A stretch of DNA of 64,000 bases. Source: Dokdonella koreensis DS-123. GTDB taxonomy: Bacteria > Pseudomonadota > Gammaproteobacteria > Xanthomonadales > Rhodanobacteraceae. Below are positions 1 to 64,000 of the stretch, in pieces. Position 1 is the first letter of the stretch. Every line of letters starts with the position of its first letter. The position numbers and the translations under genes were made by a program. The notes beneath the pieces were generated by a model. That model was not told the DNA's origin. It was given only the letters and a program-made list of their open reading frames with translations, and did no database searches. Location: NCBI RefSeq assembly GCF_001632775.1, contig NZ_CP015249.1, forward strand, positions 3,080,686 through 3,144,685, given 5' to 3'.

Positions 1-1852
1 CGTCGGCCAGCACGCTGGCCGTCGCACCCCGCCGCGCCCGCTGCAGCGCCGGTCCGGCGGCCAGCGTGTCGACCAGCGGGTTGTACACCTCCGCCGAAGG
101 CAGGAACCGGCCCGACTCCTGCGTGAAGCCGGTGGTGAACAGGACGCGGCCGTCCGGCAGCAGGATCGTCGACGCGTAGTCGCGTGCCTCGGTCAGGCGC
201 TCGATCATCGAGAACGTGCCGGTCGCCGGATCGTAGAGTTCGGCGACGTCGCTGGCGACACCACCGCCGGCGGCGTTCGGCGAGACGCTGGCCGCCATCA
301 GCACGCGGCCGTCCGGCAGCAGCTTGGCCGTCCCGGAATAGCGCGGAATCGTCATGTCGCCGGTGCGCGTGAACGTGCCGGTCGCAGGATCGTACAGCTC
401 GGCACTGCGCTGGTGACGGCCGGCGCCGGCGTTGAAGCCGCCGGCGACCAGCACGCGGCCGTCTGCCAGCATGACTGCGGTCGCGCCCTCGCGCCCGATG
501 CTCAGCGCGCCGGTCGGCGTCGTCGTTCCCGTGGCCGGGTCGTAGAGCTCGGCGCTGGCGTCGGCCCCGAAGAAGGCGTTGTAGCCGCCGACGATCAGCA
601 CACGGCCATCGGCCAGCAGCGTCGCGGTGTGCCCCGAGCGCGACGATTGCAGGTCAGGCAGCGCCTCGAACGATCCGGTGGCCGGATCGAACCGGTCCAC
701 GTACGGCAGCACCAGGTCCTCGTCGTTCTCGTCGTAGTCGAAGCCGCCGGTGACCAGCACGCTGCCGTCCGCCAGCAGCGTCGTCGTGAAACCGTTGCCC
801 ACGCGCGGCTGCGCCAGCCCGGGGCCGGGCGTGAAGGTTCCGGTCAGCGGATCGTAGAACTCGGCGGCGGCGTGATACGGACCGCCGATCAACAGGACGC
901 GACCATCGGCCAGCGGCGTCGCCGTCGCGGCGAAGCGGCCGAGGGTCAGGTTGCCGGTCGGGCTGTAGCGGCCGGTCGCCGGGTCGAACAGCTCGGCGCT
1001 GCCGGCGACGGCGCCGTCGAAGAAGCTGTACCCGCCCGCGATCAGCACCTTGCCGTCGGGCAGGAGGGCGGTGGCCGGATTCTGGCGTGCCCGCAACGGC
1101 CGCATGGCGGTGGGGACGAAGCTGCCCGGCTCGCTGGCGAGACGGCGCACGTCCAGGCGGACCCGGTAGAACGCCACGGTCGGCTTCAGATACTGGCTGG
1201 CGACGCGCTGCGGGCGTGCGTACAGGCGGATGCCGAGGTCGCCCGCAGGCGGATCGGCCTGGGTCGTGTAGCGCAGGAGCAGCCGGAACGTCGATGACGA
1301 ACCGGCGATGTAGCCGAAGACGAAATCGTCCGGACCGGCCGTCTGCGAGGACACCAGCACCTCGTGGCCGCCGGTCAGCGCGATGCCGCCGTTGCCCTGC
1401 GGGAAATAGTCATTGGAGAAGGCGCCGCCGGTGTCGAACTGCACCTCCAGCTCGTAGCGCGTGAACGGCTGCAGCGGCACGTCGCTGGCCACCAGATCGA
1501 AGGCGCCACCGTTGTTGACCACGTCCTCGCCGCTGCCGGCGGCGACCAGGCCCGAGATGACCGCCATGCCACCGCCGATCGTCAGCGTCGGCGGCGGCAG
1601 CTGGCCGGCGACGCCGCTGAAGCTGGCCAGCCAGGGCCCGTCGCCGATCGCGATCAGGTTCCCCTCGTCGCCGATCGCGCCGCCGCCGATGCTGCCGGCG
1701 TTGGCCGTCTCGGAGAACGATCCGTTCGGCACCGGGATGTCCAGCGCCGCAACCGGGTACGCGATCAGCGCCAGCATCAGCAGCCAGGCACGTGACGGTG
1801 CCCGTCGGCCGGTCGGCGCGGATAGGCGGGAAGGCGTTTGCAATCGAATCAT
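1..1852 (-). CDS. Kelch-repeat secreted protein, 3' end outside window
   Basis: The frame is open from an ATG at 1852 to the window edge, about 617 residues. A basic N-terminus followed by a hydrophobic stretch (SRAWLLMLALIAYPVAA) looks like a Sec signal peptide. From about residue 230 onward there are at least six kelch-type repeats, each with the pattern ATLLxDGRVLxxGG followed by AELYDPATGTF. Kelch repeats fold into a beta-propeller; the roughly 200 residues in front of them form a separate domain I do not recognise. Export is inferred from the signal peptide, and the substrate or partner is unknown. A GGAG-like ribosome binding site precedes the ATG. The gene lies about 200 bp downstream of, and on the same strand as, the TPR regulator. 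Confidence 0.8.
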   Translation of the reverse strand, partial: MIRLQTPSRLSAPTGRRAPSRAWLLMLALIAYPVAALDIPVPNGSFSETANAGSIGGGAIGDEGNLIAIGDGPWLASFSGVAGQLPPPTLTIGGGMAVISGLVAAGSGEDVVNNGGAFDLVASDVPLQPFTRYELEVQFDTGGAFSNDYFPQGNGGIALTGGHEVLVSSQTAGPDDFVFGYIAGSSSTFRLLLRYTTQADPPAGDLGIRLYARPQRVASQYLKPTVAFYRVRLDVRRLASEPGSFVPTAMRPLRARQNPATALLPDGKVLIAGGYSFFDGAVAGSAELFDPATGRYSPTGNLTLGRFAATATPLADGRVLLIGGPYHAAAEFYDPLTGTFTPGPGLAQPRVGNGFTTTLLADGSVLVTGGFDYDENDEDLVLPYVDRFDPATGSFEALPDLQSSRSGHTATLLADGRVLIVGGYNAFFGADASAELYDPATGTTTPTGALSIGREGATAVMLADGRVLVAGGFNAGAGRHQRSAELYDPATGTFTRTGDMTIPRYSGTAKLLPDGRVLMAASVSPNAAGGGVASDVAELYDPATGTFSMIERLTEARDYASTILLPDGRVLFTTGFTQESGRFLPSAEVYNPLVDTLAAGPALQRARRGATASVLAD

Positions 1853-1958
1853 GATGGAGCTCCCGGAGCGAAAGGCGTGGCGGGGAATGCCTGCACCGGC
1901 GTTCCACCGCCCCAGGCCACCGGACTATCGGCCGCGGCGGCGGCAACCGTCATCCCCG

Positions 1959-1991
1959 ATCCGGCTCCAATCCGGCTCCAATCCGGCTCCA
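1959..1991. repeat. Three exact tandem copies of an 11-bp unit
   Basis: The unit ATCCGGCTCCA occurs three times head to tail in the gap between the kelch gene start and the TPR regulator stop. It sits about 110 bp upstream of the kelch start codon, so it could be a regulator-binding array or a slippage product. Confidence 0.85.
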
Positions 1992-2053
1992 AGGCGGGAA
2001 AACGGCGGCGCCGGGGCGAGATCCGCCCGATACGCGGCGCAAGGCGCCGACGG

Positions 2054-4357
2054 CTACGGCACCAGCGACGCCCGCAGCGGTTCGGGAACGATCCGCTCGC
2101 CGGCCAGCGGGCGCAGTGCCGCCAGGGCCTGGGCCCAGGCGTCGTAGCGGCCGAGCGCCTGCAGTACCTGCAGCTTGATCAGTGCGCAGTCGTAGTCCTG
2201 CGCGGACCAGCCGGCGAGACGGCCCGCCAGGGCGCTGGCCGCTTCCGGCCGCTGCTCGGCCAGCAGCCAGCGGGCATGGCTCACGGCGACCAGCGCGACA
2301 CCGGCAGGCACCGCCTCGGACTCGGCCTGCGCCAGCGCGCGCGCGAACGCGGCATCGGCCTGCGCCGGCCGCCCCGCTGCCGCATGGCGCTCCGCGTCGG
2401 CGACCAGCTGCGCAGCCGCCACCCGGCCGCCGGTGAAGGTCGGCGGCGGCGCGGGGTCGCCCAGCGCCAGGGCGGCGCGCTGATGGAACAGCGCCATGCG
2501 TGCCCGCAGGTCCTCGTTGGCGGCCTCGGGCCAGGTGGCCAGTGCCAGCGACGCGGCTGCCAGCAGCCGGACGCTGTCGCCCTGGCGCCAGGCCAGATCG
2601 GCCATCGCCGCATGCAGGTAGCGCGCGACGGCCGGGCGCAGGCCGTCGATGCCCGCCGCCAGGCCGGCCGCCAGCTCGCCGGCCTCGCCGAAGCGGCCCT
2701 TCGCGGCCAGCACGCGCACGCGGTCGGCGCCGATCAGCAGCCGCTGCTCGGGATCGCCGATCCGCCCGCGCAGCGCCCAGGCGCGTTCGCTGGTCTGCCA
2801 GGCGGCATTCCAGTCGAGCTGCAGCGCCTGTGCATCGAACAGCGCCAGCAGGTCGGACGCGGTGTCGCCGACGGCACCGAAGGCGTCGTGGACCTCGACC
2901 GCCGCCTGCAGATGCGGCAACGCGTCCGCCGGCCGTCCCCGCTCGAGCTCGAGCATGCCGCGGTAGCTGTCGGCCTTGGCGACGCCGAGGCGATCGCCCA
3001 CGCTCTCGAAGCGCAGGCGCGCTTCGCCGATGTCCGACGCGGCCTCGGCGAACGCGTGCCGGCAGGTGGCGGCCAGGCTGCGCCCGACCAGGGCATTGCC
3101 CCATTCCGAGGCGCGCGGCTGCTGTGCGAGCAGCCCGGCCGCCGCGTCGTAGTCGCGCCAGGCCGCGTCGCAGGCCTCGCGCCGCAGGGCGATCGCGCCG
3201 CGCAGCGTCAGCACGCGTGCGTGCAGCGACGGTACGGCCGCCGTTCCCGGCTCGGCGGCGAGCCGCTCCACGCCGGACCCGGCACGGTCGAGCCGTCCTT
3301 CGCGCAGGTCGATCTCGGCCAACCGGACCCGCACCTGCGGATCGTCCGGCGCGTTCGCACCGATGTCCGCCAGCAGTTCGCGCGCGTGATCGAGACGGCC
3401 GGCCAGCATCGCCGCCTGGACCTGCCGCAAGCGGTCCTCGAGCCGGTCGCCTTCGTCGGCGTCGGGCGGCCGCGGCCGGCCGAGCGCCGCCAGCAGCAGA
3501 TCGGCGGCGATGCGCGCCGCGTCGGCCGCATCGCCGCGCTCGCTCTGCACCTGATGGCGCGTGCCGTCGGGCGCCACCGTCGCCAGCTCGACGCGCCAGC
3601 CGGCCCGCAGCCGGGACAGGCTGCCGTGGATCAGCAGGCTGTCCGCCCACGGCAACGGCGAACCGCCCTCCACCGATGCCGGCGCCTGCGCCTTCGCGCC
3701 GAGTGCCGTCAGCACGCTTTCGCTCGGCGGCACCGGCAGCCCGGCCCCCCGCAGCCGTTCGGCCACCAGGTCCATGAGGCCCAGGCGCATCCAGCCGGCG
3801 TCCGCCGGCCCCTGCACCTCGACCGGCAGCACGATGACGGCATTGGCCGGCGCCGGCGGCACGGCCGGCCGGGGCCGCCATCCGGCCGGCAGCAACAGGC
3901 CCGCCGCCGCCACGCCGAGGATCACGAGCAGCGCTCCGGCTGCCAGGCGCCAGCGCAGCGGCCGCCGCACCGCAGGCACGGTCTCGGCTTCGGCCATGAC
4001 CGGGCGCGGCGATACGGCGTCCGCGGGCAGCTCCGGCGCGGCAGGCTCGATCGGCATCGCCCAGCGGTAGCCGAAACCGGCCACGGTCCGGATCGTGGCC
4101 TGGGCGTTGCCGTCGTCGCCGAGCGCACGCCGCGTACGCACGATCAACTGGTTGACCTGCTTGTCCGATACGCCGGCGTGGCCCCACAGCACCGCGGCCA
4201 GTTCGTCGCGGCCCACGGCGCGGTCGCAGTGCTCCACCAGGTGGCACAGGCAGTCGTAGACGCGGCGCGGCAGGTGCACCGGGCCGTCGCCGTCCCAGAG
4301 TTCGCGCCGGGATGGGATCAGGCGAAACCGTCCGAAACGGTACGCCGCAGGCGTCAT
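2054..4357 (-). CDS. CadC-like winged-helix regulator with TM segment and TPR-type C-terminus
   Basis: 767 residues. The first ~100 residues form an OmpR/CadC-type winged-helix DNA-binding domain (FGRFRLIPSRRELWDGDG at the start; VNQLIVRTRRALGDD as recognition helix; TVAGFGYRW as the wing). One hydrophobic segment near residues 135-160 (LAAGALLVILGVAAAGLLL) should anchor it in the inner membrane. The remaining ~600 residues are Ala/Leu/Arg-rich helical repeats with TPR spacing, probably periplasmic. Membrane-bound one-component regulators of this plan sense signals outside and bind DNA inside. The ATG overlaps the pgi stop (ATGA), so it should be translationally coupled to pgi. The signal and targets are unknown; the kelch gene downstream is a natural candidate. 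Confidence 0.85.
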   Translation of the reverse strand: MTPAAYRFGRFRLIPSRRELWDGDGPVHLPRRVYDCLCHLVEHCDRAVGRDELAAVLWGHAGVSDKQVNQLIVRTRRALGDDGNAQATIRTVAGFGYRWAMPIEPAAPELPADAVSPRPVMAEAETVPAVRRPLRWRLAAGALLVILGVAAAGLLLPAGWRPRPAVPPAPANAVIVLPVEVQGPADAGWMRLGLMDLVAERLRGAGLPVPPSESVLTALGAKAQAPASVEGGSPLPWADSLLIHGSLSRLRAGWRVELATVAPDGTRHQVQSERGDAADAARIAADLLLAALGRPRPPDADEGDRLEDRLRQVQAAMLAGRLDHARELLADIGANAPDDPQVRVRLAEIDLREGRLDRAGSGVERLAAEPGTAAVPSLHARVLTLRGAIALRREACDAAWRDYDAAAGLLAQQPRASEWGNALVGRSLAATCRHAFAEAASDIGEARLRFESVGDRLGVAKADSYRGMLELERGRPADALPHLQAAVEVHDAFGAVGDTASDLLALFDAQALQLDWNAAWQTSERAWALRGRIGDPEQRLLIGADRVRVLAAKGRFGEAGELAAGLAAGIDGLRPAVARYLHAAMADLAWRQGDSVRLLAAASLALATWPEAANEDLRARMALFHQRAALALGDPAPPPTFTGGRVAAAQLVADAERHAAAGRPAQADAAFARALAQAESEAVPAGVALVAVSHARWLLAEQRPEAASALAGRLAGWSAQDYDCALIKLQVLQALGRYDAWAQALAALRPLAGERIVPEPLRASLVP

Positions 4358-6003
4358 GGCGCGGGCATGTCGCGCTCGCGAACGTCCCGTGTCCGGATCG
4401 CCGCGACCAGCCCGCGCGTGGCGGCGTCCAGCGCCGCCGGGTCGGCCTCCCCGGACAGCACCGGCAGGATCGCCTTGGCCAGCACCTTGCCGAGCTCGAC
4501 GCCCCACTGGTCGAAGGCGTTGACCTCCCAGAGCAGCGACTGCACGAACACCTTGTGCTCGTACAGCGCGATCAGTGCGCCGAGGCTCTCGGGCGTCAGC
4601 ACGTCGAGCAGGATCGTCGTGCTCGGCCGGTTGCCCGGGAACGTCCGCTGCGCCGCCAGCACGCGGCGCTCGGCCTCGCTGCCTTCGCGCGCCTCGGCCA
4701 GCGCCTCCTCGAAGGTCTTGCCGGCCGCGAGCGCCGCCGCCTGGGCGAGCATGTTGGCCAGCAGCGCCCGGTGGTTGGCGCCCAGCGGGTGGTCGGGCCT
4801 GATCACGCCGATGAAGTCCACGGGTACCGGATCGGTCCCCTGGTGCAGCGCCTGGAAGAACGCGTGCTGCGCGTTCGAGCCGACGTTGCCCCACAGCACC
4901 GGCACCGTCGCCTGCGCGACCGGCGCGCCGTCGGGCCGCACCGACTTGCCGAGGCTCTCCATCTCCAACTGCTGCAGGAACGCCGGCAGCTCGCGCAGCG
5001 CGTCGCAATACGGGATGACCGCCAGCCCCGGAAGATCGAGCGCATTGCGGTTCCAGATGCCGACCAGCGCCATCAGCACCGGCAGGTTCGTGCGCCACGG
5101 CGCGGTCCGGAAATGGTCGTCGATCAATGCGCCGCCGTGCAGGAACGCGGTGAACGCCTCGCTGCCGATCGCCAGCGCCAGCGCCAGCCCGACCGCCGAC
5201 CACACCGAATAGCGGCCGCCGACGAAGTCCCACATCGGCAGCGTCCGCTCCGCGGCGATGCCGAACGCGTGCGCGGCGGCGGCGTTGGCGGTGACCGCGA
5301 CGAAATGGCCTTGCGCCGCAGCGGCATCGCCATCGTAGGCGGCGACGATCCAGTCGCGCAGCACCTGCCCGTTGAGCAGCGTCTCCTGCGTCGTGAAGCT
5401 CTTGGAGACCAGCAGCACCAGCGTGCGGCGCGGGTCGAGCGTGCGCATCAACCGGGCCGGGCCTTCGCCGTCGAGATTGGCGAGGAAATGGCAGGTCAGG
5501 CGTCCGGTCCGGAAGCGATCGAGCGCCTCGACGGCCAGGCGCGGACCGAGATCGGAGCCGCCGATACCGACGTTGACGACATCGGTGATGCCAGGGGGCA
5601 ACCCATGCTCGGCGCGCCCGGCCTGCACGGCCGCGACCAGCTTTTCGATCCGCTGCAGCGCCTCGGCGATCTCCCCGAGGACCGCGGCCGGCGCCAATGC
5701 CGGCAGGCGGGCCTGGCGCGCACGCAAGGCCGTGTGCAGCACGGCGCGCCGCTCGGAGGCATTGATCGTTTCGCCGCGAAACATCGCGTCGCGCCGCGCT
5801 TCCCAATCGGTGCCGGCGAGCACGCCGCCGAGTGCATCCAGCGCGGCGCCGTCGAGCCGCTGCCGCGAGAAATCGACCAGCAGCGGTCCGACGCGATGCG
5901 ACCAGGCCGCGAACCGGTCCGGGTCGGCCAGCAGCCGGCGAAGGGAATCGGCGCCCAGGCGCTCGGACGCGCGGCGCAGGTCGGCAAGCTGATCGGGTGT
6001 CAT
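4354..6003 (-). CDS. pgi: Glucose-6-phosphate isomerase
   Basis: 549 residues, normal length for the bacterial enzyme, which interconverts glucose-6-phosphate and fructose-6-phosphate in the cytoplasm. Family signatures are clear: NVGIGGSDLGPRL near residue 145, and FDQWGVELGKVLA near the C-terminus. It follows panD by 134 bp on the same strand, and its stop overlaps the start of the winged-helix/TPR regulator. A central-carbon gene coupled to a membrane regulator is the unusual part. Confidence 0.97.
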   Translation of the reverse strand: MTPDQLADLRRASERLGADSLRRLLADPDRFAAWSHRVGPLLVDFSRQRLDGAALDALGGVLAGTDWEARRDAMFRGETINASERRAVLHTALRARQARLPALAPAAVLGEIAEALQRIEKLVAAVQAGRAEHGLPPGITDVVNVGIGGSDLGPRLAVEALDRFRTGRLTCHFLANLDGEGPARLMRTLDPRRTLVLLVSKSFTTQETLLNGQVLRDWIVAAYDGDAAAAQGHFVAVTANAAAAHAFGIAAERTLPMWDFVGGRYSVWSAVGLALALAIGSEAFTAFLHGGALIDDHFRTAPWRTNLPVLMALVGIWNRNALDLPGLAVIPYCDALRELPAFLQQLEMESLGKSVRPDGAPVAQATVPVLWGNVGSNAQHAFFQALHQGTDPVPVDFIGVIRPDHPLGANHRALLANMLAQAAALAAGKTFEEALAEAREGSEAERRVLAAQRTFPGNRPSTTILLDVLTPESLGALIALYEHKVFVQSLLWEVNAFDQWGVELGKVLAKAILPVLSGEADPAALDAATRGLVAAIRTRDVRERDMPAP

Positions 6004-6137
6004 CGGAATGCGGACGTCATGGCAGTCGCCGCATCATACGAAACGCGCGAGCTGTCATCACTCGCGCGGCACGGCCGGAACCCCGGCACGCTCCCCGAGC
6101 GCCTGCGGGTGCCCGCGGGCGCTGCGGCGGACTGCCG

Positions 6138-6518
6138 TCAGGCGGCCTGTTTCGGGATCGACTGGCTGGTACGGGCCAGCCGGTTCTCGCGGTCCACGTA
6201 GACCAGCATCGGCTTGTGGCCGGCCGCCTCGGCGGCGTCGAGCACGCCGTAGGCGCAGATGATGATGATGTCGCCCGGCGCGGCGCGATGCGCAGCGGCA
6301 CCGTTGATCGAGATGATGCCCGAGTGCTCGTCCGCCCGGATCGCGTAGGTCGAGAACCGCTCGCCGTTGTTGACGTTGTAGATGTGGATCTGCTCGTACT
6401 CGCGGATACCGGAGGTATCGAGGAGATGCCCGTCGATGGCGCAGGAGCCTTCGTAGTGAAGCTCGGCGTGGGTCACGGTGGCCCGATGGATCTTGGCCTT
6501 GAGCATGTTGAGCTGCAT
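6138..6518 (-). CDS. panD: Aspartate 1-decarboxylase
   Basis: 126 residues. The enzyme decarboxylates aspartate to beta-alanine for pantothenate synthesis. It is made as a proenzyme that cleaves itself at Gly24-Ser25 to form the catalytic pyruvoyl group; YEGSCAID places this exactly as in E. coli. The ATG at 6518 is preceded by AAGG seven bases upstream. An in-frame ATG at 6629 would add a non-family extension and lies upstream of the promoter, so it was rejected. It is separated from panBC by ~470 bp holding a terminator and its own TATAAT promoter. Confidence 0.96.
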
Positions 6519-6533
6519 GACGGTACCTTGATG

Positions 6534-6553
6534 ATGTTGCGCACAAGCAACAT
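6534..6553 (-). promoter_or_regulatory. Perfect inverted repeat in the panD 5' leader
   Basis: Arms of seven bases (ATGTTGC / GCAACAT) with a six-base loop lie between the panD -10 box and its ribosome binding site. In the transcript this would be a hairpin almost at the 5' end. It could stabilise the mRNA or, as DNA, be an operator just downstream of the start point. Confidence 0.6.
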
Positions 6554-6564
6554 TGCGAACCGGA

Positions 6565-6595
6565 ATTATACCGCGATGCGGTTTGCGCGCTGCAA
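6565..6595 (-). promoter_or_regulatory. Candidate sigma-70 promoter of panD
   Basis: On the minus strand TTGCAG (6595-6590) is followed after 19 bases by a perfect TATAAT (6570-6565). The spacer is two bases long of optimum, but the -10 is consensus and stands out in this GC-rich sequence. The predicted start is near 6558, giving a ~40-base leader. Confidence 0.65.
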
Positions 6596-6667
6596 CAGAT
6601 CGGGCACAGGCCCCTTCCATTTTCTTCAACTCGTTGAAAACAAAAGAATATTTAGAGATCTAAGGGC

Positions 6668-6701
6668 AAAAAAAACCCTCGCAGCGATAAACGCGCGAGG
6701 G
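6668..6701 (-). terminator. Intrinsic terminator upstream of panD
   Basis: On the minus strand a seven-base stem (CCCTCGC / GCGAGGG) with a 12-base loop is followed directly by eight Ts (complement of As 6675-6668). This is the clearest rho-independent terminator in the window. Confidence 0.85.
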
Positions 6702-6782
6702 TATATACGGAGTGACGACTACCTTACAATGCGCCCTGCTGCTGCAAGAGTCGCGTCTTTCGTTGCGAAAACCCCTACAGCG
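6668..6782 (-). ncRNA. Candidate small RNA between panC and panD
   Basis: A stretch of about 115 bases, AT-richer than its surroundings and without a credible ORF, ends in a strong intrinsic terminator on the minus strand. A possible extended -10 (TGG-TATTCT, 6794-6789) lies at its upstream end with only a weak -35. The terminator is 290 bases downstream of panC and 150 upstream of panD, so it may end an independent small RNA or the tail of the panBC transcript. No known RNA family recognised. Confidence 0.4.
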
Positions 6783-6808
6783 GTGAGAAGAATACCACAG
6801 CGTTCGGC

Positions 6809-6836
6809 AAAAAACCACACCTGTTCTGCGGGGTGT
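6809..6836 (-). terminator. Weak terminator-like hairpin downstream of panC
   Basis: On the minus strand ACACC and GGTGT arms with a 10-base loop are followed by GG and six Ts. The stem is short; it lies about 155 bases past the panC stop. Confidence 0.4.
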
Positions 6837-6992
6837 TTCACATTCGTCCGCGCACCGGGACGCTAGAGCGACCCATGGATCCTTGAGCCGAGTGCGAAGG
6901 GTCGGTCGCCGCGTCGCCCCGGCCGCGTTGCCCGTACGGCGCGGCAGCCCAACGCAGTTCGCCTCCAAGGCCGCGACACGTGCCAGGCCGGC

Positions 6993-7841
6993 TCAGCCCA
7001 GTTCGAGGTTGTCGATCAGCCGGGTCGAACCGAGCCGGGCCGCGACCAGCGCCACCAGGCCGTCCCGGCGTTCGGGCTCCGGCGTGCCCAGATCCTCGCC
7101 CCGGCGGATGACCGCATAGTCCGGATCGAACCCGGCCGCCGCCAGTTGCCGGACGGCCTCGGCCTCGATCGCCGCCAGCGGCGTCGCATGACCGGCGACC
7201 TGCCCGCGCATCCACTGCAGGACGCCGTGGATCGCCGCTGCCTGGTCGCGTTGCGCAGGGCTCAGGTACTGATTGCGGGAACTCAGTGCCAGGCCGCTCG
7301 CCTCGCGAACGATCGGTGCGCCGAGGATCCGTATCGGAAAGGCCAGGTCGTCCACCAGCCGGCGGATCACCAGCAGCTGCTGGTAGTCCTTCCGGCCGAA
7401 CACCGCCACGTCCGGCTGGACGAGGTTGAACAGCCGTGCAACCACCGTCGCCACGCCGTCGAAGTGGCCGGGCCGGCTGGCACCGTCCAGCACGTCCGAG
7501 ATACCGGGCACGTGCACCCGCACCGCCGCCTCGCTGCCGAACGGGTAAAGCGTCGGGACCGCCGGCACGAACAGCGCATCGCAGCCGTGCCGGTCCAGTC
7601 CGGCCGCGTCGGCATCGGGCGTGCGCGGGTAGCGCGCGAAGTCCTCGTTGGGACCGAACTGCGTCGGATTGACGAAGACGCTGGCGACGACGAAATCGGC
7701 ATGGCGGCGCGCCACCGCGATCAGCGAATGATGTCCGGCATGCAGGTTGCCCATCGTCGGCACCAGCGCGATGCTCCGCCCCGCGCGGCGCTGGGCGGCG
7801 ATCGCCGCGCGCAGCTCCGGCACCTGATCGAGGATCTCCAC
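6993..7841 (-). CDS. panC: Pantothenate synthetase
   Basis: 282 residues with a GTG start two bases after the panB stop (TGA-CC-GTG), which gives the family-standard N-terminus MEILDQVPELRAAI. PanC joins pantoate and beta-alanine using ATP. Visible motifs are VPTMGNLHAGHHSLI (ATP-binding HIGH-type region), VFVNPTQF, FGRKDYQQL and LALSSRNQYL. Close spacing to panB argues for a single transcript. Confidence 0.97.
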   Translation of the reverse strand: MEILDQVPELRAAIAAQRRAGRSIALVPTMGNLHAGHHSLIAVARRHADFVVASVFVNPTQFGPNEDFARYPRTPDADAAGLDRHGCDALFVPAVPTLYPFGSEAAVRVHVPGISDVLDGASRPGHFDGVATVVARLFNLVQPDVAVFGRKDYQQLLVIRRLVDDLAFPIRILGAPIVREASGLALSSRNQYLSPAQRDQAAAIHGVLQWMRGQVAGHATPLAAIEAEAVRQLAAAGFDPDYAVIRRGEDLGTPEPERRDGLVALVAARLGSTRLIDNLELG

Positions 7842-7843
7842 GG

Positions 7844-8668
7844 TCAGAACCCGTGCTCGGGGCCGGGGAACGCACCGCTGCGCACGGCATCGGCGTAGGC
7901 CGTCAGCGCGGCGGCGACCGAGTCGCACCCGGCGAGGAAGTTCTTGGCGAACCGCGGCGGCCGGCCCGGCGTGATGCCGAGCAGGTCGTGCAGCACCAGC
8001 ACCTGGCCGTCGCAGTCGGGGCCGGCGCCGATGCCGATCGTCGGGATGCGCAACGAACCGGTGATCTCGGCGGCCAGCGCGCTCGGCACGCATTCGAGCA
8101 CCAGCAGGTCGGCCCCCGCCTGCTCGACTGCCAGCGCGTCGGCCTTGAGCTGTTCGGCCGCGGCCGCCTCGCGGCCCTGGACGCGATACCCGCCCAGCTT
8201 GTGCACCGACTGCGGCGTGAGGCCCAGGTGGGCGCAGACGGCGACGTCGCGCTCGGACAAGGCCCGGATCACCTCCAGCGCCCAACCGGCGCCTTCGAGC
8301 TTGACCACGGCCGCACCACCTTCGGCGATCACGCGGGCGCTGCTGGCCAGTGCGGTCGGGACGTCGCGGTAGCTCATGAACGGCAGGTCCGTCACCAGCA
8401 GCGCCTGCCGCACGCCCCGTGCCACGCAGGCGCTGTGATAGACGATCTGGTCGACGGTGACCGGCAGCGTGCTGGGATGCCCCTGGACGACCATGCCGAG
8501 CGAATCGCCGACCAGCACCATGTCGATGCCGGCCGCATCGGCCTGCGCACCGAAACCGGCGTCGTAGGCGGTGACGCTGACGATCTTCTCGCCGCGCGAT
8601 TTCATCTCGCGCAGCCGGGTCACCGTGGTGGCCGCACGTGGTGCCGGAGCGGCGGGTTGAGCGTACAT
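7844..8668 (-). CDS. panB: 3-methyl-2-oxobutanoate hydroxymethyltransferase
   Basis: 274 residues. PanB transfers a hydroxymethyl group from methylene-tetrahydrofolate to alpha-ketoisovalerate, the first committed step to pantoate. Motifs include [28 protein letters not shown] in pieces (metal and substrate site), [19 protein letters not shown] and [14 protein letters not shown]. It lies between folK (78 bp upstream) and panC. Confidence 0.97.
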
Positions 8669-8746
8669 GGCAAGACCCCTATCGACGGCACGGGATTATC
8701 GGCCGGGTGGCCGCGGGCGCAAAGATGCGGCGCCCGGATACGACAT

Positions 8747-9250
8747 TCAATCGGCGACCCGGCACGCGCCGGCATCTTCGGCGACGGCGGCCAGCAGGTC
8801 CTGCACGCGGCCGTCGCCCGGAATCGAGAGCTCCGGATCGAGCTCGGCCAGCGGCACCAGCACGAAGGCGCGCTCGCGCAGGCGCGGATGCGGAATCGTC
8901 AGTCGCGCGTGCTCGATGCGACGGTCCCCGTACAGCAGCAGGTCCAGGTCGAGCGTACGCGGCCCCCAGCGCAGGTCGCTGTTGCGATCGCGCCCGTGCC
9001 GGCGCTCGATCCCGAGCAGCGCATCGAGCAGATCCAGCGGCACGAGCGCGGTGGACAGGCGCGCGACGGCGTTGACGAAGACGGGCTGGTCGGTTCGCCC
9101 CCATGGCGCCGTGCGGTACAGCCGCGACCGGGCGAGCACGTCGGTCGACGGCAGCGCTGCCAGTGCATCCAGGCCCGCGCGCACCTGCGCGACGGGGTCG
9201 GCGAGGTTGCTGCCGAGACCGACCCAGGCCAGCGTCTGCGCTGCCTTCAT
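8747..9250 (-). CDS. folK: 6-hydroxymethyl-7,8-dihydropterin pyrophosphokinase
   Basis: 167 residues. It transfers pyrophosphate from ATP to hydroxymethyl-dihydropterin in folate synthesis. Family motifs: VGLGSNL at the N-terminus, SRLYRTAPWG, QPVFVNAV, and RWGPRTLDLDLLLYG with the Mg-binding DLDL. The ATG overlaps the pcnB stop as ATGA. Its product feeds the folate cofactor used by PanB, the next gene. Confidence 0.96.
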   Translation of the reverse strand: MKAAQTLAWVGLGSNLADPVAQVRAGLDALAALPSTDVLARSRLYRTAPWGRTDQPVFVNAVARLSTALVPLDLLDALLGIERRHGRDRNSDLRWGPRTLDLDLLLYGDRRIEHARLTIPHPRLRERAFVLVPLAELDPELSIPGDGRVQDLLAAVAEDAGACRVAD

Positions 9251-10650
9251 TCCCCCGAACCGGACCGTCCTGCGTGGTCGCCGCCGGCGGCAGCCGGGGC
9301 ACCGGCCCCTCGCCCGCCCTTGCGCCGGCCACCGCGCCGACGCTTGCGACGCGGCGTGTCGGTGGTGCCGGCCGCCGGAGCCGGCGGCGGCGTGACGAGG
9401 CGCTCGGCCAGCACCGCCTGATCGACGACCTGGGCTTCGGTCCACCACTGCGCGAGTTCGACCAGTTCGGGCTCGGCCTCGGCGCGCAGCACCAGGAAAT
9501 CGTAGGCAGCCCGGAAGCGCGGGTGGGCCAGCAGGCGGAAGACGCGCTTGCGCACGCGCTGCTCGAAGCGCGGCTGCAGGGCCCAGATGTCCTCGATCGC
9601 GAAGCCGAAGCGGCGCGGGACCGCGACACGCTCGACCTGCGCGCGCATGACCCGGTCGGCCGCCTGGGTCCAGGCGGCGGCGCTTTCCGTGCCGCGTGCG
9701 ACCAGCCGCTCCACCTCGTCGCGGACCGGCTGCCAGAGCAGCGCCGCAAACAGGAACGCCGGCGTCACGCCCTTTTCGTCGCGCACGCGCTCGTCGGTGC
9801 TGCGGAAGGTCGCCTCGAGCAGGCCGCGGAAGCGGTCGGCGTGCGGACCGGCCAGCGAGCGCGCAGTGGCCGGAAAGACCTCCTCGAGCAGGCCGTACCG
9901 TTCGAGCGTACGGAAGCTCGCCAGGCCGTGACCGGCCAGGAACAGCTTGAGCGTCTCGTCGAACAGGCGCGCCGGTGCGGCGTCGCGCAGCAGCGGCGCC
10001 AGTTGTGCGAACGGTGCCGCCGCCTCGGCGGAGATCGAGAAGTCGAGCTTCGCCGCGAGGCGCGCCGCGCGCAGCATGCGCACCGGATCTTCGCGATAGC
10101 GCAGTTCCGGATCGCCGATCAGGCGCATCGTGCGCTGCTCCAGGTCATGCATCCCGCCGACGTAGTCGCGGACGCTGAAATCGGAGATGTCGTAGTAGAG
10201 CGCGTTGACGGTGAAGTCGCGCCGGACCGCGTCCTCCTCGATCGTGCCGTAGACGTTGTCGCGCACGATGCGTCCGTCGACCACGTGGCGGTCGCCGCTG
10301 CCGTCGTCGCTGCTGCCGCGGAAGGTCGCCACCTCGACGATCTCGCGGCCGAACACCACGTGCGCCAAGCGGAAGCGCCGGCCGATCAGCCGGCAGTTGC
10401 GGAACAGCGAGCGGATCTGCTCGGGCGTCGCGTTGGTCGCGACGTCGAAGTCCTTCGGATGCCCGCCCAGCAGCAGGTCGCGGACCGCGCCGCCGACGAG
10501 GAAGGCCGCATAGCCCGCTTCGTTGAGACGGTAGAGGACGCGCAGCGCTCCGTTGGAGATGTTCTTGCGGGATATCGCATGCTCGGAGCGGGCGATCACG
10601 CGCAGATGCGGCGTGACGTCGCCGACCGGATTCGTTTCGGGAGAATTCAT
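9247..10650 (-). CDS. pcnB: Poly(A) polymerase I
   Basis: 467 residues. It adds 3' poly(A) tails that mark RNAs for decay. The class II nucleotidyltransferase core is visible near residues 50-75: FLVGGAVRDLLLG followed by KDFDVATNATPEQ with catalytic aspartates. RNA-binding motifs and a basic tail (RRKRRRGGRRKGG) follow, typical of PcnB rather than the CCA-adding enzyme. Head of the pcnB-folK-panB-panC unit, an order also found in enterobacteria. Confidence 0.94.
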   Translation of the reverse strand: MNSPETNPVGDVTPHLRVIARSEHAISRKNISNGALRVLYRLNEAGYAAFLVGGAVRDLLLGGHPKDFDVATNATPEQIRSLFRNCRLIGRRFRLAHVVFGREIVEVATFRGSSDDGSGDRHVVDGRIVRDNVYGTIEEDAVRRDFTVNALYYDISDFSVRDYVGGMHDLEQRTMRLIGDPELRYREDPVRMLRAARLAAKLDFSISAEAAAPFAQLAPLLRDAAPARLFDETLKLFLAGHGLASFRTLERYGLLEEVFPATARSLAGPHADRFRGLLEATFRSTDERVRDEKGVTPAFLFAALLWQPVRDEVERLVARGTESAAAWTQAADRVMRAQVERVAVPRRFGFAIEDIWALQPRFEQRVRKRVFRLLAHPRFRAAYDFLVLRAEAEPELVELAQWWTEAQVVDQAVLAERLVTPPPAPAAGTTDTPRRKRRRGGRRKGGRGAGAPAAAGGDHAGRSGSGE

Positions 10651-10706
10651 TCAGTGATGGCTTGATCCACGACGGACGCCCGTGGGACGGGAGTGAAATC
10701 TTTCGA

Positions 10707-10734
10707 TTGCCGGGCGTTGGGTTTCCGTTATACT
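10707..10734 (+). promoter_or_regulatory. Promoter of tRNA-Glu with GC-rich discriminator
   Basis: TTGCCG (10707-10712), 16-base spacer, TATACT (10729-10734), then ACGCGCCCCC before the expected start. A GC-rich discriminator is the hallmark of stringently controlled stable-RNA promoters. Confidence 0.75.
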
Positions 10735-10763
10735 ACGCGCCCCCTGCGGAACCCAAGCTCCGC

Positions 10764-10839
10764 GCTCCCTTCGTCTAGTGGTCTAGGACACCGCCCTCTC
10801 AAGGCGGGAACACGAGTTCGAACCTCGTAGGGAGCGCCA
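10764..10839 (+). tRNA. tRNA-Glu (anticodon CTC)
   Basis: A 76-base cloverleaf with acceptor GCTCCCT pairing AGGGAGC, discriminator G and encoded CCA. The anticodon stem CCGCC/GGCGG encloses loop CTCTCAA, giving anticodon CTC (codon GAG). The T-arm ACGAG-TTCGAAC-CTCGT is canonical. GAG is the dominant Glu codon in such GC-rich genomes. Confidence 0.97.
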
Positions 10840-10884
10840 TTCCGCCGTCTTCCGCCCTCCAGGCCAGCCGCTACTCCGCACGCC

Positions 10885-11208
10885 ATGCCCTTCGTCGTCA
10901 CCGAGAACTGCATCAAGTGCAAGTACACCGACTGCGTCGAGGTCTGCCCGGTGGACTGCTTCCATGAAGGCCCCAACTTCCTCGTGATCGATCCCGAGGA
11001 ATGCATCGACTGCACGCTGTGCGAGCCGGAATGCCCGGCCAACGCGATCTATCCCGAGGACGACGTTCCCGCCGGGCAGGAAGCGTTCATCGCGCTCAAT
11101 GCCGAGCTGGCCAAGGGCTGGCCGGTCATCACCGAGCGTGGCGAGCCGCCGGCGGACGCCAAGGAATGGGACGGCAAGCCCGGCAAGCTCCCGCTCCTCG
11201 AACGCTGA
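10885..11208 (+). CDS. fdxA: 7Fe ferredoxin, FdxA type
   Basis: 107 residues, the length of the Azotobacter FdI/FdxA class. [18 protein letters not shown] carries ligands of both clusters and [16 protein letters not shown] the second half; spacing suits one [3Fe-4S] and one [4Fe-4S]. It is a cytoplasmic electron carrier whose partners are not shown here. The ATG is 45 bases after the tRNA with no obvious terminator between and no clear ribosome binding site, so it may be read from the tRNA promoter. Confidence 0.93.
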
Positions 11209-11236
11209 ACCGCACGCATTGACCGGCCGGCCGGAT

Positions 11237-11256
11237 GCGCCGGTTTCAACCGGCGC
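11237..11256. terminator. Hairpin between convergent fdxA and bamC
   Basis: Seven-base perfect stem (GCGCCGG / CCGGCGC) with loop TTTCAA lies between the two stop codons. It lacks a T-run on either side, so termination activity is uncertain. Confidence 0.4.
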
Positions 11257-11308
11257 GTCGCCGCACGACGTCACCGGCCATCGTGGCGCGTGCCCGAATG
11301 TGCCGGCC

Positions 11309-11971
11309 TCAGGAAAGGCGCTGGCGCAGCGCGGCGAGCACGCCGTCGGCTGCGGCGCGGCCGGCTTCGTCGTCCGCACCCTCGATGCTGACGCGGCTGC
11401 CCTCGCCTTCGCCGCTCACGCGGATCTTCAGGCGCACCGGCGCGGAGACCTTGTCCTTGGCCATGCCGAGCGTGACCGTGCGCTTGAACCAGCCCGGCTT
11501 GCTGACGACCTCGCCTGCGGTTTCGACGTCGTAGCTCGACGTCGCCTCGTCGCTCGCGACGACGGTCGCCGCGCCGGACCGCTGCAGGGCCAGGCCGACG
11601 CGACGCCAGGTGCTTTCGACCGAATCGCTGACGAGCAGGCCCTCGCCCCCGACCTTCACGCCGGGTGACGCCGACACCGGCGGCGGCTCGGCGGTCGCGG
11701 ACGTGTCGCCGGCCGGTGGCGCGCCGAGCACCAGGGCACCGTCCTCACGGCGTACCGAACCGGCCGGATCGGAAGAGGCCGACGGCCGCGCCTCGGGAAT
11801 GACCATCGCACCGGAATTGGCCGGCGCATCGAGATCCGGCGGCACTTCGAGCGGGCGGCTCTCGACGGCGCGCTTGTACTCGTCCTTGGCGCTCTCGCGC
11901 GAAAAATACTTGCAGCCTCCGGCCAGCAGGAGCAGGGGCAGGAGCATCAGCAGCGCAATCGTTCGTTTCAC
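11309..11971 (-). CDS. bamC: BamC-like outer-membrane assembly lipoprotein
   Basis: 220 residues. A lipoprotein signal peptide ends in LAGGC with Cys20 as lipidation site. A long Pro/Ala/Ser-rich linker (about 45-105) is followed by one folded region (GLLVSDSVESTWRRVGLALQ onward), resembling a helix-grip domain. BamC is an accessory subunit of the BAM complex that inserts beta-barrels. E. coli BamC has two such domains; this one is shorter and may have one. Position directly after dapA, as in E. coli, supports the call. Confidence 0.82.
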   Translation of the reverse strand: MKRTIALLMLLPLLLLAGGCKYFSRESAKDEYKRAVESRPLEVPPDLDAPANSGAMVIPEARPSASSDPAGSVRREDGALVLGAPPAGDTSATAEPPPVSASPGVKVGGEGLLVSDSVESTWRRVGLALQRSGAATVVASDEATSSYDVETAGEVVSKPGWFKRTVTLGMAKDKVSAPVRLKIRVSGEGEGSRVSIEGADDEAGRAAADGVLAALRQRLS

Positions 11972-11998
11972 GGTTCTGTTTTCCTGTAACGGTAGGCG

Positions 11999-12913
11999 TC
12001 AGCCGGTCGCCAGCAGCGGCTCGGCGAGTCCGCAGGCGGCCAGTACGCGCTCGGCCTGACGATGATGGGCGGCCGACAGCCGCAGCAGCGGCAGACGCAG
12101 GTCTGGCCCGCCCAGGCCCAGCCGGGCCAGGCACCATTTGACGGGGATCGGGTTCGGTTCGGCCGCCAGCAGCGCATAGAGGTCCTGCAGCGCGGCATCC
12201 AGCGCTTCGGCGCGCGGCCGGTCGGCATCGGCGCAGGCCTCGGCGATCGCCTGCAGCGCGGCGGGCGCGACATTGGCCGCCACCGAGATCACGCCGTCGG
12301 CCCCGGCGAGCATCGCCCGGACGCAGGTCGGATCATCGCCGGAAAGAATGGCGAACCGGCGGGTCGTCGGCCGCGCCGCCAGCAGGCGCTCCATCCGCTC
12401 GGCATCGGCGCGGGCTTCCTTGATGGCGACGATGTTGCCCTGCGCGGCGAGCCGTTCGACGGTCTCGGGCAACAGGTCGCAGGCGGTGCGCCCCGGCACG
12501 TTGTAGAGCACGACCGGCAGGCGCCCGTGCTCGGCCACGTCCATGAAGTGGCGATAGAGCCCTTCCTGCGTCGGCCGCACGTACGGCGGCGTGACGACGA
12601 GCGCCGCTCCGGCGCCGGCATCGGCGGCACGGCGGGTCTGTTCGATCGTGCGCCGCGTCGACGCCTGGCCGGTGCCGGCCAGCACCGGGATACGGCCGGC
12701 GGCCCGCTCGACCGTGAAGGCCACCAGCGCGGAGAACTCGGCATCGTCGAGCATCGCCGCCTCGCCGGTGGAGCCGGCGGCGACCAGCGCCCGCGTACCG
12801 CCGGCGACCTGGTGGTCGATCAGGCGCCCGAAGGCCTCGAAATCGATGGGAAGCTCGCCGTCCTGCATGCGGAACGGCGTGGCCAGCGCGCAGATACTGC
12901 CGGAGAGGTTCAA
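11999..12913 (-). CDS. dapA: 4-hydroxy-tetrahydrodipicolinate synthase
   Basis: 304 residues. Condenses pyruvate with aspartate semialdehyde, the first committed step to lysine and diaminopimelate. Class I aldolase residues are in place: Tyr137 in VVLYNVPGRT and Schiff-base Lys165 in IVAIKEA; the GSTGEAAML segment carries the carboxylate-binding Thr. bamC follows by 27 bp. The C-terminal region is somewhat divergent from the E. coli form. Confidence 0.94.
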   Translation of the reverse strand: MNLSGSICALATPFRMQDGELPIDFEAFGRLIDHQVAGGTRALVAAGSTGEAAMLDDAEFSALVAFTVERAAGRIPVLAGTGQASTRRTIEQTRRAADAGAGAALVVTPPYVRPTQEGLYRHFMDVAEHGRLPVVLYNVPGRTACDLLPETVERLAAQGNIVAIKEARADAERMERLLAARPTTRRFAILSGDDPTCVRAMLAGADGVISVAANVAPAALQAIAEACADADRPRAEALDAALQDLYALLAAEPNPIPVKWCLARLGLGGPDLRLPLLRLSAAHHRQAERVLAACGLAEPLLATG

Positions 12914-13066
12914 GGCGTGAAAAACGGGCCGATGAGGTCGATCGATAGTACCGGCTGCGCCCTGCGCCAGTCCATCCCGGCACCCCGCGATCCGGCCGCC
13001 GTCCAGCGGCCGTTCACCGCCTGCGGCAGGCGCCGGTCACGGCGCCGACATCGGCACGGGCGATTC

Positions 13067-13095
13067 TTGCGGCACCACGGGCCGGCAAGTATGCT
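13067..13095 (+). promoter_or_regulatory. Candidate sigma-70 promoter of gcvR
   Basis: TTGCGG (13067-13072), exact 17-base spacer, TATGCT (13090-13095), about 80 bases upstream of the gcvR start in the dapA/gcvR divergent gap. Confidence 0.6.
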
Positions 13096-13179
13096 GGCTC
13101 GGACGCCGCTCCGGCGCCATGCACCTCCCGCCGCAGGGAGGTGTGCCGGACTCCGCGAGACGAGGCAGGAAGGCAGACT

Positions 13180-13740
13180 TTGAGCGAAATCGCACCGCGT
13201 CCCTCTGCAAACGACAACTACCTGCTGATCAATGCATTCGGCAAGCCTGCCGGGTCCCCGCTGCTGGCGATCAGCAAGCGGATCACGGACTGCGGCTGCA
13301 ATCTGGCCGAAGCGCGGGTTTCCACGCTCGGCAGCGAACTGTGCGTGCTGGCGCTGGCGCAGGGCTCGTGGGATGCGATCGCCAAGCTCGAGAACGCCCT
13401 GGCGCGTCTCGACCGGGACGGCGGCCTGCGCCTGGGCCATTTCCGCACCAGCGCGCACCAGCCGCAGCCCAACCTGCTGCCGTACGTGATCGAGGTCATC
13501 GCGGCCGACAAGCCCGGCGTGCTGTTCCAGCTCGCCGAGTTCTTCGCCGGTCGCAGCATCTCGATCGAGCAGCTGCATTCCTCGCGCTACCGCGCGATGC
13601 AGACCGGTGCCGACATGTTCTCCGCGCAGATCACGATCGGCATCCCCAATACGATGCACATCGCGGCGCTGCGCGACGATTTCCTCGAGTTCTGCGACGG
13701 ACTGAACCTGGACGCGATCATGGATCCGATGAAATTCTGA
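13180..13740 (+). CDS. gcvR: Glycine cleavage system transcriptional repressor-like, two ACT domains
   Basis: 186 residues from a TTG start, chosen because AGGAAGG (13167-13173) sits six bases in front. Two ACT domains are visible: NYLLINAFGKPAGSPLLAISKRI near the N-terminus and YVIEVIAADKPGVLFQLAEFF from about residue 98. In E. coli GcvR binds GcvA and represses the glycine cleavage operon when glycine is absent. The dapA-gcvR-bcp order matches E. coli. Confidence 0.85.
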   Translation: MSEIAPRPSANDNYLLINAFGKPAGSPLLAISKRITDCGCNLAEARVSTLGSELCVLALAQGSWDAIAKLENALARLDRDGGLRLGHFRTSAHQPQPNLLPYVIEVIAADKPGVLFQLAEFFAGRSISIEQLHSSRYRAMQTGADMFSAQITIGIPNTMHIAALRDDFLEFCDGLNLDAIMDPMKF

Positions 13741-13794
13741 TCGAACGATGCGGTCCCTCGACCACGACGAGAACGGCAGGACACTCCAGCGAAG

Positions 13795-14256
13795 ATGATC
13801 GAAATCGGCACGCAGGTTCCCGCGCTTTCCGGAACGATCCAGGACGGCTCGGCGCTTTCCCTCGGGCAGCTGCGCGGACGGTTCGTCGCGATCTACTTCT
13901 ACCCCAAGGACAACACCACCGGCTGCACGCGTGAGGCACAGGACTTCCGCGACCTGCAGCCGGCCTTCGAGCGCCGCAACTGCACGATCCTCGGCGTATC
14001 GCGCGACTCGCCCGCCAGCCACCGGCGATTCATCGAGAAGCAGGCGCTGCCGTTCGCACTGGTGGCCGACACCGACGAGACCTGGTGCCGCGCGTTCGAC
14101 GTGATCCACGAGAAGACGCTCTACGGCAAGCGCTACCTGGGCATCGTGCGCAGCACGTTCCTGATCGGCCCCGACGGGACGCTGGTGGACGCCTGGCGCA
14201 ACGTCAAGGTCCCCGGGCACGCCGCCGCCGTCCTGGCGCGCCTGACCGACGCGTGA
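13795..14256 (+). CDS. bcp: Peroxiredoxin of the BCP/PrxQ family
   Basis: 153 residues, thiol peroxidase for hydrogen peroxide and organic peroxides. The peroxidatic Cys44 is in DNTTGCTREAQDF. The resolving Cys usual five residues later is Gln49, and the alternative PrxQ resolving position (in RRFIEKQALPF) also lacks Cys. Remaining cysteines are Cys63 and Cys98. It could work as a 1-Cys enzyme or use Cys63 or Cys98. It follows gcvR by 54 bp. Confidence 0.93.
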   Translation: MIEIGTQVPALSGTIQDGSALSLGQLRGRFVAIYFYPKDNTTGCTREAQDFRDLQPAFERRNCTILGVSRDSPASHRRFIEKQALPFALVADTDETWCRAFDVIHEKTLYGKRYLGIVRSTFLIGPDGTLVDAWRNVKVPGHAAAVLARLTDA

Positions 14257-14338
14257 AGCGACCCCGTCCCGCCATTCCCGTCACGCGGCCGCCGGCGGCG
14301 CGCGCCATCTCAATCCCTTCCTCCACCGAGAGCCTGGC

Positions 14339-15739
14339 ATGACCCGAGGCAAACGCATCTACGTGCTCGACACCAACGTGCTCATGCACGACCCGACGTC
14401 GCTGTTCCGCTTCGAGGAACACGACGTGTTCGTCCCGATGACCGTACTGGAGGAACTGGACGCCGCAAAGAAGGGCACCTCGGAAGTCTCGCGCAACGCG
14501 CGCCAGGTCAGCCGGTTCATCAACGAGCTGATCGAGCGCGGCAACGGCCGCGGCATCGCCGAAGGCCTCGACCTGCAGTTGCCGCAGGGGCTTCGCCTCG
14601 ACCGCGGCAAGCAGGCCGGCCGGCTGTACTTCGAAACCCGGCCGATCGAGAACGGTGCCGAAGCGGCGCGTAAGCGCGCCGTCCCCGACAACCTGATCCT
14701 CGCCTCGGTCCTGCACCTGCGCGAGCAGCGGCCCAAGACGCCGGTGGTGCTGGTCACCAAGGACATCAACCTGCGCATCAAGGCGTCGATCTACGGCGTG
14801 GCGGCGGAGGACTACGAGAACGATCGCGCGCTGGACGACTTCAGCCTGCTCTACGCCGGCCACGCCGAGCTGCCGGTCGACTTCTGGGACCGCCACCCGG
14901 AGCTGCGTTCGTGGTCCGAGCGCGGGCATACCTACTACGAGGTCAAATGCCGCAAGGACGAGCAGTGGCATCCGCACGAATGCCTCTACCTGCCCGGCGA
15001 GGACGACGTGGAGATGCGCGTCCTGGCGATCGACAACCGCAAGGCCACGCTGCAGATCCTCGACGACTACGTCAACGGCTCGCATTCGGTCTGGGGCATC
15101 CACGCCCGCAACCGTGAGCAGAACTTCGCGCTGAACCTGCTGATGGATCCGGACGTGGACTTCGTCAGCCTGCTCGGCACGGCCGGCAGCGGCAAGACGC
15201 TGCTGGCGCTCGCCGCCGGACTGGCGCAGACGATGGACCAGCAGCGCTACCGCGAGATCATCATGACGCGTGCGACCGTCTCGGTCGGCGAGGACATCGG
15301 CTTCCTGCCGGGCACGGAAGAGGAAAAGATGACGCCGTGGATGGGCGCGCTGACCGACAACCTGGAAGTGCTGACCAACCCGCAGGAAGGCGGCTCCTGG
15401 GGCCGCGCCGCGACCAACGACCTGCTCGCCTCGCGCATCAAGATCCGTTCGATGAACTTCATGCGCGGCCGCACCTTCCAGAACCGCTACGTGATCATCG
15501 ACGAGGCGCAGAACCTGACGCCCAAGCAGATGAAGACGCTGATCACGCGGGCCGGCCCCGGCTGCAAGATGATCTGCCTCGGCAACGTCGAGCAGATCGA
15601 CACCCCGTACCTGACCGAGACCACCTCGGGCCTCACCTACACGGTGGACCGCTTCAAGACCTGGGAGCACAGCGGCCACATCACGCTGCGCCGCGGCGAG
15701 CGGTCGCGCCTGGCCGATCGCGCCTCGGAAATGCTCTGA
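14339..15739 (+). CDS. PIN-PhoH fusion ATPase (PhoH2 type)
   Basis: 466 residues. The N-terminal PIN-type nuclease domain starts YVLDTNVLMHDP (Asp11) and includes a conserved acidic VLEELD and VTKDINLRIKA. The C-terminal PhoH ATPase has Walker A GTAGSGKTLL at 280-289 and Walker B YVIIDEAQNLTPKQ. PhoH2 proteins act as RNA helicase/ribonucleases in studied examples. The protein is complete, the ATG is 83 bp past bcp, and no antitoxin-like ORF precedes it. Confidence 0.9.
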   Translation: MTRGKRIYVLDTNVLMHDPTSLFRFEEHDVFVPMTVLEELDAAKKGTSEVSRNARQVSRFINELIERGNGRGIAEGLDLQLPQGLRLDRGKQAGRLYFETRPIENGAEAARKRAVPDNLILASVLHLREQRPKTPVVLVTKDINLRIKASIYGVAAEDYENDRALDDFSLLYAGHAELPVDFWDRHPELRSWSERGHTYYEVKCRKDEQWHPHECLYLPGEDDVEMRVLAIDNRKATLQILDDYVNGSHSVWGIHARNREQNFALNLLMDPDVDFVSLLGTAGSGKTLLALAAGLAQTMDQQRYREIIMTRATVSVGEDIGFLPGTEEEKMTPWMGALTDNLEVLTNPQEGGSWGRAATNDLLASRIKIRSMNFMRGRTFQNRYVIIDEAQNLTPKQMKTLITRAGPGCKMICLGNVEQIDTPYLTETTSGLTYTVDRFKTWEHSGHITLRRGERSRLADRASEML

Positions 15740-15874
15740 CGGTCCGCGCGCGGCCGCAGACCGGCCGCCGCGGCGGGCACAGCGACGAACGCCAGGGATG
15801 GCGCGGCGCCTCGGAAACGGGGGGACCGGAAGCCGGCGATCAGGCCGGGAGGCGTCGCGGCGACGCCGGGGCGA

Positions 15875-17056
15875 TCAGAAACTCAGTGCCCAGAGCGCTT
15901 CGAACTCGACGCGGCTCGCCGAGGACGGCGTGCGGTGCGTCGGCAGGCCGAGGATGTACGGCTGCGGCGCGTAGTTGGCCAGCACCGTCATGCGCGCACT
16001 GCGGCCGGTCGGCCGCGACCAGCCGAGCGAGACCGCGTAGTCGGCGACGTCGGGGGCCAGGGCGCGGCGCAGCAGCTCGGAGGTCGGCTCGGGCTGCTGG
16101 CGCGTGGTGTAGCGAAGCTGCAGGTCGCCGAACGAGCGGTTGCGCCAGGTGGAACCCACGCTGTAGACGGTCAGGTCGCGCCACGCGAACGTCGGGCTGA
16201 GCCCGTCGCCGAGCAGGGCCAGCACGCGATTGGGCAGGCCGTTGCTGGTGAACGGCGTGACGCCGCTGTACATGATGCGGTCGACGCCGAGGTCGAACGT
16301 CAGCGAAGGCACCAAGGCATAGGACAGCCCGAGGTTGGCCTGCGCCGGGATGTCGAACTGGCCCGGGTCGGAATAGACGCCGCGGTAGTTCGAGAACGCG
16401 TCCATGTTGACGCGCGACTGGTAGCCGCCGCTCCATTCGAAGCGCTCGCCGAGCCGGTAGGCCACGTCGAAACGAACACCGGTACCGGACGAGGTCTCGC
16501 TGGCGGCCCAGCTCGGCGGACGGTACTGGCTCTGCCAGTCGACCACGCCGAGCCCGAGGCTCGCGAACCGCTGGTAGGCCAGCAGCGCCGAAACGCCCAG
16601 CGCCCCATCGGCGCCGAACCGGAACGTCATCGACGGCGCGACGACCGTGCGCTCGAGCCCCGGCTGCGGCAGTTCGAACAGACGCTGCCCGGCCGGGGTC
16701 GGCCGTGCGGCGGTCTCCGATACGTTGCCGCTGGCGATCGAGAGCGAAAGGCGTGCCGCTGCCGGCGCATCGGCCACCAGCGACGGGAACAGGGACGGGC
16801 GCGCGGTCACCAGCGCGTCGGTCACTTTCGGAATCATGGCTTCGGTAGCCGGGAGCAAGGCCCAGGCGAAGCGCGGCGTTACACTCGCAAAGGCATAGCT
16901 GCGCCAGCGATCGAGCGCGGAATCGGCAGGGCCGGCTCCACGCGCCTGCGCCGATTCACTCGACGGCGCCGCCTGCGCAAAAGAAAGGGGGAGCGCCAGT
17001 ACGATACTGAGCGCTCCCGCCAATCTGCCTGTAGTCGCTGATGATGCCCGCTGCAT
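15875..17056 (-). CDS. FadL/OmpP1-type outer-membrane transport protein
   Basis: 393 residues with a signal peptide ([19 protein letters not shown]). The barrel region shows the family pattern [34 protein letters not shown] and [14 protein letters not shown]. The protein ends in Phe (LWALSF), the signature of BAM-inserted barrels. FadL proteins let hydrophobic compounds cross the outer membrane; the ligand here is unknown. The start at 17056 follows a weak AGGG. A consensus promoter lies 60-90 bases upstream. Confidence 0.8.
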
Positions 17057-17117
17057 TGCCCTGTGCTGCGGTCCCTGGAGTGTTGAGTGCTGTGCTGTTG
17101 CCGCGTGAAGCGAGCCG

Positions 17118-17146
17118 ATTATGGGAAAAACGCAACAGCGTGTCAA
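17118..17146 (-). promoter_or_regulatory. Near-consensus sigma-70 promoter of the FadL-like gene
   Basis: On the minus strand TTGACA (17146-17141), exactly 17 bases, then CATAAT (17123-17118). Eleven of twelve consensus positions match, the strongest promoter seen in the window. Confidence 0.85.
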
Positions 17147-17271
17147 GCACGCAACACCCGTGCTGCCGCCGGAACCCGTTGAGCACCTGTGATAAATCGC
17201 CCGGACCCGGCACGGACCGCCGATCCGGGCACAATGCCCCGCACCTTTCGTTGCCAAAATACAACACCACG

Positions 17272-18090
17272 ATGACCCATCGATTCCCGCCCGCCCCTCC
17301 CGCCGTCCTGACGATCGCCGGCTCCGATTCCGGAGGCGGCGCCGGCATCCAGGCGGACCTGGCGACCTTCTCCGCCTTCGGTACCCACGGCCTGTGCGCG
17401 ATCACCGCCATCACGGCCCAGAACACGCGCGCCGTCACCGGGATCCAGCAGGTCTCGGCCCGGCTGCTGCGCGGACAGATCGACGCGGTGTTCGCGGACT
17501 TCCGGGTCGCCGCCGTCAAGATCGGCATGCTCGGCACCACCACGGCGGCGCGCCTCGTCGGCCAGGCGCTGGCCGAACATCCGCACGTGCCGGTCGTGCT
17601 CGATCCGGTGATGATCGCGACCAGCGGCGCGACGCTGGCCGCGGCGAACATCGTCGCCGCGCTGCGGCGCCACCTGCTGGCGCGCGCCACCCTGGTCACC
17701 CCGAACCTGCCCGAAGCCGAGCGCCTGCTGGGCCGCACGATCCGCGACCGCGCCGGCATGCGCCAGGCCGCGCACGACCTGCGCGCGCTGGGCTGCCCGG
17801 CGGTGCTGCTCAAGGGCGGCCATCGACCGGGCCGGAAGGTCGCCGACCTGCTGCTCGACGCCGCCGGCGAGCACTGGTTCGAGCACCCGCGCCTGCCCGG
17901 CGAGGGCCACGGCACCGGCTGCACGCTGGCCGCCGCCGCCGCGGCCGGCCTCGCGCGCGGGCAACCGCTCGCCACCGCGGTGGCGGACGCGATCGACTAC
18001 GTGCACCGCGCGCTGCGGAGCGGCTATCGCCCGGGGCGTGGTCCGCTGGTCGTCCTGGACCATGCCGTGCAGGCCCTCCCGCGCCACTGA
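17272..18090 (+). CDS. thiD: Hydroxymethylpyrimidine/phosphomethylpyrimidine kinase
   Basis: 272 residues from the ATG at 17272; the in-frame upstream region crosses the divergent promoter and was excluded. ThiD phosphorylates HMP twice in thiamine synthesis. Ribokinase-superfamily motifs are clear: [17 protein letters not shown] at the N-terminus, [11 protein letters not shown] mid-protein and [13 protein letters not shown] with the catalytic anion hole near the C-terminus. No other thiamine gene is nearby. Confidence 0.95.
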
Positions 18091-18148
18091 TCGGCTTATG
18101 ATCGGTCCGTCGTGCCGCCCCGGCGGATTCCAGCAAGGAGATCCCACA

Positions 18149-18469
18149 ATGCCCTCTTCCATCCCGGCTTTCCTGCGCCCGTCCTGGCTGCTGACACTGC
18201 TGCTCGGACCGGCCTGCGCACTCGCCGCCGAGCCGCAGGCGCTGCCGCTGGCCGCGGCACCGGCCCTCGAGGCCGGGACGGCGCCGGCCAAGGCGGCTGC
18301 GCCGCTCGCCGTGCCGCCGCCGCAGCTGGCCGGCACGGTGGCGACTCTCGAAGCGGACGGCACCGTCGCGATCCAGTGCCGCGACATCCCGAACCTGGAC
18401 GCCCGCCCGACCTTCCTCGAACGCGCCGAGCGGCGCCGCGCCCAGGCCGCTGCGGAGCAGTCCGAATGA
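18149..18469 (+). CDS. Small secreted protein coupled to a metalloprotease
   Basis: 106 residues. A strong AAGGAG lies eight bases before the ATG. The signal peptide (LLTLLLGPACALAAEP) is followed by an Ala/Pro-rich stretch and a short C-terminal region with a single Cys in AIQCRDIPN. No family recognised. The stop overlaps the next ATG (ATGA), so it should be translated together with the protease. It could be an inhibitor, chaperone or substrate of that enzyme; this is inference from coupling only. Confidence 0.7.
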   Translation: MPSSIPAFLRPSWLLTLLLGPACALAAEPQALPLAAAPALEAGTAPAKAAAPLAVPPPQLAGTVATLEADGTVAIQCRDIPNLDARPTFLERAERRRAQAAAEQSE

Positions 18470-20799
18470 GCCGCGCCCGCCGCCTCGCCAGCCGTCTCGC
18501 ACTGAGCCTCGCGCTCGTTGCGCCCGCCGTCCTCGCCGCGCCGACGATTCCCCTGGCGTCCGGCACGCCGGCGGCGTTCACGCTGCAGGGACAGACCTTC
18601 ACGACGTCGTACTACATCGACGTCCCGGCCAACATCGGCCAGAACGCCCAGCTCAAGATCCAGTTCAGCGGGACCGGCGCAGCCGATGCCGACCTGTTCG
18701 TGCGCTACGACACGCCGTTCGCCGATCGCACGCTGCACGGCGCCAACGCGTATTTCGAACTGTTCCAGCGCTACGCGCACTACGCTTCGGTCAGCGGCAC
18801 CTCGACCGAATCGGTCGTCGTGCGCCGCTCCAGCCGCCAGCCACTGCAACCGGGGCGCTGGTACATCGCTGTCGTCAACCTGTCGCAGCCGTCGACCCAG
18901 ATCAGCCTGACCGCCTCGATCGAAGCCTCGCCGACGGACGGCGGCATCCAGCTCGAGTTCCCGACCACCACCAGCGGCACCTGCAACGGCGCGCCGTGGA
19001 ACGACTCCACCCCGGCCACGCCGACCGGCGGCAATCCGGGCACCACGCTCGGCCAGCAGCGGCGCAACGCCTTGCAGCGCGCCTCCGAGCTGCTGGCGGC
19101 GCAGATCAAGACGCCCTCGCCGATCCGCATCCGCGCCTGCTGGCGCGACCTCGAAGCCAGCGCGACACGCGCGATACTGGCCCAGGCCGGCCCGAGCAAT
19201 CTCACGCTGCACGACATCGACGCGCCGGCGCCGTGGCTGCCGAACGGCTACAGCTGGTACTCGATCGCCGCCGCGGCCCGGCTGGCCGGCACGCGCTCCT
19301 GCGGCGTCGTCGGCGGCTCGTGCTCGCAGCCGGACATCGTCGCGACGTTCAACGCAAGGATCGGTGCCAGCGACGTCCTCGGCGGCCGCACGTTCGACTA
19401 CGGCTATACCCCGGCCGCCAGCGGCAGCAATTTCGACTTCATCTCGATCGCGATGCACGAGATCGCGCACGGCCTGGGCTTCATCGGCCTGGTGAACATC
19501 GACAGCACCGATCCGGCGCCGCTCGGCGCGCGCTTCTCCGGCGAAGGCGCCAGCGGCTATTCGGGCACCGGCTACAACGACGTCTACGGCGAGAACGCAG
19601 CGATCCTCAACACGACGGCCGCCAGCTGGAAGCCGTTCCTCGATCCGCAGACCAGCGACGCCGAGCGCGCTGCCGCGTTGGTGTCCGGCAACGGCCTGCG
19701 CTGGTGGGGACCGGCGGCGGTCGCCTCGCCGCTGAACACCCTCAGGCAGCAGACGCCGCCGTTCAACCTGCCGATGCTCTACGCGCCCTGCACCGGGTCG
19801 CCGTGCACGCCGCAGGGCGGTTCCACCCTGTCCCACCTGGTCCAGGCCGGCGACCTGATGAACGCGAGCTACCAGGTCCCCGGTCCGCGCACGCTGGGCC
19901 TGGCCAAGCCGATGCTCGACGCCGTCGGCTGGAGCGACGCCGCCGCCGCGCCGCCGGCGTTCACGGCGCCGATCTCGAGCTGGTGGTTCGACCGCAGCCG
20001 CGCCGGCCACGGCATCGACCTGCAACTGGCCCGCCGCGACGCCAATGCCGGCGACGTCTACAACGTGATCTTCTACACCTTCGACGCCGCCGGCAAACCG
20101 GAGATCTTCATCTCGACCGGCAATCTCGTCGACGGCGTGTTCGTCGGCGGCCGCGACCAGAACGGCAACGGCATGCAGCGGATGCGCTACGACGCCGCCA
20201 GCCGCACCTCGGTGCTGGACCCGAGCGTCGGCGGCGACCTGGTCATCGACTTCAACAGCGCGGCGGCGTCCCCGGCCTGCCGCAACGTGGCGCGTGCCGC
20301 CGCGCAGCTGGGCGTCATGAGCTGGCGGGTCGGCGCGACCCGCGGGCAGTGGTGCGTCGAGCCGCTGGTGCTGCCGTCCTCGCACCCGACACCGAACCTC
20401 AGCGGCCAGTGGTACGGCGGCACGGACAGCGGCTGGGGCATCGGCACGCAGATGGTGCGCCAGGACGGCCGCGGCCCCTACACGCCCAACCTGCTCTACT
20501 ACCCGGCGGACGCCAGCGGAACGCTGCGCTGGGCCGGTGCGGACTTCGAGAGCTTCGCCTCGGGCGGCACCACGACGGTCTATACCGTCAACGGCTACTG
20601 CCGCACCTGCACGCCGGTACCGGTGACCTACGCGACGATCGGCACGTTCAGCCTGACCCTGACCGAGGCGACGGTCGGCGGCCAGCCAACCGGCGTCAAC
20701 CGCGCGAGCTTCACGGTGACCTTCCCCGGGTCGGGCTATACGTTCTCGCGCAGCGGCGCACCGATCACGCTGCTGACACTGCCGAACGGCGGCAACTGA
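18466..20799 (+). CDS. Secreted zinc metalloprotease with PPC-like and C-terminal repeat domains
   Basis: 777 residues. Signal peptide (LALSLALVAPAVLAAP), then a pre-peptidase C-terminal-like beta domain (about 30-155; ADADLFVRYDTP). The catalytic motif HEIAHGLGF lies at 331-339; the later GGSTLSHLVQAGDLMN may supply the third zinc ligand, as SHL does in related proteins. The C-terminus has two domains of a type common in Xanthomonadales secreted proteins (SSWWFDRSRAGHGIDLQ; SGQWYGGTDSGWGIGTQ). Cysteine pairs fit a secreted fold. Substrate unknown. Confidence 0.8.
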   Translation: MSRARRLASRLALSLALVAPAVLAAPTIPLASGTPAAFTLQGQTFTTSYYIDVPANIGQNAQLKIQFSGTGAADADLFVRYDTPFADRTLHGANAYFELFQRYAHYASVSGTSTESVVVRRSSRQPLQPGRWYIAVVNLSQPSTQISLTASIEASPTDGGIQLEFPTTTSGTCNGAPWNDSTPATPTGGNPGTTLGQQRRNALQRASELLAAQIKTPSPIRIRACWRDLEASATRAILAQAGPSNLTLHDIDAPAPWLPNGYSWYSIAAAARLAGTRSCGVVGGSCSQPDIVATFNARIGASDVLGGRTFDYGYTPAASGSNFDFISIAMHEIAHGLGFIGLVNIDSTDPAPLGARFSGEGASGYSGTGYNDVYGENAAILNTTAASWKPFLDPQTSDAERAAALVSGNGLRWWGPAAVASPLNTLRQQTPPFNLPMLYAPCTGSPCTPQGGSTLSHLVQAGDLMNASYQVPGPRTLGLAKPMLDAVGWSDAAAAPPAFTAPISSWWFDRSRAGHGIDLQLARRDANAGDVYNVIFYTFDAAGKPEIFISTGNLVDGVFVGGRDQNGNGMQRMRYDAASRTSVLDPSVGGDLVIDFNSAAASPACRNVARAAAQLGVMSWRVGATRGQWCVEPLVLPSSHPTPNLSGQWYGGTDSGWGIGTQMVRQDGRGPYTPNLLYYPADASGTLRWAGADFESFASGGTTTVYTVNGYCRTCTPVPVTYATIGTFSLTLTEATVGGQPTGVNRASFTVTFPGSGYTFSRSGAPITLLTLPNGGN

Positions 20800-20818
20800 C
20801 GCGCCGCCGCGTCGAGCG

Positions 20819-20843
20819 CGGGCGGGCCGGACCGGCCCGCCCG
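20819..20843. terminator. Long GC hairpin between convergent genes
   Basis: A perfect 12-base inverted repeat centred on A20831 (core GGCGGGCCGG / CCGGCCCGCC) lies between the protease stop and the IDH stop. A second perfect hairpin (GCCGGCC / GGCCGGC) lies at 20867-20883. Neither has a T-run, but the position fits bidirectional transcript ends. Confidence 0.5.
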
Positions 20844-20889
20844 TCGCCGGCCCCTCGACGGGAAAGGCCGGCCCTGGGCCGGCAGCGGA

Positions 20890-21900
20890 TCAGCCCGCCG
20901 CGCGCGCCGCGATCGCCTTGGCGAACTCGCGCGTGCTGGCGCCGCCGCCGAGGTCCGGCGTCAGGTGGTCCTGCGCGTGGATCGTCTCGCGGATCGCGTC
21001 ACGCACGCGCTGGGCCGCTTCGATCAGGCCCAGGTGACCCAGCATCTGCACCGCCCCGAGCAGCAGCGCGCAGGGATTGGCGATGCCCTTCCCCGCGATG
21101 TCCGGCGCCGAGCCGTGGACCGCCTCGAAGATCGCGGCATCGGTGCCGATGTTGGCGCCGGGTGCCAGCCCGAGGCCGCCGACCAGCCCGGCGCACAGGT
21201 CCGAGATGATGTCGCCGAACAGGTTGGTGGTCACGATCACGTCGAACTGCTGCGGGTTCATCACCAGCTGCATGCAGGTGTTGTCGACGATCATCTCGTT
21301 GCAGGCGATGTCCGGGTACTCGGCCGCCACCTCGCGGCCGACCTTGAGGAACAGGCCGGACGTCGTCTTCATGATGTTGGCCTTGTGCACCAGGGTGACC
21401 TTCTTGCGCCGCTCGCGCCGCGCCAGGTCGAAGGCGTAGCGGATGATGCGCTCGGAGCCGTGGCGGGTGATCTTGATGACGCCGTGCGCGGTCTGGCCGT
21501 CGTCCGACAGGGTCTGGCCCTCGGCGCCGTAGGCGCCTTCGGTGTTCTCGCGGACGGTGATGATGTCGATGCCGTCGTAGCGCGCGCGGGTGCCGGGAAT
21601 CGTGATCGCCGGGCGCACGTTGGCGTACAGGTCGAAGCGGCGGCGCAGCTCGACGTTCAGTGAGCTGAAGCCACCGCCGATCGGCGTCGTCAGCGGTCCC
21701 TTCAGCGCGACCCGGTGGCGGGCGATCGCATCGAGCGTGGCCTGCGGCAGCAGTTCGCCGGACGCCTCCTGTGCGGCCAGGCCGGCCTCGACGAAGTCGT
21801 AGCGGAGACCGACGCCCAGCGCGTCGATGACTTCCAGCGTGGCATCCATGATTTCAGGACCAATGCCATCGCCGCGGATGACCGCGATCGTGTCGTTCAT
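20890..21900 (-). CDS. NAD-type isocitrate dehydrogenase (isopropylmalate dehydrogenase superfamily)
   Basis: 336 residues, the short form typical of Xanthomonadales. It would oxidise isocitrate to 2-oxoglutarate in the TCA cycle. Motifs: VIRGDGIGPEIMD, SLNVELRRRFDLYANVRP, TVRENTEGAYG with the substrate-binding region, KANIMK, and the signature NLFGDIISDLCAGLVGG. 3-Isopropylmalate or homoisocitrate dehydrogenase are alternatives from the fold alone, but no leuCD is adjacent and the sequence matches the IDH form better. Confidence 0.85.
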   Translation of the reverse strand: MNDTIAVIRGDGIGPEIMDATLEVIDALGVGLRYDFVEAGLAAQEASGELLPQATLDAIARHRVALKGPLTTPIGGGFSSLNVELRRRFDLYANVRPAITIPGTRARYDGIDIITVRENTEGAYGAEGQTLSDDGQTAHGVIKITRHGSERIIRYAFDLARRERRKKVTLVHKANIMKTTSGLFLKVGREVAAEYPDIACNEMIVDNTCMQLVMNPQQFDVIVTTNLFGDIISDLCAGLVGGLGLAPGANIGTDAAIFEAVHGSAPDIAGKGIANPCALLLGAVQMLGHLGLIEAAQRVRDAIRETIHAQDHLTPDLGGGASTREFAKAIAARAAG

Positions 21901-21988
21901 CGGATTTGAGACTCCTGCAACAAGGGAAGGGAAATTCAGAAGGGGCCGACACTTGCAGGTGCCGTGCGCAGACGCGCATTATCGCGGA

Positions 21989-23131
21989 ATGAGCGTTTTC
22001 CGAACACTGTGCCGATGCGCGCAGGTCCTCGCCTGCGTGATCGCGCTGGCGCACGCGGCCACGGCGGCGCCCGTCGACGCGACCGCGGCCGAGCCGATGA
22101 CGCTGGACCTGGAAGCGCCCGGCAGCAGCTCGCCGATGCTGGCGCCGCTGCTGCGCATGCACGGCACCTGGCCCGACAGCTGCGTCCCGAAGATCCAGAG
22201 CGTGCGCCTCGCCGGCGGCGAGATCGACGTCGTCGCGCGCACCGCGACGCTGGACTGCCGCGCCGGGGCCACGCCGTACGAGCAGCGCGCCAATCCGGCG
22301 CTGCAGGCCGGCCTGCTGCACCTTCCGCCGCGCGTCTATGCCGTGCGCGTCCACCTGGCGCGTGGCACCGAGACACCTCACCTGCATCGGATCGACCTGC
22401 TGGACGCCACCGAGAACGAGCCGGCCCCGGCGGTCGAGAACGGCTTCTGGTGGTCGGCCGCCCTGGGCGACGACCACGTGCCGGCCCTGGCCGGCAGCGG
22501 CATCAGCCTGGAACGGCAGGGCGACCAGCTGGCGGCCGGCCTGTTCGGCTTCGACGCCGGCGGCGCGCCGACCTGGTTCTTCGGCAGCGCCCGCCTCGAC
22601 CAGCGCACCGCCCGCATTCCGCTGGTCCGGCTGCGCAATGGCGAGGACCTGTTCGGCGAGGCGCCGGCGCACCCGGTGGCCGAGATCGGACCGGAGCTGC
22701 TGATCGAGTTCACCGGCCCGGCGCAGGCACGCGCCTGGCTGGTGCGGCCGTCGGCGACCGGCTCGGCCGATGCGATCGACGTGCGGCCACTGCTGCTGCA
22801 ACGCACGGCCTTCGCCGGTCCCGAGCCGGGACGCGGCTGGAGCGGGCGCTGGGTCCAGGTCGACGATGGCGACCGCGACTACGCGCCATTGCTCGAACTG
22901 ACCCCGTCGGGCAGCGAGGACGGCGACAGCTTCCGGCTCGAGGATTCCAGGGCGGGCGTCACGCTGACCTGCCGCATCGCCCCGCAGCCGGCCGATCTGC
23001 CGCCGGCCATCTGCACACTCTTCCAGGGCGGCTCGAAGGTGGTCGCGGTGTTCGACCGGATCGGCATCGATCGCCTGGAAGGACGCACCGCCACCGGCGG
23101 GCGCACGCGCCTGGTCCGGATCGCCGACTGA
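21989..23131 (+). CDS. Secreted protein of unknown function
   Basis: 380 residues with a signal peptide (FRTLCRCAQVLACVIALAHAATAA). The middle contains ENGFWWSAALGDDHVPALAGSGISLE and GLFGFDAGGAPTWFFGSARLD, the same domain style as the C-terminal domains of the zinc protease at 18.5 kb. A cysteine-bearing N-terminal region (SCVPKIQSVRL) resembles an Ig-like domain. The ATG at 21989 was chosen because it begins the signal peptide; longer in-frame extensions run into the IDH leader. No function can be assigned. Confidence 0.7.
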   Translation: MSVFRTLCRCAQVLACVIALAHAATAAPVDATAAEPMTLDLEAPGSSSPMLAPLLRMHGTWPDSCVPKIQSVRLAGGEIDVVARTATLDCRAGATPYEQRANPALQAGLLHLPPRVYAVRVHLARGTETPHLHRIDLLDATENEPAPAVENGFWWSAALGDDHVPALAGSGISLERQGDQLAAGLFGFDAGGAPTWFFGSARLDQRTARIPLVRLRNGEDLFGEAPAHPVAEIGPELLIEFTGPAQARAWLVRPSATGSADAIDVRPLLLQRTAFAGPEPGRGWSGRWVQVDDGDRDYAPLLELTPSGSEDGDSFRLEDSRAGVTLTCRIAPQPADLPPAICTLFQGGSKVVAVFDRIGIDRLEGRTATGGRTRLVRIAD

Positions 23132-23156
23132 ACCCGGCCGCCGGACCGGTACCGCC

Positions 23157-23414
23157 TCATTCGCCGATCAGGTGCGCCAGGCGGCCCGAGCGATCCGCCG
23201 CGACCAGGTCGTCGAATCCGCCGACATGGGTGCCGTTGACGAAGATCTGCGGCACGGTGCGCCGGCCGCCGCTGCGCTGGAGCATGCGGTCGCGCTCGGC
23301 CGGGTCGGTATCGATCCGCACCTCGCGGTAGCCCAGTCCCTTGCGGTCGAGGAACTGCTTGGCGGCGACGCAGTACGGGCAGATCGCGGTCGAATAGATT
23401 TCCACGTCGGTCAT
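23157..23414 (-). CDS. grxC: Glutaredoxin 3
   Basis: 85 residues, a minimal glutaredoxin. The active site CPYC is at 12-15 (STAICPYCVAAK); the glutathione-binding TVPQIFVNGTHVGGFDDL follows. It reduces protein disulfides and mixed disulfides using glutathione. It is convergent with the preceding secreted-protein gene and divergent from the BepA-like protease. Confidence 0.94.
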   Translation of the reverse strand: MTDVEIYSTAICPYCVAAKQFLDRKGLGYREVRIDTDPAERDRMLQRSGGRRTVPQIFVNGTHVGGFDDLVAADRSGRLAHLIGE

Positions 23415-23546
23415 CGTCGATTCCAAATGAATCCCCGCTGTCCGCCACCGGGGCACGGTGGCAGGGGGAACCTCGCTGCGCTATGGTGGTCTCACGCGGC
23501 CCAGGCTTCGCGCCGCTTCCCACCGCTTCGCATGGTCGTGCTCACC

Positions 23547-25283
23547 ATGAGCAAAATCAACTGGCTACCGGTCGCCTTGCTCGCCACCTGCGCGGGCCTG
23601 GCCGGCGCGCAGGATCCCGGCATCAGGCTGCCGGACATCGGCAGTTCCGCCGGCGAGCTGGCGATGCCCCGCGAGATGCAGGAGTACGGCGCCAGCATGC
23701 TGCACGAGATGCGGGCGATGAACTACATCCTCGACGATCCCCTGCTCAACGACTACCTCGACGGCCTCGGCCATCGCCTGGTCGCGCAGAGCGACCGCCC
23801 GGACCTGTCGTTCACGTTCTTCATCGTGCGCGACAACGACATCAACGCGTTCGCCGCGCCGGGTGGCTACATCGGCGCCAACGCCGGCCTGATCACCGCG
23901 ATGAACCGCGAGGACGAGTTCGCCGCGGTCGTCGCGCACGAAATCGCGCACGTCACCCAGCAGCACCTGCTGCGCGCCTACGAGGACATGAAGAAGTCGA
24001 GCATCCCGATCACACTGGCCATGCTCGGCCTGATGATCGCCGGTGCCGGCCGCGGCGACGACACCGCCCCGGCCGCCCTGATGAGCGGCACCGCGCTGAT
24101 GCAGCAGCGCCAGATCAACTTCACGCGCAAGGACGAGATCGAGGCCGACCGCATCGGCATCCAGACCCTGGCACGCGCCGACTTCGACCCCGTCGCGATG
24201 GCCGACACCTTCGCCACGCTCGGACGCACGATGCGCGTCAACGGCATCGACGTGCCCGAGTTCCTGCGTACCCATCCGGTCGACACCAACCGCATCGCCG
24301 ACGCGAAGGCCCGGGCGGCGCAGATGACCACCTGCGGCTACGTGAACGGCGTGCTCGATCGCTGCGTCGGGGAGTCGTCCGGCGGCGGCAAGCCCCAGGG
24401 TGCGGCCCTGCCGGCCGCGCCGGTCAAGAACCCGTTCGCGCTGCCCGCGCCGTCGGTCGCCTCGACCGCGCCCGGCGCCATCAGCGCGAACCTGTCGCGC
24501 CTGGACCGCAGCGGGTCGCGCGACACCTTCCTGCTGATGCGCGAGCGCGTGCGCGTCCTCACGGCCCGCTCCCCGGCCGCGATGGTCGGCTACTACGCCG
24601 ATACCCTGAAGGCCGACCCGGCGTTCGACACGCCGTCCAACCGCTACGGCTACGGCCTCGCGCTGACCCGGGCCCGCCAGCTCGACCGCGCCGTCGAGGA
24701 ACTGACCCGCCTGGCCGAACGCCATCCCGGCCAGGCGACGTTCCAGCTGGCGCTGGCCGCCGCCGAGGACCATGCCGGCCGCCACGCCGAGGCGGAGCGG
24801 CGCTATTCGGACCTGCACGAGGACTTCCCGGGCAACCGCGCGATCAGCCTGGCCTATGCCGACTCGCTGCTGTCACGCGGCCAGCCCAAGAGCGCGCGTG
24901 ATGCCCAGAACCTGCTGCGCCCGCTGCTGGACAGCTACAGCGACGATCCGGACCTGCAGACCAGCTTCGCGCGCGCCAGCGAGCTGGCCGGCGACAAGGT
25001 CCGGGCGGCGGAGGCCTATGCCGAGGCGGCCTGGCTCAAGGGCCGCGCCGAGGACGCCCTGAACCAGCTCAAGGCGCTGACCAAGCAGGACGACCTCGAC
25101 TACTACCAGCGCGCGCGGGTCGAGGCGCGGATCACCGCGATGACCCCGCTGGTGCTGGAACTGCGCCGCCGCGGCACCAAGCCCGGCGACCCCCAGCAGG
25201 GCTCGCTGACCGAGCCGGCGCTGTCGGTTTCGCGGCCCGAGCAGCCGCTGTCATCGCGCCGTAACAGTTTCCCGTTGCAATAA
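23547..25283 (+). CDS. bepA: BepA-like periplasmic M48 metalloprotease with TPR domain
   Basis: About 578 residues. Signal peptide ([17 protein letters not shown]), an M48 domain with zinc motif [10 protein letters not shown] and downstream Glu in [11 protein letters not shown], then TPR-like helices from about 330 to the end. In E. coli BepA degrades or rescues stalled LptD and BAM substrates at the outer membrane. An upstream in-frame ATG at 23532 is also possible; neither start has a clear ribosome binding site. The 3' end contains the PHO box of phoB. Confidence 0.88.
25248..25265 (+). promoter_or_regulatory. PHO box upstream of phoB
   Basis: CTGTCAT-CGCG-CCGTAAC matches the 18-base PHO box (two 7-base half-sites, 4-base spacer): the first half is perfect and the second differs at one base. 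An AATAAT -10 candidate lies at 25279-25284. It sits inside the 3' end of bepA and indicates PhoB autoregulation. Confidence 0.8.
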
Positions 25284-25290
25284 TCGCGTC

Positions 25291-26016
25291 ATGAATGCCG
25301 ATTCCGGCAGCCTCCGGCAGCGAAACGTGCAGAAGAACATCCTGATCGTCGAAGACGAACCCGCCATCCGCGACATGGTCGCCTTCGCATTGCGCAAGGC
25401 CGGAATGGACGCCATGCACGCCACCGATGCCCGCACCGCCCAGAGCGCCATCGGCGAGCGCATCCCGGACCTGATCCTGCTGGACTGGATGCTGCCCGGC
25501 ATCAGCGGCCTGGACCTGGCCCGCCGGCTGCGCAAGGACGAGCTGACGCGCGAGGTGCCGATCATCATGCTCACCGCGCGCGGCGAGGAGACCGACCGCG
25601 TCAGCGGCCTGGACGCCGGCGTCGACGACTACGTCGTCAAGCCGTTCTCGACCCGCGAGCTGGTCGCGCGCATCCGCGCAGTGATGCGCCGCACGCACGG
25701 CGAGGACGTCGAGGGCGTGATCGAGCTGGGCGGCCTGCGCATCGACGGCGCCGCGCATCGCGTCTACGCCAGCGACCAGCCGCTGCAGATCGGCCCGACC
25801 GAATACCGCCTGCTGCATTTCTTCATGACCCACGCCGAGCGCGTCTATACGCGCAGCCAGCTGCTCGACCATGTCTGGGGCGGCGGCGTCTACGTCGAGG
25901 AACGCACGGTCGACGTGCACATCCGCCGCCTGCGCAAGACGCTCGAACCGAGCGGTCACGATGCGCTGGTACAGACCGTCCGCGGCGCCGGCTACCGATT
26001 CTCCACCAGCGTGTGA
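25291..26016 (+). CDS. phoB: Phosphate regulon response regulator
   Basis: 241 residues as listed. Receiver domain with acidic pocket (VEDEP), phosphoacceptor Asp65 in LLDWMLPG, and Lys in [11 protein letters not shown]-terminal OmpR-type winged helix with [14 protein letters not shown]. PhoB activates phosphate-scavenging genes when phosphorylated by PhoR. The ATG at 25291 would put the start near the predicted transcription start; a GTG at 25327 gives the usual PhoB N-terminus ([12 protein letters not shown]) and may be the true one. Confidence 0.95.
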
Positions 26017-26146
26017 GTGCATCGGCCGCGCGGCGCCCCGTCCCGTCGCTCCGCGCCTCCACGGCCGGTAGCCGTGCCCACCGGGCCCGGTTGCACCTGC
26101 GCTCCGATGCCGGCCCTGCCGCCTCCGTGAGCGGAGTCCTCCCCCC

Positions 26147-27450
<1,304 letters not shown>

Positions 27451-27451
<1 letters not shown>

Positions 27452-28365
27452 TGCGCAGCGTGTGGACGTCGCTGCTCGGCCTGGCGCTCGCCGGCCCGGG
27501 CCACGCCGCCGAAGCGCTCAGCGGCACGCTGACCAGCGCCGGATCGGAAACGATCAGCGGGCTGATCGCGCAGTGGTCGCGCGGCTTCGCCAGCACCCAT
27601 CCGGCGGTGCGCATCCAGGAGCAGGCACTCGGCTCGACCAGCGCGGTGCTCGCCCTGGTCGAGGGCGCCGCCGACATCGGCCCGATGAGCCGGCCGATGA
27701 GCGCCGGCGAGGAGGCGCTGTTCGTGCGCCGCCACGGCCATCGGCCGTCGCGGATCGCGGTCGCCCATGACGCGATCGTGGTCTTCGTCCACCCCGACAA
27801 CCCGCTGCGGACGCTGGAGCTCGGCCAGCTCGACGGCATCTATGCCGCGCAGCCGCGGTGCGGCGGCCCCGCATTGCGCACCTGGGCGCAGCTCGGCGGC
27901 ACCGGCGCGCTGGCGCAGCAGCCCGTTCTTCCGATCGGCCGCAACGAGGGTTCCGGCACGGCGCAGTTCTTCCGCGACCGCGTGCTCTGCGGCGGCGACT
28001 ACCGCAACGCGGTGGTCGCCTGGCCCGGCAGCGGCGCCACGATCGCCGCCGTCGCGGGCAACCCGTCCGCGATCGGCTACGCGCCGATCGGAATGGTCAA
28101 CGCCCGCGTGCAGCCGCTCGCGCTCGCCGCCGCCACCGGCGAGGCCGTGGCCGCCGACGCCGAAGGCGTGCGGTCGGGCCGCTACCCGCTGGCCCGGCCG
28201 CTGTACCTCTACTACAACCGCCTTCCACACCGTCCCCTGCCGGCGCTTCAGGCTGCCTTCCTCGAATACATACTTTCGTCAGAAGGACAGGCTATCGTCG
28301 CCCGCGAGGGTTTCATCCCGCTGGCCGCCACCGAGGCGGACGCACAACGCCTGCAACTGGAATGA
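27451..28365 (+). CDS. PstS-family phosphate-binding protein
   Basis: 304 residues. Signal peptide (SLLGLALAGPGHAAEA), then SGTLTSAGSETISGL and GSTSAVLALVEGAADIGPMSRPM, the phosphate-contact loops of the family, and GRNEGSGTAQFFRD. Such periplasmic proteins deliver phosphate to PstCAB, but no pstC, pstA, pstB or phoU is in this cluster. It is one base overlapped with phoR and four with ppk, so it is co-translated with sensor and polyphosphate kinase. It may act in sensing or storage rather than bulk uptake. Confidence 0.87.
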
Positions 28366-30446
28366 GCATGTCGATGACCGCCGCGCCGGACCTGGCCGAT
28401 CCCGGGCTCTACCTCAACCGCGAACTGGCCCAGATCGAGTTCAACTTCCGCGTACTGGCGCAGGCCGAGGACGCCAGCGTGCCGCTGCTGGAACGGCTGC
28501 GCTACCTGTGCATCTCGTGCACGAACCTCGACGAGTTCTTCGAGGTGCGCGTGGCGATCCTCAAGCACCACCACGCCTTCGGCGACGTACGCCCCGGACC
28601 GGACGGCATGTCCGCCAGCGACGTGCTGACCCGCATCCGCGAGCGCACGCTGGCCCTGGTCAAGGCCCAGTACGACTTCTTCAACGACGTGCTGCTGCCG
28701 TCGCTGGACGCCGAAGGCATCCGCTTCGTCGCCCGCGACGCCTGGAACGCCAAGCAGCGCAGCTGGCTGCAGGGCTACTTCCGCAACGAGATCCTGCCGG
28801 TGCTCTCGCCGCTGGGCCTGGACCCGGCGCATCCGTTCCCGCGCATCCTCAACAAGAGCCTGAACCTGGCGGTGGTGCTCAAGGGCAAGGATGCGTTCGG
28901 CCGCGACGGCAACATGGCCCTGGTCCGCGCACCGCGCTCGCTGCCGCGCATCATCCGGCTGCCGTCGGAGGTCGCCGAGCGGCCGTACGACTTCGTGTTC
29001 CTGTCGAGCATCCTGCACGAGTTCATGGAGGAGATGTTCCCGGGCATGAAGGTCCGCGGCGCGTACCAGTTCCGCGTGACGCGCAACAGCGAGCTGTTCG
29101 TCGACGAGGAGGACGTGGAGAACCTCGCCCTGGCGTTGCGCGACGAGCTCAACATCCGTGGCTACGCCAAGCCGGTGCGGCTGGAGATCACCGAGCAGTG
29201 TCCGAAGCCGATCGCGCGGATGCTCATGCAGAACTTCGAGCTGTCCGAACAGGACATCTACCGTTGCGGCGGCCCAGTCAACGTCAGCCGCATCACGGCG
29301 ATCTACGACCAGGTCGACCGGCCGGACCTCAAGTTCCCGACGTTCGTCCAGCGCGTCAGCAAGACCGTCACCGAGGAGCGCAGCCTGTTCGACGCGATCC
29401 GCGAGCGCGACATCCTGCTGCACCACCCGTTCGAGTCGTTCTCGACCGTGCTCGAACTGCTGCGCCAGGCCAGCACCGATCCGGACGTGCTGGCGATCAA
29501 GCAGACGCTGTACCGGGTCGGCAACAACTCGCCGATCGTCGACCACCTGATCGAGGCGGCACGCAACGGCAAGGACGTGACGGTCGTCGTCGAGCTGCGC
29601 GCGCGCTTCGACGAGGAGGCCAACCTCAAGCTGGCCAACCGCCTGCAGGAGGTCGGCGTGCAGGTGGTCTACGGCGTGGTCGGCTACAAGACCCACGCCA
29701 AGATGCTGCTGGTGGTCCGCCGCGAACGCGGCGCGCTGCGGCGCTACGTGCACCTGGCCACCGGCAACTACCACCAGATGACCTCGCGCATCTACACCGA
29801 TTTCGGCCTGATGACCGCGCACCCGGACATCGGCGAGGATGCGCACCAGTTGTTCCTGCAGCTGTCCGGGCTCGGCACCATCGTCAAGCTCAAGCGCCTG
29901 CTGCACTCGCCGTTCACGCTGCACACCGGCATCATCGCCCGCATCCAGCGCGAGATCGACCACGCCGAGGCCGGCCGGCCGGCGCGGATCATCGCCAAGA
30001 TCAACGCGCTCAACGAAGAGGACGTCATCGAGCTGCTCTACCGCGCCTCGCGCGCCGGCGTGCAGATCGACCTGATCGTGCGCGGCGCCTGCACGCTGCG
30101 CCCGGGCCTGCCGGGCATCTCCGAGAACATCCGCGTACGCTCGATCGTCGGCCGCTTCCTCGAACACAGCCGCGTGTACTGGTTCCAGAACGGCGACGAG
30201 CCGGAGATCTGGTGCTCCAGCGCCGACTGGATGGAGCGCAACCTGCTGCGCCGCGTCGAGACCTGCTTCCCGCTGCTGGATCCGGCCATCGCCCACCGGG
30301 TGTACGACGAGGCCCTGACCAACTACCTGGCCGACAACCAGCAGGCCTGGCGCCTGCTGCCCAACGGCAGCTACGAGCGGATCGCGCCGGGCGAGGACAT
30401 GCCGCATTCGGCCCAGCAGTCGCTGCTGGCCAAGATCTGCGGCTGA
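28362..30446 (+). CDS. ppk: Polyphosphate kinase 1
   Basis: About 694 residues. Makes polyphosphate from ATP reversibly. N-terminal helical domain (LYLNRELAQIEFNFRVL), then motifs of the catalytic phospholipase-D-like domains: YKTHAKMLLVVRR with the first conserved His, HLATGNYHQMTSRIYTDFG, and NIRVRSIVGRFLEHSR with the second His region. Three in-frame ATGs open the gene (28362, 28368, 28374); the first overlaps the upstream stop. Confidence 0.96.
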   Translation: MSMSMTAAPDLADPGLYLNRELAQIEFNFRVLAQAEDASVPLLERLRYLCISCTNLDEFFEVRVAILKHHHAFGDVRPGPDGMSASDVLTRIRERTLALVKAQYDFFNDVLLPSLDAEGIRFVARDAWNAKQRSWLQGYFRNEILPVLSPLGLDPAHPFPRILNKSLNLAVVLKGKDAFGRDGNMALVRAPRSLPRIIRLPSEVAERPYDFVFLSSILHEFMEEMFPGMKVRGAYQFRVTRNSELFVDEEDVENLALALRDELNIRGYAKPVRLEITEQCPKPIARMLMQNFELSEQDIYRCGGPVNVSRITAIYDQVDRPDLKFPTFVQRVSKTVTEERSLFDAIRERDILLHHPFESFSTVLELLRQASTDPDVLAIKQTLYRVGNNSPIVDHLIEAARNGKDVTVVVELRARFDEEANLKLANRLQEVGVQVVYGVVGYKTHAKMLLVVRRERGALRRYVHLATGNYHQMTSRIYTDFGLMTAHPDIGEDAHQLFLQLSGLGTIVKLKRLLHSPFTLHTGIIARIQREIDHAEAGRPARIIAKINALNEEDVIELLYRASRAGVQIDLIVRGACTLRPGLPGISENIRVRSIVGRFLEHSRVYWFQNGDEPEIWCSSADWMERNLLRRVETCFPLLDPAIAHRVYDEALTNYLADNQQAWRLLPNGSYERIAPGEDMPHSAQQSLLAKICG

Positions 30447-30544
30447 CGGCCGCAGCGCCCGTGCTCGTCCGCGCCCGCCGGCGGCATGCACAGCCGCCGG
30501 CCGGTCTGCCACAATCGGCACCGATCCCCCGCCCCTCCAGCCGC

Positions 30545-32056
30545 GTGACCGACGCCAACGAAATCCGCAACGGGGAACTGCTGGCTGCCGTGGACATCGG
30601 CTCCAACAGTTTCCACATGATCGTTGCGCGCTACGAGCACGGCGAGCTGCGCGTGATCGACCGCCTGCGCGACAGCGTCCGCCTGGCCATGGGCCTGGGA
30701 CCCGACGGCAGCCTCGCGACGACGCAGCGCCAGCGCGCGCTGGCCTGCCTGGCGCAGTTCGGCCAGCGGCTGCGCGGGCTGCCGCACAGCCGGGTGCACG
30801 CCGTGGCGACCAACGCGGTGCGCCAGCTGGCCAACCCGCAGGCCTTCCTGCTGCCGGCCGAGACCGCGCTCGGCCACCCGATCGAGATCGTCTCCGGCCG
30901 CGAGGAGGCGCGCCTGATCTACCTTGGCGTGGCCAACGGGCTGCCGCGCGGCAAGCAGCGGCGCCTGATCGTCGACATCGGCGGCGGCAGCACCGAGTTC
31001 ATCATCGGCCAGGACTTCGAGGCGCTGGAGCGCGAGAGCATCCAGGTCGGCTGCGTCGCCAGCACCCGCCGCTTCTTCGAGGACGGCAAGCTCACTCCCA
31101 AGCGCTGGCGGCAGGCGGCCACCGAGATCGGCGTCGAACTGCAGCAGTTCGCCGCCGACTACCGCAGCCGCGGCTGGGCCGAGGCGTTCGGCTCGTCCGG
31201 CACCGTGCGCGCCATCGGCAGCATCGTCCAGGCCAACCGCTGGTCCGATGCCGGCATCAGTTTCGACTCGCTCGAGCGTCTGCGCGACGCGCTGATCGCC
31301 GCCGGCAGCATCCAGGCGCTCAACCTGCCGGGCCTCAGCGAGGAACGGGCGCAGGTCATCGCCGGCGGCGTGGTGATCCTCGAATCGGTCTTCGCCGCAC
31401 TCGGCGTCGTCCAGATGGGCGTGTGCGAGACCTCGATGCGCGAGGGCCTGCTCTACGACATGCTCGGCCGCGCGATGCATCGCGACCCGCGCAGCGGCGC
31501 GATCGCGGCCCTGGTCGAGCGCTACGCGGTCGACCGCTCGCAAGCGGCACGCGTGCGCGAGACGGCGCTGATCCTGTTCGACCAGGCCGCCGCCGACTGG
31601 CAGCTGGAGCCGATCGACCGCGACGTGCTGGGCTGGTGCGCGGACATCCACGAGATCGGCCTGGCGATCGCGCACAGCCAGCACCACGTGCACGGTGCCT
31701 ACATCGTCGCCCATTCGGACCTGGCCGGCTTCAGCCAGCAGGGCCAGCAGCTGCTGGAGACGATCCTGCGCTCGCAGCGCCGACGGCCGCACCGCGGCGG
31801 CTTCGAGGCGCTGCCCGAGCGCCTGCAGACGATCGCGCGCCGGCTGACCGCCCTGCTCCGCCTGGCCGTGCTGCTGCACCGCGGCCGCACCAACGAGCCA
31901 TTGCCGCGACTGCTGCTGCAGGCCGGCGAGCGCTCGCTGCGGCTGACCCTGCCGTCGCTGTGGCTCGAGCAGCACCCGCTGACGCGGGCCGACCTCGAGC
32001 AGGAATCCGACTACTTCAAGCCGCTCGGCCTCAAGCTGCAGATCGGCACGCGCTGA
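30545..32056 (+). CDS. ppx: Exopolyphosphatase
   Basis: 503 residues from a GTG start, the first start codon before the conserved AAVDIGSNSFHMIVARY. Ppx/GppA phosphatases belong to the ASKHA fold; the second phosphate loop is VDIGGGSTEFI and the catalytic Glu region is GREEARLIYLG. The C-terminal HD-like domain gives the longer Ppx form rather than a short GppA. It hydrolyses polyphosphate from the ends, opposing ppk. GppA-type pppGpp hydrolysis is an alternative activity. Confidence 0.94.
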   Translation: MTDANEIRNGELLAAVDIGSNSFHMIVARYEHGELRVIDRLRDSVRLAMGLGPDGSLATTQRQRALACLAQFGQRLRGLPHSRVHAVATNAVRQLANPQAFLLPAETALGHPIEIVSGREEARLIYLGVANGLPRGKQRRLIVDIGGGSTEFIIGQDFEALERESIQVGCVASTRRFFEDGKLTPKRWRQAATEIGVELQQFAADYRSRGWAEAFGSSGTVRAIGSIVQANRWSDAGISFDSLERLRDALIAAGSIQALNLPGLSEERAQVIAGGVVILESVFAALGVVQMGVCETSMREGLLYDMLGRAMHRDPRSGAIAALVERYAVDRSQAARVRETALILFDQAAADWQLEPIDRDVLGWCADIHEIGLAIAHSQHHVHGAYIVAHSDLAGFSQQGQQLLETILRSQRRRPHRGGFEALPERLQTIARRLTALLRLAVLLHRGRTNEPLPRLLLQAGERSLRLTLPSLWLEQHPLTRADLEQESDYFKPLGLKLQIGTR

Positions 32057-32074
32057 GCGCTCGATAGTTTTCCA

Positions 32075-32098
32075 GATTCTGCGCCCCCCGCAGGAATC
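32075..32098 (+). terminator. Hairpin downstream of ppx
   Basis: GATTCTGCG and CGCAGGAATC form a stem with one bulged base around a five-C loop, 20 bases after the ppx stop. No T-run follows. Confidence 0.4.
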
Positions 32099-32125
32099 AA
32101 TCAGCTACCGCTTTCATCGCAACCG

Positions 32126-32197
32126 CTGTTGCTCTCGCTGTTGCTCTCGCTGTTGCTCTCGCTGCTGCTCTCGCTGTTGCTGTTGCCGTTGCTGTTG
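32126..32197. repeat. 12-bp tandem array beside left structured repeat
   Basis: Four 12-base units (CTGTTGCTCTCG, the fourth with one substitution) occupy 32126-32173 and run on as CTGTTG-like hexamers to about 32197. In one frame this would read as Ser/Asn/Glu repeats, but the surrounding reading frame does not look like protein. A matching but different array flanks the right repeat copy. Confidence 0.85.
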
Positions 32198-32201
32198 GCG
32201 C

Positions 32202-32380
32202 CTAAAGCGAGCCGAGCATCGCAGGTCGGCCAGGCCGCAGAGCTGCCCCGTGTCTGAGCGAAGCGAGTTGGGGCAGCGTGCCTGGCCGGCCGAGAAGCGC
32301 AGGGGACCGGCGCGGCGCAGCCGTGCCGGCTCGCGCCGGCGACCACGGTTTTGGTTACTTTTGCCAAGACAAAAGTGACC
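32202..32380 (+). repeat. Structured intergenic repeat, left copy
   Basis: The 106-base core (32202-32307) begins CTAAAGCGAGCCGAGCATCG and is 96/106 identical to the reverse complement of 33886-33991. It folds into an outer 12-pair stem (32224-32235 with 32280-32291), an inner 7-pair stem (32243-32249 with 32270-32276) and a 20-base loop. Nine of the ten differences between copies lie in these stems and all preserve pairing. A further 11-pair hairpin with one wobble (GGTTACTTTTG / CAAAAGTGACC) lies at 32353-32380. No coding potential. Confidence 0.85.
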
Positions 32381-32553
32381 CGCGCGCGCAGCGTGCGGAA
32401 GCTTTTGCTTTGATCTTCCGCCGTGGCTTTTGAGGGACTGCCGGCACGGAGCAAAACAGTAGCAGGATCAATAGCTTTCGTCCGCTGCGCGGCCGAGTCC
32501 CTTTTGCGGCAGCCATCCCTGGCCGCCGCCCTCCGGGCCATCGCTGACGCGAT

Positions 32554-32583
32554 GTCAAAAATGTCTCCCGGACATTTTTTGAC
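32554..32583. repeat. Hairpin at the foot of the IS insertion site
   Basis: GTCAAAAATGTC and GACATTTTTTGAC, nearly perfect arms around TCCCG. The last base overlaps the left target-site duplication of the IS, so the element inserted at the base of this hairpin. Confidence 0.7.
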
Positions 32584-32587
32584 GGGC

Positions 32588-33851
32588 TGTATGGACGGCA
32601 CACATAGGTGACAAACGTATCAGGACATGGGTAACACCCTCGGATCGAGGTCGATCGCGGGGGAACACCATGCCTTGGACGGAGAGCACCTGCATGTCAC
32701 AACGTCGCGAGTTTCTAGCGCTGGCTGCGGGCCAGAGCGTGCCACTGAGCGAGCTGTGCCGCCGGTTCGGCATCAGCCGCAAGACCGGCTACAAATGGCT
32801 GGCGCGCGATGAGGTGGTCGATCGATCACGCCGGCCGCACACCTCGCCTCGGCGGACCGACCCAGCCCTCGAAGCACAGGTGCTGTCGCTACGCCAGGCG
32901 CACCCGGTATGGGGTGGACGCAAGATCGCCGCACGCCTGCGGCATCTGGGCTACCTCGCTGTCCCGCATCCGAGCACCATCACGCACATCCTGCGCCGGC
33001 ATGGGCAGCTCGAGGCGCCCCTCCCGGGTGAAGGCGCGCGCTATCACCGCTTCGAACATCCGGTGCCCAACGCGCTGTGGCAGATGGATTTCAAGGGCGA
33101 CTTTCCGTTGCGCGAGCGGCGCTGCCATCCGCTCACCGTGTTGGACGATCACGCCCGGTATTCGATGGCGCTGCACGCATGCCAAGGACAGAGCCGCGCG
33201 CAGGTGCAGCCGGTACTAGAGGCGGCGTTCCGCCACTACGGACTGCCTGAGCGCATCAATGTGGACAACGGCCAACCCTGGGGCAGTCCCAGCGCCTGGC
33301 ATGGCGTTTCGGCCCTCACGGTCTGGCTCGTGCGCCTAGGCGTGCGGGTGAGCTTCAGCCGTCCGGCTCATCCGCAGACCAACGGGAAGGACGAACGCTT
33401 CCACCGCACGCTCAAAGCCGAAGTGCTCGCAGGACGTGTCTTCGCCGACCTCGACCACGCACAGCGCGCGTTCGACCACTGGCGGACCGTCTATAACCAC
33501 GAACGTCCGCACCAAGCCCTGGGCATGGCGGTCCCGGCCAGCCGCTACCGGCCTAGTCCACGTCCCTTCCCCGACACGCTGCCGCCCATCGAGTATGGCG
33601 ACGGCGACACCGTCGTCACGGTCAAGGCCCATGGTGTGGTGCGCTTTCGCGGACAGATCTGGCGCGTATCCAAGGCGTTGCGCGATCTACCCATCGCCAT
33701 TCGTCCCGACCCGAAGATCGATGGCCGATTCAACCTCTACTTCTGCCACCACCGAGTGGCACTGATCGACCTGACCGAAGGCCCTGGCGGGTAGGGCCAA
33801 TGTGTAACCTATGTCCTGATACATCTGTTACCCATGTATCCAGTCCATACA
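32588..33851 (+). mobile_element. Complete IS481-family insertion sequence, 1264 bp
   Basis: Ends are TGTATGGAC and GTCCATACA, extending into imperfect inverted repeats of about 45-50 bases that share GTATCAGGACAT and flanking GGT(A/G)ACA and ACAC blocks. The element is bounded by a 5-base direct repeat CGGGC (32583-32587 and 33852-33856), read as the target-site duplication. It carries one intact transposase gene. Full-length ends, matching duplications and an undamaged ORF point to a recent insertion, here into the spacer beside the right copy of a structured repeat. Confidence 0.93.
32670..33794 (+). CDS. IS481-family transposase
   Basis: 374 residues. Helix-turn-helix near 20-45 (VPLSELCRRFGISRKTGYKWL), a second HTH-like segment near 75-110, and an rve integrase core with the DDE triad Asp140 (WQMDFKGDF), Asp199 (INVDNGQPW) and Glu242 (NGKDERFHRTLKAEV). 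The C-terminal part after the core is the usual IS481 extension. A GGGGGA sequence precedes the ATG at 32670; an alternative start is 32694. The ORF fills most of the element and shows no disruption. Confidence 0.95.
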   Translation: MPWTESTCMSQRREFLALAAGQSVPLSELCRRFGISRKTGYKWLARDEVVDRSRRPHTSPRRTDPALEAQVLSLRQAHPVWGGRKIAARLRHLGYLAVPHPSTITHILRRHGQLEAPLPGEGARYHRFEHPVPNALWQMDFKGDFPLRERRCHPLTVLDDHARYSMALHACQGQSRAQVQPVLEAAFRHYGLPERINVDNGQPWGSPSAWHGVSALTVWLVRLGVRVSFSRPAHPQTNGKDERFHRTLKAEVLAGRVFADLDHAQRAFDHWRTVYNHERPHQALGMAVPASRYRPSPRPFPDTLPPIEYGDGDTVVTVKAHGVVRFRGQIWRVSKALRDLPIAIRPDPKIDGRFNLYFCHHRVALIDLTEGPGG

Positions 33852-33855
33852 CGGG

Positions 33856-33991
33856 CCAAAAGGAACCAAAAGCCCTTTGCCCGGCGTCCCCTGCGCTTCT
33901 CGGACGACGAGGCACGGCGCCCCAACTCGCTTCGCTCAGACACGGGGCGCCTCTGCGGCCTCGCCGCCCTCCGATGCTCGGCTCGCTTTAG
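33856..33991 (-). repeat. Structured intergenic repeat, right inverted copy
   Basis: The core (33886-33991, minus strand) is colinear and equal in length with the left copy. Its outer stem (GGGCGGCGAGGC with GCCTCGTCGTCC) pairs at all 12 positions including two G-T wobbles; its inner stem is GCGCCCC / GGGGCGC. The trailing segment after the core is shorter than on the left and ends in GGTTCCTTTTGG at 33867-33856, directly at the IS target duplication. The element was therefore probably present before the IS arrived. Confidence 0.82.
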
Positions 33992-34008
33992 GGCGAAAAA
34001 GCCAAGGG

Positions 34009-34038
34009 CCAAAGCCAAAACCAAAGCCAAAACCAAAG
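34009..34038. repeat. 12-bp tandem array beside right structured repeat
   Basis: Two and a half copies of CCAAAGCCAAAA lie 17 bases beyond the core end, at the same relative position as the array beside the left copy but with a different unit. From here to 34251 I see no gene or clear signal apart from a short GAATC triplication near 34128. Confidence 0.8.
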
Positions 34039-34251
34039 CAGGGGCAGAAGCCGAGCAACTCCGCCAGTGCGCGGAGAACCAAAAAATGTTCAGCCTCGCG
34101 GCCAGACCATGAGCGGCCGGCAGGCCGAATCGAATCGAATCGACCACGCAGGTGCCCGATTCGCAAGCAGGAGTCCGGACAGAGACCGGGGCCGCGACTC
34201 AAGAATTTCCGCGGGACGCGTAGCGCTCCGAGGCTCCGAACCGGAGAAATC

Positions 34252-35607
<1,356 letters not shown>

Positions 35608-35677
35608 GGGCTTTCGCTGGGAGGTCGGACGGCGCATGCCCCACACAGATGCAGGGCAGCGCCGAAAGGTTGCATTT

Positions 35678-36898
35678 TTACACGCTTCGCGTGGCGACGG
35701 CAGGCGGCACGCGCGACGCGCGCAACGCCGGTCCCAGCACCGCCAGCTGGCCGAGCAGCCAGAGGCAGAGGAAGCCGACCGGCACGTAGTACCACGGCAG
35801 CCGCGGCGACTGGTAGCTGTTCATCAGCCACAGGCTGAACGCGTACGCCAGCACGCCGCCGACGATCAGGCCGAGCGTGGTGATGATGAAGTTCTCGGTC
35901 TGGAAGTAGCGCAGGATGTCGCCGCGGGTGGCGCCGAGGGCGCGGCGGGTGCCGATCTGGCGCGTGCGCTGGGCGACCCAGAAGCTGGCCATGCCGACGA
36001 TGCCGAGCGCCGTGATGCCCAGCAGCGCGACGATGACACTGCCGAGGATGATCGTCATCGCCCGGTCCTCGGCGTAGACCTGGGTGCGGCGGTCCTCCAT
36101 CGAGCGCAGGCCGCGGACGATGCGGCTGCGGTTGGCGGTCCCCAGCTTCTCCTCGACCGCCTTCATGACCTCGTCGCGGCGTCCGGGCTCGGTGCGGATC
36201 AGGTAGCTCGCCGAGCTGCCGCCGGTCAGCACCGACGGCAGCAGCAGCGCGTTGTCGACGATGCTGGAGCCGACCCACGGCGCCTGCAGGTGGTCGATGA
36301 TGCCGATGACGGTGGCCGGCTCGGCGTCATCGTCGCCGCCGAAGTAGAACGACTTGCCGACCGGATCGGCGACGTCGGGGAACATCAGCTTGGCCAGCGC
36401 CCGCGTCATGATCGCCACGCGCGGCAGTTGTTCGTCGTTGGGCGTGCGGAAGCCGATCTCCTCGGCCTTGAAGTCGCGCCCGGCGACGAGCTGGGTTCCG
36501 AATGCGGCGATGCCGTGCTCGTCGACGAAGTAGAACGCCGTGTTGGCGGTGGACGTGCGCTGCCCCGGCGCGAGACTGAGGCCGCTGCTCCAGCCGCTGT
36601 TGCTGAGCGGGAACGCGTTGGTCGTGGTCGCCGCGGCGACGCCCGGCAGGCCGCGCAGCAGGTTGAGGTCGGCGGTGATCGTCGAGCGCACGTCGAAGCC
36701 CTGGCCGAAGCCGATGCTGCCGATCGTGAAGGTGTCGGCCTCGTTCATGCCGCTGGGGCGGTTCATGAGGTCCAGGCGCTGGCCGATGATGAACAGCGCG
36801 TTGCAGACGATCGCCAGCGTCAGCGCCACCTGCAGGCCGATCAGGATCATCGAGACCTTGCTGCGCATCAGCGCGGAGAGAATCGGACGGATTTCCAT
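35678..36898 (-). CDS. MacB/FtsX-type ABC permease, second subunit
   Basis: 406 residues. An N-terminal TM (VSMILIGLQVALTLAIVCNALF), a periplasmic MacB-like domain, and three C-terminal TMs (IILGSVIVALLGITALGIVGMASF; FIITTLGLIVGGVLAYAF; YVPVGFLCLWLLGQLAVL) give the FtsX plan. The conserved TRQIGTRRALGATRGDIL between TMs contacts the ATPase. It follows permease 1 by 14 bp. MacB-type pumps move lipids, peptides or antibiotics across the envelope; the substrate is unknown. Confidence 0.9.
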   Translation of the reverse strand: MEIRPILSALMRSKVSMILIGLQVALTLAIVCNALFIIGQRLDLMNRPSGMNEADTFTIGSIGFGQGFDVRSTITADLNLLRGLPGVAAATTTNAFPLSNSGWSSGLSLAPGQRTSTANTAFYFVDEHGIAAFGTQLVAGRDFKAEEIGFRTPNDEQLPRVAIMTRALAKLMFPDVADPVGKSFYFGGDDDAEPATVIGIIDHLQAPWVGSSIVDNALLLPSVLTGGSSASYLIRTEPGRRDEVMKAVEEKLGTANRSRIVRGLRSMEDRRTQVYAEDRAMTIILGSVIVALLGITALGIVGMASFWVAQRTRQIGTRRALGATRGDILRYFQTENFIITTLGLIVGGVLAYAFSLWLMNSYQSPRLPWYYVPVGFLCLWLLGQLAVLGPALRASRVPPAVATRSV

Positions 36899-36912
36899 GA
36901 TCTTGGCTCCCC

Positions 36913-38217
36913 TTACATCTTCAGTTGCGCGGCGGGCTGCACGCGGCAGGCACGCCAGGTCGGATACAGGCCGGCGAGCACCGCGGCGAGGATCGCCAGG
37001 CCGATCGTCATCAACACCATCGTCCAGTCCAGGTGCGTGACGTTGGCGTACTGCTGGTAGAGGCTGCGCACCGCGACCAGGCCCAGGCCGGTCAGCGCCA
37101 GGCCGATCAGGCCGCCGCTCAGGCCCACCACGCCCGATTCGATCAGGAACTGCGCGAACACCTGGCGCCGGCTGGCGCCGAGCGCGCGGCGCAGGCCGAT
37201 CTCGCCGGCACGGCGCGTGAACTTGGCCAGCAGCAGGCCGATCGTGTTGATCAGGCACACCATCAGGAACGCGAACGCCAGCCCGACCTGCACCTCCACG
37301 TCGCGCGAGACCACTTCCTGGTCGGTCATCCACTGCTTGACGTCGGGCAGCCGGTTGTTGAGCGGGCGCGGGAAGCGGCCCAGCTTCTTCTGCTCCTCGA
37401 CGTAGCTGTTGAGGAAGGCCATGTATTCCTCCTGGCGTGCCGGCGAGTCGAGCTGCACCCACATCTGGATCCAGACGCAGTCCGAGTCGAGGTAGGCCTC
37501 CCAGCCGGCCCCCGGCGAGCGCCAGCAGCTGTTGTTGCCGGTCGAGCGGCGCTTGGTGTCGATCGCCGTCGTGAACGGCATGAAGAATTCCTCGGGATTG
37601 TTGAACGCGCCGTTGGTCAGGTCGTAGTACTTGACGCGCAGGTCCCATTTCTTGAGGACGCCGACCACCGTGTAGTCCACGCCGTCCATGCGCACGCTCT
37701 TGCCGACGCTGTCGCCGCCGCCGAACAGCGTCTCGTTGGTCTGGTCGCTGAGCACGATCACGCGCGCGTGCTGGGCGTCCTGGTCGCGGCCCCAGGCCTG
37801 GCCGTAGGCGAACGCCGGCTCGAACAGTCCGAAGAAATCGGCGTAGGTCGCGCGGCCGAGCGCCATGAACGGCTTGACGTCCGGGTTCTCCGGCTGCACC
37901 GGCAGCGAGATCTTGTACATCGCCGCCTGCTTGTCGGCCTTGCCGGCGTCCATCAGCGCGACCGCGTCGCGGTAGGTGACCTGGTCGGGCGGCTGGTTGT
38001 CCGAATTGGCGCCCTCGTCCGGGCTCCAGTTGTCCAGCTGCACGTAGTGCAGCTTGCTGCTCTTCCACGGAATCGGATCGCTGCCCATCAGGTAGAAGAC
38101 GGTCAGCGTCGTCATGCTGGCGCCGATGCCGAGCGCGATGCCCAGCACCATCAGCGCGGTCAGGATCGGGTTGCGCCGCAGGCTGCGCAGGCCCAGTTGC
38201 AGGTAGTAGTTGAACAT
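36913..38217 (-). CDS. MacB/FtsX-type ABC permease, first subunit
   Basis: 434 residues with the same plan as its neighbour: N-terminal TM (PILTALMVLGIALGIGASMTTLTVFYL), a large periplasmic domain of about 250 residues and three C-terminal TMs. The coupling segment is RRAGEIGLRRALGASRRQVF. The two permeases are different enough to form a heterodimer with one ATPase. Confidence 0.9.
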   Translation of the reverse strand: MFNYYLQLGLRSLRRNPILTALMVLGIALGIGASMTTLTVFYLMGSDPIPWKSSKLHYVQLDNWSPDEGANSDNQPPDQVTYRDAVALMDAGKADKQAAMYKISLPVQPENPDVKPFMALGRATYADFFGLFEPAFAYGQAWGRDQDAQHARVIVLSDQTNETLFGGGDSVGKSVRMDGVDYTVVGVLKKWDLRVKYYDLTNGAFNNPEEFFMPFTTAIDTKRRSTGNNSCWRSPGAGWEAYLDSDCVWIQMWVQLDSPARQEEYMAFLNSYVEEQKKLGRFPRPLNNRLPDVKQWMTDQEVVSRDVEVQVGLAFAFLMVCLINTIGLLLAKFTRRAGEIGLRRALGASRRQVFAQFLIESGVVGLSGGLIGLALTGLGLVAVRSLYQQYANVTHLDWTMVLMTIGLAILAAVLAGLYPTWRACRVQPAAQLKM

Positions 38218-38227
38218 CGGGGTCTCC

Positions 38228-38956
38228 TCAGCCGGCGACCGCGTGATCGGACGCGCCCGCCGCCTTGTGCCGGCGCAGGCTGATCTCGTCGCCGAGGTCG
38301 GTGACCTGGCCGTCCATGACGTGCACGTTGCGCTGCGCGCGCGCAGCCAGCTCCGGATCGTGGGTGACCATGACGATCGTCGTGCCTTGGCGGTTGATCT
38401 CCTCGAGCAGTTCCATGACGCCGCGCGCCATCAGCGAATCGAGGTTGCCGGTCGGCTCGTCGGCCATCAGCAGGCGCGGCGAGCCGGCCAGCGCACGCGC
38501 GATCGCCACGCGCTGCTGCTGGCCGCCGGACAGCTCCGAGGGGTAGTGCTTCATGCGCGAGGACAGGCCCACGCGGCCCAGGGACTCCTCGATGCGACGC
38601 TTGCGCTCGGCCGCCGGGAAGCCGCGATAGCGCAGCGGCACGTCGACGTTGTCGAAGAGATTCAGGTCGGGGATCAGGTTGAAGCTCTGGAAGATGAAGC
38701 CGATCTTCTCGTTGCGCAGCTTCGAGCGCGCGTTGTCGTCCAGGCCGCGCACGTCCACGCCGTCGAGCCAGTACTCGCCGCCGGTGAATTCCTCCAGCAG
38801 GCCGGCGATGTTGAGGAAGGTCGTCTTGCCCGAGCCGGACGGACCGGTCACCGCGACGAACTCGCCGGCGCGGACGTGGATGGAGAAGTCGCGCAAGGCG
38901 TGCGTCTCGATCAGGTGGGTACGGTAGACCTTCTGCAGGTGGGTCATCTTCAGCAT
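38228..38956 (-). CDS. MacB-type ABC transporter ATP-binding protein
   Basis: 242 residues. Walker A GPSGSGKT (38-45), Q-loop in IGFIFQSFNLIPDL, signature LSGGQQQRVAIARAL, Walker B RLLMADEPTGNLD, switch His in VMVTHDPELA. This is the LolD/MacB/FtsE subgroup. It lies 10 bp upstream of permease 1. Confidence 0.95.
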   Translation of the reverse strand: MLKMTHLQKVYRTHLIETHALRDFSIHVRAGEFVAVTGPSGSGKTTFLNIAGLLEEFTGGEYWLDGVDVRGLDDNARSKLRNEKIGFIFQSFNLIPDLNLFDNVDVPLRYRGFPAAERKRRIEESLGRVGLSSRMKHYPSELSGGQQQRVAIARALAGSPRLLMADEPTGNLDSLMARGVMELLEEINRQGTTIVMVTHDPELAARAQRNVHVMDGQVTDLGDEISLRRHKAAGASDHAVAG

Positions 38957-39044
38957 GGCGGTTTCCTGGGGTGGACGCGGGGCGGCCGGGGCGGGGAGAG
39001 GGACGATCCGCCGGCGCAGGTGCGCCGGCGGGTGCAAAGAGGTG

Positions 39045-40316
39045 TCAGCGCGAGAGGGCGATCCGCTGCGCGCCGTTGAACTGGTCGGTGCCGGAGATCA
39101 CGATGCGGTCGCCCTGGGCGAGGCCGCTGACGATCTCCACGGCATTGAGGCTGGTCGCGCCGACCTGGATCGCGACCCGCTCGGCCATGTCGTCGCGCAC
39201 CCGGTAGGCGACACGACCGGCACCGGCGTCGAGGAACGGACCGCGCTCGACCATCAGCACATCGGGGCGCGAATCCATCAGGATGCGCGTGGTCAGGCGC
39301 TGGTTCTGGCGCAGCCCGGCCGGCTTGCTGTCGCCGAAGCGGATGCGGCCGGTGACCTGGCCGTCGATGACTTCCGGCGACACCGCGCGGATCTCGCCCG
39401 TGTACTTGCCGCTGTTGTCCTGGATCTCGGCCGGCATGCCGATCGCCAGGTCGTGCGCGAACACCTCCGGCACCTGCACCTCGACCTCCAGCGCAGTCAG
39501 GTCGACCACGGTCAGGATCGGTGCGCTGGCGGCCACGTTGGCGCGCTGCTGGGCGATCAGCTGGCCGACCTGACCGTCCACCGGCGAGCGCATCTTCAGC
39601 TCGTCCACCTGGCGCTGCAGGTCGACGGTCAGCAGCCGCTGGCGATCCAGCGCCAGGCGCTTGGACTTGAGGTCGAAGTCGAGCGTCTCGATGTCGAGCT
39701 TCATGTCCTGCTCGGCATTGGCCACGTCGATGTCGGCCTTGGCCAGCGCGTCCTTGCCGCGCAGCACGTCCAGCTCGGGCATCGCGCCGGCCTTCCAGGC
39801 CTTCTCGGTGCGCTCCACGTCGCGCGCCGCGGTCTGGCGGTCGATCTTGGCCTGGTCGAGCAGCTTCTTGGCGGCCAGCGCCTGCTTGCGGTGGTCGAGG
39901 CTGGCGCGCTGCACGTCCAGATCCAGGCTCTGCAGGGTGGCCTGCTCCTGCTGCAGGCGGTTGCTGAGCTCGGGGCTGTCGATCTCGGCCAGCACGTCGC
40001 CCTTCTTGACCTGGTCGCCGGCCTGGGCGATCAGGTTGACGGTACCGGCGGTGCGCGCGTACAGCGTCGGGCTGACCGCCGCGACGATGCGGCCCTGCAC
40101 CGAGACGTCGCGGGTCAGCGTCCCGCGCGTCACCTCGGCGATCCGCAGCCGGCTGATGCTGGCGGCCGAATCGGCCGAGAACAGGCGCGCCACGGTCGGT
40201 ACCAGCAGGGCGAGCCCCACCACCGCCGCCGCACCGATGCCGACCCAGACGAACATCCGGCGCCGCTGGGGTACTGCGGCCATCACCCGGTCCTGAGCTG
40301 ATGTGTCACGAATCAT
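39045..40316 (-). CDS. Periplasmic adaptor (HlyD/MacA family) of the ABC efflux system
   Basis: 423 residues from an ATG with GGGAGG five bases ahead. One N-terminal TM (MFVWVGIGAAAVVGLALLVP), a lipoyl half-motif (AGTVNLIAQAGDQVKKGDVLAEID), a long coiled-coil hairpin (about 120-250), the second lipoyl half (RSPVDGQVGQL) and beta-barrel domains. MacA-like adaptors link the inner-membrane pump to an outer-membrane channel, which is not encoded here. First gene of the operon. Confidence 0.92.
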   Translation of the reverse strand: MIRDTSAQDRVMAAVPQRRRMFVWVGIGAAAVVGLALLVPTVARLFSADSAASISRLRIAEVTRGTLTRDVSVQGRIVAAVSPTLYARTAGTVNLIAQAGDQVKKGDVLAEIDSPELSNRLQQEQATLQSLDLDVQRASLDHRKQALAAKKLLDQAKIDRQTAARDVERTEKAWKAGAMPELDVLRGKDALAKADIDVANAEQDMKLDIETLDFDLKSKRLALDRQRLLTVDLQRQVDELKMRSPVDGQVGQLIAQQRANVAASAPILTVVDLTALEVEVQVPEVFAHDLAIGMPAEIQDNSGKYTGEIRAVSPEVIDGQVTGRIRFGDSKPAGLRQNQRLTTRILMDSRPDVLMVERGPFLDAGAGRVAYRVRDDMAERVAIQVGATSLNAVEIVSGLAQGDRIVISGTDQFNGAQRIALSR

Positions 40317-40357
40317 TCTGGCCTCCCGCGGTCGGTTGACCGCCACACCCGGCCCCA

Positions 40358-40373
40358 AGCAAGAGCAATGCCA
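40358..40373 (-). promoter_or_regulatory. Sigma-54 (-24/-12) promoter of the ABC operon
   Basis: On the minus strand TGGCATTGCTCTTGCT, with GG and GC separated by exactly 10 bases, matches the TGGCAC-N5-TTGCA consensus at the invariant positions. The predicted start near 40347 leaves a ~30-base leader with the GGGAGG site. An AT-rich tract (40374-40406) lies just upstream, suitable for bending. The operon ends in a sigma-54 activator gene, which supports the call. Confidence 0.8.
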
Positions 40374-40428
40374 ACAAACAAGTAATTGATATTGATGTAT
40401 TTATATGCGGATCACGGGCGCGGTGCCG

Positions 40429-40461
40429 CTGTCCGGCCGGGACGTCCGGACACGCGGACAG
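40429..40461. promoter_or_regulatory. Candidate upstream activator sites of the sigma-54 promoter
   Basis: TGTCCG (40430-40435), palindrome GTCCGGAC (40444-40451) and CGGACAG (40455-40461) form overlapping inverted repeats roughly 85-115 bases upstream of the predicted start. Spacing is typical for enhancer sites of NtrC-type regulators. They also lie upstream of the divergent ECF sigma gene. Confidence 0.5.
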
Positions 40462-40552
40462 CGGGGATCGGCCGGCGCCGCCGGTCCGCGGCGCTTGAAC
40501 GGCGTGCCCTGCCGCTGCGACCCTTGGGCGCGCCTGCGCATCCGGCATCGAC

Positions 40553-41131
40553 GTGAGCACGAGTTCCTTCCAGATCGACGTCCCCGACACCCTCGTCGCC
40601 CGCGCCCGGCGCGGCGAGGCCGCGGCCTTCGAGCAGATCTATCGCCTGTTCGAGCGGCCAGCCTACACGCTGGCGCTGCGGCTGACCGCCGATGCCGAGG
40701 GCGCCCGCGACGTGGTCCACGACGCGATGCTGCGCACGTTCGAGAAGGTGCGGCAGTTCCGCGGCGACGCGCCGTTCTGGGGCTGGCTGCGCCAGATCGT
40801 CCTCAACGAGGCCCTGATGCGCCTGCGGCGCGAACGCACCGTGGTGTTCGAGGAGATCGACACCGACGACAACCTGCCCAGCGAGGCGCCGGCGCCGTGG
40901 CTGCAGGCCGATGCGAGCAGCCTCGAAGGCGCGCTGACCCACCTGCCGGCGATGACCCGCAGCGTGATCTGGCTCTACCACGTGGAAGGCTATACCCATG
41001 CCGAGATCGCCGAGATGACCGGCATGACGGCGAGTTTCTCCAAGTCCCAGTTGGCGCGCGGCACGGCCCGCCTGCGCCGGCTGCTGCAACCGATCGATGA
41101 GGTGGCGCCATGCTTGACCGTGCCCGCATGA
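40553..41131 (+). CDS. ECF RNA polymerase sigma factor
   Basis: 192 residues from a GTG start. Region 2 is AFEQIYRLFERPAYTLALRL through DVVHDAMLRTFEKVRQFRG and FWGWLRQIVLNEAL; region 4 is LPAMTRSVIWLYHVEGYTHAEIAEMTG with the HTH. ECF sigma factors direct a small envelope or stress regulon. The next gene overlaps it by 22 bases and encodes a membrane protein, likely its anti-sigma. Confidence 0.9.
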   Translation: MSTSSFQIDVPDTLVARARRGEAAAFEQIYRLFERPAYTLALRLTADAEGARDVVHDAMLRTFEKVRQFRGDAPFWGWLRQIVLNEALMRLRRERTVVFEEIDTDDNLPSEAPAPWLQADASSLEGALTHLPAMTRSVIWLYHVEGYTHAEIAEMTGMTASFSKSQLARGTARLRRLLQPIDEVAPCLTVPA

Positions 41132-41691
41132 CTCCCGACCCGGCCGATGCCGGCCTCGGTGCCGCACTGCGGCGGCTGCCGGCCGCCGCGCCGCCGGCCG
41201 ACCTGTGGGCGGGAATCGCCCGCGACCTGCCCGGCCGGCGCCCGCCGGTCTGGCGCCGCACCGTCCTGCCGGCCGCGCTGGCCGCCTCGCTGGTGGCGGC
41301 GGCCCTGCTGTGGCTGCCGTTGCGACCCGGCGTCGCCCCGGGCGACACCGTTGCGACGGCGACGCCGGCCGCCGGAGCGGACGCCGCGGTCGCGGCCGAG
41401 ACCACCCGCCTGCGCGACCGCTCGCAGAGCATCGAGCGCTGGCTGGCCGCGCTGCCGGCCGCCTCGCAGCAGGACGGACGCAACCTGATGGCGACCGTCG
41501 AGACCGAGGACCTGATCGCCCTGGTCGACATGCAGCTGGGCGCGTCGCGCAACGCCGAGGAGGCGCTGCCGCTGTGGCGCCAGCGCGTCGCCCTGCTCGA
41601 GGACCTCGCCGTCATCCGCAGCACGCCCTACAGCCTGGCCGGCAGCCGCACGCTGGCCGATGGAAGCGACGCTCTCCGCGCCGCGCTCTGA
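41110..41691 (+). CDS. Single-TM protein, probable anti-sigma factor
   Basis: 193 residues. A short cytoplasmic N-terminus of about 50 residues, one TM (TVLPAALAASLVAAALLWLPL) and a periplasmic helical region. No zinc-binding HCC motif is visible, so this would be a non-ZAS anti-sigma if the role holds. The start at 41110 has GAGGTGG in front; an ATG at 41128 that overlaps the sigma stop as ATGA is the alternative. Function is inferred from position and topology. Confidence 0.65.
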   Translation: MLDRARMTPDPADAGLGAALRRLPAAAPPADLWAGIARDLPGRRPPVWRRTVLPAALAASLVAAALLWLPLRPGVAPGDTVATATPAAGADAAVAAETTRLRDRSQSIERWLAALPAASQQDGRNLMATVETEDLIALVDMQLGASRNAEEALPLWRQRVALLEDLAVIRSTPYSLAGSRTLADGSDALRAAL

Positions 41692-41718
41692 ACCCCGAAC
41701 ATGCACCGAGGAAAACCG

Positions 41719-42942
41719 ATGAAGCCCGTCATTTCACTGCTCGCGCTGGCCATCGCCTGCGCCCACGTCCAGGCGGCCGACACGCAGGCGCCTGCCGCAC
41801 CCGACACCGAAGCGGCCCGCAAGGAACTGGGCGAGCTGCGCCAGCAGATGAGCGACCTGTCGCGGCGCATGGCCGACCTGTCGCGCGAGCTGGGTGATAC
41901 CGGCCCGCGCGCCTACGCGCTGCGCTACCTCAACGAGCCCGACCGCGCGATCATCGGCGTGGTGCTCGGCACCGAGGCCGACGGCGTGCGCGTCAACGGC
42001 GTCACGCCTGACGGCCCGGCCGCCCGTGCCGGCCTGCGCAGCGGCGACCTCATCACCGCGGTCAACGGCCAGAAGCTCGCGAAGAAGGATCCGGACGCGT
42101 CGCTGGCAAAGGCGCGCAGCCTGCTCGACGGCATCAAGGCCGGCCAGGAGATCCGCCTGGCCTGGCAGCGCGACGGTAAGACCCAGCCCGACCTGAAGCT
42201 CACCGCCGAGCGCCGCCAGGCGCAACAGTGGCCGCGCGTGTTCGTCGACCGCAGCACCGAGCGCAACGCCGACGGCCAGGAAATCACCCGCATCGAGATC
42301 GACGGCGCCGGCCTGCCGCCGGACCTGGACGACAGGGTCCGGCGGGCGACCGCGCATGCGCGCCTGGCGGCAGTCGATGCCGCCGAGATCAGCAAGCGCG
42401 CGCGGGTGGTGGCGATCGACGCCGGCAAGCACGCCGACCTGGCGCGCCTGGAGTTCGTCCGTGACACGATGCCGTGGTGGAACATCAACCTGGCCTCGCT
42501 CAATCCGGACCTCGGCCGCTACTTCGGCACCGACGAAGGCGTGCTGGTGCTGCAGACCGGCGAACGCGCCCTGCCCGGCCTCAAGCCCGGCGACGTGATC
42601 CAGTCGGTGGCCGGCAAGAAGGTCGCGCGGCCGGAAGACGCACTGCGCGCGCTGCGCGACCAGCCGGCCGGCGGCGACGTGGACGTGAGCGTGCTGCGCG
42701 ACCGCAAGACGCTCGCGCTCAAGACCAAGGCGCCGGAGTACAAGGCGATCTACGACGTCGACTTCGTCGCGCCGCCCCCACCGCCGGCGGCACCCGCGGC
42801 ACCGCCGCCGCCCCCCAAGCCGCCGACACCGCCGCCCTACCCGGGCGCCACGGCACCGCCGGCACCGCCCGCGGTGCCGGCATCACCGCCGCCCGCACCG
42901 CCGGCGCCGCCGGCCGCACCGCGCGGCGGCAGCGGGCGCTGA
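41719..42942 (+). CDS. Periplasmic PDZ-domain protein with Pro-rich tail
   Basis: 407 residues from an ATG with GAGGAAA upstream. Signal peptide (VISLLALAIACAHVQA), a coiled-coil stretch (ELGELRQQMSDLSRRMADL), one PDZ domain (about 80-150; VTPDGPAARAGLRSGDLITAVNG) and a second (about 270-335; ALPGLKPGDVIQSVAGKKV). The tail from about 345 is almost pure Pro/Ala and could reach into or across peptidoglycan. There is no protease triad. It follows the sigma/anti-sigma pair closely and may sense or scaffold envelope damage for that system. Confidence 0.8.
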   Translation: MKPVISLLALAIACAHVQAADTQAPAAPDTEAARKELGELRQQMSDLSRRMADLSRELGDTGPRAYALRYLNEPDRAIIGVVLGTEADGVRVNGVTPDGPAARAGLRSGDLITAVNGQKLAKKDPDASLAKARSLLDGIKAGQEIRLAWQRDGKTQPDLKLTAERRQAQQWPRVFVDRSTERNADGQEITRIEIDGAGLPPDLDDRVRRATAHARLAAVDAAEISKRARVVAIDAGKHADLARLEFVRDTMPWWNINLASLNPDLGRYFGTDEGVLVLQTGERALPGLKPGDVIQSVAGKKVARPEDALRALRDQPAGGDVDVSVLRDRKTLALKTKAPEYKAIYDVDFVAPPPPPAAPAAPPPPPKPPTPPPYPGATAPPAPPAVPASPPPAPPAPPAAPRGGSGR

Positions 42943-42982
42943 GCGCCCGGCGGCACCGACGCGGCCAGCGGACGGCTGGCCG

Positions 42983-43702
42983 CTAGGCAGCCGGCAAGGC
43001 GGCGTTGTGGTAGACGTCCTGCACGTCGTCGAGCTCTTCGAGCCAGTCCAGCAGGTCGGTCAGCGTCTCGGCAGCCTCGCCGCTCACCGCCACGCGGTTG
43101 CCCGGCCGCATCACGACGTCGGCGCTGAGCGGCGCCAGGCCGGCGGCGACCAGCGCCTGCTTGACCGTCTCGAACTGCTCCGGCGCGCACAGCACCGTGC
43201 TGCGGTCGCCCTCGCTCTGCACGTCGTCGGCGCCGGCCTCCAGCGCGGTCTCCAGTACACGGTCCTCGGCACCGGCCGCGGCCGTGTCGAACACCAGCTC
43301 GCCGACCCGCGCGAACTGGAACGCCACCGAGCCGCTGGTGCCGAGGTTGCCGCCGTTCTTCGACAATGCATGGCGCACGTCGGCGACGGTGCGCACCGGG
43401 TTGTCGGTCATGCAGTCGATGATCAGCGCGACGCCGGCCGGACCGTAGCCCTCGTAGCGCAGCTCCTGCATGTTGTCGGCGCCGTCCGCGCCGGAGCCGC
43501 GCTTGATCGCGCGCTCGATCGTGTCCTTGGACATGTTGGCCGACAGCGCCTTGTCCACGCCCATGCGCAGGCGCGCATTGGTCGCCGGATCGGCGCCGTT
43601 GCGGGCGGCGATCGTGATCTCGCGGATCAGCTTGGTGAAGATCTTGCCGCGCCGGGCGTCCTCGGCGTTCTTGCGGCCTTCGATGCTGGGACCTCTGCCC
43701 AT
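42983..43702 (-). CDS. yebC: YebC/PmpR-family regulatory protein
   Basis: 239 residues. Starts [20 protein letters not shown], the Xanthomonadales form of the family; later [34 protein letters not shown] and DDVQDVYHN are diagnostic. YebC-type proteins act as transcription regulators, and recent work links the family to translation of difficult motifs. In many relatives it precedes ruvC; here it does not. Confidence 0.93.
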
Positions 43703-43843
43703 CGGATGGTTCCTGCGTAGATACGGATGGACCGGCCACGGCCGATCCGGGCACGGCGGCTGCCGTGCCGGCGGCGGCGGCGGATGTGGATGCCAAGCGT
43801 ATGCGAATCTGGCGCCGGCCGGTACTGCGCGGTGGCGGCGGCC

Positions 43844-44743
43844 TCAGCGCAGGCGGACGGCGATCGGGCAATGGTCCGACGGGTGCTCGGCTTCCGCGAC
43901 GCCGTAGGTGAATTCCTCGAACGAATCCGGCGCCAGGCGCCCGGCGGCGGCCGGGCCCAGCACGATGTGGTCGATGAAGTCGCGGAAACGCTGCTTGCAG
44001 GTGGCGCCACGGCCGCCGGCGGCGTCGGTCAGCGGCACGCCGGCGGCCTGCGCCAGCTGCGGCCACAGCGGATCGCCGGCCAGCGCCAGGCGCCGGTTCC
44101 AGTCGCCGAGCACGGCGAAGGCGACGCCTTCGTCGCGGCGCGCCGCCATCCACTGTCCGACGACCGGCATCTGGTCGAACAGCGTCGGGCAGGCCTCGGC
44201 CTTGGCCCCGCTGGAGCAGCCGCTCTTGAGGTGCAGGGCGAGCAGGCGCACCGGCTGCGCGCCGCGTACCGTGACGTCCACGCCCCAGCGCAGGTCCGGG
44301 TTTCCGAGCGCCAGCGCGCTCAGGTCCGGGTGGCGCGCATACGGCAGCCCCTTGCGGATCGCGAAGCCGACGCTCTGCTGGCGGATCGTCAGGCCGCCTT
44401 CCTCGCCGCCGCGCCGGCAATAGCCGTGCCGCCCGCTGTCGGGCCGGCGCGAGAAGACGATGTCGTAGCGGTCCGGCGGGAACACGCGCCGCGCCGCCTG
44501 CGCCGATTCGACTTCCTGGAACGCGACCACGTCGGCATCGAGCTGGTCGGCGTAGCGGCGCAGCGCCGCGTAGTCGGCCTCGGTGCGCGGCCGGCAGCCG
44601 CTGCCGTCGGCCTCGGCGAGATGCTCGAGGTTCCAGCTGGCGATCTTGAGGTCGCCGGCCTTGTGCGGCGGCGCCAGGCCGCAGCCGGCCAGCACGAGGA
44701 GGAGAAGGCCGACGCACAGCCGGCGTAGCGGAAGGATGGGCAT
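43844..44743 (-). CDS. Lipoprotein of the endonuclease/exonuclease/phosphatase family
   Basis: 299 residues from the ATG at 44743. Signal with lipobox LAGC, Cys21. Catalytic signatures: KIASWNLEHL (Asn), VVAFQEVES (Glu), LLALHLKSGC, FAVLGDWNRRL (Asp and Asn) and PSDHCPIAVRL (Asp-His). This fold hydrolyses phosphodiesters in DNA, RNA or lipids. Lipidation puts it on the envelope facing outward, which favours scavenging of extracellular nucleic acid. The substrate is not decided by sequence. Confidence 0.88.
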   Translation of the reverse strand: MPILPLRRLCVGLLLLVLAGCGLAPPHKAGDLKIASWNLEHLAEADGSGCRPRTEADYAALRRYADQLDADVVAFQEVESAQAARRVFPPDRYDIVFSRRPDSGRHGYCRRGGEEGGLTIRQQSVGFAIRKGLPYARHPDLSALALGNPDLRWGVDVTVRGAQPVRLLALHLKSGCSSGAKAEACPTLFDQMPVVGQWMAARRDEGVAFAVLGDWNRRLALAGDPLWPQLAQAAGVPLTDAAGGRGATCKQRFRDFIDHIVLGPAAAGRLAPDSFEEFTYGVAEAEHPSDHCPIAVRLR

Positions 44744-44878
44744 GGGAGGCTCGGATCGCGGAAGTTCGGCACGGACGGCGGCAGGCGCCGGCACGGCGGC
44801 GCGCCACCGCCGCCGCCGCGAGCATAGCCGATCGCCATGACCGCCGGCGCCGGTGGCGGCGCGCGATCGCGGCCGGTG

Positions 44879-46927
44879 TCAGTCCTCGTCCGCCGCCGGC
44901 CGCCAGGCGCCGACCAGGTGCTTCTGGACCTGCGCCGGCACGGCCTCGTAGTGGCTGAACTCCATCGCGTAGCGGCCGCGGCCGCCGGTCATCGCCTTCA
45001 GCTCGGTCTGGTAGCCGACCACCTCGGCCAGCGGCACCTGCGCCTTGATGACGCACTCGCCGCCCTGCCGCGCATCGGTGCCGTGGATGCGCGCGCGCTT
45101 GCCGGCCAGGCCGCCGGTCACGTCGCCCATGCTGGTGTCGGGCACGCTGATGTCGAGGTTGACGATCGGCTCGAGTACGACCGGCTGCGCCTTGGCGACC
45201 GCGTCGACGAAGGCCTTGCGGCCGGCGGCGACGAAGGCGACCTCCTTGGAGTCGACCGGGTGCGAGCGGCCGTCGTAGACGCAGACGCGGATGTCCTGGA
45301 TCGCGAAGCCGGCGACCACGCCGGCCGCCAGGCCCTGGCGCACGCCCTTCTCGACGGCCGGGATGAACTGCCCGGGGATCGCGCCGCCCTTGACCTCGTC
45401 GACGAACTCGAAGCCCGAGCCGCGCTCCAGCGGCTCCACCCGCAGGAACACCTCGCCGAACTGGCCGGCACCGCCGGTCTGCTTCTTGTGGCGGTGATGG
45501 CCCTCGGCGGCCGACGCGATCGTCTCGCGGTAGGCGATGCGCGGCGGCCGCGTCGTGACCTCGACGCCGTAGCGCTGGCGCATGCGTTCCAGCGCCAGCT
45601 TCAGGTGCAGGTCCGAGAGGCCGCGCAGCAGGGTCTCGTTGAGCTCGCGATGATGCTCCACGCGCAGGCACGGGTCTTCCTCGCACAGCTTCGCCAGCGC
45701 CGTCGCCAGCTTCTGCTCCTGGCCCTTGTGCGCCGGTTCCACCGCCAGCCCGAACATCGGCTGCGGGAACGCCACCGGCTTGAGGTGGATGTGGTCCTCG
45801 TCGTGCGAGTCGTGCAGCACCGCGTCCACGTGGATGTCCTCGATCTTGGCGACGGCGGCGATGTCGCCGGGGATCGCCTGGTCGATCTCCACGTGCTCCT
45901 TGCCCTGCAGCCGGAACAGGTGGCCGACCTTGAACGGCTTGCGGCCGTCGTCGACGAACAGCTGCGTGTCGCGCCGCACGGTGCCCTGGTAGACGCGGAA
46001 GATGCCGAGCTTGCCGACGAAGGGATCGTTGACGATCTTGAACACGTCGGCGATCACGTGGCGCTCCGGGTCCGGCGCGGCCTGCAGCGGCCGCGCGTCG
46101 GGGCCGTTGCCCTTCACGAACGGCGGGGCGTTGCCCTCGGCCGGGTTCGGCAGCAGCCGCTCGGCCAGGTCCAGGAGCTCGCTCACGCCGGCGCCGGTGC
46201 GCGCGGAGACGAAGCAGATCGGTACCAGGTGGCCCTCGCGCAGGCACTGCTCGAACGCCGCGTGCAGGTCGGCGCCGGCCAGGCCGGCCTCGCCGTCGTC
46301 GAGGTAGCGCCCCATCAGGCCTTCGTTGATCTCCACCACCTGGTCGATGATGCGCTGGTGCGCCTCGGCGACCGACGAGAAATCGCTGGTCCCGGACGGC
46401 TGGAAGAAGCAGTCCACCACGGTCCGGCCGCCTTCCGCCGGCAGGTTGATCGGCAGGCACTCGTTGCCGAACGCCTCGCGCAGCGCGTCCACCAGGGCGG
46501 CGAGGTCCACGCCTTCCTGGTCGATCTTGTTGACGACCAGCAGCCGCGCGTCGCCGCGCAGGCGCGCATGCTCCATCAGGCGCCGTGTCGAGTGCTCGAT
46601 GCCGGAAGCGGCGTTGACGACCACCGCGACGGTCTCCACCGCATCGAGCGCGGCCAGTGCCGGGCCGCGGAAGTCGTGCAGCCCGGGCGTGTCGATCAGG
46701 TTGATGTGGCAGCCGGGCCGGTCGATCGCGGCGATCGCCGCCTGCAGCGAATGCTTGCGTTCCTTCTCCATCGGATCGAAATCCGAGACGGTCGAGCCGC
46801 GCTCGACGGTGCCTGCCGCCTGGATCGCGCCGCCGGCCAGCAGCAGGGCTTCGAAAAGCGTGGTCTTGCCGGCGCCCGCGTGTCCTGCCAGGGCAATGTT
46901 GCGGATGTCTGCGGTGCTGTAGGGCAT
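44879..46927 (-). CDS. EF-G-like translational GTPase (EF-G2 type)
   Basis: 682 residues, shorter than EF-G. G1 is GHAGAGKTTL, G3 LIDTPGLHDF, G4 VVNKID. EF-G domains II to V follow (HHRHKKQTGGAGQFGEVFLRVEP; GGRGRYAMEFSHYEAVP). The switch I region (ERGSTVSDFDPMEKERKHSL) differs from canonical EF-G. It is not next to rpsL, rpsG or tuf, so it is a paralogue and not the housekeeping factor. Such proteins act in ribosome recycling or stress in some bacteria. An AGAGGA precedes the ATG. Confidence 0.88.
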   Translation of the reverse strand: MPYSTADIRNIALAGHAGAGKTTLFEALLLAGGAIQAAGTVERGSTVSDFDPMEKERKHSLQAAIAAIDRPGCHINLIDTPGLHDFRGPALAALDAVETVAVVVNAASGIEHSTRRLMEHARLRGDARLLVVNKIDQEGVDLAALVDALREAFGNECLPINLPAEGGRTVVDCFFQPSGTSDFSSVAEAHQRIIDQVVEINEGLMGRYLDDGEAGLAGADLHAAFEQCLREGHLVPICFVSARTGAGVSELLDLAERLLPNPAEGNAPPFVKGNGPDARPLQAAPDPERHVIADVFKIVNDPFVGKLGIFRVYQGTVRRDTQLFVDDGRKPFKVGHLFRLQGKEHVEIDQAIPGDIAAVAKIEDIHVDAVLHDSHDEDHIHLKPVAFPQPMFGLAVEPAHKGQEQKLATALAKLCEEDPCLRVEHHRELNETLLRGLSDLHLKLALERMRQRYGVEVTTRPPRIAYRETIASAAEGHHRHKKQTGGAGQFGEVFLRVEPLERGSGFEFVDEVKGGAIPGQFIPAVEKGVRQGLAAGVVAGFAIQDIRVCVYDGRSHPVDSKEVAFVAAGRKAFVDAVAKAQPVVLEPIVNLDISVPDTSMGDVTGGLAGKRARIHGTDARQGGECVIKAQVPLAEVVGYQTELKAMTGGRGRYAMEFSHYEAVPAQVQKHLVGAWRPAADED

Positions 46928-47242
46928 GGTCGATCCTCTCGGGTCCAGGAAGGTCCGGATCGCCCGTCGCGCGACGCCGGCCGCCGCCGGCGTCCCGCCA
47001 TCCGGCGGGTGATCGTCGCGGCCGCTCCGGCCCTCTCGGCGAACCGGCGGGAGGTTCGCGGAACGGCATGTCCGGCCGGCTCGGGCGGCGCGACGTGCGC
47101 AGCGGGGAGCCGGCCGGTCATCGGTGCCGCGTCGCGTGCGGTGCGGGACACGGCGGCTCGGACCGCCGGGTGACGCCACCTGTGGTGCGGCATCGATGAC
47201 AGGGCCTAGACTTCTCCCCTCGTCGTCAACGGTCAAGTCGCA
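46928..47242. other. 315-bp gap between divergent EF-G-like and hydrolase genes
   Basis: Very GC-rich, with several short inverted repeats (for example GCCGGCC-type palindromes) but no credible ORF, RNA gene or consensus promoter. Confidence 0.5.
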
Positions 47243-47953
47243 ATGCAGGAAAGCGCGCCGCCCCTGGTGTGTGTCCACGGCGCGGGCGCCGGCGGCTGGG
47301 AATGGGCGATCTGGGCGCGCGTGTTCACCGCGCGCGGCCACGCGGTCATCGCGCCGGACCTGATGCCGGCCGGCGACGGGCTGGCGGCGACGCGCCTGGC
47401 CGACTACCGCGCCCAGGTCGTCGCCTGGTGCGAGGCCGCCGGCACCGCGCCGATCCTGGCCGGCGCCAGCCTCGGCGGCCTGCTGGCGCTGGCCGCCGCC
47501 GCCCAGGTGCGGCCGGCCGCGCTGATCCTCGTCAATCCGCTGCCGCCCGCCGGCATCCTCGCGCGGCCGCTGCACGCACCGCCCGGCCCGATCGTGCCGT
47601 GGGGCAGCGAGCGCTCGCTGGCCGGCACGCGCCGCGCGCTCCAGGGCTGCGACGATGCCGCCTGCCTGTACGCCTACCGCCGCTGGCGCGACGAGTCCGG
47701 TGCCGTCATCGCCGAAGCGCGCGCCGGCGTCGCCGTCGAACCGCCGCGCTGCCCGGTCCTGGTGCTCTGCGGCGCGCTCGACACCGACGTGCCGCCGAGC
47801 GTGGGCCGCGCACTGGCGACGCGCATCGGCGCCGACTTCGTCTGCCCGCCGGACATCGGCCACGTCGATCCCCTGCTCGGCCGCGCCGCCGCCGGCTGCG
47901 CCGAGCGGGCCGCCGCCTGGCTGTCGCTGCGGCTGCCGGCGCCGGACGCCTGA
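47243..47953 (+). CDS. Alpha/beta hydrolase
   Basis: 236 residues. Oxyanion region VCVHGAGAGGWEW, nucleophile elbow GASLGG with Ser76, acid in LCGALDTDVPPS and His in PDIGHVDPL form the triad. No signal peptide. A small cytoplasmic hydrolase or lactonase of unknown substrate; it converges with the GGDEF gene with only 9 bp between stops. Confidence 0.87.
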   Translation: MQESAPPLVCVHGAGAGGWEWAIWARVFTARGHAVIAPDLMPAGDGLAATRLADYRAQVVAWCEAAGTAPILAGASLGGLLALAAAAQVRPAALILVNPLPPAGILARPLHAPPGPIVPWGSERSLAGTRRALQGCDDAACLYAYRRWRDESGAVIAEARAGVAVEPPRCPVLVLCGALDTDVPPSVGRALATRIGADFVCPPDIGHVDPLLGRAAAGCAERAAAWLSLRLPAPDA

Positions 47954-47962
47954 CGGCGGCCT

Positions 47963-48808
47963 TCAGTCGAACTCGACGCGGTTGCGGCCGGCGCTCTTGC
48001 CGAAGCCGAGCGCACCGGCCGCGCGTCGCAAGGCCTCGGTGATCGGCGTGCCGGCGGTCGCCCAGGTGCCGCCGATCGTCAGCGTGACCGCCGGCGAGGT
48101 CGCACCGGCACCGCGGGCGATCCGCCCGGCCAGCCGGTGCAGTGCCGCGGCCCGGCCGCCCGGGACCAGGACCGCGAAGCGGTCGCCCTCCCAGCGCGCC
48201 ACCAGGGCCGCCGGCCCGGCCAGCCGCCGCAGCCGCGCCGCGCAGCGCACCAGTACCGCGTCGCCGGCGGCGTGGCCGTGGCGTTCGTTGATGCACCGGA
48301 AGCCGTCGACGTCGCACAGCAGCAGGCCGTAGCCGGATGCCGTCGCCGCGGCGTGCCGTTCGAGCAGCGACTGCCGCGACAGCAGGCCGGTCAGCGGATC
48401 GGCCCGTGCCAGCCGCTCGAGCCGGTGGCCGATGCCGACGCGTTCGGTGATGTCGGTGAAGACCATCGCGTAGAGCGCCTCGGCGTCGCCCTCGCAGCGG
48501 GCGACGTCGATCGCGAACCAGCGTGCCTGGCCGTCCTTGCGGACGATGCAGGCCTCGAACGGGCGCGCCGCCGGCGCGGCCCGCACCGCCTGGCGCAACC
48601 GGGCGGCGGCGGTGCCCTGCGGCCGGTCCGCCTGCACCCGTGCCAGCCAGCGGCCGACGTCGCGGATCTCGCGCCGGTCGTAGCCGGTCAGCTCGCGAAA
48701 GCGGCGGTTGATCGCCCGGCAGCGGCCGGCGCCACTGCCGGCATCCGCCGCCCCGACCGCGGCGATCAGCAGGGCCGCCGGCGCCTGCTCGATGATGTTC
48801 CATGACAT
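47963..48808 (-). CDS. PAS-GGDEF protein with degenerate active-site motif
   Basis: 281 residues. PAS domain (about 5-120; AINRRFRELTGYDRREIRD and FTDITERVGIGH) and a GGDEF domain from 135 (RADPLTGLLSR, CDVDGFRCINERHGHAAGD). The signature is EGDRF at 207-211 in place of GGDEF/GGEEF, so cyclic-di-GMP synthesis is doubtful; a binding or regulatory role is more likely. No I-site RxxD just before it, no EAL domain and no TM. It is divergent from the XRE regulator across a perfect palindrome. Confidence 0.88.
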   Translation of the reverse strand: MSWNIIEQAPAALLIAAVGAADAGSGAGRCRAINRRFRELTGYDRREIRDVGRWLARVQADRPQGTAAARLRQAVRAAPAARPFEACIVRKDGQARWFAIDVARCEGDAEALYAMVFTDITERVGIGHRLERLARADPLTGLLSRQSLLERHAAATASGYGLLLCDVDGFRCINERHGHAAGDAVLVRCAARLRRLAGPAALVARWEGDRFAVLVPGGRAAALHRLAGRIARGAGATSPAVTLTIGGTWATAGTPITEALRRAAGALGFGKSAGRNRVEFD

Positions 48809-48870
48809 GGCCGTCTCCGTTCGATGTCCCACCGGCGGCCCGTCCGGTCCGCCGATCGCCTCCGCAAGCA

Positions 48871-48885
48871 GAAAGTATTACTTTC
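48871..48885. promoter_or_regulatory. Perfect 15-bp palindrome, probable operator
   Basis: GAAAGTA-T-TACTTTC has perfect seven-base arms and one central base, in AT-rich sequence between the divergent GGDEF and XRE genes. Form and position suit a dimeric HTH repressor controlling both genes. Confidence 0.65.
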
Positions 48886-48967
48886 ATAACGCCTCGTGCA
48901 AGCGATATGAACACGCCGCTGCGAACCGCCGCGCTATACAGGACTGCCGATCAGCACGGGCAGGGGC

Positions 48968-49345
48968 GTGAGCAAGCTGTATCTACGAATCCGCGAAGCG
49001 CGGGCGCGAGTGGACCTGTCGCAGGAAGACCTCGCCGCCGACCTCGGCGTCTCGCGCGGTGCCGTCGCGCAGTGGGAGATGGTCGAGGGTACCTGCCCGA
49101 ACGTGGAGAACCTGATCGCGCTGGCGCGCCGCACCGGCCTGGCCTTCGAGTACCTCGCGACCGGCCGCGGCCCGAAGATCCAGGGACAGCCGATCGACGC
49201 GATCGCCGACGACGACAGCCCCTACGCGATGCTGAGTCCGCAGCAGGCCGCCTTGCTCGAATGGTTCGACCGGCTCGGCAAGCGCCAGCAGGCCGGCCTG
49301 TTCGACCTGGTCGGCATCGGCCGGCGCGGCGGTACGAAGAGCTGA
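48968..49345 (+). CDS. XRE-family transcriptional regulator
   Basis: 125 residues from a GTG start. HTH near 5-60: LRIREARARVDLSQEDLAADLGVSRGAVAQWE, ending in VENLIALARRTGLAFEYLATG, the Cro/C1 pattern of phage-type repressors. The C-terminal half (SPYAMLSPQQAALLEWFDRLGKRQQ) is helical and may dimerise. No peptidase S24 domain. No phage genes are nearby. Confidence 0.85.
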   Translation: MSKLYLRIREARARVDLSQEDLAADLGVSRGAVAQWEMVEGTCPNVENLIALARRTGLAFEYLATGRGPKIQGQPIDAIADDDSPYAMLSPQQAALLEWFDRLGKRQQAGLFDLVGIGRRGGTKS

Positions 49346-49426
49346 GTGCGCCGCGCGATGCCGGCGCCAGGATGACCGCCGAGTTAACGGCGCTTTAGCC
49401 GTCGTTGCTTATGCTGTCGCGCCGCT

Positions 49427-50197
49427 TTGCCGCCACCGAGGCTCGTCATCGCTCCGCCACCGCCTGTGCCCCCTGCCGACGCCTCGGCCCCCACGCGACG
49501 CCCGGCACCGTTCACTGACGAGGACCTGCGCGCGCTGGTGCCGCGCGGCCCGTGGCAGCGCAGCCTGCGCTGGCAGAAGCCGGAGATCAATCGCCGCCGG
49601 CTGGCGCTGGGGATCGTGTTCGCGATCGTGATGACGCTGATCGAGCTGGCCGGCTTCGTGACCGGCATGCACCGCTCGATCCGCACCGCGCGGCAGGCCG
49701 ACCGCCCGATCGAGGTCAGCGTGATCGACCTGGCACCGGTGCAGCCGCTGCCGCCCGAACCGCAGCCGGCGGCGCTGCCGGTGCGCCCCAGCCGGATCGC
49801 GGTCACGCCGCCGCAGGCCCGCATCGAACCACCGCCGCCGGCCACCGCCGAGCCGCAGACGACGACGCAGGGGCGCATCGGTCCCGGTGCCGCCACCGGC
49901 CTGTTCAATGCCGACGGCTCGGTACGCCTGCCCGAGCGCACCGGCGCGCCGGCCACGCCGGCCAATCCGCAGCAGGCCGGCCAGCAGCGCTGGGCCGAGA
50001 TCCGGCAGCGCGGCGAGAATCCGCTGGACTGCCAGCGCACGCGCTTCGCCCGATCGTTCCGCCGCGACGAAACGGCCGGCGACGAGGTGGCGCGCAAGTA
50101 CCTGGCGTGGATCGGCCTGGCCGACGGCGCGGCGATCGAACGCAACGCCGCGCAGCGCGAAGGGCGCGCCAGCGACGGCTGCGACCCGGCGCGCTGA
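49427..50197 (+). CDS. Single-TM protein with Pro-rich linker, paralogue A
   Basis: About 256 residues from a TTG; a GTG at 49466 is an alternative and no ribosome binding site decides. Cytoplasmic Pro-rich N-terminus, one TM (LALGIVFAIVMTLIELAGFV), a Pro-rich periplasmic linker of about 60 residues, and a C-terminal domain with GLFNADGSVRLPE and a conserved-looking ENPLDCQRTRFARSFRRDE. The plan resembles TonB-like proteins but the TonB C-terminal domain is not visible. The next gene has the same plan. Confidence 0.72.
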   Translation: MPPPRLVIAPPPPVPPADASAPTRRPAPFTDEDLRALVPRGPWQRSLRWQKPEINRRRLALGIVFAIVMTLIELAGFVTGMHRSIRTARQADRPIEVSVIDLAPVQPLPPEPQPAALPVRPSRIAVTPPQARIEPPPPATAEPQTTTQGRIGPGAATGLFNADGSVRLPERTGAPATPANPQQAGQQRWAEIRQRGENPLDCQRTRFARSFRRDETAGDEVARKYLAWIGLADGAAIERNAAQREGRASDGCDPAR

Positions 50198-50230
50198 CCC
50201 AGCCAACCCACGCACCGGCAGCCCGCCTCG

Positions 50231-51103
50231 ATGTCCTCCCCCGCTGCCGCCGCCCTCGCCATCCACCGGCCGTTTCACCGCGCAGCCGATGCGGCCGACC
50301 GCCGGCGGCGCATCGCCGCCGCGACACTGGCCGCCGGCCTGCACCTGCTGCTGGCGATCGGCGCCTACCTGGCGGCGCGGCCGCACCCGGACGCGGCACC
50401 CACGCAGCGCGACCCGGACGACACGGTGATGCACTTGCGCCTGATCGACGACCCGGTCGCCGCGCCGGCCGCGGTGCCGATGCCGCTTCCGATGCCCGCG
50501 CCGCTGCAGCCGGTGCCCTACACCGGCACGCCAGCGCCGCCACCGGCCGCGACGGCGGCCGTGCCGGAGGCGGCCGCGACCGCGGCGGGTCCGCCGGCGC
50601 CGGTGCCGCGCCTGCGCGACCGCAACGGACGCGTGCAGCTGCCTGAAGGCGCCGCGACCGCGCCGGCCCGGACGTTCTCGAACCGCCCGTTGATGGACCC
50701 GCAGGCGGTCAATCCGATGGTCAACCGCGACATGCTGCCGTACACGCCGACGCGCTTCGAGAAGTACTGGGTCCCGCGCGACGAGACGCTCGGCGGCGAA
50801 CTGCTGCGCAACGCCATCGCCGAGCGCACGGTCGACCTGCCGCAGGGCTATCAGCTGCACTGCGCGTGGATGCTGATCCTCGGCGGCTGCACCTGGGGCA
50901 AGGCGCCGCACGCCACGATCGAGGAGATCAAGGCGATGCGCGCCGATCCGCCGATGCCGCGCCGTGCGCCGGATGCCGCGGCGCCGCCGCCGGCCACGCC
51001 CGGCGCCACGCCCGATCCGCCGGTATCGGAGGCGCCGCCGCGCCTGGACCTGCGGCTGCCACCACCCGCGCCACCACCCGCCGCACCGCCCGGCCGGCGA
51101 TAA
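50231..51103 (+). CDS. Single-TM protein with Pro-rich linker, paralogue B
   Basis: 290 residues. One TM (IAAATLAAGLHLLLAIGAYL), a Pro/Ala linker, the motif RDRNGRVQLPEGA that parallels ADGSVRLPER of its neighbour, then a domain with FEKYWVPRDETLGGELLRNAI and paired cysteines (LHCAWMLILGGCTWG) and a second Pro-rich tail. Family not recognised. The 33-bp gap to paralogue A suggests one transcript and a shared envelope complex. Confidence 0.75.
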   Translation: MSSPAAAALAIHRPFHRAADAADRRRRIAAATLAAGLHLLLAIGAYLAARPHPDAAPTQRDPDDTVMHLRLIDDPVAAPAAVPMPLPMPAPLQPVPYTGTPAPPPAATAAVPEAAATAAGPPAPVPRLRDRNGRVQLPEGAATAPARTFSNRPLMDPQAVNPMVNRDMLPYTPTRFEKYWVPRDETLGGELLRNAIAERTVDLPQGYQLHCAWMLILGGCTWGKAPHATIEEIKAMRADPPMPRRAPDAAAPPPATPGATPDPPVSEAPPRLDLRLPPPAPPPAAPPGRR

Positions 51104-51188
51104 TGGGCGCGCGTGCGGCGTCCGAAGCCGGCGTCCGGCGCGCCGTTGCGGGCGCGGCCGTCACCTACTGATCCAGGGAGTCCCTCCG

Positions 51189-52067
51189 ATGTCATCGTTC
51201 CTGCGCGCGATCGTCCTGATCGCCCTGCTGCTGCCGGCGTCCGGCCGTGCCGAAGAAGAAACCGGCGATGCCGAGCTGCAGGCGTTCCTCGCCGGCCTGA
51301 CCTTCAGGTCGGGCACGGTGGTGGTGCCCGAGGCACACGCCACGCTGGCGCTCAAGCCCGGCTATGCCTACCTGGATGCGACCGACGCCCAGGCCGTGCT
51401 CGAACAGCTCTGGGGCAACCCGCCCGATACGGACATCCTCGGCCTGATCCTGCCGCAGGGTCGCGACAGCCTGCTGGACGAGCGCAGCTGGGCGGTGGCC
51501 GTGACCTATTCCGACGACGGTCACGTCTCCGACGCCGAAGCGGCCACGATCGACTACGCGCAGATGCTCACGGACATGCAGGCCGCCACGCGCGAGGCCA
51601 ATCCGGCACGCCAGGAGAACGGCTACGACGCGGTCGAGCTGACCGGCTGGGCTGAATCACCGCGCTACGACGGCGCCAGCAACAAGCTGTACTGGGCCAA
51701 GGACCTGGTCTTCGGCGAGAGCCCGGACCACACGCTCAACTACGACATCCGCACGCTCGGCCGGCACGGCTACCTGAGCCTGAATGCGATCGCCCCGCTC
51801 GATGCGCTGCCGCAGGTGCGCGAAGGCATGCAGGAGCTGCTGACGATGGCCGAGTTCGACGCGGGCTACCGCTACGCCGACTACGACGCCGCCACCGACA
51901 AGGCCGCCGCCTACGGGATCGGCGCCCTGGTCGCCGGCACGCTGGCCGCCAAGACCGGACTGTTCGCCAAGATCGGCCTGGTGCTGCTGAAGTTCTGGAA
52001 GCTGATCGCGCTGGCCGTGGTCGCGTTCGGCAGCGCCCTGCCGAAGCTGTTCAAGCGCAAGCACTGA
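51189..52067 (+). CDS. DUF2167 membrane-anchored secreted protein
   Basis: 292 residues. AGGGAG precedes the ATG. Signal peptide (AIVLIALLLPASGRAE), a large domain with AVTYSDDGHVSDAEAATIDY, VELTGWAESPRYDGASNKLYW and HTLNYDIRTLGRHGYLSLNA, all features of DUF2167, and two C-terminal TMs (YGIGALVAGTLAAKTGLF; IGLVLLKFWKLIALAVVAFG) with a basic end. Function unknown. Confidence 0.88.
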   Translation: MSSFLRAIVLIALLLPASGRAEEETGDAELQAFLAGLTFRSGTVVVPEAHATLALKPGYAYLDATDAQAVLEQLWGNPPDTDILGLILPQGRDSLLDERSWAVAVTYSDDGHVSDAEAATIDYAQMLTDMQAATREANPARQENGYDAVELTGWAESPRYDGASNKLYWAKDLVFGESPDHTLNYDIRTLGRHGYLSLNAIAPLDALPQVREGMQELLTMAEFDAGYRYADYDAATDKAAAYGIGALVAGTLAAKTGLFAKIGLVLLKFWKLIALAVVAFGSALPKLFKRKH

Positions 52068-52101
52068 AAGCGCCGCAGCCCGCCGGCACGATGCGGGCGG
52101 G

Positions 52102-54381
52102 CTACAGCATCCGCATCAGCTCCGGCCGCAGCGGCAGCTTGCGGATGCGCACCGTGGTCGCGGCATGGATCGCGTTGGCCAGCGCGGGTGCCGCCGGTGC
52201 GGTGGCGGCATCGGCGGCCGGTGCCGGCGCCGCGTCGGACGGGACGATCACCACCTCGACCTGGCGCGGCGCCTGCGCGGCGGCCAGCAAGGCGTAGTCG
52301 CCGAAGTCCTTCTGCTGGACCTGGCCGTCCTTGACCGTGATCGCCTGGTCGAGCGCGCAGGAGATGCCATTGAGCATCGCCGCGGAGAGCTGCGACTCGG
52401 TGTTGAGCGGGTTGACCAGGCGGCCGATGTCGGCCACGCACAGCGCGCGATGGATGACCAGCGCGTCGCCCTCGACCGACACCTCCATGCCCTGCGCGAC
52501 GTAGCCGCCGTCGGTGAAGTGGCAGGCGATGCCCAGGCCATGGCCGTCGCTGCGGCGCACGCCCCAGCCCAGGCGCGTCGCGCAGGCCTGCAGCACGTGC
52601 GCCATGCGGCCGGTGTCGAACGTCGGGCCGCCGGCGCCGCGGTACGGCAACGTCCGCGGCTCGCCGAGCAGGGCCAGGCGCAGCGCGACCGCATCCTGCT
52701 TGGTGGCCACCGCGATCTCGTCGAGGAAGCACTGCTCGGCGAACGCGCTGAAGGTGTGCGCGCCGCCCGGGAAATCCCCGCGCGGCAGGCCGGCAGTGAC
52801 CGGCTGGAAGGTCTTCTCGAAATGCTCGACGAGTCCGGCCGGGAAGCTGTCCGGTTCCAGGCAGCCGGTCCAGATCGGCTGGCCGGCCAGGTGCCGGTCG
52901 CGATAGCTGCGCGGCGTCGCCGCGCAGCGGTGCGACCAGCCGGTGATGCGTGCGCGCCGATCGAGCGTCGCGGCCAGCTGGTGCACGCCGAGCGGACGAT
53001 AGAAGTCGTGGCGCAGGTCGTCCTGGCGGGTCCAGACCAGCTTGACCGGCTTGCCGGCCGCCTTGGCGATCAGCACCGCCTCGGCCACGAAGTCGTTGCG
53101 CAGGCGGCGCCCGTAGCTGCCGCCGGCGCGGGTCAGGCGGATCTCGACCGCGCTGCGCGGCAGGCCGGTCAGGCGGCTGACGATCACCGAGGCCTCGTCC
53201 GGATTCTCCAGCGAGGCGATCAGCAGCGCGCGGTCCTGCTTGAGCTCGATCAAGGCGCCGGGCGGCTCGTCCACGGCATGGGCGAGGAACGGCAGCTCGT
53301 AGCGCGCCTCGACCAGGCGCAGCGCCTGGCGGCGCGCGCGCACGAGGTCGCCGTCGCGGCGCAGCTCCAGCGCGCCCTCGCCGCTGTCGAGCGCGGCGTG
53401 CGCCTGGGCGGTGAGCGCGGCGCTCGATTCCTCGGCCCACGGGCCGCGTTTCCAGGTCACCGCCAGGCGCTCGCGGCCTTGCAGCGCCGCCCAGGTCGAG
53501 TCGGCCAGCACGGCCACGCCGGCGGCCTGGTGGCCGTCGAGCGGCTCGTCGGCCGGCGGTCCCTCGAAGGTGATGACCTCGCGCACGCCGGCGACCTTGC
53601 GGGCCGCCGTGTCGTCGACCTGGTCGATGGCGCCGTCGCGGTACGGGCAGCGCAGCACCACCGCGAACAGCGCGCCGGCGCGATAGGCGTCGCTGCCGTA
53701 GCGCGTGCGGCCGGTGACCAGGTCCTGCGCATCGACGATGCGCGTGGGCCGGCCGATGATGCCGAAGCGGTCGGCCGGCTTGAGCGGCACCGGATCGGCC
53801 GGCGGCGTCAGCGTGGCCGCGCTGCGCGCCAGCGCCCCGTAGCTCAGGCGCCGGCCGTCCGGTGCGATCACCTGCCCCGACGCGGTGCGCAGCCCGTCCG
53901 CCGGCAGCTTCCACTCCTCGGCAGCGGCGGCTACCAGCAGCCAGCGCGCGGTGGCGCCGGCCTGGCGCAGGTCGGTCCGTTCCTCGTCGACACGGCCGGG
54001 CTCGGCGCCGCCCTGCCGGCCGTAGCGGTTCGACGCGTCCGCGCCGGTGCCGCCGTAGCCATACGGCAGCTGCAGCACGCGCACCTGCTGCCAGTCCACG
54101 TCCAGTTCCTCGGCGATCAGCATCGGCAGCGAGGTGGTCACGCCCTGGCCGACGTCGCAGCCGGACGCACCGATCACCACGCGGTTGTCGCGCTCGATGC
54201 GCACGAAGGGCCCGAGCGCGGTCAGGTCGTCGCCGAGCAGCTCGGTCGGGAAATCCTCGGGGAACTGCGCCGCCTGCGCCGACCGGAAACCGACCAGCAG
54301 GGCGCCGCCGACGCCGAGCGCCACGCCGAGGAAGCGCCGCCGCGAAGGATCGGCCGTCTTCGAACGATCGGACGCGCTCAT
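52102..54381 (-). CDS. Molybdenum hydroxylase large-subunit-like protein (IorB family), active-site Glu lost
   Basis: 759 residues. Tat signal (SRRRFLGVALGVGGALLVG), then features of the isoquinoline 1-oxidoreductase beta family: SGCDVGQGVTTSLPMLIAEELDVDW, GGSYGRRLRNDFVAEA and the C-terminal PALANAIHAAT-RIRKLP. The segment normally GVGEPGTPP, with the universal catalytic Glu, reads AADAATAP here (about 722-729). The usual GGGFGRR is GGSYGRR. Hydroxylation as in the family therefore looks unlikely. Its ATG overlaps the small-subunit stop. Confidence 0.85.
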   Translation of the reverse strand: MSASDRSKTADPSRRRFLGVALGVGGALLVGFRSAQAAQFPEDFPTELLGDDLTALGPFVRIERDNRVVIGASGCDVGQGVTTSLPMLIAEELDVDWQQVRVLQLPYGYGGTGADASNRYGRQGGAEPGRVDEERTDLRQAGATARWLLVAAAAEEWKLPADGLRTASGQVIAPDGRRLSYGALARSAATLTPPADPVPLKPADRFGIIGRPTRIVDAQDLVTGRTRYGSDAYRAGALFAVVLRCPYRDGAIDQVDDTAARKVAGVREVITFEGPPADEPLDGHQAAGVAVLADSTWAALQGRERLAVTWKRGPWAEESSAALTAQAHAALDSGEGALELRRDGDLVRARRQALRLVEARYELPFLAHAVDEPPGALIELKQDRALLIASLENPDEASVIVSRLTGLPRSAVEIRLTRAGGSYGRRLRNDFVAEAVLIAKAAGKPVKLVWTRQDDLRHDFYRPLGVHQLAATLDRRARITGWSHRCAATPRSYRDRHLAGQPIWTGCLEPDSFPAGLVEHFEKTFQPVTAGLPRGDFPGGAHTFSAFAEQCFLDEIAVATKQDAVALRLALLGEPRTLPYRGAGGPTFDTGRMAHVLQACATRLGWGVRRSDGHGLGIACHFTDGGYVAQGMEVSVEGDALVIHRALCVADIGRLVNPLNTESQLSAAMLNGISCALDQAITVKDGQVQQKDFGDYALLAAAQAPRQVEVVIVPSDAAPAPAADAATAPAAPALANAIHAATTVRIRKLPLRPELMRML

Positions 54382-54914
54382 GCGTCGGCCGCCCGCATCA
54401 GCTCGGCCGCACGCAGGATCGCCTTGCGCATCCGCGGATAGGAGCCGTCGCGGCACAGCACCGCGATCCGCGCGAGGTCCTCCTCGCCGGGGCGATGGTT
54501 GCGCATCAGCAGCCCCACCGCGGCCATGATCGCGGCCGGCTGCGCATAGCCGGTCGGCGAGACGTCCTCCTCGATCCAGGCCTGCTGGACCGGGTGCAGC
54601 GCACCTTCCTGGAGGCCCTCGATCGTCACCACGCGCTTGCCGGCCAGCTGCTTCATCGGCGTGCGGCAGGCGCGCACGGCGCGGCCTTCCACCAGCAGCG
54701 TGCAGATGCCACCGCAGTCGCCGCCGTCACCACAGCCGCCGGCCTTGGTGCCGGTCAGGCGCAGCACGTCGCGCAGGAACCAGACCAGCGGCATCTCCGG
54801 GTCGCCGCCGTGGAAGTACGGCTTGCCGTTGACGGTGAGCGGGATGGCATCGGCGTCGATCGGCTTGATCTGCCGATCGCGGGCGTTGGCGAGGCGTTGG
54901 GTGGTGTCCTGCAT
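54378..54914 (-). CDS. [2Fe-2S] small-subunit-like protein (IorA family), one cluster lost
   Basis: 178 residues. The plant-type ferredoxin domain keeps four cysteines (61, 67, 71, 83) but in the loop KAGGCGDGGDCGGICT the spacing is C-x5-C-x3-C, against C-x4-C-x2-C in the family. In the helical domain the motif CGYCQPG has become TGYAQPA (121-127) and CRCGTY has become CRDGSY (154-159), so three of four ligands of the cofactor-proximal cluster are gone. The rest (HPVQQAWIEE, YPRMRKAI) aligns well. Co-translated with the large subunit. Confidence 0.88.
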   Translation of the reverse strand: MQDTTQRLANARDRQIKPIDADAIPLTVNGKPYFHGGDPEMPLVWFLRDVLRLTGTKAGGCGDGGDCGGICTLLVEGRAVRACRTPMKQLAGKRVVTIEGLQEGALHPVQQAWIEEDVSPTGYAQPAAIMAAVGLLMRNHRPGEEDLARIAVLCRDGSYPRMRKAILRAAELMRAADA

Positions 54915-55050
54915 GCCGGGTCCACAGGTGCGCGCGAAACGCCGATTGTCGCATCGGCGCGGGGTTCCGCCATAGTCGCGCGCCGGCGGACGGCGCCGCA
55001 ATGCAGGCAGAACGAACCGCGGCATCCGGCGCGCGCGCCGGCCCTGCCGG

Positions 55051-55438
55051 CGGTCGAGGCCCGGAGGGCATGCGCGAGCCTGGCTCGCGTCGCTCGACCG
55101 CGAAAGCAGCAGGAGACCGCTTTCACGGCATCGGCCCACAGGCCGCCGAGACGCGGGCTGCGGTGCGGGCCATGGATGGCCCGCTCGGGCCGCGAACGCG
55201 CAGCGGTCGAGGCCCGGAGGGCGTACGCGAGCTTGGCTTGCGTCGCTCGATCAGGAAAGCGGCAGGAAGCCGCTTTCACGGCATCGGCCCGCAGGCAGCC
55301 GAGACGCGGGCTGCGGTGCGGGCCATGGATGGCCCGCTCGGGCCGCGAACGCGCAGCGGTCGAGGCCCGGAGGGGGTACGCGAGCTGCGCTCGCGTCGCT
55401 CGACCGGGGAAGCGGCAGGAGGCCGCTTTCGCGGCATC
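55051..55438. repeat. 153-bp tandem repeat, about 2.5 copies
   Basis: Units start at 55051, 55204 and 55357 (CGGTCGAGGCCCGGAGGG), period exactly 153. Each unit holds a GCGAGC/GCTCGC-type hairpin and a GAAAGCGGC/GCCGCTTTC-type hairpin (perfect nine-pair stem in copy 2 at 55255-55277); complete units also hold GCGGGCCAT/ATGGCCCGC. It fills most of the gap between the IorA-like start and the rsmE stop; 54915-55050 holds nothing else clear. Open frames cross it on both strands because 153 is a multiple of three; I regard them as spurious. Confidence 0.85.
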
Positions 55439-55441
55439 AAG

Positions 55442-56176
55442 CTAGAAATCGCCGTGCAAGGCCTGCAGCGCGGCGATGGCGGCGAGGCCGGCGGTCTCGG
55501 TGCGCAGGATCCGCGGCCCGAGCCGCAGGCCCTCGAAGCCGGCCTGGCCCAGCGTCGCCAGGTCCTGGTCGGACAGGCCGCCTTCCGGACCGACCACGAC
55601 GGTGGCCGCGCTGAGCGCGGTCAGGTCGGCGGGCCGCACCGCGCCGTCCGGGTCCAGCGCCAGGCGCCGGCCGGCCTCGGCGCCGAGCGCGGCCGCCCAG
55701 TGGGCCAGCTTGACCGGCGCGTCGAGCAGCGGCAGGCGATTGCGGCCGGACTGTTCGCAGGCGCCGGCCAGCACGGCCTGCCAATGGGCCAGGCGCCGTT
55801 CGGCGCGCTCGGCGTCCAGCCGCACCTCGGTGCGTTCGGTGATCAGCGGCACGATGCGGCCGACACCCAGCTCGGTCGCCTTCTGCAGGATCCAGTCCAT
55901 CTTCTCGCCGCGCGCGATGCCCTGCGCCAGCACCAGCTGCAGCGGACTCTCGCGATCGGCCAGCGGCCGGCTGTCGCCGATGCGGGCGGTGACGCTGCGC
56001 TTGGCCAGCGAGACGATCTCGCCGGCGTACTCGGCGCCGTCGCCGTTGAACAGCACCAGCGGGTGGCCGCGATCCAGGCGCAGCACGCGGATCAGGTGCT
56101 CGCCGGCCTGGACCGGCAGATCGATTTCACGGCCGCTGACCAGGGTGGCGGCGACGTAGACACGGGGAATGCGCAT
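55442..56176 (-). CDS. rsmE: 16S rRNA (uracil1498-N3)-methyltransferase
   Basis: 244 residues. N-terminal PUA-like domain (RIPRVYVAATL), then the SPOUT fold with the trefoil-knot motifs VVVGPEGGLSDQDL and LRLGPRILRTETAGLAAIAAL. It methylates U1498 of 16S rRNA using S-adenosylmethionine. The stop TAG is right at the end of the tandem repeat. Confidence 0.95.
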   Translation of the reverse strand: MRIPRVYVAATLVSGREIDLPVQAGEHLIRVLRLDRGHPLVLFNGDGAEYAGEIVSLAKRSVTARIGDSRPLADRESPLQLVLAQGIARGEKMDWILQKATELGVGRIVPLITERTEVRLDAERAERRLAHWQAVLAGACEQSGRNRLPLLDAPVKLAHWAAALGAEAGRRLALDPDGAVRPADLTALSAATVVVGPEGGLSDQDLATLGQAGFEGLRLGPRILRTETAGLAAIAALQALHGDF

Positions 56177-56217
56177 GACGGCGGGAAGTGTACGAAAATC
56201 GCCGAGCCGCTGGCATC

Positions 56218-56844
56218 TCAGTCAGCGCCTTCGAACTCGGCGAGGTCGGCCTGCGCCTCGCGCAGGCTGCGGCCGGCCGCATCACGCTCGAACGTCGCCC
56301 GGAAGCGGACCGTCAGCCAGCCGGCCAGCGCCGCGAGCGCGACGCCGGCGGCGAGGTTCCAGACGACCACGGCCGGACGGCTCAGCCAGACGTCGAGGCC
56401 GGCCGCGGCGAGCAGCGCGAACACGAACGGCACCCAGACCAGGAAGCCGGCGATCAGCAGCCAGCGGTCGCAGTTCACGCGCAGGCGCCGCAGCGCCAGC
56501 AGCTCGCGCTGCACCGCCAGCACGGGCGCGCGATAGTCGATCCGCGCGAGCCGGGCGAGCTGCGCGCCGGCCGCGATCAGCAGCCCCACGCCGTAGAGAT
56601 GGATCGCGATGCCGTAGACCGCCAGATGCGGCTGACCGAGCCGGTCGAACCAGTAGCTGCCGGCCGTGAGCACGATCACCAGGCCGGCCGCCAGCTGCAC
56701 GATCTGGCCCAGCGACACCAGCCGCAGCCGCGCCCGCGCCGCGCCGAGCGCATCGCGGCGACGCTGACGGTCGATCGACAGCTGGCAGCGGTCGAGCCGC
56801 TCGCCGAGGCCGCGCCAGGCGTGCTCGAGTTCTTCGAAGTTCAT
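56218..56844 (-). CDS. Four-TM protein coupled to an ECF sigma factor
   Basis: 208 residues with four TM segments (about 45-65, 75-97, 125-148, 158-178) and charged cytoplasmic ends (EELEHAWRGLGERLDRCQ; REAQADLAEFEGAD). The ATG overlaps the sigma stop (ATGA). Probably the membrane regulator of that sigma factor, though no anti-sigma domain is recognisable. Confidence 0.72.
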   Translation of the reverse strand: MNFEELEHAWRGLGERLDRCQLSIDRQRRRDALGAARARLRLVSLGQIVQLAAGLVIVLTAGSYWFDRLGQPHLAVYGIAIHLYGVGLLIAAGAQLARLARIDYRAPVLAVQRELLALRRLRVNCDRWLLIAGFLVWVPFVFALLAAAGLDVWLSRPAVVVWNLAAGVALAALAGWLTVRFRATFERDAAGRSLREAQADLAEFEGAD

Positions 56845-57380
56845 GTCGGGTCTCCTTCGGACCGGGATGCCGCGCCGGTCTGCCGGCGCAGGTGCTGCTT
56901 GATGCGACCGAGCCGGGTCGCGACGTTGCCTTCGCTGATGCCGAGCACCTCACCGACCTCGCGATGGCCGCAGCCGTCCAGGTGCAGCAACAACAGGGCG
57001 CGATCGAGTGCGCCGAGCGCGTGCATCGCGCGGCGGACCAGCGCCAGGCGCTCGCGGTCCTCGGCATCGACGTCGGCCAGGCCGACGAGGTCGGCGTGCT
57101 CGTCCCCGAGCGGGTCGTGCGCGTCCAGCGGGCGCTCGCGCCGCTGCTGCGAGATCGCCACGTTCAGCGCGATGCGGTACATCCAGGTCGCGAACGGCCG
57201 GCCGCGGTCGTAGCCGGGCCAGGCACGCCACAGCTGCAGCGTGATGTCCTGGACCAGGTCGGCACGGTCCTCGGCGCTGCGGCCGTAGCTGGCCGCGACC
57301 TTGAACAGGATGCCGCGGTGCGCGTCGACCAGGCCGGTGAAGTCGGCGGGGACGGAAACGGTGGCGTGCGTGGCGGACAC
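56841..57380 (-). CDS. ECF RNA polymerase sigma factor
   Basis: 179 residues. Region 2: HRGILFKVAASYGRSAEDRADLVQDITLQLWRAWPGYD in parts, then FATWMYRIALNVAISQQRR. Region 4: ALDRALLLLHLDGCGHREVGEVLGISEGNVATRLGRIKQHLR with the HTH. This is a different ECF group from the factor at 40.5 kb. Confidence 0.9.
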   Translation of the reverse strand: MSATHATVSVPADFTGLVDAHRGILFKVAASYGRSAEDRADLVQDITLQLWRAWPGYDRGRPFATWMYRIALNVAISQQRRERPLDAHDPLGDEHADLVGLADVDAEDRERLALVRRAMHALGALDRALLLLHLDGCGHREVGEVLGISEGNVATRLGRIKQHLRRQTGAASRSEGDPT

Positions 57381-57502
57381 GGGCGCTCGGCTGCGAAGAG
57401 GGTCGAGGAGTGATTCGCGGCACAGCGGAAAATCTCACAGCCGCACCGCCGCGTACCGGCTATGCTGCGCGCGCCCCCGGCCGCCGACAACGCCCCGCCC
57501 GC

Positions 57503-57964
57503 ATGGACATCCGCCCCGACGACCTGTCCGACCCGCGCGTCGTCGCGTTGCTGCGCGCGCACCGCGCCGACCTCGCCCGGCACTCGCCGCCGCAGAGCGT
57601 GCACGCGCTCGACGTGGACGCCGCCGCGCTGCGCGCCGCGCCGATCGCGTTCTGGAGCGTCTGGGACGGCGACCACCTCGCCGGCTGCGGCGCGCTCAAG
57701 GCGCTCGCTCCCGACCACGGCGAGATCAAGTCGATGCGGACCGTCGACGCCTATCGCCGGCGCGGCGTCGCCGCGCGCCTGCTCGAGCACCTGCTCGCCG
57801 AAGCGCGCCGCCGCGGCTATCGCCGGCTCAGTCTCGAGACCGGCTCGGGCCCGGCGTTCGCGCCGGCGCACGCGCTGTACCTGCGCTTCGGCTTCGCCGA
57901 CGACGCGCCGTTCGCCGACTACCCGGCCGATCCGTACAGCCGCTTCCTGACCCGCAGCCTGTAG
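57503..57964 (+). CDS. GNAT-family N-acetyltransferase
   Basis: 153 residues from the ATG at 57503. Acetyl-CoA loop IKSMRTVDAYRRRGVAARLLEHLL, followed by YRRLSLETGSGPAFAPAHALYLRFGF. This resembles small-molecule or protein acetyltransferases of the YpeA/PhnO kind; substrate unknown. Confidence 0.88.
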   Translation: MDIRPDDLSDPRVVALLRAHRADLARHSPPQSVHALDVDAAALRAAPIAFWSVWDGDHLAGCGALKALAPDHGEIKSMRTVDAYRRRGVAARLLEHLLAEARRRGYRRLSLETGSGPAFAPAHALYLRFGFADDAPFADYPADPYSRFLTRSL

Positions 57965-57974
57965 CCGGCCGCGC

Positions 57975-59333
57975 TCAATCGGCGGCCGCGCGCTCCACGC
58001 CGGCGACCGCGACCGCGACCATATGGTCGATCTGCTCGGGCGTGATGACGTACGGCGGCATGAAGTACACCACGTCGCCGAGCGGGCGCAGCAGCACGCC
58101 GTGCTCCAGCGCGTGGCGGTAGACGCGCAGGCCGCGCCGCTCGGCGGCGGCGAAGCGGAGGCCGCGCGCGCGGTCGCGCACCAGGTCGAAGGCGGCGATC
58201 ATGCCGGTCTGGCGCACGTCGGCGATGTGCGGATGATCGGCCAGCCCGGCCAGCCGGGCGGCCAGGTGTGCGGCCAGGTCGCGGTTGCGCGCCAGCACCG
58301 GCTCGTCGCGGAAGATCGCCAGGGTGGCGCAGGCGGCGCGGCAGGCCAGCGGGTTGCCGGTGTAGCTGTGCGAGTGCAGGAACGCCTTGCCGCTGGCGTA
58401 GTCGGCGTAGAACGCCGCGTAGATGTCGGCCGTGCACAGCACGGCGGCCAGCGGCAGCGTGCCGCCGGTCAGGCCCTTGGAGACGCACATCAGGTCCGGC
58501 GCGATACCGGCCTGCTCGCAGGCGAACAGGGTGCCGGTGCGGCCGAAGCCGGTCGCGATCTCGTCGGCGATCAGGTGCACGTCGAATTCGTCGCAGAGCG
58601 CGCGCAGGCCGGCGAGGTAGGCCGGCGGGTACATGCGCATGCCGCCGGCGCACTGCACCAGCGGCTCGACGATGACGGCGCAGACCACGTCGGCCTGTGC
58701 CTGGAGCAACTCGCGCAGCTCGGCCAGGCTGCGTGCCACCTGGCCCTCGACGGTCTCGCCGGGCCGGCGCGACGGGCCGTCCGGCGGCGCGACCAGGAAC
58801 GGCTCCAGCAGCAGCGGCGCGTAGGTGCGCCGGTACAGCGCCACGTCGGTGACCGACAGCGCGCCGAGCGTCTCGCCGTGGTAGCTGCCGGTCAGCGCGA
58901 CGAAGCGCGTGCGCGTGCCGCGGCCGAGGTTGCGCCAGTAGTGGAACGACAGCTTGAGCGCGACCTCGATCGCGCTGGAGCCGTTGTCGGCGTAGAACAC
59001 CCGCGCCAGGCCCGGCGGCGCGACGCTGACCAGTGCCTCGGCCAGTTCCACCGCCGGCGCATGCGTGAAGCCGGCCAGCATCACGTGGTCGAGCCGGTCG
59101 AGCTGGTCCTTGAGCGCGGCGACGATGCGCGGATGGCGGTGGCCGAGCACATTGGTCCACCACGAGCTGACCGCGTCGATCCAGCGCTCGCCGTCGTAGC
59201 CGTGCAGCCAGACGCCTTCGGCACGCTCGACCGGCAGCATCGGCAGGGTTTCGTGGTCGTGCATCTGCGTGCAAGGGTGCCAGACGACGGCGAGATCGCG
59301 CGCGGCGAGCGCGGCGGAGCGGGAAACGGACAT
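57975..59333 (-). CDS. bioA: Adenosylmethionine-8-amino-7-oxononanoate aminotransferase
   Basis: 452 residues. PLP-dependent class III aminotransferase that makes 7,8-diaminononanoate in biotin synthesis. Signatures: VWHPCTQMHDHE at the N-terminus, SSWWTNVLGHRHP, GSYHGETLGALSVTD, LIADEIATGFGRTG, and the PLP lysine in CVSKGLTGG. It is divergent from gspG. Confidence 0.96.
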   Translation of the reverse strand: MSVSRSAALAARDLAVVWHPCTQMHDHETLPMLPVERAEGVWLHGYDGERWIDAVSSWWTNVLGHRHPRIVAALKDQLDRLDHVMLAGFTHAPAVELAEALVSVAPPGLARVFYADNGSSAIEVALKLSFHYWRNLGRGTRTRFVALTGSYHGETLGALSVTDVALYRRTYAPLLLEPFLVAPPDGPSRRPGETVEGQVARSLAELRELLQAQADVVCAVIVEPLVQCAGGMRMYPPAYLAGLRALCDEFDVHLIADEIATGFGRTGTLFACEQAGIAPDLMCVSKGLTGGTLPLAAVLCTADIYAAFYADYASGKAFLHSHSYTGNPLACRAACATLAIFRDEPVLARNRDLAAHLAARLAGLADHPHIADVRQTGMIAAFDLVRDRARGLRFAAAERRGLRVYRHALEHGVLLRPLGDVVYFMPPYVITPEQIDHMVAVAVAGVERAAAD

Positions 59334-59380
59334 GGCTTGCTATGATCGGCGCCACTTCGCATCCGCACAAGGGGTCGACC

Positions 59381-59827
59381 ATGCGCCTGCCCACGTCCCG
59401 TCGCGCCTTCCGCCGGCCACGCGGCTTCACGCTGCTGGAGATCATCGTCGTCGTCGTGATCATCGGCATCCTCGCGGCGATCGTGGTGCCGCAGTTCATG
59501 GACCGGCCCGGCGAGGCCCGCGTCACGCGGGCGCGCCAGGACATCCAGGGCATCGTCACCGCGCTCAATCTCTACAAGCTCGACAACTTCACCTACCCGA
59601 GCGCGGCGCAGGGGCTCGAAGCGCTGGTCGCGCGGCCGTCCGGCCAGCCCGAGGCACCCAACTGGAAGGGCCCGTACCTCAACCAGATGCCGAAGGACCC
59701 GTGGGGCCGCGCCTACCAGTACCAGATGCCGGGCCAGCACGGCGCGGTCGACGTCTTCAGCCTCGGCGCGGACGGCCGTGCCGGCGGCGACGGCGAAGCG
59801 GCCGACGTCGGCAACTGGGACAACTGA
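59381..59827 (+). CDS. gspG: Type II secretion major pseudopilin
   Basis: 148 residues from an ATG with AAGGGG upstream. Prepilin cleavage site RG-FTLLE with Glu5, hydrophobic helix IIVVVVIIGILAAIVVPQF, then the family core (LYKLDNFTYPSAAQGLEALV; NWKGPYLNQMPKDPWGRAYQY) and the calcium-binding C-terminal loop. It polymerises into the pseudopilus that pushes substrates through the outer-membrane secretin. Confidence 0.96.
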   Translation: MRLPTSRRAFRRPRGFTLLEIIVVVVIIGILAAIVVPQFMDRPGEARVTRARQDIQGIVTALNLYKLDNFTYPSAAQGLEALVARPSGQPEAPNWKGPYLNQMPKDPWGRAYQYQMPGQHGAVDVFSLGADGRAGGDGEAADVGNWDN

Positions 59828-59848
59828 GCGCACGGCCCGCGCCGCGCG

Positions 59849-60379
59849 ATGGACGAGGGCCGCCGCGCTTCCCGCGTGCCGCGCCCGGCGCCCGGCGCCG
59901 GCTTCACGCTGGTCGAGGTGCTGGTCGTCGTGGTCATCGTCGGCGTGCTCGCACTCGCCGTCACGCTGGCGATCGGCCGTCCCGCCGAACGCCGCCTGGC
60001 GCGCGAGGCCGACCGCTTCGCCGCCCTGGCCGCGCACGCCTGCGCCCATGCCGAACTGAGCGGGCGCGACGTCGGCATCGCCCTGCTGGCGCGCGGCTAC
60101 GGCTTCAGCCGCTTCGACGGCGACGGCTGGCGGCCGCTGCCGGCCGACGGCGAGCTGCGCGCGCGCGACTGGCCCGAAGGCCTGGAGGCGCGCCTCAGCC
60201 GCGACGGCCGGCCGGTCCGCATCGCCGAGGCCGCCGACCGGCCGCAACTGGTGTGCTTCGCCTCGGGCGAGCTGACGCCGTTCGACCTGGTGCTGCGCCT
60301 GGGCGACGCCGAGGAAGCGCGGCGCGTGCGCGGCGAGGGCGACGGCCGCCTGCGGGTCGATGCGGTGGCGCCGCGATGA
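59849..60379 (+). CDS. gspH: Type II secretion minor pseudopilin GspH
   Basis: 176 residues. Cleavage site AG-FTLVE, helix VLVVVVIVGVLALAVTLAI, then a globular domain. It begins 21 bp after gspG and its TGA overlaps the next ATG. Confidence 0.9.
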   Translation: MDEGRRASRVPRPAPGAGFTLVEVLVVVVIVGVLALAVTLAIGRPAERRLAREADRFAALAAHACAHAELSGRDVGIALLARGYGFSRFDGDGWRPLPADGELRARDWPEGLEARLSRDGRPVRIAEAADRPQLVCFASGELTPFDLVLRLGDAEEARRVRGEGDGRLRVDAVAPR

Positions 60380-60750
60380 AACGGCGCGCACGCGGCTTCA
60401 CGCTGCTGGAAGTCCTGATCGCGCTGACCGTGGTCGCGCTGGCGCTGCTCGCGCTGACGCGCACGGCCGCACTGCAGGTGGAGACCTTCGGCGCGCTGCG
60501 CGAGCGCACGCTGGCCGGCTGGATCGCCGCCGACGTCCTGACCGAGACGCGGCTGGCCACGCCGTTGCCGCCGACCGGCCGGCGCGACGGCCGGGTGCGC
60601 TATGCCGACCGCGACTGGCGCTGGACCGTGGACGTGCAGGCCACGCCGGATCCGGCGATCCGCCGGATCGACGTCAGCGTGTACGCCGCCGATGCCGATG
60701 CCGCCTCGGCGACACTGGCCGGCTTCTCCGGCCTGGAACCGCAGCCGTGA
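60376..60750 (+). CDS. gspI: Type II secretion minor pseudopilin GspI
   Basis: 124 residues. Cleavage site RG-FTLLE, helix VLIALTVVALALLALTRTA, then NxExF-like tip core (QVETFGALRERTLAGWIAADV). ATGA overlap with gspH. GspI, GspJ and GspK form the pseudopilus tip. Confidence 0.92.
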   Translation: MKRRARGFTLLEVLIALTVVALALLALTRTAALQVETFGALRERTLAGWIAADVLTETRLATPLPPTGRRDGRVRYADRDWRWTVDVQATPDPAIRRIDVSVYAADADAASATLAGFSGLEPQP

Positions 60751-61391
60751 GCCGGCGCGCGCTGCGCGGTTTCACCCTGGTCGAGCTGCTGGTCGCGCTC
60801 GCGGTCTTCGCCGCCGTCGCCGCGATCGCCTACGGTGCGCTCGACCGGATCGCCCAGGTGCGCGGCACGCTGGCCGCCGAGCAGGACCGTTTCACCGACG
60901 TCGTGCGCGGCGTGTCGGACCTCGCGCGCGACCTGCGCCAGGCGATCGCGCGGCCGGTACGCGGCACCTACGGCGAGCTGCGCCCGGCCCTGGTCGGCAC
61001 GCCCGAGCACGTCGAGCTGACGCGACTCGGCTTCGCCAACCCGCTGGCCGAAACGCGCAGCAACCTCGAACGCGTGGTCTGGGCACTGGACGGCGAGACG
61101 TTGCAGCAGGGCCGCTACGCCGTGCTCGACCGGGCGCCGTCGACGGTGCCGGCGACGCGCGACCGGTTCGACCGGGTGCGCTCGTTGCGGCTGCGCTACC
61201 TGGGTGGCGACGGCGCCTGGCGCGAAGCCTGGCCGCCGGACGGCGCCGACCCGGCCACCTTGCCGCGGGCGGTGGAGCTGCGCCTGACGCTGACCGACCT
61301 CGGCGAGCTGCGCCGCATCCTGGCGCTGCCCTCGACCCTGCCGCCGCTGGCGCCGGACGCGACCGGCGGCCCGGCACCGGAGCAGCCATGA
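60747..61391 (+). CDS. gspJ: Type II secretion minor pseudopilin GspJ
   Basis: 214 residues from a GTG that overlaps the gspI stop (GTGA). Cleavage site RG-FTLVE, helix LLVALAVFAAVAAIAYGAL, then a long domain with VSDLARDLRQAIARPVRG typical of the family. Confidence 0.93.
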   Translation: MSRRALRGFTLVELLVALAVFAAVAAIAYGALDRIAQVRGTLAAEQDRFTDVVRGVSDLARDLRQAIARPVRGTYGELRPALVGTPEHVELTRLGFANPLAETRSNLERVVWALDGETLQQGRYAVLDRAPSTVPATRDRFDRVRSLRLRYLGGDGAWREAWPPDGADPATLPRAVELRLTLTDLGELRRILALPSTLPPLAPDATGGPAPEQP

Positions 61392-62389
61392 GCGCGCGCC
61401 ACCCACGCGCATGCCCGCCGTCGCCGCGCGGCCAGCGCGGCGTCGCGCTGATCGTCGCCCTGCTGGTGGTCGCGCTGGCGGTGATCCTGCTCGCCGGCCT
61501 GCTCGACCGCGGCGAGCTGGCGCTGGCGCGCACCCGCAACGTGCTGCGCGGCGAGCAGGCCCAGGCCTATGCCGAAGGCCTGGAAGCCTATGCCGCGCAG
61601 GTACTGCTGCGTACGCGCAGCGAAGGCGGCCGCATCGACCACAACGCCAGCGTCTGGAACACGCCGCTGCCGGCGCAGCCGGTGCCGGGCGGGCTCATCA
61701 GCGCGCGCCTGCGCGACCTCAACGGCTGTTTCAACCTCAACAACCTGGCGCCGGACCGGCCGGACCTGGCCGCCTGGCAGCGCGTGTTCCGGCGCCTGCT
61801 GTCGGTGCGCGGCGCCGATCCGGCGATCGCCGACGCGGTCACCGCCTGGCTCGGCAGCCAGGCCGGCAACGACGAGGGCTACTACCTGGCCCAGCCGGTG
61901 CCGTACCGGCCGGCCCGCCGGGCCTTCGCCCATGCCTCGGAGCTGCGGCTGGTGCGCGGTGTCGCCGGCGAGGTCCAGGCGCGGCTGGCGCCGTACGTCT
62001 GCGCGGTGCCGGCCGGCTCGCGGATCAACGTCAACACCGCCGGCGTGCCGGTGCTGATGGCGCTGGCCGAGACGATCACCCAGGGCGTGGCCGAGCGTGC
62101 CTGGAACGGCGGCCAGGCGCGATGGAACGACGTGGCCGCGTTCGGCGACTTCCTGCGTGGCACCGGCGTCGCGCTCGATCCGCCGACGCAGCGCCTGCTC
62201 GGCGTCGAAAGCAGCTACTTCCTGGCGCGCGGCCAGATCGTGCTCGACGAGGTCCCGTTCGCGTTCACCAGCCTGATCGAGCGCCGCGACGGCGTCGGCA
62301 TCCGCGTGCTGGCGCGCAGCCGCGGCGCCGACGAGGCCTGGGATACGCCCGGAACGCCGCCCGCGCCCGAAACCGTCCGCCCGCGCTGA
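61388..62389 (+). CDS. gspK: Type II secretion minor pseudopilin GspK
   Basis: 333 residues, the largest pseudopilin. Cleavage site RG-VALIV lacks Glu5, as expected for GspK, which caps the tip. Family segments: DLNGCFNLNNL, NVNTAGVPVLMALAE and SSYFLARGQIVLDE. ATGA overlap with gspJ. No gspL, gspM, gspN, gspD, gspE or gspF follows; the next gene is convergent. Confidence 0.94.
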   Translation: MSARHPRACPPSPRGQRGVALIVALLVVALAVILLAGLLDRGELALARTRNVLRGEQAQAYAEGLEAYAAQVLLRTRSEGGRIDHNASVWNTPLPAQPVPGGLISARLRDLNGCFNLNNLAPDRPDLAAWQRVFRRLLSVRGADPAIADAVTAWLGSQAGNDEGYYLAQPVPYRPARRAFAHASELRLVRGVAGEVQARLAPYVCAVPAGSRINVNTAGVPVLMALAETITQGVAERAWNGGQARWNDVAAFGDFLRGTGVALDPPTQRLLGVESSYFLARGQIVLDEVPFAFTSLIERRDGVGIRVLARSRGADEAWDTPGTPPAPETVRPR

Positions 62390-62402
62390 CGGCGGCACCC
62401 GC

Positions 62403-63101
62403 TCAGCCGGGCGCGTCGGTCCCGGGAGCGAGCTCGGCCAGCCGATAGCCGACCCGCGGCAGCGTGTGGATCAGCTTGACCGGGAACGGCCCGTCGACGC
62501 TGCGGCGCAGGTCGTAGACGTGCGAGCGCAGCATGTCGCCGTCGGGCGGCGAGTCGCCCCACAGCGCCTGTTCGAGCCGCTCGCGCGTGACCGCCGCGGG
62601 ACTGGCCTGCATCAGCACCTCCAGCAGCTTGCGGCAGGCCGGGTACAGGTGCAGCGCGCGGCCGCCGCGGAACACCTCCAGCGTGGTCAGGTCCAGGCGC
62701 AGGTCGGCCACCTGCAGCACGCGGCTGCGGCCGCGGCCCTGCACGCGCGCGACCAGCGCCTCCAGGCGTACTTCCAGCTCCGGCAGCGCGAACGGCTTGG
62801 TCAGGTAGTCGTCGGCGCCGGCGCGGAAGCCGGCGATCTTGTCGGGCAGTTCGTCGCGCGCCGTCAGCATCAGCACCGGCGTGTCCAGCCCGCGCTGCTC
62901 GCGCAGCGCCTGCAGCACCTGACGGCCGTCCAGGCGCGGCAGCATCCAGTCGAGCACGATGGCGTCGTAGGGCTGGGTGCTGGCCAGGTGGAAGCCGGTC
63001 GGTCCGTCCGGCGCGGCGTCCAGCGTGTGGCCGCGCGCCTCGAAGTACTCGAAGAGGTTGGCGACCAGGTTGCGGTTGTCTTCGATGACCAGGAGGCGCA
63101 T
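62403..63101 (-). CDS. OmpR-family response regulator
   Basis: 232 residues. Receiver with Asp51 in VLDWMLPRLDG, Lys in LTKPFALPEL, and a C-terminal winged helix (LRSHVYDLRRSVDGPFPVKLIHTLPRVGYRL). The stop is 13 bp from the gspK stop, so no kinase can follow in the same operon. The partner kinase is outside the window. PhoP/QseB-type subgroup by appearance. Confidence 0.92.
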   Translation of the reverse strand: MRLLVIEDNRNLVANLFEYFEARGHTLDAAPDGPTGFHLASTQPYDAIVLDWMLPRLDGRQVLQALREQRGLDTPVLMLTARDELPDKIAGFRAGADDYLTKPFALPELEVRLEALVARVQGRGRSRVLQVADLRLDLTTLEVFRGGRALHLYPACRKLLEVLMQASPAAVTRERLEQALWGDSPPDGDMLRSHVYDLRRSVDGPFPVKLIHTLPRVGYRLAELAPGTDAPG

Positions 63102-63428
63102 GCGGTGCTCCGGCGACCCTGCGGCGCGGCGGCCGGCAGTCTGGTGCCGCCGCCGTCGGAGCCGGGTCGGAATGCCGTCGATTCTGGCACAGCGCCCGGA
63201 CCGGACCTCGAACGGGGAGGCGTCGCGCCGGTGCGAAGGCTCGTCGCGCGGCGCATGGTGGCCCTGGGCCGGGCGGCCGCCCCGGCCGGCCCGGATCGCC
63301 GCGGCGGCCTTCGCACCCGGTTCAGCCTCCCCGGTACGCGCTAACGCTGCGGCAACACGGCTCCGACCGCGCTCCGACGTCGCGCCGCCGATGATCCCGT
63401 CGCGCCACTGCCGGCGTGCGACCCGCCC
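63102..63428. other. 327-bp gap between response regulator and PAP2 gene
   Basis: GC-rich divergent gap with no convincing ORF, hairpin or consensus promoter visible. Confidence 0.5.
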
Positions 63429-64000
63429 GTGCCCGTGATCGACCCGCTCTCCACCCCGGCGCTTCCCCTCCCGCGTTCCGGCATGCCGGCCGCGGTACCC
63501 GGGTTCCTGCTGCGGCACCTGGCCTGGCCGCTGCTGGCCCTGGTGCTGGCGACGCTGGTCTTGCGCACGTTCGGCGGCGACCAGTGGCTGGCCGACCGGC
63601 TGTACGCCTGGGAAGGCCATGCCTGGTCGCTGAAGTCGCATCCGGTCACCGCCACGCTGATCCACGACTTCGGCAAGCAGGCGAGCACCGCGCTGTGGCT
63701 CGCGGCGGCGGCGGCCTGGCTGACCGCGACGATCCGCCCGCGCCTGCGCCGCTGGCGCCGGCCGCTGGGCTACCTCGCGCTGGCCACGCTGACGGCGACG
63801 CTGCTGGTCGCCTGGACCAAGTCGTGGACCAACGTGGACTGCCCCTGGGACCTGGTGCGCTACGGCGGCGAGCGCCCGCTGACCGGCCTGTTCGCACTGC
63901 GTCCGGCCGGCCTGCCGCGCGGGATCTGCTTCCCGGCCGGGCACGCCAGCGCCGGCTATGCCTGGGTGGCGCTGTATTTCTTCCTGCGCGCGACGCGGCC
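63429..64000 (+). CDS. PAP2-family phosphatase, 3' end outside window
   Basis: At least 190 residues, open to the edge. TM segments near 30-50, 80-95 and 105-125, then CPWDLVRYGGERP and the phosphatase motif CFPAGHASAGYAWVALYF. Such inner-membrane enzymes dephosphorylate undecaprenyl or phosphatidyl-glycerol phosphates, or lipid A. Start uncertain: GTG at 63429 or 63435, or ATG at 63483; none has a clear ribosome binding site. Divergent from the response regulator, which may control it. Confidence 0.82.
   Translation, partial: MPVIDPLSTPALPLPRSGMPAAVPGFLLRHLAWPLLALVLATLVLRTFGGDQWLADRLYAWEGHAWSLKSHPVTATLIHDFGKQASTALWLAAAAAWLTATIRPRLRRWRRPLGYLALATLTATLLVAWTKSWTNVDCPWDLVRYGGERPLTGLFALRPAGLPRGICFPAGHASAGYAWVALYFFLRATR

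Follow-up and report, generated by a model that had tools for sequence, protein, structure and literature searches.

The closest known counterparts of the gene pair studied here are two-subunit molybdenum hydroxylases. We take the pair to be of the isoquinoline 1-oxidoreductase type, IorAB, within the xanthine oxidase family. Like that type, it has an MGQG-type loop near the N-terminus of the large subunit and an adjoining small gene; unlike it, the pair is changed at the catalytic Glu, in the proximal cluster and at several pocket residues. Among solved structures, both subunits have one of their best matches in 8gy3, the AldFGH-type membrane-bound aldehyde dehydrogenase of Gluconobacter oxydans. 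The chains of 8gy3 retain the cluster Cys residues and a GLGEP segment in the alignments seen, whereas the pair in the window (the whole stretch of 64,000 nucleotides analyzed, from Dokdonella koreensis DS-123) is without this set. In the accessible parts of the literature, the active-site Glu is described as the base of hydroxylation (PMC3624778), and the E1265Q replacement at the corresponding Glu is reported to leave mouse AOX1 inactive (PMC2671166).

Both genes of the pair are intact open frames on the reverse strand. The small subunit (P0001, 178 aa, IorA/CoxS-like; 54378..54914) matches Fer2_2 in Pfam at 5.6e-17, and the large subunit (P0002, 759 aa, IorB/AldH-like; 52102..54381) matches MoCoBD_1 and MoCoBD_2 above the Pfam cut-offs and Ald_Xan_dh_C below its cut-off. 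The start of the large-subunit gene overlaps the stop of the small-subunit gene by four bases (ATGA), and a Tat twin-arginine motif, RRRFL, can be read at residues 14-18 of the large subunit (54328..54342). As judged from sequence, the IorAB/AldFGH gene layout is present, with a separate small Fe-S gene placed directly before a Tat-exported large gene. AF2 models have a mean pLDDT of 86.8 for the small subunit and of 84.1 for the large one, the latter with a pTM of 0.87. The top Foldseek matches of these models are 8gy3_B for the small subunit (TM 0.77/0.88) and 8gy3_C for the large subunit (E 9.8e-58, TM 0.81/0.84). By sequence, 8gy3 is again the solved structure closest to the large subunit, and 5y6q, followed by 8gy3, is closest to the small one. 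The models suggest that the molybdenum-hydroxylase family fold is kept in both subunits. Of the features that define the xanthine oxidase family, the predicted fold and the domains are found in the large subunit of the window pair, and the active-site Glu and the proximal four-Cys cluster are not. The pair thus appears to be an IorAB/AldFGH-type molybdenum-hydroxylase relative with lost catalytic equipment.

Alignment of the small subunit places TGYA where relatives have CGYC (residues 121-124, T121 to A124; 54543..54554, reverse strand) and CRD where they have CRC (residues 154-156, C154-R-D156; 54447..54455, reverse strand). Three of the four ligands of the proximal [2Fe-2S] cluster are gone, with C154 as the sole one remaining. 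Four Cys residues (C61, C67, C71 and C83) are present for a putative distal cluster. Its N-terminal ferredoxin-like loop, C61-x5-C67-x3-C71 (54702..54734, reverse strand), carries two one-residue insertions, so that its spacing is C-x5-C-x3-C versus C-x4-C-x2-C in orthologues; the spacing is identical in G020, another genome of the same genus.

Changes in the large subunit, likewise encoded on the reverse strand, affect both the active site and the surrounding pocket. The GxGE segment reads PAADAATAP and the family Glu is absent from it; within the rewritten stretch (residues 716-728; 52198..52236), the position of the catalytic Glu is taken by Asp724 (52210-52212). This Asp might serve as a weak base, a point against the explanation favored below. 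A pocket loop, GGGFG in relatives, is replaced by GGSYG (residues 420-424; 53110..53124), and P538 (52768..52770) replaces a conserved Arg within the loop GDFPGGAH, as compared to GWWRAPLH, a change common to the window and G020. The conserved positions altered in the large subunit further include G126-G-S128 (now AEP), F423Y, E453Q, R538P, G667A, G721P and G723A. Much of this had been recognized in the initial annotation: the two motif replacements that leave one of four ligands, the C-x5-C-x3-C spacing of the other cluster loop, and the two intact genes with a Tat motif on the large subunit all hold upon reading and alignment. The changes at G126-G-S128, R538, F423 and G667 are additions to that annotation. 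It had also reported loss of the Glu in a segment AADAATAP; the loss stands, and the segment is refined to PAADAATAP with Asp724 at the Glu position. The possibility that the Glu and Cys ligands would align elsewhere, raised there as grounds for doubt, did not materialize, as Asp724 occupies the place of the Glu.

The extent of these changes can be gauged against other members of the family. A genome-contig scan yielded 55 distant relatives, and GxGE is present in 47 of the 48 with the C-terminal part read, the exception being L081 with GVSDAG. Structure alignments took 42 of the 47 large and 47 of the 50 small proteins of that scan, and consensus positions were defined by agreement in at least 93% of these relatives. 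The window pair is off consensus at 12 of 48 positions in the small subunit (47 relatives) and at 17 of 73 in the large subunit (42 relatives). Four Glu-keeping orthologues from the host family (L036, L038, L040 and L144) deviate at 0-1 and 5-10 positions, respectively, and the window changes exceed the background of ordinary relatives. Eight Glu-less orthologues from genomes without Moco genes (L129, L130, L160, L161, L166, L179, L185 and L192) reach 6-18 and 11-17 positions, so by count the window pair is not the most changed. What is special in the window pair is which cluster was lost.

Relatives of the pair are widespread in the host family. A search with P0001 gave a match in 227 of 233 host-family genomes, paralogues included, and P0002 has a nearly full-length relative of at least 44% identity in 29 of the 30 genomes sampled (26 genera, the window genome among them), the exception being G091. 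Identity of 44-65% over nearly the full length in the 28 other sampled genomes marks the window pair as orthologous to this host-family group. The window sits inside a 22-row group with an SH-aLRT of 97 in an 88-row tree, which was built by a quick search with the motif columns removed and carries SH-aLRT support only. The small subunit was read in 114 host-family genomes, and in 109 we could also compare the part of the large subunit that holds the active site. The five outside the 109 are G020, which is frame-broken, G041, G127 and G144, which are cut by contig ends, and G030, whose locus (L126) was set aside and has a Glu-less segment, DPA-LASA. Included in the 109 are a frame-broken fragment (G008) and a gene cut by a contig end (G084), both with the Glu segment present.

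The catalytic Glu is absent in 84 of the 109 genomes and Phe stands in its place in 51, counts that over-represent one clade because 30 of the loci were chosen for similarity to a protein with the segment GASFLAMP. The other residues at this position are Glu (25 genomes), Asp (11) and Val (8), with a gap in 4 and A, I, T, N, H, P or G in the remaining 10. The N-terminal cluster has lost all four Cys residues in 51 of 114 genomes, and the losers form one clade of 29 tree rows (27 with GASFLAMP, one with GASFIAMP and one with GASFLGMP). The Cys residues of CGYC and CRC are complete in 112 of the 114, the exceptions being the window genome (G000) and G020. The Tat motif RRx[FLYM] is found in 122 of 123 large subunits read, with the frame-broken fragment of G008 as the only miss. 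As an outgroup, the 14 top-scoring genomes outside the family, from 249 searched across the order, all keep the Glu and eight Cys, so the canonical state is ancestral. On the 88-row tree, 8 or more changes of the Glu state are needed, and the catalytic Glu was lost several times within the host family.

We consider it fairly probable that a Tat-exported hydroxylase of the IorAB/AldFGH type has repeatedly been turned, in this family, into a non-hydroxylating protein for which Moco is dispensable. The alternative that survives best, in our estimate still an unlikely one, holds that the window pair remains a molybdoenzyme of altered chemistry, with Asp724 as the base and with electrons leaving via the distal cluster or passing straight to an acceptor. 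The window genome has MoaA, MoeA and MoaC along with three canonical paralogues, so loading of the pair would still be feasible; its large subunit retains the GQG and H-A-x-x-E-P-P pocket residues, and the recurrence of Asp at the Glu site in 11 of the 109 genomes would fit such a role. Against this stand the missing proximal-cluster ligands, the changes at R538 and in the 126-128 loop, and the fact that 3 of the 11 genomes with Asp at this site lack Moco genes. With the adjoining cluster and several cavity loops gone, the window copy would not be expected to bind Moco, and it is probably Moco-free, with the distal cluster at most.

Comparison with G020 offers a view of how the pair has evolved more recently. 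The genus is represented by nine other genomes, of which we read all but G025. Of these eight, one has the cluster loss and the loops of the window in common with it, namely G020, which carries TGYV, CRD, C-x5-C-x3-C, GGSYG, GDFPGGAH and PAYDAA. These matching derived motifs make a sequencing artefact in the window unlikely. They also bear on whether a clade shares the losses, as the initial annotation had proposed to examine: among the genomes read, the window's cluster loss extends only to G020, and the Glu loss is family-wide. Between the window and G020, the NG86 omega is 0.281 for the small subunit (95% bootstrap 0.150-0.470) and 0.288 for the large subunit (95% bootstrap 0.227-0.358), similar to the values for the comparators rsmE (0.326) and bioA (0.266), both identified by NCBIfam models above cut-offs. 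By these ratios, selection on the window pair since the G020 split is not relaxed, which argues against decay.

Decay, in which the function would already be gone while the frames are still unbroken, seems rather unlikely to us. It would accord with the number of conserved positions changed in both subunits (17 of 73 and 12 of 48), and with the window row being the longest end branch of the 88-row tree (0.51), which makes an earlier relaxed phase before the G020 split possible. The small and large genes of G020 also have one frame break each in the assembly. We do not accept these breaks as proof of decay, because two other genes of the same assembly, bioA and a response-regulator gene, are likewise split between frames, which makes assembly errors the probable cause. 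A frame break is also seen in the large gene of G008, a Glu-keeping orthologue. Retention of the same derived loops in the window species and in G020, together with omega values like those of rsmE and bioA, further disfavors decay.

Genomes without detectable Moco genes provide a different perspective on the same question. Of 233 host-family genomes, 57 are without a match to MoaA (PF06463); for 37 of them, this was deduced from their not being among the matched genomes. Among the 57, no MoeA_N is found in 52 and no MoaC in 55, leaving 51 of 233 genomes with none of the three. The six exceptions are drafts (G006, G012, G132, G147, G221 and G230, with 530, 450, 190, 770, 600 and 830 contigs, respectively). 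The same searches found both MoeA_N and MoaC in all five controls (G000, G020, G146, G027 and G064), and seven Moco-less genomes out of the 51 have a listed contig count of one (G017, G079, G092, G095, G186, G192 and G206). The sulfite-oxidase-type domain PF00174 is over the cut-off in none of the 40 Moco-less genomes that are at least 90% complete, with one match below it in G153 (E 7e-4); in Moco-making controls it is over the cut-off in 5 of 6, G027 being the miss. One or two MoCoBD_2 stretches, explicable by one protein, occur in 39 of these 40 genomes, and three in G143.

The small subunit has a match in 50 of the 51 Moco-less genomes (none in G131), although such matches may be paralogues. 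The pair itself was read in 31 of them, and the other 20 are represented by search scores, possibly of paralogues. Not one of the 31 pairs has the Glu, and all 31 have both CGYC/CRC and RRx[FLYM]; the N-terminal cluster has its full set of Cys in 8 and none of them in 23. Conversely, every one of the 25 genomes that keep the Glu has MoaA, apart from G147, where MoaC is present. When Moco loss was compared with Glu loss over independent pairs, 11 of 12 pairs had the same Glu state, which makes this comparison uninformative. NG86 omega between Moco-less species, among the pairs listed, ranges over 0.09-0.55 for the small and 0.07-0.52 for the large subunit. Small/large values are as low as 0.09/0.07 (L191/L192), with 0.13/0.17 for L161/L164 and 0.19/0.17 for L185/L186, and constraint is weaker for L129/L130 (0.52/0.52) and L130/L133 (0.55/0.49); rows with L126 are invalid, as an upstream stop shifted the codons. 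Species without detectable Moco genes thus retain the pair under purifying selection, and its persistence in such bacteria suggests that the protein has a different job. We regard it as very improbable that these genomes are Moco-less in appearance only, through assembly gaps or another Moco route, with all orthologues being molybdoenzymes: many of the 51 are drafts, and new Moco components or missing sequence are raised as possibilities in the accessible parts of an earlier survey (PMC6147048), but three gene families are gone together, also in the seven one-contig genomes, PF00174 is missing too, and so is the Glu in every pair read.

Taken together, the family-wide Glu loss, the retention without Moco genes and the omega of 0.28-0.29 lend sequence-based support to the proposal of the initial annotation that the pair was repurposed rather than decaying. 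Canonical close homologues combined with relaxed selection would have spoken against that proposal; the homologues are indeed canonical or partly so, and the second half of this combination did not hold since the G020 split.

A possible partner is suggested by the gene neighborhood in much of the host family. At 60 of 92 host-family loci, the upstream flank carries an amino-acid permease gene (AA_permease_2) in the orientation of the pair, within 300 bases in 53 and at 600-1500 bases in 7. In the clade that lost the N-terminal cluster, this upstream permease is found in 27 of 29 rows. It was not found beside the 14 outgroup loci within the fetched flanks, which are short in some, and it is absent beside the pair in the window and in the eight other genomes of the genus that were read. 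This absence in the window's genus counts against the favored explanation. The gene upstream of the window pair is rsmE. A permease was rejected as a partner here because none lies beside the pair; the closest homologue that G000 has is 36% identical and unlinked, and the linked one in G027 is 58% identical.

The repeated conversion to a non-hydroxylating protein can be best pictured as starting from a canonical Tat-exported two-subunit molybdenum hydroxylase. The catalytic Glu was lost repeatedly, and the two-subunit architecture and the predicted fold were retained. The retained job would be non-hydroxylating, and our guess is that the cavity once used for the substrate now binds a small ligand. 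One [2Fe-2S] cluster may have a structural or redox role in most species, and the pair might often serve the adjacent amino-acid permease. The window copy would then represent a separate branch, in which the proximal cluster was lost and several pocket loops were rewritten. A broader version, to which we give about an even chance, is that the whole family made of the hydroxylase an exported protein that is free of Moco and maintained by selection, with many stages between enzyme and non-enzyme. According to this broader version, a large clade would have swapped one cluster and the Glu for fixed motifs (GADLVLV-type and GASFLAMP) and become tied to the permease, and the window lineage would have taken the other route by giving up the opposite cluster.

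We found no description of the window pair in the literature searched by title or abstract start, a scope that includes few subscription journals. Naming such genes xanthine or aldehyde dehydrogenases calls for caution, as the Glu has to be checked first. Departure of a molybdoenzyme-family protein from Mo has also been claimed, in a preprint, for the Salmonella MopB proteins, which, in the accessible parts of that report, belong to another superfamily and have a [4Fe-4S] cluster, unlike the window pair (PMC12636705). Closer to our case are the "orphan molybdoproteins". Peng et al. (2018) counted 305 bacteria with molybdoenzyme homologues and without a complete Moco pathway (their Table 2; PMC6147048). 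The accessible parts of that paper name Mo-independent forms as one option for the orphans and offer no sequence feature to distinguish them. The host-family pairs resemble these orphans in being molybdoenzyme homologues of Moco-less bacteria, and they differ from them, as far as the same parts of that paper describe the orphans, in having a marker, the Glu absent in 31 of 31, and a change that is polarised on a tree. With this sequence marker, the polarised tree and many intact examples from Moco-less bacteria, the question of Mo-independence becomes directly testable.

The pair is immediately followed on its 3' side by a convergent gene on the plus strand (window 51183-52067), the product of which matches DUF2167 (1.6e-85). 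Among the 92 family loci compared, such a gene was detected next to the pair only at the window locus. Two further plus-strand genes, encoding proline-rich proteins without a Pfam match (49427-50197 and 50231-51103), are likewise in convergent orientation to the pair, and homologues of their products lie close to it at 19 and 10 of the 92 loci, respectively.

Upstream, a tandem array (window 55050-55438; 2.5 copies of a 153-base unit, 91% matches) is situated between rsmE and the small-subunit gene, with GGGCCATGGATGGCCCG occurring twice within it. Over this stretch, alignment to G020, a same-genus genome sharing the window's cluster loss and loops, is poor. In the G020 assembly (loci L035 and L111), not only the pair but also bioA and the gene for a response regulator are divided across frames, and indel errors in that assembly are probable.

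The GxGE stretch carrying the catalytic Glu is altered differently at five loci of genus g4 (L126, L129, L132, L133 and L135), where it has become DPA-(L/W/F)A and the Arg loop is altered through a deletion. These changes, which occur in genomes both with and without molybdenum cofactor genes, represent a second, separate rewriting of the two segments. L081, a remote relative of IorB, comes from an uncultured Rhodospirillales MAG that does not belong to the family; its corresponding segment reads GVSDAG, possibly an independent loss of the Glu.
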